Of a DNA stretch of 35,673 nucleotides, positions 1 to 35,673 are shown piece by piece (the stretch's first letter is position 1; each line of letters starts with the position of its first letter). Below the pieces are notes generated by a model. The model saw nothing but the letters and a program-made list of their open reading frames with translations, made no database searches and was not told where the DNA came from. The position numbers and the translations under genes were made by a program. Source of the DNA: an uncultured Verrucomicrobiota bacterium. Lineage in GTDB: Bacteria > Verrucomicrobiota > Verrucomicrobiia > Opitutales > Opitutaceae. The DNA lies in contig CAJCBL010000231.1 in the NCBI GenBank assembly GCA_903960515.1, forward strand, positions 1 through 35,673, read 5' to 3'.

Positions 1-127
1 GGACGGCGCAGCGGATCCGCCGGCTGTTGAAGCGCAGAATCGACAAGCGCAGAATCGACCTGTCCCTAATGGCGGCACTTTCTGCGTCGAGTGATGGCGA
101 AGCTTGCTCGCTTGGCACGGGCAAAAG

Positions 128-152
128 AACGCCGCCCAGGCTGGGCGGCGTT
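128..152. terminator. Perfect 11-bp hairpin, probable terminator
   Basis: AACGCCGCCCA (128-138), loop GGC, then TGGGCGGCGTT (142-152) form a perfect hairpin. An AAAAG stretch precedes it on the plus strand, so on the minus strand the stem is followed by a T-rich run (CTTTT), as in an intrinsic terminator. It lies just downstream, in minus orientation, of a PEP-CTERM-like tail that stops at 166, which suggests it once ended that gene. Confidence 0.6.
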
Positions 153-165
153 TAGAGAGCTGTGC

Positions 166-219
166 TCAAGCCCGACGACGGCGCAGGAACGCGATACCGG
201 CGAGAGCTGCGGATCTTGG
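166..219 (-). pseudogene. Remnant of a PEP-CTERM C-terminal sorting signal
   Basis: Read on the minus strand, the last 17 codons before a TGA give SAALAGIAFLRRRRA, preceded by Pro-Arg. This is the layout of a PEP-CTERM anchor: a short hydrophobic stretch, then an arginine cluster at the extreme C-terminus. A stop codon lies in frame just upstream, and a dispersed repeat copy begins about 25 bases further on, so only the tail survives. A perfect terminator-like hairpin follows at 128-152, as expected downstream of a real gene end. The usual Pro-Glu-Pro box is missing, so this is read as gene decay. A chance match cannot be excluded in so short a stretch. Confidence 0.4.
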
Positions 220-440
220 TCAAATTGCCAAGCTGGACCGCGGAATTGACCTGTCCCTAATACCCGGGATTGCCCCCGAGCCCAATCCCGGCCGGGAACA
301 GGGCGCCAGCCGGTTCCTGTTCTATCCGACATCTTCAGCCTCGCCTGTCACGAGTCCCGACACGACTACCTGAAGTGCGGAATCGACCTGTCCCTAATGG
401 CGGCACCGGCTGTTGAAGCGCATAATCGACCTGTCCCTAA

Positions 441-675
441 GTCTGGCCCTGCCGGGCCGGGTTGCTGCCGGGTCGGGGGGGCTCGGGCGGGGCGCGACGA
501 GGCTTCCTCGGGGTGAGGATACTCCGGCGACCGCATGGGCCCGATCGGAGGCTATGAAGGGCCAGCCGGCAGAAAAGTTGTCCTTTGCACTGCTTTGGCG
601 CGGACAGCCTTGGCAAGGCCGCTAGTCTTCCATTGAGAAGTGCGGGCACCGGCCGATGTCCTGCCGGCTTCGCCG
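441..675. other. No gene seen
   Basis: Between the last dispersed repeat and the AraC-type regulator I see no convincing coding sequence, RNA or terminator. The region is GC-rich and its short open frames look like composition effects. Confidence 0.5.
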
Positions 676-1512
676 ATGTCGACCTATCCACCGCCCATCA
701 GGCGCAGTTTCGCGCTTCCACCACCAGTTCTGCGACCGTTCGTGGAACGGATATGGTCGTGGGAAAGTGAGTGCGCTTCGGTGTTGCCCCTGCTGCTGCC
801 CGGCACGGGGGCAGAGCTGGTCCTTCACTATCGCGCGCCGTTCGTCGCGGTCGCTGTCGGCGGCCGGCGTTACGCGCTCGCGCCGGCGCACATCTCTTGC
901 TTGCGGGCCTCCTCATGCCGGCTTGTGGCGCAGGGGCCAGTGGGCTTCGTGGCAGTGCGCTTCCGTTCGAGTACAATCCGGCATTTGGCGGCGTTGGAAA
1001 TGGGAGACATGATCGAGCGCTTCCCTGCGGCCGCAGAACATTTCGGGCCGGAGATCGACGAGCTTCCTGCACAACTGGCGAGGTTGCCCGATTTCGCCGC
1101 GCGCGCCGGGCGGGTTGTGCAGTTTCTACTGTGTCGGTTGGCGGGATCCGCCCCGGAACTCACGGCGGCCGACCGGGCCGTCGATGCCCTCTACTATGCG
1201 GACCCGGGCGAGAGTGTTGCCGAACTTGCAGATGATTTCGGGTACGGTGTCCGCCAACTCGAGCGCCTCGTGGGCGGCGCGGCGGGCCTGACGCCGAAAC
1301 GGTTTCTCCGTCTGGCACGTATGCATCACACCGTGCGCCATCTGCTGCTGGCCAAGCAGGCCGACTATCTCGATGCGGCGCTTGCTCGCGGCTACTACGA
1401 CCAGGCGCATTTCATCCACGAGATGGGCGAGCTTACCGGACATACGCCGAGGCAGGTGCTCACACCTGGCTCCTTTTTGTCGCATTTCTACAATCCACGG
1501 CTGCCGCGTTGA
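676..1512 (+). CDS. AraC-family transcriptional regulator
   Basis: Predicted DNA-binding regulator of 278 residues. The C-terminal 110 residues carry two helix-turn-helix motifs of the AraC/XylS type: the first around ESVAELADDFGYGVRQLERL, the second around DAALARGYYDQAHFIHEM followed by GHTPRQVL, a hallmark of the family. The N-terminal half (FVERIWSWES..., LLLPGTGAELVLHY) resembles the DUF6597-type sensor domain of this subfamily. An upstream GTG at 640 would add 12 residues, but the ATG at 676 gives MSTYPPPIRR running straight into the conserved domain and is preferred. The ABM-DUF1805 gene begins 27 bases after the stop on the same strand, so the pair is probably co-transcribed. The effector is unknown. 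Confidence 0.88.
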   Translation: MSTYPPPIRRSFALPPPVLRPFVERIWSWESECASVLPLLLPGTGAELVLHYRAPFVAVAVGGRRYALAPAHISCLRASSCRLVAQGPVGFVAVRFRSSTIRHLAALEMGDMIERFPAAAEHFGPEIDELPAQLARLPDFAARAGRVVQFLLCRLAGSAPELTAADRAVDALYYADPGESVAELADDFGYGVRQLERLVGGAAGLTPKRFLRLARMHHTVRHLLLAKQADYLDAALARGYYDQAHFIHEMGELTGHTPRQVLTPGSFLSHFYNPRLPR

Positions 1513-1539
1513 GGTAGAGTGGCGGCGATCCTCATCGGT

Positions 1540-2127
1540 ATGAAGAACATAATTGCAATCCTTCCCGCCAAGCCCGGCCAGGGCTCGGCTCTCGAAACAG
1601 TCCTGCGCGAGCAGGTGCAGCTCACCGCCCGGGAACCCGGAGCGATGGTCTACGATCTTCTGCGCGACGATGCGCAGCCCGACACGGTCGTGGTGTATGA
1701 GCGGTATCGCGACGCTGTGGCAAAGGATGCTCATCTCGCCACGCCGTATCTGGCTGAAACCTTGAAACGCTGCGCGCCGTTGCTTGGTGGAGCTCCTGTA
1801 TTGCAGCATCTCACGACTGCTGCGTGCATCCGGCACGAACACACGGTGGTCGAGGGCCGGGCCGCCGAGGTGGTGGTGTTGCCGATCGGACCGGTGAGCC
1901 TGGTCTATGCGCGCACGGAGCGAGGAGTGCTTGCCTGCGGCGCGATCAATCCGGCCGCGCTGGAGCGCTTCGGCGTCGCTGCGGCCCGGGTACGGCCGAC
2001 AACCGGCAGTTCTATAACGAGTCTCTCTGACCTGCTCGCAGGCGAGGTGCGCGAGGCAAACCCCGCAGCGCTAGCCTTGGGTATCGAGCCCGGGATGAGC
2101 GGACGGGAGGCGTTTGCGAAGCTCTGA
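1540..2127 (+). CDS. ABM-type monooxygenase fused to a DUF1805 (YunC-like) domain
   Basis: A 195-residue protein with two parts. Residues 1 to about 95 (MKNIIAILPAKPGQG..., GAMVYDLLRDD, VVYERYRD, HLATPYL) match the antibiotic-biosynthesis-monooxygenase fold, a small cofactor-free dimeric alpha/beta barrel found in quinol monooxygenases such as YgiN. Residues about 105-195 (ARTERGVLACGAINPAALERFG, then ALALGIEPGMSGREAF) match DUF1805, known from stand-alone YunC of Bacillus subtilis, whose function is unknown. The fusion is unusual. The start at 1540 is used because it opens directly on the ABM beta strand; an alternative start at 1519 adds seven unrelated residues. It follows an AraC-type regulator, suggesting inducible expression in response to a reactive small molecule. 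That role is inference. Confidence 0.82.
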   Translation: MKNIIAILPAKPGQGSALETVLREQVQLTAREPGAMVYDLLRDDAQPDTVVVYERYRDAVAKDAHLATPYLAETLKRCAPLLGGAPVLQHLTTAACIRHEHTVVEGRAAEVVVLPIGPVSLVYARTERGVLACGAINPAALERFGVAAARVRPTTGSSITSLSDLLAGEVREANPAALALGIEPGMSGREAFAKL

Positions 2128-2132
2128 GCCAG

Positions 2133-2174
2133 AGGTGCCCCGTGGGCGGAGAGGCCCGCCGGGCCGGGGCACCT
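2133..2174. terminator. Hairpin between convergent genes
   Basis: AGGTGCCCC at 2133-2141 pairs perfectly with GGGGCACCT at 2166-2174, with an inner GGGC/GCCC pairing. It lies between the end of the ABM gene and the end of the convergent namZ-like gene. There is no clear T tract on either side, so it may be a factor-assisted or bidirectional terminator. Confidence 0.5.
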
Positions 2175-2217
2175 TGGGTGTAGTTCGCTTCTGTGTGGTC
2201 TAAATACTGGCTACGCC

Positions 2218-3579
2218 TCAGGGCGCGTAGAGCCAGAAGCGGCGGGTCTGCTGCTGGTATTTCACCGCGCGCTGGCGCCACTCCTCGTGCATCGCTGCGA
2301 CGTTGGTCTTCGCGCCGTCGCGCACGAGAGCCATCCAGAGGGCGCGCGAACCGGTGTGCTTGCGGAAGAGGTCGCCTTCCTTGCCCGATGCTGCCGCGAA
2401 GGGATTGTTCGGATTCCAAGCGGCTGAGAGCTGCATGAGGTGCAGGCTGAGCTCGGTGGGATGCCAGGCGTTCCAGTCGGTGATGTCGGTGTAGACGCCG
2501 CGCATGGGTTTGCCATCGCTGCCGGTGGTGCCGATGACGCTGAAGGACACGCCGGGCAGGTGCAGGGAGTCCAGAGCCCGTTCGATCTCCTCGGGACTCT
2601 TTTTGGGGAACGTGATCGTACGGAACGGATACCCAGTGCCCACCCCGTGGCGGAAGCCGCCGATCTGGCAGCCAAGCCCGGTCATCGCATAGCCGGCGGC
2701 GGCGGCAAAGTCCCTCACGTAGGGAGAGGTGGGTACAAACTTCAGGCCGGTCTCGGGCCAGCGCATCGAGCGGTGCCAGCCCTTCATCGGGATGACTGCG
2801 AGCTTTCCGTGGATGCGCACCGCCTCGGGCACTGTGAGCACTCCGGGAGTGTCCTTGGCCAGGTTGGCCAGTTCGCCGATGGTGAGCCCGTGCACGTAGG
2901 GTACTCGGAACGACCCTACATAGCTCATCAGGTCGGAGTCGAGAGGGGGGCCGTCGACCTTCAGGCCGCCCAGCGGATTGGGACGGTCGAGCACGATCAC
3001 CTCCTTGCCGTTTTCAAAACAGGCCTCCAGGCAGACCTTCATCGCGCTGATGAAGGTGTAGCTGCGCGTGCCGATGTCCTGCAGGTCGATGACGAGGGCG
3101 TCGATGGACTTGAGCTGGGCCGGCGTGGGCTTGCGGGACTTGCCGTTGTAGAGGGAGAAGACCGGCAGGCCGGTGGGCGCGTGAATCGTATCCTGGTAGT
3201 TGTTGCTCGCAGGGATGGTGCCGTCGATGCCGTGTTCCACTCCATAGAGGGCCACCAGTTGCACCCCGGGGGCACGGCGGAGGGCCTCGATGGTGCTCAC
3301 TCCGCGGCGGTTCACCCCGGCGGGGTGGGTGAGCAGGCCCACGCGCTTGCCTCGCAGTGCCGCAAAGTTGTCGGCCTCCAGCACGTCGATACCGAGCATG
3401 ACCGGGAAGATCCGCTCCGGCGGGCGCGCTGCCACGGAGGCGATGGGCAGTGCCGGGTGGGCTGCCGGGACCTTGGCGGACTTGGGTTGGACCTCGGTGC
3501 AACCGAAACCGCAGAGGGCGAGGCCAAGTGTGAGCAGACAGCGGAGACGAAGCAACGGGCGCGCGGCCGTGGGGAACAT
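2218..3579 (-). CDS. namZ: DUF1343 exo-beta-N-acetylmuramidase (NamZ-like), exported
   Basis: A 453-residue exported protein of the DUF1343/NamZ family (B. subtilis YbbC). The characterised member removes MurNAc residues from the non-reducing end of peptidoglycan fragments. The N-terminus has a basic-hydrophobic signal (RPLLRLRCLLTLGLALCGFGC) with a Cys near residue 27 that could be lipidated, though the lipobox is not ideal. The family body starts near residue 60 with GIDVLEADNFAALRGKRVGLLTHPAG. It continues with ALYGVEHGIDG, VIDLQDIGTRSYTF, VLDRPNPLGG and GVGTGYPFRTI. Length is normal for the family plus a leader. It is monocistronic and convergent with the ABM gene. It would act in the periplasm in cell-wall recycling or scavenging. 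Confidence 0.88.
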   Translation of the reverse strand: MFPTAARPLLRLRCLLTLGLALCGFGCTEVQPKSAKVPAAHPALPIASVAARPPERIFPVMLGIDVLEADNFAALRGKRVGLLTHPAGVNRRGVSTIEALRRAPGVQLVALYGVEHGIDGTIPASNNYQDTIHAPTGLPVFSLYNGKSRKPTPAQLKSIDALVIDLQDIGTRSYTFISAMKVCLEACFENGKEVIVLDRPNPLGGLKVDGPPLDSDLMSYVGSFRVPYVHGLTIGELANLAKDTPGVLTVPEAVRIHGKLAVIPMKGWHRSMRWPETGLKFVPTSPYVRDFAAAAGYAMTGLGCQIGGFRHGVGTGYPFRTITFPKKSPEEIERALDSLHLPGVSFSVIGTTGSDGKPMRGVYTDITDWNAWHPTELSLHLMQLSAAWNPNNPFAAASGKEGDLFRKHTGSRALWMALVRDGAKTNVAAMHEEWRQRAVKYQQQTRRFWLYAP

Positions 3580-4103
3580 GGGCTGCTATTCTTAAGGGCT
3601 GCACGGGGGCGTCGAGGAGAAACAGGCCTAGGCTCTGCGATGGAGCGCGTGGCGGGAAGCCGCCGCGAAATCCGGACCAAGGGGAGGGATCGCGCCCGCG
3701 CGGCTCGAGCGCCAGCGGCTTGCCGGTCGGGCGACCAGGGCGAGGGCACAGGGGCTCAGCGTGGGCTCTGGCTATGGGCCGAGTTGAACGAGCCCGTTTG
3801 GCCCGGTTGTAGGGGGGCCTTGAGTTGGTGCCTAGGCGATCGCAGGCGGCACGGTGGACTGACGTGCTTCGTGGCGGAAGGTTCGATGCGACTGCGCCTC
3901 CCCATTTTTGGTGGAGAACCGAACAGAGCGAACGGAGCCGGCATTCATGGGGAACGGCTGTGATAGCCACAGGTGCGGCAGAGTGGGGAACCTGTGCCTG
4001 GGGACCTTCGTGGCGCCGACTGCACGGAGGGGGCGTGGGCGGCTGAGCAGTTCGCATTCCATTTGTATTTAACTACTCGGAGCGGGCTCTATGGTGCCGC
4101 GCG
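3580..4103. other. Intergenic region without a recognisable gene
   Basis: About 520 bases between the divergent namZ-like gene and the DUF350 gene. Several short open frames overlap here on both strands, but none shows a recognisable domain or a plausible start. The promoters of both neighbouring units must lie here, though no clear -35/-10 pair stands out. Confidence 0.5.
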
Positions 4104-4376
4104 ATGACCCATGAAACCTTGATACCCCTTGGCTGGGCTGCGGCCTTCACTGTATTCGGCGCCTTGCTCGGGATCGTGCTGGTGCTGGTGGCGGCCTCCT
4201 TCGTTCCTCGCCTGTTGAACAAGCTCACGCCCCACATCGACGAAGGGCGGGAGATAGCCCGCGGCAACCGTGCCGTGGCCCACTATTTCGGCTTGGTCTG
4301 CGGAGCCAGTATCCTCGGGCTCAGTCTGGTGGTGGCGGCGGCCGTGCTCGGCGGGATCATCACTGCTGCTCTCTGA
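4104..4376 (+). CDS. DUF350 (YjfL-like) small membrane protein
   Basis: A 90-residue integral membrane protein with two hydrophobic segments, about residues 8-32 and 58-86. The second contains the typical DUF350 stretch GNRAVAHYFGLVCGASILGL. Biochemical function is unknown. In other bacteria DUF350 proteins occur in clusters with TIM44-like, DUF4178, PspA-like and ATP-grasp (polyamine-conjugating) proteins, hinting at an envelope or stress role. The stop codon overlaps the start of the next gene (TGATG at 4374-4378), the classic sign of translational coupling, so the product probably works with the Hint/TIM44 protein. Confidence 0.82.
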   Translation: MTHETLIPLGWAAAFTVFGALLGIVLVLVAASFVPRLLNKLTPHIDEGREIARGNRAVAHYFGLVCGASILGLSLVVAAAVLGGIITAAL

Positions 4377-6955
4377 TGCACACCGGCACTTGGCGGAGTA
4401 TTGGGGTGGCGCTTGCGCTGGCAGCCGGCACCTGCACGGGGTTCGCCCGAGGCGGCGGGGGCTGCCTCGCGGCCGGCACGCTCGTGGCGACCCCCTCCGG
4501 CGACGTGGCGGTGGAGACACTCCAGGCGGGCTCCATCATATGGGGCTGCGTCGAAGGGCAGAGGGCTCCGGTGCGACTGGCCGCTGTGCGGCAGGTGGAG
4601 GCGGCGGAGTTCGTGGAGGTGGCCGGAGCCGATGGCGCGGTTGTGCTGGCTACCACAACACATCTTTTCCAGGTAGGCGCGGGTGAGTTCCGGGCGGCCG
4701 GCCAGCTCGCTGCCCCGGGATCGGGCGGCTTCCCGGTCGCGCGCCAGCGCTGCCCGGCGGCCCGGCCCGCCTACGATCTTCTCGTCGAGTCCGGTGGTGT
4801 GTTTTTCGCCAACGGTCTGCCGGTGCACAACAAGGGGTGTTTCCTTCCCGATACGCCCGTGCTTCTGGCCGACGGCACCTCGCGCCCGATCGGTGAGGTG
4901 CGGGTGGGTGATGGAGTGCTAGCCTTCGATGCCGCCGGTCGCACCGTGCCGGCCCGGGTGAAAGCGGTGCTGGTGCACGAGGTCGAGGGTTACCTCGTGG
5001 TGCGCACGGAGCGGGTCGAGCTGCGGGTTACCGAGGAGCATCCATTTTTCGTTGGCGAGGGCACGTTCAAGACCATCGGGTCGCTGCGGGTGGGCGACAC
5101 GGTGTGGGCGCACAACGGCGCGGGGGCGTTCACCCCGCAGCGGCTGCTTTCCGTGGAGCGGGTGCAGGCGCATACCACGGTATTCAATCTTCAGACCGAG
5201 GAGCCGCACACCTATTTCGCCGACGGGATCGCTGTGCACAACAAGGGCGGTGGTTGTTTCGCCGCTGGCACACTGGTGGCCACCCCCAGCGGGGAGCGCG
5301 CCATCGAGGAACTCGCGCTTGGCGACGAGGTGCTCGCTCCGGAGGCCGATGGTGCGCTGTGTACGACTACGGTCCAAGGGCTCTATCTCAATTTCACACC
5401 GTTGCTCACGTTGCATACCGACCGGGGAATGCTGGGCACCACCGCCGAGCATCCGCTGCTCGGTGACGGCGGAGGTTTCGCCCGCGCCGATGCCTTCGAG
5501 GTGGGCGACCGGCTTGTCTGTGCCGGAGGGCTGGCGACGATCGAGCGGATCGAGGCCGGGACCGACCCTGTGCCGGTGTTCAACCTGAGCGTGGGCGGGC
5601 CGCATGCTTTCTTCGCCGACGGTTTTGTTGCCCACAACAAGGGAGGCGGCGGCTTCCGCAGCAGTAGTCACTCCTCCGGGACCCGCAGCGGAGGCAGCGC
5701 GGACCCGGGGGCGCTGGTCGTCGTTGGCGGAATCATCGTGCTGGTGATCGTCCTCAAGGTGTTTGGCAAGGTGGAGAAGGGCGGCGGGGTGGAGCTCGAC
5801 TTCTGCTTCGACCGGTCGGCGATCGAAGGGAAGGCCGCCAAGACTCGGGCGATGCTCGAGTTTATTGCGCGGGTTGACTCGAAGTGGACGGCGGCGGCGT
5901 TGACCGAGGTGGCGCGTGAGACTTTTCTGGAGTTGCAGCGGTGCTGGATGGCCCGCGAATACGGGCCCATGCAGCCCCGCATGATGCCCGATCTCTACGA
6001 GCAGCATTGCGCGCAGCTCGCCGGGCTGCGGCAGACCCATGAGATCAACAAGCTCGACCAGCTTACGGTGGAAGGCGTGGACGTAGTGCACGTTTGCTAC
6101 ACCGACCGGCCAGCAGACCGCACCTTCACCGCGCTGATCACCGCCAACGCCCGTGATATCTATCTGGATGATCGCACTCAGGCGTTCCTGCGCGGGGATG
6201 CCGCCCCGGCGAGGTTCCAGGAATTTTGGACCTTCCAGATGCTCGAGGGCCAGTGGCGGCTGCGCGACATCGAGCAGACCCGCGAGTCCGCCGCGCTCAC
6301 CACGGAGAATCTCTTCGAGCAGTTCACGGACGTAGGGCGCGACCAGATCTACGGCGCCACCGCCGGGGAGACCGGCCCAGCCGGTCCGGCTCTGCCTGCG
6401 GCGGTCTTGGATAAGGACGACAAGATCGGGCGCCTGCTCAACTTCCTGGTTCAAACCGATCCGATCTGGAAACGCGAGGCGATGACGGCCACGGCCCGCC
6501 GCGTGTTCCTCAACGTGCTCCTCGCTTGGCAGGACGGCCGACCGGAGGCCTTCACCGGCGTAGCCCTCAGCCCGGAGATCGACACCCATCTGCGCGCGGT
6601 CAACGCGAGCAACACCGCGGGCAGTTTGAGGGTTGAATACCGCAATCTGTGTGTTCGCAAGGTGGAGATCGTACACGTGGACAACCGCGACGACCGCACT
6701 CTCGACAACTTCACCGCCCGGATCGGCGCCCACGCGCAGGTTGTCGTGCTGCGTGGAGAGACCGTGGTCCGGCGCGATCCCGATGTGCGCGCCTGGGTGG
6801 ACTACTGGACGTTTGGGCGCGACAACGGCCGCTGGGTGTTGCGCGAGATTCTGCCCGATGAGCAGGGCGCCTCCATCGTCGACCGTGAGAATGTTGATGA
6901 GGGCAGTTCGGCGCAGATGCTCGAGTGGTACTATTCGAAGCCACGGGCAACGTGA
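4376..6955 (+). CDS. Triple-Hint, membrane-spanning, TIM44-like domain protein
   Basis: An 859-residue protein with a novel-looking layout. Residues 1-25 form a signal peptide ending before a GGGG run. Three Hint (intein-like) modules follow at residues 30-152, 155-289 and 294-421. Each starts with Cys (CLAAGT, CFLPDT, CFAAGT), has a block-B T-x-x-H (TTTH, TEEH, TAEH) and ends in His-Asn followed by Lys-Gly. Then come a Gly/Ser-rich linker (KGGGGFRSSSHSSG), one membrane helix (about 446-462) and two related TIM44-like domains (about 480-645 and 680-850), each ending in an F/Y-W-TF...W.LR.I motif. The signal peptide plus basic residues after the helix predict periplasmic Hints and cytoplasmic TIM44 domains. 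No homing endonuclease is present. The residue after each Asn is Lys rather than Cys/Ser/Thr, so Asn-driven cleavage is more likely than canonical splicing. Function is unknown. Confidence 0.88.
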   Translation: MHTGTWRSIGVALALAAGTCTGFARGGGGCLAAGTLVATPSGDVAVETLQAGSIIWGCVEGQRAPVRLAAVRQVEAAEFVEVAGADGAVVLATTTHLFQVGAGEFRAAGQLAAPGSGGFPVARQRCPAARPAYDLLVESGGVFFANGLPVHNKGCFLPDTPVLLADGTSRPIGEVRVGDGVLAFDAAGRTVPARVKAVLVHEVEGYLVVRTERVELRVTEEHPFFVGEGTFKTIGSLRVGDTVWAHNGAGAFTPQRLLSVERVQAHTTVFNLQTEEPHTYFADGIAVHNKGGGCFAAGTLVATPSGERAIEELALGDEVLAPEADGALCTTTVQGLYLNFTPLLTLHTDRGMLGTTAEHPLLGDGGGFARADAFEVGDRLVCAGGLATIERIEAGTDPVPVFNLSVGGPHAFFADGFVAHNKGGGGFRSSSHSSGTRSGGSADPGALVVVGGIIVLVIVLKVFGKVEKGGGVELDFCFDRSAIEGKAAKTRAMLEFIARVDSKWTAAALTEVARETFLELQRCWMAREYGPMQPRMMPDLYEQHCAQLAGLRQTHEINKLDQLTVEGVDVVHVCYTDRPADRTFTALITANARDIYLDDRTQAFLRGDAAPARFQEFWTFQMLEGQWRLRDIEQTRESAALTTENLFEQFTDVGRDQIYGATAGETGPAGPALPAAVLDKDDKIGRLLNFLVQTDPIWKREAMTATARRVFLNVLLAWQDGRPEAFTGVALSPEIDTHLRAVNASNTAGSLRVEYRNLCVRKVEIVHVDNRDDRTLDNFTARIGAHAQVVVLRGETVVRRDPDVRAWVDYWTFGRDNGRWVLREILPDEQGASIVDRENVDEGSSAQMLEWYYSKPRAT
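4463..4831 (+). other. Hint module 1 (intein-like domain)
   Basis: Residues 30-152 of the 859-residue protein. Block A is CLAAGTLVATPSGDVAVETL. Block B is around ATTTHLFQV, with a Thr and a His three residues apart. The C-terminal strand is YDLLVESGGVFFANGLPVHN, ending in the His-Asn pair. It lacks the EHP seen in modules 2 and 3 and is the most divergent in its centre, so its activity is the least certain. Only Lys-Gly separates it from module 2. Confidence 0.85.
4838..5242 (+). other. Hint module 2 (intein-like domain)
   Basis: Residues 155-289. Block A is CFLPDTPVLLADGTSRPIGE, block B is VTEEHPFFV, and the end is VFNLQTEEPHTYFADGIAVHN. All hallmark positions of a bacterial intein-like Hint fold are present (Cys1, T-x-x-H, penultimate His, terminal Asn). 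The start (FLPDT) differs from modules 1 and 3, so it is not a recent copy of either. Confidence 0.88.
5255..5638 (+). other. Hint module 3 (intein-like domain)
   Basis: Residues 294-421. Block A, CFAAGTLVATPSGERAIEEL, nearly repeats that of module 1, suggesting internal duplication. Block B is GTTAEHPLL and the end is VFNLSVGGPHAFFADGFVAHN. It is followed by KGGGGF and the Gly/Ser-rich linker, so cleavage after its Asn would free a product starting Lys-Gly-Gly-Gly-Gly ahead of the membrane helix. Confidence 0.88.
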
Positions 6956-7093
6956 TGCTGAGGTGGCGACTCCCCCCGGCGAGGGCCACCCGGGCAGGGC
7001 GGGGCGGGTGAGCGAATGGGGAGCCCATCGCAGGAGCGCCCTTGCACGTGATTTCCGCCCGGAGTCGCGTGCAGGCTCTCCCCAATGGAATGG

Positions 7094-8272
7094 TTACGCC
7101 CATTCGTTGCCGAGCCCGGCCACCGCAGCGGCGAGAAGCTCGGGGGCGCGGGCTAGGGCTTCGGCGAGCGGCAGAGCGGCGGGGGAGATCGCGTGGGCGG
7201 CGACGCCTGACGGCATGGCGGAGGCGGGGAGTGGGCCGAGCGAACCGGCGAGCACGACCACGCGTTTGCCGGCTGCTGCGGCGGCGAGGGCGAGCGCGCC
7301 CGGGCCTTTGCCAGAGAGCGAGGTGGAGTCGAAGCGGCCTTCGCCGGTGATCACCAGATCGGCGGAGGCGATACGCGTTTCGAGGTCGAGCCAGTCGTGC
7401 ACGAGCGCCCAGCCGGGGACGAGTTGCGCGCGGGCCGCCGTCATGAGCCCGAAGGCGATGCCGCCAGCGGCACCGGCGCCGTGCGAGTGGGCCAGTGCGG
7501 GCGCCTGGCCGCAATGGGCGGAGAGCAGCGCCGCCATTCGGATACTGGCGGACACGAGCTGTGGGAGATCGGCTGGGCGCAGGCCCTTCTGCTGGGCGTA
7601 GGTCGCCGCGGCGCCGGCGGGGCCGAGCAGCGGGTTGGCGACATCGCAGGCGACCAGCAGAGGCGGGAAAGAGGAGGGCACGCGGCCGGCGAGTTGCGCG
7701 ATGTGTCCCCACGCCGCCGTGGTCGGAGGGAAGAGCGGCGCACGGTGCTGGTCGAGGAAACGCAGCCCGAGCGCGGCGAGAGTGCCAAGCCCAAGGTCGT
7801 GGGTGGCGCTGCCACCTACGCCGAGGAGGATGGCGCGGGCGCCGCACTTGACCGCAGCGGCGAGGAGTTGGCCCGTGCCGTAGCTGGTGGTGCGCCACGG
7901 GTTGCGCTTGTCGGGCGGAACAAGAGCGAGGCCGCTGGCGGCGGCCATCTCGACGACCGCCACGGTATCGGAATCGCGGAGCTGCGGGATGCCGAGCCGG
8001 GCCCGGGCTGAGTCGGGGACTCGGGCCCATGAGACCATGCCGAAGGCGGCGATGCGCGACTCACCAAGGGGGCCCACTACGCGGACGGTCGCGAGTTCAC
8101 CGCCCACTGCAGCCGTTAGAATCCGAGCGAAACCGTCCCCTCCGTCGGAGAGCGGGGCGGAGTCGATAATCCAGTGCGGATGCGCAGCCTGGAGTGTTTC
8201 GCTGGTGATGCGGCAGGACTCGGCCGCAGTGAGAGAGTCCTTGAATTTGTCGAACGCGATGAGGACGCGCAT
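7094..8272 (-). CDS. glxK: Glycerate 2-kinase
   Basis: A 392-residue cytoplasmic kinase of the GlxK/GarK family, which phosphorylates D-glycerate to 2-phosphoglycerate for entry into glycolysis. The N-terminus MRVLIAFDKFKDSLTAAE is the family signature. It is followed by APLSDGGDGF, EMAAASGLALV, SYGTGQLL, GVGGSATHDLGLGTLAALG, the ACDVANPL...GA segment and DLVITGEGRFDSTSLSGKGP near the C-terminus. The frame stays open far upstream to 9205, but the family start is the Met at 8272. It lies 62 bases after the cca stop on the same strand and may be co-transcribed. Length and motifs are intact. Confidence 0.93.
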   Translation of the reverse strand: MRVLIAFDKFKDSLTAAESCRITSETLQAAHPHWIIDSAPLSDGGDGFARILTAAVGGELATVRVVGPLGESRIAAFGMVSWARVPDSARARLGIPQLRDSDTVAVVEMAAASGLALVPPDKRNPWRTTSYGTGQLLAAAVKCGARAILLGVGGSATHDLGLGTLAALGLRFLDQHRAPLFPPTTAAWGHIAQLAGRVPSSFPPLLVACDVANPLLGPAGAAATYAQQKGLRPADLPQLVSASIRMAALLSAHCGQAPALAHSHGAGAAGGIAFGLMTAARAQLVPGWALVHDWLDLETRIASADLVITGEGRFDSTSLSGKGPGALALAAAAAGKRVVVLAGSLGPLPASAMPSGVAAHAISPAALPLAEALARAPELLAAAVAGLGNEWA

Positions 8273-8334
8273 GGAAGGCGAATGGGTCGTAGTGGACCTA
8301 TGGGGTGACGGAAGCGGAACCAAAAAGAATGCAC

Positions 8335-9807
8335 CTACCCGGCCGGGGGGAACGATTTCGCGGCGAGCTGTTGGGCGAGCCAGGTGGTGGCTCCTGCGTT
8401 GTCGGCGAACGCTCCGTCGAGCTGGGCTTCGTAGGCGGCGTGGAGGATGGCCTTGAAGTGTGGACTCGGAGAGAGCCCGGCGGCGAGCAGGTGGCGGCCC
8501 AGCAGGAGGGGGGCGGGCGCGGCGTTGGCTATGGCGAGCTCGCGGGCGGCAGTGGCGAGTTGTGCGATCCGGCGTTCGGTGCCTGCGCACAGCCGCGGCG
8601 GGCGGCCGAGGTGATCGGCGCGCAGCACGAGGAGTAGTTGAGCGATGGAGGCGGGGGCGAGGCGGCGGGCGAGGCGGCGGAGGAGCGCGGGGTTGGGCTC
8701 GCCGTCGGCCGGCCAGCCGAGGTGGGCGAAGTGGTTTTCCACCAGTGCGCGCACGAACGGGCGGGTGTCCAAGGGCGAACCGATACGTGCGAGAAAAGCC
8801 TCGGCGAGGGGCCCGCCGGCGGGTTCGTGGCCGGGGCTTACCCAGCGCAGTTGGCCGCGTTTCTCCTCCTGGCGGGTGGTCGAGGGCTTGCCGAAATCGT
8901 GGGCCAGCACGCCGAACATGACCTCGCGGCGCAGCTCGGGGGCGAGCTCCTGCCACTCGGGCAGGGCGGCGAGGGCGTCGACGCAGTGGCAGGTGTGGAT
9001 AAATACATCGCCTTCGGGGTGCCACTCCGGCTCCTGCGGCACGCCCACCAGGGAGGCGATCTCGGGGAAATGCACGATCCAGCCGGTTTCCTGAAGCACG
9101 CGCAGCCCTGCCGAGGGGTGGCGGCTGTGGGCCGCCCATTTCTCCCACTCCACCCAGACTCGCTCGACAGGGAGCTCCAGGTAGGTCGCCGAGATGCTGC
9201 GACATAGCGCCGCGGTCTCGGGTGCGAGAACGAGGTTGAAGCGGCCGGCGAACTGCATCGCACGCAGCACGCGTAGCGGGTCCTCGGTGAAGGCGGAGCT
9301 GGTGTGGCGGAGCACTCCGGCGACGAGGTCGATCTGGCCGCCGTGGGGGTCGATGAGCTCTCCGGTAAGCGGATCGAGAGCCATCGCGTTGAGGGTGAAA
9401 TCGCGTCGGGCGAGCGCGTCGGCGATCGGGAGGAATGGGTCCACACCTACGTCGAAGCCGCGGTGGCCGGCGCCGGTCTTGGTTTCCCGGCGAGGGAGGC
9501 TGAAGTCGTAGTCTACGCCGGCTAGGCGCAGCTTGATCACGCCGAAGCTCTTGCCTACGGGATCGGTGGCGCCGAAGCGCGAGAGGGTGGAGGCGAGTTG
9601 CTCGCCGGAGACGCCTAGTACCTCGATGTCGAAATCCTTCGCGGGGCGGCCGCAGAGCCAGTCGCGCACACAGCCTCCCACGAGTAGTGGCCGGCCGATG
9701 GCGCGCACGGAGTGCAGCGCACCCAGTAGCGGCGCGGGAAGGGCGGGAGGTGGGGGAAGGTTGGGCACGGTGGGACGGGTCAGCCTAGATTCAGAGTTCG
9801 GATTCAC
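8335..9807 (-). CDS. cca: CCA-adding enzyme / tRNA nucleotidyltransferase with HD domain
   Basis: A 490-residue class II nucleotidyltransferase that adds or repairs the 3' CCA of tRNA. It shows the catalytic motif LLVGGCVRDWLCGRPAKDFD (Gly-Gly-x-x-Arg-Asp with metal-binding Asp-x-Asp) near residue 41, RRDFTLNAMAL near residue 134 and EDPLRVLRAMQFAGRFN near residue 175. An HD phosphohydrolase domain follows (HTCHCVDAL, then AHDFGKP), as in E. coli-type CCA enzymes that also have phosphatase and phosphodiesterase activity. A poly(A) polymerase paralogue cannot be excluded, since the two share these motifs. It lies between DUF423 and glycerate kinase genes on the same strand. Confidence 0.9.
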   Translation of the reverse strand: MNPNSESRLTRPTVPNLPPPPALPAPLLGALHSVRAIGRPLLVGGCVRDWLCGRPAKDFDIEVLGVSGEQLASTLSRFGATDPVGKSFGVIKLRLAGVDYDFSLPRRETKTGAGHRGFDVGVDPFLPIADALARRDFTLNAMALDPLTGELIDPHGGQIDLVAGVLRHTSSAFTEDPLRVLRAMQFAGRFNLVLAPETAALCRSISATYLELPVERVWVEWEKWAAHSRHPSAGLRVLQETGWIVHFPEIASLVGVPQEPEWHPEGDVFIHTCHCVDALAALPEWQELAPELRREVMFGVLAHDFGKPSTTRQEEKRGQLRWVSPGHEPAGGPLAEAFLARIGSPLDTRPFVRALVENHFAHLGWPADGEPNPALLRRLARRLAPASIAQLLLVLRADHLGRPPRLCAGTERRIAQLATAARELAIANAAPAPLLLGRHLLAAGLSPSPHFKAILHAAYEAQLDGAFADNAGATTWLAQQLAAKSFPPAG

Positions 9808-9971
9808 AGAAGGTAATGAGGGTCACGAAGGACGGGCGAGTGGAGTTTCGAACCGGACCACCGCAGGTGCCTGCCGATGGTGAAGCCAGATGCGAGTGGG
9901 GTTTAGGGACCGCTCCTGCCTCATTCTGGTATTTGTATCTTCGTTACCTGCTGTAAGTTGCTGTTGTGAAA

Positions 9972-10373
9972 TCAGGTCTCCTCGCGCCGCCACAGGGCGT
10001 GGCCCACCGCCAGCCAGCCGGCCAGCAGGCAGAGGCCGCCCAGCGGTGTCACCGGGCCTAGCCAGTGTGGTCCGCCCAGGGCGAGCAGGTAAAGGGAACC
10101 TGAAAAGAGCGCGATGCCGGAGGCGAAGAGGGCCGAGGCGCTGTTGAGGCGGCGGGCGATGCGCGGCGGAGTCTCGCGGTGCAAATACAGTGCGAGGGCC
10201 AGCAGCACTACGCTGTGTAGCAAGTGGTACTGCACAGCGGTGGCCCAGGTGGGGAGGCTGCCGCGCGCTTCGAGCAGCGGGCGCAGTGCGTGGGCACCGA
10301 AGGCGCCCAAGGCCACGGCGGTGAAACCGGCGGCTGATGCAAAGACGGTTGATCTTCTCCCGGGAGTCGGCAT
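9972..10373 (-). CDS. DUF423 (YgdD-like) membrane protein
   Basis: A 133-residue protein with four predicted membrane helices. It has the DUF423 signature GAFGAHAL near residues 23-30, then ATAVQYHLLHSVVLLAL and SGSLYLLALGG...TPLGGLCLLAGW. Function is unknown in the family. The frame is open upstream to 11186 through the antisense of the porin gene. The Met at 10373 gives a family-length protein and is chosen. Confidence 0.88.
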   Translation of the reverse strand: MPTPGRRSTVFASAAGFTAVALGAFGAHALRPLLEARGSLPTWATAVQYHLLHSVVLLALALYLHRETPPRIARRLNSASALFASGIALFSGSLYLLALGGPHWLGPVTPLGGLCLLAGWLAVGHALWRREET

Positions 10374-10520
10374 AGGAACGTGGAGGTGCTGGACAGGTAG
10401 TTGCAGTTTGGGGGTTGCCCCCGCGAGGCAGTGGCCGAGGGAATCAGTTCCTGGGCGCAGCCGCCAGCGCCTCTCGGCCCCGAGCCGCGACAGAACCACA
10501 AACCGACCAAGACACAAACC

Positions 10521-11237
10521 ATGAAGAAAACGATCACCCTCTGCGCCGCCCTGCTTGCCGGCGCCACCGCACTCACGGCCCAGGACTCTGTTCCGACGAT
10601 GACAGAACCCGCCTATGCCGTGACGGTGGATTTCCCGTTCGTCTCCAAATACGTGTTCCGCGGCGTGAAGATCGCCCGTGAATCGCTTCAGCCCTCCGTG
10701 GAGGTCGCCGCTGGTGATTTCTATTCGGGCGCCTGGAGCAACATCCCGCTGCGCAACGAGCACGACGGTGATATCTCCAAGGAGCTCGACCTCTACGTAG
10801 GCTACACCCCGAAGATCACCGACAACCTCAAGGCCGACCTTGGCGCCACCTACTACTGGTATCCGCGCGTCGGTCATGGTGTGGACCACGACTCCTTCGA
10901 GGTGTTTGGCGGGCTGAACTGGGCGCTGGGCAACCTCACGCCCGCCGTCTATGTCTACCGTGACATCGACCTCGACGTCTGGACCGTGCAGGGATCGATC
11001 GGTTACAGCGTGCCGCTGAAGAGTTGGGGCACCTCGCTCGACTTCAATGCCACCATCGGTGCGGTTAGTCCCGACCACGGCGAAGCCTATGACTACTACT
11101 CTGTCGGGGTGAACCTGCCTGTGAAGCTCTCCGATGCTGTGAAGCTCAACTTCGGCCTTACCTACACCGAGAACGATCTCGACCATGGCAGGGACCCGGG
11201 CCTCTGGGGCACCACTGGCATTACCGCCAGCTTCTGA
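10521..11237 (+). CDS. TorF-family putative porin
   Basis: A 238-residue outer-membrane beta-barrel protein. The signal peptide is MKKTITLCAALLAGATALTA, probably cleaved before QDS. The mature part begins with AVTVDFPFVSKYVFRGVKIA, the typical first strand of the TorF/Gcw_chp family. It continues with alternating strands such as LDLYVGYTPKITDNLKADLG, TYYWYPR and PAVYVYRDIDLD, and ends in Phe (GITASF), as outer-membrane barrels usually do. The ATG at 10521 opens directly on the signal peptide, with no Shine-Dalgarno sequence before it. A strong terminator follows. The substrate is unknown. Confidence 0.87.
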   Translation: MKKTITLCAALLAGATALTAQDSVPTMTEPAYAVTVDFPFVSKYVFRGVKIARESLQPSVEVAAGDFYSGAWSNIPLRNEHDGDISKELDLYVGYTPKITDNLKADLGATYYWYPRVGHGVDHDSFEVFGGLNWALGNLTPAVYVYRDIDLDVWTVQGSIGYSVPLKSWGTSLDFNATIGAVSPDHGEAYDYYSVGVNLPVKLSDAVKLNFGLTYTENDLDHGRDPGLWGTTGITASF

Positions 11238-11262
11238 GCCCTTCCGCCCTTCGAGAATTTCC

Positions 11263-11301
11263 CGGGCCCGCCTCCCAAAACGGGGGGCGGGCCCGTTGTT
11301 T
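11263..11301 (+). terminator. Rho-independent terminator of the porin gene
   Basis: CGGGCCCGCCTCCC (11263-11276) pairs with GGGGGGCGGGCCCG (11282-11295) with one G-T wobble around an AAAAC loop. A TTGTTT tract follows. It lies 25 bases after the porin stop. Confidence 0.8.
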
Positions 11302-11346
11302 CCCGAAGCGCGGACGAACTGTTTCCCAAACTTTCCTACAAAACCA

Positions 11347-11375
11347 TTGACAACCCGCCCTCCCCCGGGCTTTTC
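11347..11375 (+). promoter_or_regulatory. Candidate promoter of rplM-rpsI
   Basis: A consensus -35 box TTGACA lies at 11347-11352, between the porin terminator and the rplM start. The matching -10 would fall near 11370 in a pyrimidine-rich GCTTTTCTC stretch, which is a poor match. The call rests on the -35 and position only. Confidence 0.4.
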
Positions 11376-11393
11376 TCTGCCTCTTTTCCGTCC

Positions 11394-11822
11394 ATGAAGA
11401 CCTTTCTTGCCAAGAAGGAGACCGTCCAGCCCAAGTGGTATCTAATCGATGCCGAGGGTCAGGTGCTGGGCCGTCTCGCCGTTAAAGTCGCCAACATCAT
11501 TCGGGGTCGCAATAAGCCGATCTATACCCCGAACGTCGATACCGGCGACTACGTCGTGATCGTCAACGCCGAGAAGATCGTGCTCACCGGCCGCAAGGAG
11601 GAGCAGAAGACGTACATGTCCTTCTCCGGCTTCGTCGGCGGGCACCGCACTCGCACCGTCCCGCAACTCCGGGCCAAGCGCCCCGAGTTCCTCATCGAGC
11701 ACGCCGTCAAGGGCATGCTGCCCAAGAATCGCCTCGCCGACAAGATGCTCACCAAGCTGCGCATCTTTGCCGGTCCCGCCCACGATCACGTGGCGCAGAA
11801 CCCCGAGAAGATCTCCCTTTAA
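11394..11822 (+). CDS. rplM: 50S ribosomal protein L13
   Basis: A 142-residue L13, full length for bacteria. Recognisable stretches are WYLIDAEGQVLGRLAVKVA, GDYVVIVNAEKI, and KGMLPKN followed by KLRIFAGPAHDH near the C-terminus. It is the first gene of the conserved rplM-rpsI operon; rpsI starts five bases after its stop. No Shine-Dalgarno sequence precedes the ATG; the leader is pyrimidine-rich. Confidence 0.98.
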   Translation: MKTFLAKKETVQPKWYLIDAEGQVLGRLAVKVANIIRGRNKPIYTPNVDTGDYVVIVNAEKIVLTGRKEEQKTYMSFSGFVGGHRTRTVPQLRAKRPEFLIEHAVKGMLPKNRLADKMLTKLRIFAGPAHDHVAQNPEKISL

Positions 11823-11827
11823 TCGCC

Positions 11828-12226
11828 ATGTCCGCTGACACCTCCATTTTCCTCGGCACCGGCCGCCGCAAGACAGCCACTGCACGCATCCGCCTCCAGA
11901 GCGGCACCGGCAAGATCGTGATCAATGATCGCGATCTTGAGGCCTACTTCACCACCGAGGCCTTTGTCCGCGCCGCTGTGGCGCCGCTGCTCACTGTTGA
12001 GTTGCGCGACAAGGTCGACATCACAGCCAACGTCGCCGGTGGCGGCATCACCGGCCAGGCCGGTGCGGTGGCCCACGGCATCGCCCGTGCGCTCCAGAAG
12101 ATGAACATCGAGCTGCGCGTGCCGCTCAAGAAGGCCGGGCACATCACCCGCGACCCCCGCGAACGCGAACGCAAGAAGGCCGGTCAGCCCGGCGCCCGCA
12201 AGCGTTTCCAGTTCTCGAAGCGCTGA
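11828..12226 (+). CDS. rpsI: 30S ribosomal protein S9
   Basis: A 132-residue S9. It has the family start GTGRRKTATARIRLQSGTGKI, the GGGITGQAGAVAHGIARAL motif and the basic tail ending KKAGQPGARKRFQFSKR, whose C-terminal Lys-Arg reaches the ribosomal P site. It overlaps the rplM translation unit closely and is followed by a strong terminator. Confidence 0.98.
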   Translation: MSADTSIFLGTGRRKTATARIRLQSGTGKIVINDRDLEAYFTTEAFVRAAVAPLLTVELRDKVDITANVAGGGITGQAGAVAHGIARALQKMNIELRVPLKKAGHITRDPRERERKKAGQPGARKRFQFSKR

Positions 12227-12250
12227 GTGGTCTCCGCGAGTATTTCTCAA

Positions 12251-12282
12251 AGCCGTCTCCCTTTTTGGGAGGCGGCTTTTTT
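12251..12282 (+). terminator. Rho-independent terminator of rplM-rpsI
   Basis: AGCCGTCTCCC (12251-12261), loop TTTTT, then GGGAGGCGGCT (12267-12277) with one G-T wobble. The T run 12277-12282 follows. It sits 24 bases after the rpsI stop. Confidence 0.92.
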
Positions 12283-12313
12283 GCGCTCGGAGCGCTCGGA
12301 GCGCTCGGAGCGC
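12283..12313. repeat. 9-bp tandem repeat GCGCTCGGA, 3.4 copies
   Basis: Three identical units GCGCTCGGA at 12283-12309 plus a partial GCGC, immediately after the rpsI terminator. Each unit boundary is also palindromic (GCGC). It could vary in copy number between strains. Confidence 0.85.
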
Positions 12314-12353
12314 GAAGGCGCCGGTCGGCGATGGCGCTGAGCCTGGGGCCTGC

Positions 12354-12397
12354 GCCCGACCGTTTGCCTTCACGGTCGTGAGGGCAAACGGTCGGGC
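12354..12397. repeat. Long near-perfect inverted repeat (hairpin)
   Basis: GCCCGACCGTTTGCC (12354-12368) pairs perfectly with GGCAAACGGTCGGGC (12383-12397). The loop itself contains the perfect pair TCACG (12370-12374) and CGTGA (12377-12381), so nearly the whole 44-base element folds on itself. No T tract follows on either strand, so it is not a standard terminator. It may be a structured RNA, a REP/PU-type element or the end of a mobile element. Confidence 0.75.
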
Positions 12398-13240
12398 CTT
12401 GAGCGTCTCACCGCCCCGTATCCATTCCCTTGAATCCGGAGCGCCGCGAACGCCTGGCAACTCGCGGTGGCTCCACGGGGTCCTCGATTTGCAGGGTGAG
12501 GATCGCGACCCGGGCAGCGGAGCGCCTCGAGAGCGGAGGCCTCAGTGGAATCCCGACTGTGGATCGGCCTTTCGGGCAAAGCCGGTTGGTAATCGTCCCT
12601 CGCGCAAGTGTTGGGCGCTAGCAATGGCTGACTCAACTACATGGTTACGCTTGAGCCATAACCATCCATTGGCCCACTTCGGTCGCTCGTTTTGGTCTCC
12701 TCCGAAGTTGGTGCCGCGCCGGGGCTCGGTGGCGTGACGCACATGTCAGGACGGTACGGCCGCAAGATCCGACCCTGCGCCACCTTCGGACGAGAAGATG
12801 TCCGCGGCACAGGAGTGGCCAACTGCTTCGCCACAGCCCGGTCGCCCTGCAGCCCTCTCGGAAGATCGCTGCGATCCAAGAATCGGGTATCCGACGCACC
12901 CCGGCAGGGAAATTCGCCGGGACGCGAACGGCAGTCGGGGTGCTGAGGGCGCCATTGTATCCTCGGGCGTTTCTGTGGCCACCGAGTGCTGTATCGCTGG
13001 GTTGAGCTCGGTGGGCGGGGGCCACATGGCCAACCGGCGACCGTATGGCCCCTTGCTCCATTAGCCGCCATTCACTGCCGGTGCCTCTGTTTTGTGCCGG
13101 TTTGGCGTCTCCAGTTGAAAACACTTGCAGGGCGCGCCCGAATCGCGATGCCTTCGTGCGGTAAGCTGCGGGCCCGGGGATTACCCTGGAGCGCACCGCC
13201 AAGTCCTCCGAAAAACATCCCGACCCCCCGTACGCAAATC
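12398..13240. other. Long gene-free region upstream of homospermidine synthase
   Basis: About 840 bases with no recognisable protein or tRNA. Short frames on all strands overlap each other without domain content. The hss frame stays open back to 12986, but the protein family begins at 13241. The region may hold degraded or repeated DNA and must contain the hss promoter. I could not assign a -35/-10 pair with confidence. Confidence 0.5.
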
Positions 13241-14692
13241 ATGATACAATTTCCGAACAAGATCCTGTTCGTAGGCTACGGAGCCGTTGCCGAATGCACG
13301 CTCCCAGTTCTGTTCAAGCACATCAAGATCGCGCCGCAGAACGTCACGGTGATGGATTTTGAGGATCGTTCGGAGAAATTGAAGAAGTGGTGCGCGAAGG
13401 GTGTTCGTTTCGTGAAGGATCGGGTGACCGAGGAAAACCTCGGATCCCTGCTCGGCCAGTATCTTGCTGCCGGCGACATCCTCATCGACCTCGCCTGGAA
13501 CATAGACGCCTGCGAGATCCTGCAGTGGTGCCACGACCATGGGGTGCGGTACATCAACACGTCCACCGAGCTGTGGGACCCGTATAACTCCGGCAAGCAC
13601 CCGACCGAGAAGACCCTCTATCACCGGCACATGAACCTGCGCCGTATGACCGGGAAGTGGAAGGTCAAGGGCCCCACTGCCGTGATCGAGCACGGCGCCA
13701 ACCCGGGGCTTATTTCCCACTTCACCAAGCAGGGCCTCATCGACATCGCCCTGGCCTCCATCGCCGACAAGAAGTTCAAGCCGAAGGATGCCGAGCTCGT
13801 CACAGAGCTCATCGCCACTCAGCAGTTCAACCACCTCGCCCGCAAGCTGGGCGTGAAGGTTATTCACTGCTCGGAGCGCGACACTCAGGTCACCAATGTG
13901 CCCAAGCAGGTCGACGAGTTCGTCAATACCTGGAGCATCGAGGGCTTCCGCGAGGAGGGCGTGACCACCGTTGAGATGGGCTGGGGCACTCACGAGAAGA
14001 CGCTTCCCGCGCACGCGTATCGGCACAAGTCCGGCCCGCAGAACCAGATCTGCTTGGCCCGCATGGGCATGAACACCTGGGTGCGCACGTGGGTGCCCAA
14101 CTATTCGATTCAAGGAATGGTCGTCCGCCACGGTGAGGCTTTCACCATCTCCGACAGCCTCACCGTGCGCGAGAAGGGCAAGGCCGTCTACCGCCCCACC
14201 GTGCACTACGCCTACTGTCCGTGCGACAGCGCGATCGCCTCGCTCAACGAGCTGCGCGGCCACAACTACGAACTGCAGGACAACCTGCGGATCATGCGCG
14301 ACGAGATCACTGGCGGCTCCGACATCCTCGGCGCCTTGATCATGGGCCACGGCTACAACGCCTGGTGGACTGGCAGCGCCCTCAGCATCGAGGAATCCCG
14401 CCGTCTCGTGCCGCACCAGAATGCGACGACAATGCAGGTGGCTATCTCGGTCGTGGCAGCCACGATGTGGATGATTGAAAACCCCGCCGAGGGCGTGAAG
14501 GTGCCCGACGAGCTCCCCCACGACTTCGTCCTGGACATCGCCAAGCCTTGGCTGGGCAAATTCATCTCCACCCGCGCGGATTGGACTCCGCTGCGCGATT
14601 ACGACAACGCGTTCAAGGGATACAACAAGCCCGACCTCGACGTGAAGGACCCTTGGCAGTTCAAGAACTTCCTCATCAAGGACGGCGACTGA
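13241..14692 (+). CDS. hss: Homospermidine synthase
   Basis: A 483-residue NAD-dependent enzyme of the bacterial homospermidine synthase family (saccharopine-dehydrogenase-like fold). It would condense two putrescines (or spermidine and putrescine) into sym-homospermidine. The N-terminal Rossmann motif is ILFVGYGAVAECTLPVLF, with VMDFEDRSEKL at the second strand. ILIDLAWNIDACEILQWC and the highly typical HGANPGLISHFTKQGLIDIA follow. Length matches characterised enzymes of about 480 residues. The start at 13241 places the Rossmann strand at residue 7; longer upstream frames add unrelated sequence. The ornithine decarboxylase gene follows after 210 bases on the same strand, supplying putrescine. 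Carboxynorspermidine synthase is a relative, but it is shorter and the GANPG context favours Hss. Confidence 0.9.
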   Translation: MIQFPNKILFVGYGAVAECTLPVLFKHIKIAPQNVTVMDFEDRSEKLKKWCAKGVRFVKDRVTEENLGSLLGQYLAAGDILIDLAWNIDACEILQWCHDHGVRYINTSTELWDPYNSGKHPTEKTLYHRHMNLRRMTGKWKVKGPTAVIEHGANPGLISHFTKQGLIDIALASIADKKFKPKDAELVTELIATQQFNHLARKLGVKVIHCSERDTQVTNVPKQVDEFVNTWSIEGFREEGVTTVEMGWGTHEKTLPAHAYRHKSGPQNQICLARMGMNTWVRTWVPNYSIQGMVVRHGEAFTISDSLTVREKGKAVYRPTVHYAYCPCDSAIASLNELRGHNYELQDNLRIMRDEITGGSDILGALIMGHGYNAWWTGSALSIEESRRLVPHQNATTMQVAISVVAATMWMIENPAEGVKVPDELPHDFVLDIAKPWLGKFISTRADWTPLRDYDNAFKGYNKPDLDVKDPWQFKNFLIKDGD

Positions 14693-14694
14693 GG

Positions 14695-14729
14695 GATTTT
14701 CGATTTTAGATGGCCGATTTTCGACTACC
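14695..14729. repeat. Heptamer repeat array, consensus GATTTTN
   Basis: Starting three bases after the hss stop, units GATTTTC, GATTTTA, GATGGCC, GATTTTC and GACTACC follow in strict 7-base register (14695-14729). This resembles the short tandemly repeated repetitive sequences (STRR) with 7-bp units known from some bacteria. Confidence 0.65.
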
Positions 14730-14866
14730 GAACGATTCACTGCGGCGCCCGGTGTGCATTCCTCGAAACGTGGGGGCGCCGATTCGCCGGCCCCTGCGGC
14801 CGGCTCGGAACGTCGCCGCTACCTCCGGCACCCGCTGAGGCGCTTGCCCCGCCTCGCCACCAGCCA

Positions 14867-14901
14867 TCCGCTACTCACTCTCCGCTACCCGACAATTCTA
14901 C
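14867..14901. repeat. Heptamer repeat array, TCCGCTA register
   Basis: Units TCCGCTA, CTCACTC, TCCGCTA, CCCGACA and ATTCTAC run in 7-base register directly up to the ornithine decarboxylase start codon. TCCGCTAC recurs exactly 14 bases apart. The unit resembles the reverse complement of the GTAGCGA heptamer found after carB. Confidence 0.5.
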
Positions 14902-14902
14902 T

Positions 14903-16042
14903 ATGATCTCGAAGGCCCAACTGCAGCAGCTCGCCAAGGAACACGGCACTCCGCTCTTCATCGTCGATCACGACGCGCTCCGCAAAAACTACCGCGAATT
15001 CAAGCGTCACCTGCCCCGAGTGCAGGCCTACTTCGCCGTGAAGGCCAACTCCCTTCCCGAGATCGTGCGCACCCTTTTTACCGAGGGAGCGAGCTTCGAC
15101 GTGGCTTCAATGCCCGAGTTCAAGACTGTGTATGAGAACATCAAGGGCATGCCCGCCAAGGCCAGGCAGGATTGGATCTGGGACAAGATCATCTACGCCA
15201 ACCCGATCAAGCCCGAGGCCACCCTTGAGGAACTCGACCAGTACAAGCCGCTGGTGACTTTCGACAACGTCGAGGAGATCCACAAGATCAAGCAGCACGC
15301 CCCGAACGCCGGCCTCGCCCTGCGCTTGAAGGTTCCCAATACCGGAGCGATGGTCGAGTTGTCATCGAAGTTTGGAGCCTCGCCTGGGGAGGCCGTCGAC
15401 ATGATTCTCGAGGCCGACCGCCTTGGTCTCACCGTCGAGGGCATCAGCTTCCACGTGGGAAGCCAGACCACGAATTTCGAGAACTACGTACAGGCCCTCA
15501 GCCTTACGGCGAACATCTTCAAGGAAGCCAAGGACCGCGGCTACACGAAGATGAACCTGATCGACATCGGCGGTGGGTTCCCCGCCCCGTACGACGCCAC
15601 AGTGAAGCCCTTCCGCGATCTTGCGAAGGTGATCAACTCCGAGATCGACCGCCTCTTCCCGAAGGACATCCAGATCCTCGCCGAGCCCGGGCGTTTCATG
15701 GTCGCCACTGCCGGCTATGCCGTGTCGCGAGTCGTCGGCAAGGCCATCCGCGATGGCAAGCCGTGCTACTACATCAACGACGGTGTCTATCACACCTACT
15801 CGGGCGTCATCTTCGATCATCTCCACTATCCGATCAAAGCGTTCAAGAAGGGCCCCACGCAGCTCAGTGCCGTATTCGGCCCAACCTGCGACGCGCTCGA
15901 CGTCATCTCTATGGCCGAGAACCTACCCGCGCTCGAGCGTGGAGATCTCGTCTACAGCGAGAACATCGGCGCCTACAGCGCCGCCTCCTCCACACACTTC
16001 AACGGCATCCCGCCGGCGAAGATCGTGCACGTGAACCTCTGA
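14903..16042 (+). CDS. odc: Ornithine decarboxylase (PLP-dependent, alanine racemase fold)
   Basis: A 379-residue fold-III PLP decarboxylase that makes putrescine from ornithine. The PLP lysine is Lys47 in YFAVKANS. Other family marks are FDVASMPEF, SFHVGSQ (the His that stacks on PLP), IDIGGGFPAPYD (phosphate-binding glycines), AEPGRFMVA and YINDGVYHTYSGVIFDH. Near the C-terminus GPTCDALD carries the substrate-site Cys-Asp pair from the second subunit, then ENIGAYSAASSTHFNG. GPTCD followed by the short spacing favours ornithine over diaminopimelate or carboxynorspermidine as substrate. It pairs with hss upstream to form a two-step homospermidine route. No Shine-Dalgarno sequence is seen. Confidence 0.87.
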   Translation: MISKAQLQQLAKEHGTPLFIVDHDALRKNYREFKRHLPRVQAYFAVKANSLPEIVRTLFTEGASFDVASMPEFKTVYENIKGMPAKARQDWIWDKIIYANPIKPEATLEELDQYKPLVTFDNVEEIHKIKQHAPNAGLALRLKVPNTGAMVELSSKFGASPGEAVDMILEADRLGLTVEGISFHVGSQTTNFENYVQALSLTANIFKEAKDRGYTKMNLIDIGGGFPAPYDATVKPFRDLAKVINSEIDRLFPKDIQILAEPGRFMVATAGYAVSRVVGKAIRDGKPCYYINDGVYHTYSGVIFDHLHYPIKAFKKGPTQLSAVFGPTCDALDVISMAENLPALERGDLVYSENIGAYSAASSTHFNGIPPAKIVHVNL

Positions 16043-16049
16043 AGCCATT

Positions 16050-16077
16050 GCGGAAGGCGGAGTGTGGAAAGCGGAAT
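16050..16077. repeat. Heptamer repeat array, consensus GCGGAAN
   Basis: Units GCGGAAG, GCGGAGT, GTGGAAA and GCGGAAT run in exact 7-base register, starting eight bases after the ornithine decarboxylase stop. The next base triplet is TGA. Confidence 0.7.
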
Positions 16078-16178
16078 TGAACCGCCGTTACGCACGTCCC
16101 TCGTGTCGCGACGTCGCTCCGGCCGGCGAAGCAGTTGTTGGAACGTGGCCGGAGCGTTGCCGGACAGTGCTAGTCAAC

Positions 16179-17121
16179 TCACGGCGCGGGCGGTGGCGTC
16201 GCCTTGCTGCCGTCGTGGGCTTTCGGATCGAAATTGATCCTTAGCTTGGCTCCGGTTCCGAAGCCGGTGCCATCGGGGCCAAAACTGGTGTGCAGCGCGG
16301 CTCCCAGCAGCACCACCCGGCCGCTCTTGCGGGAGCGGAACCATGGGACTTCCCAGATCACGCCGGGCCGCAGGGTGAGCGTATCCTCTTGGGTGTGGCC
16401 CAGGAGGCGGGTCGAGTCCCATGCCGCTTCGAAGGTGTAGTGCATGGAGTGGTGATCCCAGACCGCACCGGCGCTGAGTGCGGTGGCGTTGTCGGCGAGT
16501 TGGTTTTTGCCCGGTTCCCCCGGACTGTCGAGGTGACTGACGATGTCGACGCCCACGCCCCAGAAGAGGCGTATTTCAGGATGGAAATCGAGACGCTTTG
16601 AGCAGACTAGGTAGGGGTTGTAGTGGCGCAGCCCATCGGCAAGTTCGACGGGGGGGGCGACTCACGGGAGTGGAGAAGTCGAATCCGATCGCGGTGGACC
16701 AGCTGGGGATGGGCCGCGGGCCGAGGTTGTACTTGGTGCCGAGCCCCAGTTTTGAGAGGCCGACTTGCTTGAATAGGGACCCCTGGTCGAGCCCATGGGT
16801 AAAGTAGAACTCGGTGGAGGCGCTCGCCTCCCATTTGGAGGTCAGCCCATAGCGCGCGCCGATCGTTGTACGCAGGTAGTCGCGGCCCTTGAGGTCACCG
16901 AGGTGTGGATGCACAGAGAGGCGGAAATCGTCCGAGGGGATGGTCTGGGGGAGGTGGCTGGTAAACACCTCGGGGAGGCGCAGGTCGTCGCCGACTATGA
17001 GGGGGGGCGGGGTTGCTGTGGCTGGCTCGGCTTGCAGCGGTAGGGCAAACAGCAGGAGGGCTAGGGCGGCGAGTCGGCGTAGTTGCGGGAGATCGGGGCG
17101 GCTGGGCTGGGCAGGATTCAT
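16179..17121 (-). pseudogene. Outer-membrane beta-barrel protein, frameshifted in a G8 tract
   Basis: The 5' part (from Met at 17121) encodes a signal peptide (LRRLAALALLLFALPLQAEP) and amphipathic strands such as DYLRTTIGARYGLTSKWEAS and GLGTKYNLGPRPIPSW, up to FDFSTPVSRPP. At a run of eight G (16650-16657, eight C in the coding sense) the frame breaks. Removing one base restores a continuous frame: VELADGLRHYNPYLVCSKRL, then FHPEIRLFWGVGVDIVSHL and the rest to 16179, for about 313 residues. The exact family is not recognised; it resembles small outer-membrane channels. The break may be a sequencing error, phase variation by slipped-strand mispairing, or true decay. Confidence 0.75.
16650..16657. 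repeat. G8 homopolymer at a frameshift
   Basis: Eight consecutive G within the outer-membrane protein gene. A G7 tract would keep the two halves of the protein in frame. Confidence 0.85.
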
Positions 17122-17412
17122 CGGAGGAGGGGCTGAAGAAATGAGCCTTGGGACCCGGGCCGGAGCGATCACGCGGTCGCCGAAGAATGGAGCCATTATG
17201 AGCGCCCTCGTCGGCTCTGCAACGGATGGATTGAAATAGTGGAGCGGGCCGGGAACTGCTGTGCGTAGGCAAGCCGGGGATGCGGCTGCACTGGACCCCT
17301 AGGATTGAGGAACAGGCGGCCAGCGGCGAGAACCCTCGCCCCGATTCGGTGAGCGCGAAAGCAATTCCGCCGCTCGGACGGAATCTCCAGCTGCGAGCAA
17401 AGCGGCCTACCG

Positions 17413-19557
17413 CTAGATGGCGGGGACTACTGAATGGTCCACCGCCGGAGCGGGAGCCACAGGGGGGGCAGGTGAAGGAGCCCGAGTTGCCGCCATGGCG
17501 GGGACCTGCGGGATATCCACTCGGCGCTGTTCCTCGGCGGATAGGGCCCCGTAACCTCGATTGCGGTACAGGTAGCTCGCGGTCTGGTAGTAGGCGATGG
17601 CCTCGCGGCGCGTGTGGGCGTTGGCGGGAAGGGGCGTGAGGGCGAAAGTGGTCGAGTCGTAGGCAAACTCGGCGGAGCGGCGCGGGGGCTGGAGGATGGT
17701 GAGAACGCCCGGTTCGTAGAGCCCAAGTCTCTGGTAGTTGCCGATGAGAGCGCGGCGGTCTGCGGTGGCCTCGCGCACATCCCATCCGAAGAAGCGGCTG
17801 GCGTAGGTCCAGTGGAGCAGTCCTAGAAGGGTGGGGGCGCAATCGATCTGGCTCATCAAATCGCTGACGTGGCCGGGGGCGATCTGGCCGCCAGGGGCGT
17901 AGATGAGCATGGGAATCCGATAGTTCTGGACGGGGAGGGCAGCCCGGCCGGCGGAGGAGGCGCAGTGGTCGGCCACGATGACGAAGATCGTGTTCTTGAA
18001 CCATGGCTTTTGGGCGGAGTCGGCGATGAATTTGCCTATGGCGTAGTCGGTGTACCTCACCCCGCCGGCGCGCCCGGAAGTCTTCGACGGGAGGTCGATC
18101 CGGCCCTCAGGGAAAGTGAAGGGCCGGTGGTTGGAGGTGGTCATCAGGAAGAAATGGAAGGGCGTGCCGGCGGCGTGGTCGGTATCTGCTTCGCGGATGG
18201 TCCAGCGGAAGAGATCCTCGTCGCAGGCGCCCCAGGCGTTGGCGAAGGTGATATCGCTGGCGGCTGCGGCGGAGCGGTCGACGATGCGGTAGCCGTTGTT
18301 GCCGAAAAAGGCGTTCATGTTGTCGAAATAGCCGTATCCGCCGTAGATGAACGCGGTGTCGTAGCCGCGGCTGCGGAAGACGCTGCCCAGGGTGAAGAGG
18401 TCCTCGTTGTGCGGGCGTTTGATGAGCGAGCGGCCCGGGGTGGGCGGCAGCGAAAGGGTGAGGGCTTCCATGCCACGGTCGGTGCGGGTGCCGGTGGCGT
18501 AGAGTTGGTCGAATACGAGGCTGCGGGCCGCGAGAGCGTCGAGCTCGGGGGTGAGCCGGGATTGGGAGTTGAAGCAGCCCAGGAACTCGGCGCTGAGGCT
18601 CTCCACCGTGATTTGGATGACGTTGGGGTGCAGCTCAGGCCCGGCATGGGTGACCAGGCGCAGTGTGTCGCGAGGGTCCTTGGTCAAGGGCCGGCTGCCG
18701 TCTGCGGCGAGTTCGGAGCGGAGGAGTGCAAAGGCGTCGTCGACGGGCAGCGTTGAGTACAGGTGGTCGTAGTCGATTACGTTGGACCGAAAGGCGGCGA
18801 AGAGGGACCAGAGGCCGTTCTTTGCGAGCTCCCGGTTGTAGTTGTTGGCGAAGGAGGGCAGGAGTTCCTCGTTCAAGCCGAGCCCAAGCGCCAGGCAGGT
18901 TGCGGAGATTATGGCGGTGCGGCGCCAGCGTGGGCCAGCGGGCTCACGGGAGTGGTCGAGCCAGAGGCGCAACCAGCCGGTCCGTGCGACCAGCAGATGC
19001 AGGGCCAGCGCACCGCCGGCGATGCCGGCGAAGATCAGCGGCAGCGGATAGGATTCCTGGATATTGCTCACCACTTCGCGCGCGTAGACCAGGTAGTCGA
19101 TGGCGATGAAATTGAAGCGTGCTGCGAACTCGTCCCAGAACAACCACTCCGCAACGGCCCCGAAGAGCTGAGCCGTGAGGAAACCGAAGAGGGCGGCGTG
19201 GACGCAGACGCGGCCTAGGCGGCGCTCGAGCAAGCCCTCCGGCAAGACGGCCAGCAGCAGCGCCAGCGGCAGGGCACACCAAGCAGTCTCGCCAAGATCG
19301 TAGAGCAGGCCCCAAGCGAAGGAGGCTGCGAGGCTGGCCGACCAAGTGACGTCGGCGCCGGCTTTCACGAGCAGAGCCACGCGGATCATGAGCGCAAATA
19401 CGAGCGAAAGACCGACCAGAAGAGCCACGCCACCGTGGCGGTGGGCGAGCAGGCGGGTGGCGAGTGGCAGCGCGGCGCGGGAGTGGGGGGCGGGCATGGG
19501 GCTGTGTGCGTGAGGACGCACGGCATGCACGGTAGCATCCCGGAGTGAAGCAGGCAT
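17413..19557 (-). CDS. LTA-synthase-like phosphoglycerol transferase (sulfatase fold)
   Basis: A 714-residue membrane enzyme of the alkaline-phosphatase superfamily. About five N-terminal membrane helices (residues 40-62, 75-106, 117-141, 172-191, 213-228) precede an extracytoplasmic sulfatase domain. It shows NVIQITVESLSAEFLG (first metal Glu), TGTRTDRGMEALTLS with the likely nucleophile Thr359, FHFFLMTTSNHRPF, and FVIVADHCASSAG (metal Asp-His). Family members move phosphoglycerol from phosphatidylglycerol onto envelope glycans or polymers; the acceptor here is unknown. A Pro/Ala-rich tail follows. An alternative start at 19497 removes 20 unconserved residues and may be the true one. It is monocistronic. 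Confidence 0.85.
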   Translation of the reverse strand: MPASLRDATVHAVRPHAHSPMPAPHSRAALPLATRLLAHRHGGVALLVGLSLVFALMIRVALLVKAGADVTWSASLAASFAWGLLYDLGETAWCALPLALLLAVLPEGLLERRLGRVCVHAALFGFLTAQLFGAVAEWLFWDEFAARFNFIAIDYLVYAREVVSNIQESYPLPLIFAGIAGGALALHLLVARTGWLRLWLDHSREPAGPRWRRTAIISATCLALGLGLNEELLPSFANNYNRELAKNGLWSLFAAFRSNVIDYDHLYSTLPVDDAFALLRSELAADGSRPLTKDPRDTLRLVTHAGPELHPNVIQITVESLSAEFLGCFNSQSRLTPELDALAARSLVFDQLYATGTRTDRGMEALTLSLPPTPGRSLIKRPHNEDLFTLGSVFRSRGYDTAFIYGGYGYFDNMNAFFGNNGYRIVDRSAAAASDITFANAWGACDEDLFRWTIREADTDHAAGTPFHFFLMTTSNHRPFTFPEGRIDLPSKTSGRAGGVRYTDYAIGKFIADSAQKPWFKNTIFVIVADHCASSAGRAALPVQNYRIPMLIYAPGGQIAPGHVSDLMSQIDCAPTLLGLLHWTYASRFFGWDVREATADRRALIGNYQRLGLYEPGVLTILQPPRRSAEFAYDSTTFALTPLPANAHTRREAIAYYQTASYLYRNRGYGALSAEEQRRVDIPQVPAMAATRAPSPAPPVAPAPAVDHSVVPAI

Positions 19558-19762
19558 GAACCGCGGGTGAATGTTCGTTCATGTTCCCGATCTTCAGCAC
19601 GAGCGCAGCCGGGCCGCCGGCCCGAGCCCGGGTGCTCTCGAGCGGGTGGGCGCAGGTGGCGTGTCCGCTCCCTGTCTGCCACCGTGGCTTGTGCCGAGCT
19701 GAGGGCCCCGCGCGCTTGACGCAGGGGCGGGTTGGGCCGTTTCGTGCTGGTGAGGGGTTCGC

Positions 19763-20212
19763 ATGAATGCCAACTCCGCCATCGATCATCGCATGAGCCT
19801 CCAACAGAAACGCGCCGACCTCGTCGAAACGATAGGTCTTCTCCCCGACGGGGAGGAGCGACTCGCCTACCTGCTTTCGCGGGGGCGTTCCTACCCGCCC
19901 CTCGAATCCCGGCTCAAGACCGATGAGCGACTGCTGCCAGGCTGTGTATCGCAGTTGTGGTTGGTGCCGGATTTCCGCGACGGCCGCTGCCATTATCAGA
20001 TGGATGCCGATGCGCTGATCACCAAGGGCATCGCAGCGGTGGTGTGCGGTTTCTACAGCGGGGAATTGCCTGCCGAGATCGTGGCGATGGAGCCGGACTT
20101 TTTGGCCGAGGTGGGGATCACGCAGGTGCTCTCGCCGAATCGGGCCAACGGGCTCGCGAGCCTGCGGCATCGGATCAAGGCCTACGCCCAGCATTGCCTC
20201 GCCCAGGGGTGA
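19763..20212 (+). CDS. sufE: SufE family Fe-S cluster assembly protein
   Basis: A 149-residue SufE-like sulfur acceptor, which takes persulfide sulfur from a SufS-type cysteine desulfurase. The family core reads GLLPDGEERLAYLLSRGR, LPGCVSQLWL with the conserved sulfur-accepting Cys61, and DADALITKGIAAVVCGFYSG, where the LITKG motif is characteristic. This is one of the few genes here with a Shine-Dalgarno-like sequence: GAGGGG ends 6 bases before the ATG at 19763, which supports this start over a Met ten codons later. No suf operon surrounds it. It is convergent with the RND pump gene. Confidence 0.92.
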   Translation: MNANSAIDHRMSLQQKRADLVETIGLLPDGEERLAYLLSRGRSYPPLESRLKTDERLLPGCVSQLWLVPDFRDGRCHYQMDADALITKGIAAVVCGFYSGELPAEIVAMEPDFLAEVGITQVLSPNRANGLASLRHRIKAYAQHCLAQG

Positions 20213-20372
20213 GTTCGCCTCTGGGAGGCGAGAGCCGGCTAGCCCTTCGCTGCGTGCCCGGCGGTTCGGTGTCCATCGGATCGCGCCGCTGATAGCTCCA
20301 CCAAACGGATAGGGCATCGCGCAACCGTAGCGGCTGGCCCACGGCCGCCGCTCCGGTTGTCGTGCAGGCCGC

Positions 20373-23300
20373 TCAGGCCGCCGGGGGCGAATCCGGTCCC
20401 GGTGGCGGGATAAGCGAATACATCACCGGGGTGACCAGCCGCGAGAGCACCAGCGAGCTGATCAACCCACCGAGAATCACGATGGCCAGCGGAGAGAAAA
20501 GCTCGGAGCGCTGCAACGCCAGCGGCATGAGCGCGCCGACTGCGGTGGCGGTGGTGAGCACAACCGGCAGGAACCGGACCTCGCCCGCCTGCTCGATTGC
20601 CTCCTTCAGCGGCACGCCCTTCTCGCGGAGTTGGTTGGTGAAATCCACAAGCAGGATGCTGTTCTTGATCTCTATGCCGATGAGCGCGATGAAGCCGATC
20701 GTGGCTGTGAACGACAGGGTGTAGCCGGTGAGCCAGAGGCCCACGAGCCCCCCGATCACCCCGAGGGGAATCACCGAGGCCACGATCGCCGTGCCACGGA
20801 AACTGCGGAATTCGAGCACGATCACCGCCAGCACTCCGAAGAGCGCCACCAACACCGCCGTGCCGAAACCTCCGAAGGTCTCCGCCCGGCTCTCCGCCTG
20901 GCCTCCGAGCTCCCAGCGGTACCCCTTCGGCAGCTCCAGCGCGCCGAGGCGCCGCACGACCTCTGCGGTGAGTCTGTCGGTGTTGTACCCGCTTTTCACC
21001 CATGCCTTGATCGTGACCGAGCGCTCGCGCCTGAACCGCTGGATGACGGGCGGCGCCGATTCGAACTCCAGCGTAGCCACTTGGCCGATCGGCACGTAAG
21101 CACCGGAGGCGGTGGGCACCTGGATATGCCGCCAGTTGTCGAGCGAGGCACGGTCGCCCCGCGGCAGGGCAAGCTGGAGGTTGTACTCGTCGCCGTCGGC
21201 CTCGCGGAAGCGGGCCACATTGAGGCCGGCGAACGCCAGACGCACAGCGCGGTCGATCTCCACCTCGGCCACTCCCGCCAGGGCGGCGGCGGCGGCGTTG
21301 ACGCGCAGCCGCAGGTCGGTGCGGCTGGTGCGTAGTGGGTTATCGATGTTCTCGGTGCCCTCCACCTGCCCCAGCAGCGACTCTACTCGGCCGCCGAATT
21401 CGCGCAGCGCGGCAAGCTCCGGGCCAAGCACCCGCACCGCGATCGGAGCGGCGATGGGCGGACCGTTCTCAAACTCCTTGAGCTGTATCTGAGCGCCGGG
21501 GATACGGGCGAACTCCCCGCGCATCCGGTCGAGCAGCGCCGGACTGGTGCCCGGATCGAAAGTGTGCAACGAGGCGAACACCTCGGCGAAGCTGGCCTTC
21601 TGCTGGTCGCCGTTCTCGTTGTAGTAAACCTGTGGGTTGCCCGTGCCGATGTTGGTGAAGTACCAGTCGATCTCCGGTGTGCGGGCCAGCACGGCCTCGA
21701 CCTGCCGGGCGATCGCGTCGGTGGCGCCCACGCTGGTCCCCTCGGTGGCGCGGATCTTCACCAGGAACTGGGGCAGGCCGGCCTTGGGGAAGAGGCTGAA
21801 TCCGATGCTTGGGATCAGCAGCAGCGAGCCGCCGAGCAGCGCCGCGGCAAACAGTACGGTCTTCACCCGATGCTGCATGCACCAGTGCAGCAGCGGCCGG
21901 TAGGTGACATGGATACCGCGCATGAGGCCGCGGAGGATGGCGTTGCCCTCGGCCTTCGCATGGCCGCCCAGGAGGCGGCTGGCGAGGAAGGGGATGATCG
22001 TTAGCGCCACAATCATCGAGGCCACTACGGTGTACATCACCGCCAGCGGCAGTCCGCGTATGAACTGGCCGGCGTCGGCGGGCATCATCGCCAGGGGAAG
22101 GAAAGCGAAGAGCACCGCCGCCGTCGTGCCCACCACCGCTACGGCGATCTGCTCGGTGGCGGCGATGGCCGCCTCGATCGGAGGATGCCCCAGCCGCCGG
22201 AACCGTGCGATATTTTCGGCGACAACGATCGAGTCGTCCACCAGCAGGCCGAGCGCGATCACCATGCCTACCACAGTGAGCTGGTTCAGGCCGTGGCCGG
22301 TGATATGGAGCATGGTGACGCCCATTGCCAACGACAGCGGGATGGAGAGCGCAACGAGCACCGACGCGCGGAACCCCAGGGGCAGGAGGGTGATCAGCAC
22401 CAGCCCGATCGCGATGAGGAAGTCCGTCTGCAAATTGCCGATGCGCCGCTGCACGTTGTCGGCCTGGTCGAAGGCGAGCTCCAGCCGCACATCGCCGGGC
22501 AACTCCGGGCGGAACGCCTCGATGCGGGCCCGTACCTGGTCGCGCAGCGCGAGGATGTTCTGGTCGTTGAGCTGGCGCACGGTCACGAACACCGCCCGCT
22601 CGCCGTTGTATCGGCCAAAGTGATCGAGCTCCTCGGTCGCCCAGGAGACCTCGGCCACGTCGCCCAGGCGCACCACGGCGTCGTTCTTGCCCCCGAGCGG
22701 AGTGCGGCGCACCTCGTCGAGGTCGGCATAGGCGCCGGTGGTCTTGAGGTTGAAACGGCGGGCTCCACTTTCTACCGCTCCACCGGGGATGTTTGTGTTG
22801 GCTCCCTGGATCGCGGCGATGACCTGCCCGAGCGGCAGGCGCATCTGGGCCAGCCGCGCCAGATCGAGGGACACTCGCAACTGCTTTTCGGGGTAGGCCC
22901 ACTTCTGCACGTCGCGCACTCCGGGCACGGCCTCCAGCCGCTCGCGGAGCCGCTCGGCCAGGTCCTGCAGGCGTGCGTAACTGGCGTCCGGTGACACAAG
23001 GGCGAGCTGGAGGATTGCCACGTTGTTGGTCTGCCAGCGGCGCACCTCCACCGAGGCGGTGTTGGCCGGAAGGTTGCCGCGCACCGCATTCACCTGGCGC
23101 AGCACATCGTTGTATTTGGTGTCGGGATCGTTGCCGTAGAAGAACTCCACCTGGATCACAGCCACGCCATCCTCCACCGAGGTGGTGAGCTTGTTGAGAT
23201 CGTCGAGCTCCTTCACCGCCTCCTCGACCGGGCGGGCGACGAGGCGCTCCATCTCCACCGCATTCGCCCCGGGGCAGACGACGATCACGGTCGAGGCGGG

Positions 23301-23426
23301 GATGAGCAGCTTGGGATCCTCCGAACGCGGGATCTCGCGGAATGCGTTGAATCCCACGGCAGCGAGGCAGAGGAACACCAGGATCGTGAACTGGTGGTTA
23401 CGGACAGAAAAGGAGGTGAGCTTCAT
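20373..23426 (-). CDS. RND-family efflux pump inner-membrane transporter
   Basis: A 1017-residue AcrB/HAE1-type proton-driven transporter. It starts with the N-terminal helix (SVRNHQFTILVFLCLAAVGF), followed by the porter domain (SEDPKLLIPASTVIVVCPGA, VEEAVKELDDLNKL). The proton-relay helix GMVIALGLLVDDSIVVAENI contains the Asp-Asp pair. The second half includes LRVEIDRAVR-like porter repeats, IALIGIEIKNSILLVDF and LTTATAVGALMPLAL. Length and two-fold internal symmetry are normal. It follows the periplasmic adaptor gene after 18 bases and is under the likely control of the TetR gene upstream. No outer-membrane channel gene is present in the window. The substrate is unknown. Confidence 0.95.
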   Translation of the reverse strand: MKLTSFSVRNHQFTILVFLCLAAVGFNAFREIPRSEDPKLLIPASTVIVVCPGANAVEMERLVARPVEEAVKELDDLNKLTTSVEDGVAVIQVEFFYGNDPDTKYNDVLRQVNAVRGNLPANTASVEVRRWQTNNVAILQLALVSPDASYARLQDLAERLRERLEAVPGVRDVQKWAYPEKQLRVSLDLARLAQMRLPLGQVIAAIQGANTNIPGGAVESGARRFNLKTTGAYADLDEVRRTPLGGKNDAVVRLGDVAEVSWATEELDHFGRYNGERAVFVTVRQLNDQNILALRDQVRARIEAFRPELPGDVRLELAFDQADNVQRRIGNLQTDFLIAIGLVLITLLPLGFRASVLVALSIPLSLAMGVTMLHITGHGLNQLTVVGMVIALGLLVDDSIVVAENIARFRRLGHPPIEAAIAATEQIAVAVVGTTAAVLFAFLPLAMMPADAGQFIRGLPLAVMYTVVASMIVALTIIPFLASRLLGGHAKAEGNAILRGLMRGIHVTYRPLLHWCMQHRVKTVLFAAALLGGSLLLIPSIGFSLFPKAGLPQFLVKIRATEGTSVGATDAIARQVEAVLARTPEIDWYFTNIGTGNPQVYYNENGDQQKASFAEVFASLHTFDPGTSPALLDRMRGEFARIPGAQIQLKEFENGPPIAAPIAVRVLGPELAALREFGGRVESLLGQVEGTENIDNPLRTSRTDLRLRVNAAAAALAGVAEVEIDRAVRLAFAGLNVARFREADGDEYNLQLALPRGDRASLDNWRHIQVPTASGAYVPIGQVATLEFESAPPVIQRFRRERSVTIKAWVKSGYNTDRLTAEVVRRLGALELPKGYRWELGGQAESRAETFGGFGTAVLVALFGVLAVIVLEFRSFRGTAIVASVIPLGVIGGLVGLWLTGYTLSFTATIGFIALIGIEIKNSILLVDFTNQLREKGVPLKEAIEQAGEVRFLPVVLTTATAVGALMPLALQRSELFSPLAIVILGGLISSLVLSRLVTPVMYSLIPPPGPDSPPAA

Positions 23427-23444
23427 GGCGGGTGCTGAGGAAGC

Positions 23445-24467
23445 TCAGGGTGCGATCTCGATGGCGACGCCCTCGCGCAGGAACTCCGCGCCTATAACCA
23501 CCACGCGAGCCTCGGGGGGGAGCTCCGTCTCCAGAAATGCCTGGCCGTCGTGCAGCGTCTGCACTGTCACCTTCTGCCGGTGGACGGTATGGCCATCGAC
23601 TGCAGCGATGAACACATGGGCCGTGCGGCCCTCGCCCTCGACCAGTGAGGTCGCCGGCACGACAGCCCGGCCGGGCACGTCGCCGGGTTGCAGTTCGAGG
23701 TCGACCACCGAGCCAGAGCGCAGCGCGGGGGGCGCGCCTTCGAGGCGCACCTCGACCTCGGTGGTGCGGGTTGCGGAGTCGGCGGCCTCGGAAATCTGGA
23801 CGATGCGGCCTGGGAGCGGCTGCTGGCCCGCGCCGAGCACCGTCGCCGAATCTCCTACACGCAGCCGCGCCGCTTCACGGTCGGGCACGCCGGCGCGGGC
23901 GATCCAGCCCTCGTCGTCGGAGGCGAACAATACAGCGACTTGGCCCGGCCCAACCATCTCGTTTGGCTCGACTTGGCGGCGCAGCACCCGGCCGGCGGCC
24001 GGCGCGGTGACCATAGCGTGCAGCCGGTTGAACTCGGCGATGCGCAGCGACGCCTCGGCCTGCTCGAGCCCGGTGGTGGCGTCCTGGGCCAACTCGGTGG
24101 AGACAACCGCCCGCTCGTGCAACTCCACGGCGCGCGCGCGGTCGCGGCGGGCCTTTTCGACGCCGCTGCGCGCCTGGGCGAGTTGAGCGTCGATCTCGGC
24201 CAGGTCGAGGCAGGCGAGCACTTGGCCGGCGGTCACGGTGTCGCCGGCGCGCACCGCCACATCGCGCACCACGCCGCCGACCTTGAAAGAGAGTTGCGCC
24301 TCAGTGCGGCGGGCAACCACCCCGGGGACCCTTACCGGGATTGCCCGAGTGGATACGACCACGGGGGCGACCTGCACCAAGGTGGCCGGGCCGGCGGCGG
24401 GCGAGGCCGCGATACCTGCGGAGGCAAGGAGAAGGAGCGGCAGTAACGGGAGGATGCGCTTGGCCAT
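23445..24467 (-). CDS. RND periplasmic adaptor (HlyD/AcrA family)
   Basis: A 340-residue membrane-fusion protein linking the RND pump to an outer-membrane channel. The signal peptide is MAKRILPLLPLLLLASAGIAA; there is no lipobox Cys. The lipoyl-type hairpin starts with RRTEAQLSFKVGGVVRDVAVRAGDTVTAGQ and ends AGRVLRRQVEPNEMVGPGQ. The alpha-hairpin between them (DAQLAQARSGVEKARRDRAR) is short. A beta-barrel domain follows. The start at 24467 is chosen because a perfect palindrome (24470-24490) sits directly before it; a Met at 24491 would place that operator inside the coding region. Confidence 0.9.
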   Translation of the reverse strand: MAKRILPLLPLLLLASAGIAASPAAGPATLVQVAPVVVSTRAIPVRVPGVVARRTEAQLSFKVGGVVRDVAVRAGDTVTAGQVLACLDLAEIDAQLAQARSGVEKARRDRARAVELHERAVVSTELAQDATTGLEQAEASLRIAEFNRLHAMVTAPAAGRVLRRQVEPNEMVGPGQVAVLFASDDEGWIARAGVPDREAARLRVGDSATVLGAGQQPLPGRIVQISEAADSATRTTEVEVRLEGAPPALRSGSVVDLELQPGDVPGRAVVPATSLVEGEGRTAHVFIAAVDGHTVHRQKVTVQTLHDGQAFLETELPPEARVVVIGAEFLREGVAIEIAP

Positions 24468-24469
24468 GA

Positions 24470-24490
24470 TGGCTGACATAGTGTCAGCCA
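24470..24490. promoter_or_regulatory. Palindromic operator, likely TetR binding site
   Basis: Perfect inverted repeat with arms TGGCTGACA (24470-24478) and TGTCAGCCA (24482-24490) around TAG. It lies in the 34-base gap between the tetR stop and the adaptor start. Its core TGAC-N5-GTCA is shared with the site at 25186-25198 ahead of tetR. Confidence 0.75.
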
Positions 24491-24501
24491 CCGGTCGACC
24501 G

Positions 24502-25164
24502 TCAATCTCGTTTCCCGGCGAGGGCCCGGCGCAGCAGGGCGAAGCCGGTCTCGATCGTCTTTGGGATGTCGAGACCGAAGCACTGGCACAGGTGCTCGCC
24601 CTTCACCGCCAGCAGCTGGCAAAGGCCGTGGCTGAACGCCCACAGGCAGGTGCCCACAACATGGGGATCTCCGATGTCGCTGCGGATGGAGCCGTCGCGC
24701 ATGCCGCGGATGACAAAGCTTGCCTTGAGCTCGTTGACCTCGCCGTGCAACGCCTCCACCCGCTCATAGAGCTCGCGAGCGGCGCTGCTGTCGGGCGGCT
24801 GGGCCTCGTACACCGCCAGGATTTGGAACTGGGCCGGCGCATCGGAGTGGAGCCCGAAGTAGATGCGCCCCATGGTCTCAAGCTGGTCGAGTCCCGAATC
24901 CTTGGGGTCGATCTGCCGTACGAACCGGTCGCGAAGCTCCTTCATCGCCAGATACACGCACTCCAAAAAGAGCGTGCGCTGGTCGCTGAAGTGGAAGTAC
25001 ACAAGCGGGCGGCTGACCTTCGCCGCCTTCGCGATCTGCCCAAAGGTGACGCTCTCCAGTCCGTGCTCCGCAAAGAGCCGGGTGGCGGCAGCGACGATGG
25101 CCTCGCGGCTGTCCTCGCGGGAGAGCGCGCGGGACTTGGTCCTGGCTGGTCGACGCGTGGGCAT
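24502..25164 (-). CDS. TetR-family repressor of the RND pump
   Basis: A 220-residue regulator. The N-terminal TetR helix-turn-helix reads REAIVAAATRLFAEHGLESV, then TFGQIAKAAKVSRPLVYFHF and SDQRTLFLECVY, typical of TetR_N. The ligand-binding C-terminal domain is unlike any specific subgroup I can name. An upstream Met at 25191 would overlap the operator at 25186-25198; the Met at 25164 is preferred. It is transcribed with the adaptor and pump genes, and the two matching palindromes suggest autoregulation and control of the pump, with induction by a pump substrate. That last step is inference. Confidence 0.9.
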   Translation of the reverse strand: MPTRRPARTKSRALSREDSREAIVAAATRLFAEHGLESVTFGQIAKAAKVSRPLVYFHFSDQRTLFLECVYLAMKELRDRFVRQIDPKDSGLDQLETMGRIYFGLHSDAPAQFQILAVYEAQPPDSSAARELYERVEALHGEVNELKASFVIRGMRDGSIRSDIGDPHVVGTCLWAFSHGLCQLLAVKGEHLCQCFGLDIPKTIETGFALLRRALAGKRD

Positions 25165-25185
25165 GGCTTCCACCGTGGAGGAGCC

Positions 25186-25198
25186 TGACACAACGTCA
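25186..25198. promoter_or_regulatory. Second TetR operator-like half-palindrome
   Basis: TGACACAACGTCA (25186-25198) has the same outer TGAC/GTCA arms and 5-base spacing as the core of the perfect palindrome at 24470-24490. It lies 21 bases upstream of the preferred tetR start, where an autoregulatory operator is expected. Confidence 0.6.
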
Positions 25199-25212
25199 AC
25201 GGCGGGTGCGGC

Positions 25213-25800
25213 TCAAACCGTACCTCCGACGGCTTCGCGTACGAGCGCGGCGATGGCCAGCGGCAGTTCGAGAGCGAGGGCGGCCTGCTGGGCCGGCGGG
25301 CTCATCTTGTTCCAGGTGCGCTGCAGGATGCCGATGAACTTTTCGCGCGGATACTCCGAATGCTGCTCGGCGAAGGCGGCGATCTCGTTCTCGAGAAAGA
25401 CAAGGCAGGCGGCATCCTCGAGGGCCTGCGTACCGGGGTTGGTCTTGAGCCCGACCTTGGAAACCCACGTCGCCACCTCGGCCGCCTCCGCCTCGGCCAC
25501 ACCGGCTTGGAGCAGCAGCGCTCGGGCGCGCTCGGCCTGCTTCACGTAGAGAGCCTTACGCCAGGCGTGGTACCCGGGCTTGTCTTGGGGGAAACTGTCG
25601 CGTGGCAGAGCCCACCGCTCGAGGTGCTGGCAACGTGCAGCCAGCCGCAGCAACGGCGCGGCCTCGGGCACGAGGCGTGTCACCCAAGCCTCGACACGGG
25701 CGGCATAGATCAGTTCGGCTGGGTGATCGTCGGCCGTGCGCTTGGGATCGGCGGAGTGGGCGGTGTCGACGAGGGAGCGGGCAAGTTGGTAGCAGTCCAC
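25213..25800 (-). CDS. DUF4202 domain protein
   Basis: A 195-residue soluble, mostly helical protein of the DUF4202 family, function unknown. Family marks are the N-terminal ADDHPAELIYAARVEAWV, then RLAARCQHLERWALPRDSFP (a conserved HLERW-x-x-PR segment), the GYHAWR motif and QALEDAACLVFLENEIAAFA. It is cytoplasmic by the lack of a signal. It lies 48 bases upstream of tetR on the same strand, with the tetR operator between them, so it is probably a separate unit or a leader gene of the pump operon. Confidence 0.85.
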   Translation of the reverse strand: MDCYQLARSLVDTAHSADPKRTADDHPAELIYAARVEAWVTRLVPEAAPLLRLAARCQHLERWALPRDSFPQDKPGYHAWRKALYVKQAERARALLLQAGVAEAEAAEVATWVSKVGLKTNPGTQALEDAACLVFLENEIAAFAEQHSEYPREKFIGILQRTWNKMSPPAQQAALALELPLAIAALVREAVGGTV

Positions 25801-26036
25801 TGGGCGCAGGATGCAAAGCGCCAGCAGCAGAGCAACCCCTCGCGCGGCCTGCGGCGGACCGAGACGGAGACTCGGCTCGCTTATCCTGCGTAAGCCGAAG
25901 CGCTCGGCCGCCGTACCAGTGCCAATTGAATTCCCGAAGCGGGATTGTATTTGTCGCGGAATTCCACCTCTGCCACTATGGGGCCTCTTGGCGGCACCCG
26001 CTTCCTGCTGCCGCCTTCACCCAAAAAATGCCAATA

Positions 26037-26711
26037 ATGAACCCCCTGAAGTTCCTCCTCTGCCTCGGCTTCGCCGCCGTGGCAGCTCAAGCCGCCAACA
26101 ACTCCCCGATGGCCGAATGGCCGAAGGGTTACTCGGTCGAAATGGTCTCGACTGTTGGTGCGACGACCAACGCATCCGTGCTCTATGTCGACGGCGACAA
26201 GATGCGCACCGAAACCAATGCCGGCGGCATGCAGATGATCTCCATCATCCGCAAGGACCGGAAACTGTCCTATACCCTGATGCCGGCCCAGAAGATGGTC
26301 ATGGAAAATCCGCTACCGGATACCCCCGCCCCCGCCACCACTGGCGGTGAGAGCGTCTGGGAAAAGATCGGCAGCGAGGCCGTCAATGGCGTGGCCTGCA
26401 CCGTCTACAAGGTGACCGCCGGCGGCGCCACAGTCACGTACTACCTGGGTGCCGACAAATTTCCGGTGCGCATGAAGACCGATCAGATGACCCTCGACTA
26501 TAAGAATTTCAAGGCGGGCGCACCCGACGCCGCGCTCTTCGAGGTGCCGCCAGGCTACAGCAAGCCCGGCGAAGCTCCTGCGGCCGGCAGTGACAACTCT
26601 GGCGCAGGTGCCAACAACGCGCCCGCAGCTTCCGGCGGTTCCCCGGAGGCCACACCTCCCGCCCCCGAGCCGAAGAAGAAGAAGAAGCTCGGCGGCATGC
26701 TCGGTCGCTAA
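26037..26711 (+). CDS. Secreted DUF4412-like protein
   Basis: About 224 residues. The signal peptide is MNPLKFLLCLGFAAVAAQA, cleaved before ANN. The body has alternating strands (YSVEMVSTVGATTNASVLYV, DGDKMRTE, MQMISIIRKDRKLSYTLMP, VNGVACTVYKVTAGG, YYLGADKFPVRMKT). This is the layout of DUF4412 and LolA/VioE-like lipoprotein-carrier folds. The last 50 residues are a Pro/Ala/Gly-rich tail ending in KKKKKLGGMLGR. An ATG at 26028 adds three residues (MPI) and could be used instead. It is followed by a strong terminator. Periplasmic role unknown. Confidence 0.75.
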   Translation: MNPLKFLLCLGFAAVAAQAANNSPMAEWPKGYSVEMVSTVGATTNASVLYVDGDKMRTETNAGGMQMISIIRKDRKLSYTLMPAQKMVMENPLPDTPAPATTGGESVWEKIGSEAVNGVACTVYKVTAGGATVTYYLGADKFPVRMKTDQMTLDYKNFKAGAPDAALFEVPPGYSKPGEAPAAGSDNSGAGANNAPAASGGSPEATPPAPEPKKKKKLGGMLGR

Positions 26712-26746
26712 GGGTCCCAAACTTTCACGACGCAAGCGTTACACCG

Positions 26747-26774
26747 CGGCCCTCTCTCTTGAGAGGGCCGTTTT
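26747..26774 (+). terminator. Rho-independent terminator
   Basis: CGGCCCTCTC (26747-26756), loop TCTT, GAGAGGGCCG (26761-26770), then TTTT. The perfect 10-bp stem lies 35 bases after the DUF4412-like stop. Confidence 0.9.
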
Positions 26775-27652
26775 GCTTGAACCGGAGGCGGTTTCGCCAA
26801 TCCGGCGCGCAACCATAGGCCGCTTCCCGTGCTCCGCTTCAGGCCCGCCAAGGAGCCTAGGTGCCCCCCAGCCCTGCGGGCGCTTACAGCCGCAGGCGCA
26901 GTAGCGCCTCATCCGTGATCGCTCTTGTTATCCCAGTCGCGCTACATAGGAGACGGATTCCGCTACTCAGGAGCGAGTTGCCGAGCGATAGGGCCTTGGG
27001 TTGAAAGGGATCGCCAAGCCGTACGCCAGCGGCGGGGGCGGATCGACGCAGGACTCATCCCGACTCCGCACCCCTTCGCCGGCATAAAATGGCGCTTCTC
27101 CTCTCTCGCCAAGACCGCGCAACCCGCCGGCCGGGTGACTGATGCCTGGCGAGGGCGACGCGGCATCGCCGCTTCTACTGGCCTCGGCGTTTTGATTGGC
27201 GGCTTCGACCTAGGGGCATCAGCTCCGGCCTGATACCCTGGCAACTGGCGACGGGTATTCGCGTCCAATTTGCCACCACCCGTAAGGCCTAGGGGCGGAC
27301 CCTCCGCGCTTGAGAGCGCCAAACTCCCCATCAGCAGGACTCGAGTACAGCCCCACGGCTTCGCCTGTGCCGCCCGCGACGGTGCTTCGCTCGGTAGCCC
27401 ACGCCACTAGCCCCCGGTTGCTCGGCCACGACCGGGCGCGATTTCCCCAGATCGAATCCATGTGCGGCGGTGGCGCGTAAGCACGTGCCGGTCAGTTTGT
27501 TGGGTATTATCGTAACGGCCTCCGATTGCACACAAACTGCGGGCGGGAAAATTTCCGGAGGGACTTATCTTGAAAGGGAATTTACCGATAGGAGGTTGCG
27601 CGCCATCGACTGCGATGGCTTAGTGCGTTTCCACTAACCTCACGCCCGTACC
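26775..27652. other. Long gene-free region before pilC
   Basis: About 880 bases with only short, domain-free open frames. A small hairpin (CCTGCGG ... CCGCAGG) lies near 26872-26896. The last 150 bases are clearly less GC-rich, as expected for the pilC promoter, but I cannot assign boxes and see no sigma-54 GG/GC element. Much of the region may be degraded or dispersed-repeat DNA. Confidence 0.5.
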
Positions 27653-28855
27653 ATGGCATTCATTTCTTCTGCCTCTTCCGTTTCTGCTGTTTCGTCGCGT
27701 GGGGCCAGTAAGGCCCCGAAACTGAGCTTCATGGCTTCGCAATCCTTGGCGAAGCAGAAGTCTTTCGAGCGGAAGGCGAAGAACTATCGGATTCCCTTGG
27801 AGTCCCTTGCTATCTTCACGGCGCAGTTGGCGGCGTTGTTGACGGCCGGCCTGCCGCTGGTGTCCTCGCTGGAGGCGCTACAGGAGCAGATGGAAGATCC
27901 GGTTTTTCGTGTCATCATCCGCGAGGTGAGGTTGGAGATTTCGGCAGGCAGTTCCTTCTCTGCGGCAGTGAAGAGGTTTCCGAAGGGCTTCAATGCGTTG
28001 TTCATCTCGATGGTCGAGGCGGGGGAAGCCTCGGGCAATCTCGCCGAGATTCTCCAGAAGGTGGCCGCCTATTTCGAGTCCTCCGTCAAACTCACCAAGA
28101 AGGTGAAATCGGCGATGGCCTACCCGATCGCGGTCATCGGCTTGGCGGTGGTGTTGGTGAACGTGCTGCTCGTATTCGTGATCCCTGTGTTTGCGGAAAT
28201 GTTCTCGGGCTTTGGCGCAAAACTGCCCGCTCCCACACAGGTGCTTATCGATGTGAGCAATTTCCTGAAGCCGGATTTTGGGTTCCCCGGGTTCATCACC
28301 AAGATCAGCGTGATTCATGTTGGAGTTGGAGTCTGGGGACTGTGGAAGTGTTGGCAGAAATTCACTGCCACGCCCAAGGGCCGCGAGTTCAAGGATCAGT
28401 TGGTGCACCGTGCGCCCATCTTTGGCCCGCTCTCCCATAAGATCACCATGTCCCGTTTCTGCCGCACCTATGCCACGCTGATGCGCTCTGGTGTGCAGAT
28501 CCTGAGGACCTTGGAGATCGTTGCTTCCGCGAGCGGGAAGACGCAGGTCGAAAAGGCCTGTGTCGACATCGCCAAGCACATCAGCCAGGGCGGACAGGTC
28601 TCGGAGGTAATGGCCGCCAACAGCTATTTCCCCCCGATGATGAAGCACATGATCAAGGCCGGTGAGTCTACCGGCAATGTTGACGGGATGATGAGCAAAG
28701 TAGCCGACTTCTTCGATACCGAGATTGATGCCACGGTAGGTGCGCTGACCTCCCTGATCGAGCCGCTGCTGATCTGCTTCCTGGGCGTCGTGGTGGGCGG
28801 TATCGTTATGGCGATGTTCCTGCCCATCTTCAACATGGCCAGCATCATCAAGTAG
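27653..28855 (+). CDS. pilC: Type IV pilus / type II secretion inner-membrane platform protein (PilC/GspF)
   Basis: A 400-residue member of the T2SS F family, the membrane platform that couples the assembly ATPase to the pilus or pseudopilus. It carries two copies of the F domain. The first (about residues 52-175) has LAIFTAQLAALLTAGLPLVS, then FISMVEAGEASGNLAEIL. The second (about 255-380) has SRFCRTYATLMRSGVQILRT and KHMIKAGESTGNVDGMM, then the final helix IEPLLICFLGVVVGGIVMAM. Three membrane helices are predicted. An N-terminal Ser/Ala-rich stretch of about 40 residues precedes the first domain. A response-regulator gene follows 83 bases later on the same strand, supporting a regulated pilus system. 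Confidence 0.94.
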   Translation: MAFISSASSVSAVSSRGASKAPKLSFMASQSLAKQKSFERKAKNYRIPLESLAIFTAQLAALLTAGLPLVSSLEALQEQMEDPVFRVIIREVRLEISAGSSFSAAVKRFPKGFNALFISMVEAGEASGNLAEILQKVAAYFESSVKLTKKVKSAMAYPIAVIGLAVVLVNVLLVFVIPVFAEMFSGFGAKLPAPTQVLIDVSNFLKPDFGFPGFITKISVIHVGVGVWGLWKCWQKFTATPKGREFKDQLVHRAPIFGPLSHKITMSRFCRTYATLMRSGVQILRTLEIVASASGKTQVEKACVDIAKHISQGGQVSEVMAANSYFPPMMKHMIKAGESTGNVDGMMSKVADFFDTEIDATVGALTSLIEPLLICFLGVVVGGIVMAMFLPIFNMASIIK

Positions 28856-28938
28856 TCTGGCCCTACTGCACACCTTCCGCCGGGCGCACTCTACTCCTGT
28901 GCTTGCTCTCGGCCTTCCACTTCCGTTCTCTCCTCTTC

Positions 28939-30225
28939 ATGCCCTCCTCGATTCTCATTGTCGACGACTCGAAAGACATCCACGGGATGTTGGAAGCGGT
29001 CATCCAGCCCATCGGGTTCCATGCGGCCTTTGCGAGCGATGGGCCCAAGGCGCTGGAGCGCTACAAGGCCGAGCGCTTCGATATGGTGCTGGTCGATGTG
29101 AAGATGCCGTTGATGGACGGCATCACCCTGCTGCGGGAGCTCAAGAAGCTCGATCCCAATGCGGTGGTAGTGGTCATGACCGCCTACGCCAATCCTTCCT
29201 ATGCGCTGGAAGCGCTCAAGCTAGGGGCCTTCGATTTCCTCCAGAAGCCTTTCAAGGTCGATGAACTTATCTCCGCACTGAAGCGCGGAGTAGAGTTCAA
29301 GAAGCTCGGCCTGAATCGAGCAAAGAAGGCCCAGCCCGGCGGGGCACCCCAGCTCGGTGCCGACGAAACCGTAGCGGCCGACCAACTGGAAGCTTTTGTC
29401 GTCGGCGAGAGCAAGAAGATCAAAAAGATCAGCCCGCAGATCAAGAAACTAACTACATCCAAAACTCCGGTACTGCTCATCGGCGAACAGGGTACCGGCA
29501 AGCGGGTGATCGCTGAACTCATCCACGCCCAAGGGTGCCCTCCCGGCAGCCCGATGGTGAGCTTCGACTGTTCGATTCTCAGCGCGGCCGAGCTGCAAGA
29601 GGGGCTCATCGGGCCGCAGGGGCAGGGCGGGGTGTGGATTGAGCAGGCCAAGGGCGGCACACTCTACCTCGATCAGATCAATGCCATGCCCCTCGCCATC
29701 CAGAAGGCCTTCGTGGGCGTTTTGAAGGCGGCCGGCACCTCCTTCCGTATCAGCTGCTCCAGTAGCGAGGATTTGGAGAAGCTCATCGACCACGGGAAAT
29801 TCCACGACGAGCTGTTCTATCGCATCGCCGCGCTTCCGCTGATGTTGCCCTCGCTGCGTGAGCGTATCGAGGATCTGCCCCTGCTGTTGAAGAACTTCGC
29901 CACCTCGGCGAAGAATCCCAACTTCGATACCAAGCAGGTTGAGTTCGCCCCGGATGCCCTCGCCGTTCTCTCCGCCTATCGCTGGCCGGGCAACATCTCC
30001 GAGCTCAGCCATGTGGTGGCCGGCGTGGTGGCCGAAGCTACTACCAAGCTGATCACCGCTGCGCAGTTGCCCGAGCGCCTGCGCGACCTCACGGAATGGC
30101 CCACTCTGGACGCGCACATTGAAGAGCAGCGCAAGGAGTATGTGGAGCGCGTCCTTCGCGCTTGTCGCGGCGACAAGGCCAAGGCCTCCAAGGTCCTCGG
30201 CGTCGACGTCTCCAAACTGGCCTGA
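28939..30225 (+). CDS. Response regulator with degenerate NtrC-type AAA+ domain
   Basis: 428 residues. The receiver (1-120) is intact: Asp9/Asp10, phospho-acceptor Asp53 in LVDVKMPLMDG, Thr81 and Lys103. The AAA+ domain (about 150-385) keeps Walker A (GEQGTGKR, 182-189), the arginine-finger region FHDELFYRIAALPL and SLRERIEDLPLLLKNF. However, Walker B reads TLYLDQINAM, with Gln246 where the catalytic Glu belongs. The stretch before it is about eight residues shorter than normal and has no GAFTGA loop, which NtrC-type activators use to contact sigma-54. The Fis-type C-terminus (VERVLRACRGDKAKASKVLG) stops after VDVSKLA, lacking the last part of the HTH. Start at 28939, not 28903, to begin at the receiver strand. 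It probably works by a sigma-54-independent route next to pilC. Confidence 0.88.
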   Translation: MPSSILIVDDSKDIHGMLEAVIQPIGFHAAFASDGPKALERYKAERFDMVLVDVKMPLMDGITLLRELKKLDPNAVVVVMTAYANPSYALEALKLGAFDFLQKPFKVDELISALKRGVEFKKLGLNRAKKAQPGGAPQLGADETVAADQLEAFVVGESKKIKKISPQIKKLTTSKTPVLLIGEQGTGKRVIAELIHAQGCPPGSPMVSFDCSILSAAELQEGLIGPQGQGGVWIEQAKGGTLYLDQINAMPLAIQKAFVGVLKAAGTSFRISCSSSEDLEKLIDHGKFHDELFYRIAALPLMLPSLRERIEDLPLLLKNFATSAKNPNFDTKQVEFAPDALAVLSAYRWPGNISELSHVVAGVVAEATTKLITAAQLPERLRDLTEWPTLDAHIEEQRKEYVERVLRACRGDKAKASKVLGVDVSKLA

Positions 30226-30540
30226 TTCCCGCGGCCGGCTCCGCGTGGCGCGGGCGGCTGTGCAGCTCGCGGCCGCTGGCGCCGCCGTTCTTTTGGCGCG
30301 GCGCTGAGGCACGCGTCACCATCGCCGGTGGGCACCTCTCCGGTGCTCGACTAATTGGCCCCGTTCCTTCGCACCCTGCACCTCCCCCGGGTGCACCGAA
30401 TCCGCCCCCACCGCCGCGCCCGGTGTGCGTCGGCTCTGTTCGCTAGGATTCCCGTACGATTTTTCGCGCAGCAGCGCTGCTGCGCCGACTTCCCGCTTGC
30501 GCCCCCCTGCGGCGCTTTCCACGCTCCAAAAAATTTTGCC
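30226..30540. other. carB upstream region
   Basis: About 315 bases without a gene. The carB frame is open through part of it but unconserved. It contains a weak GGCGGC...GCCGCC hairpin followed by TTCTTTT near 30253-30297, possibly the terminator of the preceding gene, and a perfect 20-base palindrome at 30466-30485. Confidence 0.5.
30466..30485. promoter_or_regulatory. Perfect 20-base palindrome upstream of carB
   Basis: GCGCAGCAGC followed directly by GCTGCTGCGC. It lies 55 bases before the carB start in the presumed leader. It could be an operator or a hairpin; no T tract follows. Confidence 0.45.
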
Positions 30541-33771
<3,231 letters not shown>

Positions 33772-33775
33772 GGAA

Positions 33776-33834
33776 GTAGCGAGTAGCGAGGAGTGCCTAG
33801 CCAGTAGTGAGTAGTGATGAGTAGCGAATAGCGA
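33776..33834. repeat. Heptamer repeat array, consensus GTAGCGA
   Basis: Beginning five bases after the carB stop: GTAGCGA twice, GGAGTGC, CTAGCCA, GTAGTGA twice, a 3-base shift, GTAGCGA and ATAGCGA. Most units keep exact 7-base register. This matches the form of bacterial 7-bp STRR elements. Confidence 0.8.
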
Positions 33835-34126
33835 AGGAAGGGCAGCGAGTCGGCGCGCAATATAGGCCCCGCGCCGGCTCGTATAGTGCGGCGCTTTTCC
33901 GGCGGGTCTATACAATTGAAGTGCGGCCGAACGCTCTATCTGGCTCCATTCCGGTCAGACGGATGTTCCTGTTGCGCCGAGGCTGGATTGCCCGCTACTC
34001 GGACGGGCTCATTTTGGGGGCTGGATTTTCGACCTGACCCCTTCGGCGCTCTGCGTTAGGCTTTCGACCGACTGCGGAGCTCCCGAGGAATCAGGCCTAG
34101 TATTGCCGCTCTCAGGTTCGAGGCGG
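33835..34126. other. Intergenic region after carB
   Basis: About 290 bases of mixed composition between the heptamer array and the stop of the convergent beta-helix gene. No gene, RNA or clear terminator is seen. Confidence 0.5.
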
Positions 34127-35499
34127 CTAGTTTCCGGTCAGTGCACGCAGCTCCACCCAGTCCGTGCCGGGCGTGTTGGTGTTGCCGGTGGTGACGCGGC
34201 GCCAGCCGAGCAAAGTATATATAGAACCCGGCGATCCGAGGACGTCTCCAGCGGCGTCGCCAACGTTCCATACAACATCGCCTCTTTTCCAATTTCCGGT
34301 GCTTGGCATGGCGGGTCGCCCCGTGAAGAAGGAGTAGCTGCCGCCGCCGTTGGGCTGGCCGCCCATGAAGTAGCCGCCCAGGTTGTCCACCTGCACGTTA
34401 CCCTTGAGCCGATACGGCACGAGTTTCCAGGACCCGATGCGGTTGTCGATCGGACTCTGGTAGTCGCTGCCGGCGATGTCGTAGGGGATTTTCGAGCTTT
34501 CATCGTAGAACCGATTCTGGCCGCCAAGGTTTTCGCCGGCGACCCTGCCGTTGTTGGTGTGCAGCGGCAGTCCGTCGGCCCAGGTGGACGGGATTGCAGC
34601 GGTGGTGGCCGTTCCCGGAATGCTCACCAACGTGAACGAGCAGTGCTTCATGTGCAATGGCAGCCCGCCACCGGCGACGTCGCCGTTCTCATAGACGGCC
34701 ACCGTGTCCCGGGCTCCGGCACGCGTCAAGAAGCTGACCCGCTCGAAGGAACAAAATGCGTGGGCCTGTATGAACTGTATACCTATCCTGGAGAAGCTTT
34801 CGACGTTGCAGCCGATCAGCGTGACGCTCGGGTAGCCATACTGAAAATCGCTCTCGGCGCTGTTGTCACCGCCAAACTTGGCCCAGGCGCCGTCGGTGCC
34901 GCCGATCGTGCCGCCGGGATTCGTCCTTTCGTAGAGTCCGTTGCAGGCTACCAGTGTACAGTCACCGAGGAAGCGGAAGCCGGACCGGCCTTCGGACACA
35001 CCGCCCACATTGCACCCCTCAAGGTAAACGCCAGGGCCGCCCCAGCCGCGAATCTGGTCGCCTTCGTTGTTCACTGCCGTGACGTTTGTCAGGATGTACG
35101 AGAAGGCGCTCGTCAGGTTTAGGCCGTGGCTTTTGCAACCGAATATATTCAGGTTGTAGAATTGCGAGAGGTATAGGAATCCGGGAGCTCCGCTGAATAG
35201 GATGCCCTGTCCGCTGCCCGCGCTTCCATCGACCCCGAAATCATGGAGCGTGAGATGATTCGCGCCGCCGGAGATCGTCAGCACAGCGGTGCAGCCTGCC
35301 CCGGCCAGCAGCTTGGTTTGATTGGTGCCTGCGCCGAAGACGGTTATTCCGCTCGCATTGTTGAGCGTCAGGCCGGTTGTGATATACGAGCCTGTTGGGA
35401 TGAAGAGTGGGCGGCCGTTCGCGATGCAGTAGTTGATGGCCTGCTGGAGCCTTGTGGTGTCATCGCTCCGCCCGTCGCCCACAGCACCGAAATCCCTAG
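34127..35499 (-). pseudogene. Pectate-lyase-like beta-helix protein, 5' end cut off by an IS
   Basis: About 457 codons remain. The first conserved block, DFGAVGDGRSDDTTRLQQAI, is the typical start of the pectate_lyase_3 / tailspike-type right-handed beta-helix domain. GRPLFIPTGSYITTG and repeated helix rungs (GITVFGAGTNQTKLL, NLNIFGCKSHGLNLT, VTLIGCNVESFSRIGIQFI) follow. The C-terminus (GNWKRGDVVWNVGDAAGD, GWRRVTTGNTNTPGTDW) resembles ends of phage tail fibres and secreted polysaccharide-active proteins. Upstream of DFGAV the sequence becomes the end of an insertion sequence at a CTAG, and the frame soon meets TGA. The signal peptide and true start are therefore separated from the body. A GTG at 35482 could still start a leaderless product. 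Confidence 0.75.
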
Positions 35500-35545
35500 C
35501 AGCCTGTCGGACTTCGAGTTTTGTTCAAAATAGTTGCATATTTTG

Positions 35546-35575
35546 TTGACAGGCAACGTCATGCGGTATTTTAAT
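35546..35575 (+). promoter_or_regulatory. Candidate transposase promoter
   Basis: TTGACA at 35546-35551, then TATTTTAAT from 35567. A -10 of TTTAAT (35570-35575) gives 18-base spacing; TATTTT gives 15. It lies just upstream of the transposase ATG and is much more AT-rich than the host DNA. Confidence 0.6.
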
Positions 35576-35580
35576 AGGCC

Positions 35581-35673
35581 ATGGCCGCCCGCTTCTTCAA
35601 TCTCGACCGACAGACCTCGATGCTCCTGCCCTGCGACCTGCGCGACTGGGTACAAGAGGGGCATATCGTGCAC
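35581..35673 (+). CDS. IS1182-like transposase, N-terminal fragment (runs off window)
   Basis: The first 31 codons are visible. ARFFNLDRQTSMLLPCDLRD followed by WVQEGHIVH matches the N-terminus of IS1182/IS5-type DDE transposases (DUF772 region; typical form D-R-x-x-P-M-L-L-P-P-D-L-R-D-W-V-P-E-D-H-L-V-H). Catalytic residues lie beyond the window. The call rests on this motif only. Confidence 0.72.
   Translation, partial: MAARFFNLDRQTSMLLPCDLRDWVQEGHIVH

What the first reader, a model, noticed from the sequence alone, without database searches (positions are those of the whole stretch)
4376..6955. Three back-to-back Hint (intein-like) modules in one TIM44-like membrane protein
The sequence shows three complete Hint modules at residues 30-152, 155-289 and 294-421. 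Each has Cys1, a T-x-x-H block B and a terminal His-Asn, and they are separated only by KG and KGGG. Inteins and bacterial intein-like domains are usually single insertions; three in tandem with nothing but glycine linkers is unusual. All three have Lys after the Asn, so canonical splicing lacks its +1 nucleophile. Asn cyclisation should still cleave after each module, releasing it, or the flanking KGGG segments might be religated in a non-canonical way. The array sits in the glycine-rich stretch that TIM44-like bacterial proteins normally have, so removing all modules would restore an ordinary GGGG-KGGGG linker. A role as a timed or signal-triggered maturation switch is inference.
Basis: partly seen in the sequence, partly recalled or inferred. 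Interest (0 to 1): 0.9.

Follow-up and report, generated by a model that had tools for sequence, protein, structure and literature searches.

The report
Tandem self-cutting domains in membrane protein
A bacterial membrane protein carries a row of one to four predicted self-excising protein domains, joined only by lysine-glycine linkers and kept together with a small partner gene in several bacterial phyla, which suggests a so far undescribed way of assembling or tagging a membrane protein.

Summary
Residues 30-152, 155-289 and 294-421 of an 859-aa protein are three Hint modules joined by KG and KGGG, ahead of a TM helix and two Tim44-like domains. It is not a one-off. I collected 44 distinct relatives from several phyla. 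Of 38 readable end to end, 7 have one module, 9 two, 20 three and 2 four. Over 105 complete modules Cys1, block-B His and terminal His-Asn are 105/105, -1 Gly 104, +1 Lys 104, +2 Gly 105. The modules fall into three old types with type-specific flanks. A small DUF350-like membrane gene lies just upstream in all 35 members with enough upstream DNA, but in 2 of 51 Hint-less Tim44 relatives. About 30 other Hint genes found in two phyla are single, and none matches Tim44.

Closest known: bacterial intein-like (BIL) domains of type A, and the BIL of the Tetrahymena BUBL locus, described as making isopeptide bonds to lysine. Both the N-side (Gly-Cys1) and C-side (Asn-Lys) chemistry look conserved. 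I therefore favour complete self-excision with joining of the glycine/lysine linkers; cleavage only, or transfer of the tags to a partner, remain open. Nothing has been tested biochemically.

The parts
4104..4376 (+). DUF350-like small membrane protein gene (90 aa); its stop overlaps the start of the Hint-Tim44 gene (TGATG)
   Evidence: Pfam DUF350 3.6e-5, 24.3 bits, just under the curated cut-off of 26; overlap seen; conserved directly upstream in 35 of 35 family members with enough upstream DNA
4376..6955 (+). Hint-array Tim44-like protein, 859 aa
4376..4447 (+). signal-peptide-like segment, residues 1-24 (cleavage after Ala24 is inferred)
   Evidence: hydrophobic segment before the array in 38 of 38 members examined; helix 6-13 at low confidence in the model
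4448..4462 (+). R-G-G-G-G before Cys1 (residues 25-29)
   Evidence: RGGGG in 34 of 39 members with a readable N-terminus, RA followed by 7-11 Gly in the other 5
4463..4831 (+). Hint module 1 (type 1), residues 30-152; Cys30, His96, His151-Asn152
4832..4837 (+). linker Lys-Gly (type 1 is always followed by KG then Cys)
   Evidence: 29 of 29 type-1 modules
4838..5242 (+). Hint module 2 (type 2), residues 155-289; Cys155, His222, His288-Asn289
5243..5254 (+). linker Lys-Gly-Gly-Gly
   Evidence: KGGG then Cys after 24 of 40 type-2 modules
5255..5638 (+). Hint module 3 (type 3), residues 294-421; Cys294, His359, His420-Asn421
5639..5710 (+). Lys-Gly4 and Gly/Ser-rich linker, residues 422-445
   Evidence: low confidence (disordered) in the full-length model
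5711..5779 (+). transmembrane helix, residues 446-468 (low model confidence)
   Evidence: helix 446-468 in the model, mostly under pLDDT 50; a hydrophobic segment in the corresponding place in 43 of 43 members examined
5855..6274 (+). first Tim44-like domain, residues 494-633
   Evidence: Pfam PF04280
6398..6826 (+). second Tim44-like domain, residues 675-817
   Evidence: NF033779 best stretch, 28.9 bits, below that model's cut-off of 80; Pfam counts two Tim44 stretches; repeated alpha+beta pattern in the model

Best explanation
The protein is exported behind a signal peptide and anchored by one TM helix, with an array of BIL-like Hint modules standing in its glycine-rich N-terminal linker. 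Each module activates the Gly-Cys1 bond in front of it (N-to-S acyl shift, block-B TxxH) and cuts behind itself by Asn cyclisation. The conserved +1 Lys supplies an amine that takes over the glycine thioester. The modules thus fall out and the short pieces RGGGG, KG, KGGG and KGGGG... are joined into a short Lys/Gly tail in front of the TM helix and the Tim44-like domains. Shown here: the anatomy, the conservation of residues for both half-reactions, purifying selection, and the link to the DUF350-like gene. Inferred: that the array is active, that it joins as well as cuts, that it lies outside the cytoplasm, and that the DUF350-like protein takes part.
For: 105 of 105 modules keep Cys1, block-B His and terminal His-Asn; 104 keep the block-B Thr. 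-1 Gly is kept in 104, +1 Lys in 104 and +2 Gly in 105. Modules tile each array completely, lengths 105-167 aa, so my HN-K/M-G parsing hid none inside an array. If only C-terminal cleavage mattered, Cys1 and TxxH should drift; if only N-terminal activation mattered, His-Asn should drift. Neither does, though the acyl donors left after signal cleavage and upstream excision would be only RGGGG, KG or KGGG. The closest solved sequence is a BIL, 2lwy, E 2.5e-24. By fold the BUBL1 BIL2 leads (Foldseek E 9.3e-10; Z 21.7, tied within 1 with DnaB inteins at 20.8). BIL2 is described as forming an isopeptide bond to Lys without ATP (passages of PMC8616854). dN/dS over 10 pairs is 0.05-0.39 for modules and 0.07-0.31 for the Tim44 part. 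Some Hint-less relatives (19 of 59) carry R(x)GGGG where the array would sit, so full removal gives an ordinary linker.
Against: No biochemical data. The +1 residue is Lys, not C/S/T, and reviews say BILs mostly give cleaved products (passages of PMC7664689) or that A-type BILs cannot ligate (PMC7765530). Type-1 modules lack the block-F His/Asn (0 of 29) and may differ in activity. Cys1 could be kept because it aids Asn cyclisation. Topology is only inferred: the charge test across the TM helix gave no support (17 of 43). One member (L101) has Met at +1, in a gene with an in-frame stop; one module of L093 has Ser at -1. Of 59 Hint-less relatives 40 show no R(x)GGGG. 26 of the 44 members were found with patterns that include HNKG peptides, which favours members with that motif.
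Confidence: 0.45

Rival explanations
1. Cleavage-only maturation: each module cuts behind its Asn and falls away, leaving the mature Tim44-like protein with an N-terminal Lys-Gly4, which resembles the Arg-Gly4 left by signal peptidase. No joining takes place.
For: No C/S/T at +1; BILs mostly give cleaved products (passages). The free end K-GGGG resembles the R-GGGG that precedes the array.
Against: Cys1, block-B TxxH and the -1 Gly are about as invariant as His-Asn, which cleavage at the C side alone does not need.
Confidence: 0.22
2. Acyl transfer in trans, as in BUBL or Hedgehog: the modules hand RGGGG, KG or KGGG as tags to lysines or lipids of a partner, for example the DUF350-like protein.
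For: The fold match is led by BUBL1 BIL2, described as conjugating its N-flank to Lys of different substrates (passages). A small membrane partner gene is present in 35 of 35. The flanking pieces are tiny and nearly constant.
Against: There is no folded modifier domain, only 2-7 residue pieces. The +1 Lys already offers an amine in cis. The partner link could mean a plain complex.
Confidence: 0.15
3. Inert array: the modules no longer react and serve as a binding or spacer region outside the membrane.
For: Tandem beta-domain arrays are common binding stalks (general knowledge); module number varies 1-4.
Against: Invariance of exactly the catalytic residues and near-invariance of the scissile-bond neighbours over 105 modules.
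Confidence: 0.1
4. Selfish inteins that invaded the same linker several times.
For: They are Hint modules; the family is patchily spread between phyla.
Against: The modules are 105-167 aa long, short for an intein with a homing endonuclease; the only PADLOC endonuclease-profile match is a weak one at the C-end of module 2. Module types largely follow position. The array tracks the DUF350-like gene.
Confidence: 0.04

Closest known systems
A-type bacterial intein-like (BIL) domains; nearest solved one 2lwy, C. thermocellum BIL (that it is A-type is recalled)
   Same: About 130-aa Hint fold, Cys1, terminal His-Asn, +1 not C/S/T; best sequence match in the PDB
   Different: Described as domains in variable regions of non-conserved proteins (passages); here 1-4 in tandem at a fixed place of a conserved protein, with near-fixed Lys-Gly flanks
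BUBL polyubiquitin-like loci of ciliates (Tetrahymena BUBL1 BIL2, PDB 6y75, 6tmm)
   Same: More than one BIL in the locus; Gly-rich flank before Cys1 (RGG there by PMC9200820; RGGGG here); leading fold match; lysine as acceptor there, conserved +1 Lys here
   Different: There the BILs go with folded ubiquitin-like domains in a ciliate; here only 2-7 residue linkers, in bacteria, ahead of Tim44-like domains. The R of R(x)GGGG also occurs in Hint-less relatives, so it is not a Hint-specific mark
Pretoxin HINT (PF07591) of polymorphic toxins
   Same: Profile match
   Different: The downstream domain is Tim44-like, not a toxin tip; other Hint genes of the two phyla searched are single with varied +1
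Bacterial Tim44-like membrane proteins (PF04280; NF033779 TimA)
   Same: Tim44-like domains; in part of the Hint-less relatives also a signal segment, Gly-rich linker and TM helix
   Different: Hint-less relatives found here lack the array and, in 49 of 51, the DUF350-like neighbour
C-type BIL of Bdellovibrio (Dori-Bachash 2009)
   Same: Bacterial BIL variant outside types A and B
   Different: Known to me only through citations and one passage (PMC9185962: linked to a predator-specific domain PPS-1); the paper was not read, so overlap with this family is not excluded

Membership tests
Hint superfamily | Hint horseshoe fold | tested here: met
   Modules 2 and 3: the 20 best rows have Z 19.5-21.7, rmsd 1.3-2.8; module 1 by sequence only
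A-type BIL | Cys1 and C-terminal His-Asn | tested here: met
   105 of 105 modules; HN was part of the parsing rule, but arrays tile without gaps
A-type BIL | no obligatory C/S/T at +1 | tested here: met
   Lys 104, Met 1 of 105
A-type BIL | self-cleavage or splicing | not testable with these tools
   needs protein
A-type BIL | sits in a variable region of a non-conserved protein (described as typical, not strictly defining) | tested here: not met
   1-4 modules at a fixed place in a conserved family
B-type BIL | lacks the intein C-terminal His-Asn motif | tested here: not met
   HN kept in 105 of 105
Class 1 intein | C/S/T at +1 | tested here: not met
   Lys at +1
BUBL | ubiquitin-like domains between BILs | tested here: not met
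   linkers between modules are 2-7 residues
BUBL-like chemistry | isopeptide bond to a lysine | not testable with these tools
   needs mass spectrometry
Tim44-like (PF04280) | profile match over the curated cut-off | tested here: met
   63.7 bits against 29.6
DUF350 (PF03994), upstream gene | profile match over the curated cut-off | tested here: inconclusive
   24.3 bits against 26 for the window copy; called DUF350-like

The most novel reading that the evidence does not exclude
The +1 lysines take the glycine thioesters with their side-chain amine, as described for the Tetrahymena BIL2. Self-excision would then leave a ladder of isopeptide bonds (RGGGG-K-G-K-GGG-K-GGGG...) with free alpha-amines, or put these tags on the DUF350-like partner: an ATP-independent, ubiquitin-like lysine-glycine linkage on a bacterial membrane protein.
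Probability: 0.15. Interest if true: 0.93.

Novelty: new variant of a known kind. Interest (0 to 1): 0.78.

Why it matters
BIL domains have been described mainly as scattered domains in variable proteins, of unclear use. Here is a conserved family in which up to three specialised BIL types are kept side by side with near-fixed flanks and a constant neighbour gene, over several phyla. That gives a clear genetic unit in which to ask what bacterial Hint domains are for. If joining uses the conserved lysine, it would be a self-contained protein-ligation device with simple KG linkers, useful for protein chemistry.

Tried and rejected
Phages: no match; viral contigs: no relative of the Tim44 part. 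Plasmids: 17 records, Hint part only, none covering 80% of the query. So no sign in those collections that a phage or plasmid carries the gene.

Anti-phage defence: PADLOC gave only a weak homing-endonuclease match at residues 260-289 (E 0.0018), and nothing for the DUF350-like protein; rejected.

Polyamine / ATP-grasp context of DUF350 (PMC11237479 passages): the other neighbours vary between genomes. I scanned 20 neighbour frames of the many in the loci; 14 had Pfam matches (for example cation efflux, acetate kinase twice, radical SAM, integrase). Genes of one BLAST cluster lie upstream in 5 loci (L020, L023, L024, L029, L031) and downstream in 1 (L028); the L020 copy is LemA by Pfam, the other copies were not scanned in that frame. 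Only the DUF350-like gene is constant.

Positive-inside test of topology: 17 of 43 in the expected direction, no support.

The structural list covers modules 2 and 3; absence of module 1 there is no evidence.

Literature: 'Tim44' with 'Hint domain' 0 papers, 'Tim44-like' with 'intein' 0, tandem Hint/intein/BIL phrases 4 listed, none about Hint arrays by title, 'bacterial intein-like' with 'Hint domain' and 'tandem' 2 papers, whose passages seen do not treat it. Only open-licence PMC papers were searched. The key BIL papers (Amitai 2003, Dassa 2004 twice, Dori-Bachash 2009, Aranko 2013, Chiarini 2021) were seen only as citations or through passages of other papers. 'Not in print' is therefore not claimed beyond these searches.

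Rows dropped: 74 gene copies were reduced to 44 distinct ones. Fragments L118 (370 bits to the Tim44 profile) and L067 (159 bits), which lack the array region, were left out because entry to the set asked for a Hint match. L039 (cut contig) was left out of module counts and. Five members without a readable N-terminus (L015, L030, L033, L038, L093) were not counted for module number. 26 of the 44 were found by patterns that include HNKG peptides, which favours members with those motifs. The other 17 besides the window came from a profile of the Tim44 part, which starts at the +1 Lys. The L101 row in the Hint-less count (3 of 52) is a fragment of a family member and was removed to give 2 of 51. 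In the control at most 17 candidates per genome had been scored, hits were limited to E <= 1e-8, and only the stretch fetched around each hit was seen. In another genome, G117, two copies of a Hint start lie 2 kb apart on one contig (L012, L013), in different reading frames; this is not an adjacent array.
Full report
1. Observation. The reading frame 4376-6955 (+) is open and codes for 859 aa. The three modules lie at residues 30-152, 155-289 and 294-421, separated by KG and KGGG and followed by KGGGG. Pfam finds Hint-type families and a Tim44-like domain well over their cut-offs; NCBIfam finds the intein C-terminal motif in three stretches. The genome (5.5 Mb, 379 contigs) has one match to the protein. 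An AlphaFold2 model of the array has mean pLDDT 86.3 but pTM 0.57, so each domain is fairly confident and their arrangement is not. Modules 2 and 3 align to BIL2 of Tetrahymena BUBL1 (Z 21.7), DnaB inteins (20.8), the C. thermocellum BIL (20.4) and the Hedgehog Hint domain (19.7); Z values closer than 1 are ties. In a full-length model (mean pLDDT 74.9) there follow a disordered linker, a helix at 446-468 of low confidence read as the TM helix, and two alpha+beta repeats.

2. It is a family. A scan of one genome per species gave 26 loci that encode relatives, from records labelled Verrucomicrobia, Lacunisphaera, Lentisphaerae, Kiritimatiellaeota, Phycisphaerales, Planctomycetia, Deltaproteobacteria, Syntrophales, Myxococcales, Elusimicrobia, Riflebacteria, Terriglobia, Anaerolineales, a Micrarchaeota bin and Legionella massiliensis. 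All but the last are labelled MAG, so single odd labels (Anaerolineales, Micrarchaeota) may be mis-binned contigs. Searches with a profile of the Tim44 part found more: 27 of 387 genomes of the window's phylum match, of which 7 strongly; 16 of 198 in the phylum of an Elusimicrobia locus, 3 of them strongly and 5 at middling scores; 42 of 247 in the phylum of a deltaproteobacterial locus, 6 of them strongly, one of these (L118) a fragment; 6 of 112 in the family of L. massiliensis, 5 of them strongly. In the window's own order 11 of 177 genomes matched the whole protein, and only the window's own match reached into the Tim44 part. After removing repeats, 44 distinct members remain. Their Tim44 scores separate cleanly: all frames over 200 bits except fragment L118 carry Hint modules, and none under 100 bits does; fragment L067 lies between.

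3. Array anatomy. Of 38 members readable end to end, 7 have one module, 9 two, 20 three and 2 four. Of 39 with a readable N-terminus, 34 have exactly RGGGG before Cys1 and 5 (single module, from the Elusimicrobia search) have RA followed by 7-11 Gly. Over 105 complete modules Cys1, block-B His and terminal His-Asn are invariant and the block-B Thr is 104/105, while the mean column identity of an alignment of 74 of these modules is 36%. At the scissile bonds -1 is Gly in 104 (Ser once, in L093), +1 is Lys in 104 (Met once, in L101, whose gene has an in-frame stop) and +2 is Gly in 105. Parsing used HN followed by K or M and G, but modules tile each array completely, so none inside an array was missed.

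4. Three old types. In a tree of the 105 modules, 29 of the 32 first modules form one side of a well-supported branch (100/94), a second type holds 40 (99/96) and a third 33 (99/95); three modules of the Micrarchaeota bin are unplaced. The alignment is short for so many rows, and some forks are open. Arrays have been remodelled: L028 has two type-2 modules; in L021 and L032 the third is a type-2 copy; three genomes of the Legionella family (L143-L145) lack type 3; single arrays are type 2 (L034, L043) or type 3 (L099-L103). Type 1 is always preceded by RGGGG and followed by KG-Cys (29 of 29) and never has His or Asn at the block-F position (0 of 29), unlike type 2 (39 of 40) and type 3 (33 of 33). 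So the types differ at a position linked in inteins to Asn cyclisation (recalled).

5. Selection. Over ten pairs of members dN/dS is 0.05-0.39 for modules and 0.07-0.31 for the Tim44 part (dS runs from 0.38 to 2.07, so some pairs are near saturation): the modules are held by selection about as firmly as the host protein.

6. Control. With a profile of the modules, two phyla (247 and 240 genomes) gave 31 other Hint reading frames, two of which are pieces of one gene. 27 show one Hint match and four show two partial matches, which I read as one Hint with an insertion; none matches the Tim44 profile. Of 14 that end in a readable HN, the next residue is C, S, T, A, G, N or D in 13, and Lys in one (L204/L213), where the frame ends at once. 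Several others do not end in HN at all. PT-HINT itself is rare in the window's order: 5 of 132 genomes. Tandem arrays and +1 Lys thus set this family apart within what was searched.

7. Partner and ancestry of the site. A DUF350-like gene of about 90 aa ends just before the array gene in 35 of 35 members with at least 420 bases before the array, and pieces of it are seen in 3 more; the other 6 have too little upstream DNA or none. In the window the two overlap as TGATG. Among Hint-less Tim44 relatives with upstream DNA 2 of 51 have it (L097, L115). Of 59 Hint-less frames, 19 show R(x)GGGG, in the places printed behind a hydrophobic stretch; the other 40, many of them short forms from the deltaproteobacterial search, do not. 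So a Gly stretch at this place occurs without Hints in part of the wider family, and excision of an array would give a similar linker. Other neighbours vary.

8. Mechanism. Residues for both half-reactions are conserved: -1 Gly, Cys1 and TxxH for N-side activation; His-Asn for C-side release. After signal cleavage (inferred at Ala24) the acyl donors are only RGGGG, KG and KGGG, so keeping the N-side chemistry makes most sense if these little pieces are joined or transferred. Reviews describe A-type BILs as able to cleave and, by one account, to splice without C/S/T at +1; another says they cannot ligate (passages). The BUBL1 BIL2 is described as making an isopeptide bond to lysine, without ATP, on different substrates (passages of PMC8616854; see also PMC9200820). 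From this I rank: excision with joining to Lys (0.45), cleavage only (0.22), transfer of tags in trans (0.15), inert array (0.10), selfish inteins (0.04). Whether Lys reacts by its alpha- or epsilon-amine cannot be told from sequence.

9. Limits. No activity was measured. Topology is inferred from a signal-like segment (38 of 38) and a hydrophobic segment after the array (43 of 43; best-window hydropathy 1.34-3.65); the charge test did not help (17 of 43). Module 1 of the window has the longest branch of its three (0.95 against 0.34 and 0.36), a block B that reads TTTH, and no separate structural check. The function of the Tim44-like part and of DUF350-like proteins is unknown to me. Novelty in print was checked only in open PMC papers.

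Noticed in passing
L097 and L115 (genomes of the Elusimicrobia search): Tim44-like proteins without Hint modules and without the Gly stretch that nevertheless have a DUF350-like gene just upstream; possibly the pair before or after loss of the array.
   Followed up: partly
L018, L019 (module 1, 167 aa) and L098 (module 3, 159 aa): In-frame insertions inside a Hint module; in L018 and L019 the insert looks like a translated short genomic repeat (a guess), catalytic residues kept.
   Followed up: no
L101: A single-module member with Met instead of Lys at +1 and an in-frame stop further on in the Tim44 part.
   Followed up: no
L012 and L013 (one contig of genome G117): Two copies of the same Hint start about 2 kb apart, one in a very long frame and one in a 122-aa frame; unrelated to the Tim44 family.
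   Followed up: no
window 1519-2127 (+): Gene joining an antibiotic-biosynthesis-monooxygenase-like domain to a C-terminal DUF1805 domain.
   Followed up: no
window 9972-11186 (-): 404-aa frame in which DUF423 covers only the C-terminal end (residues 293-384); the start may be over-long.
   Followed up: no
window 7094-9205 (-): The glycerate kinase profile covers only residues 314-698 of the 703-aa frame; the N-terminal part is unassigned.
   Followed up: no
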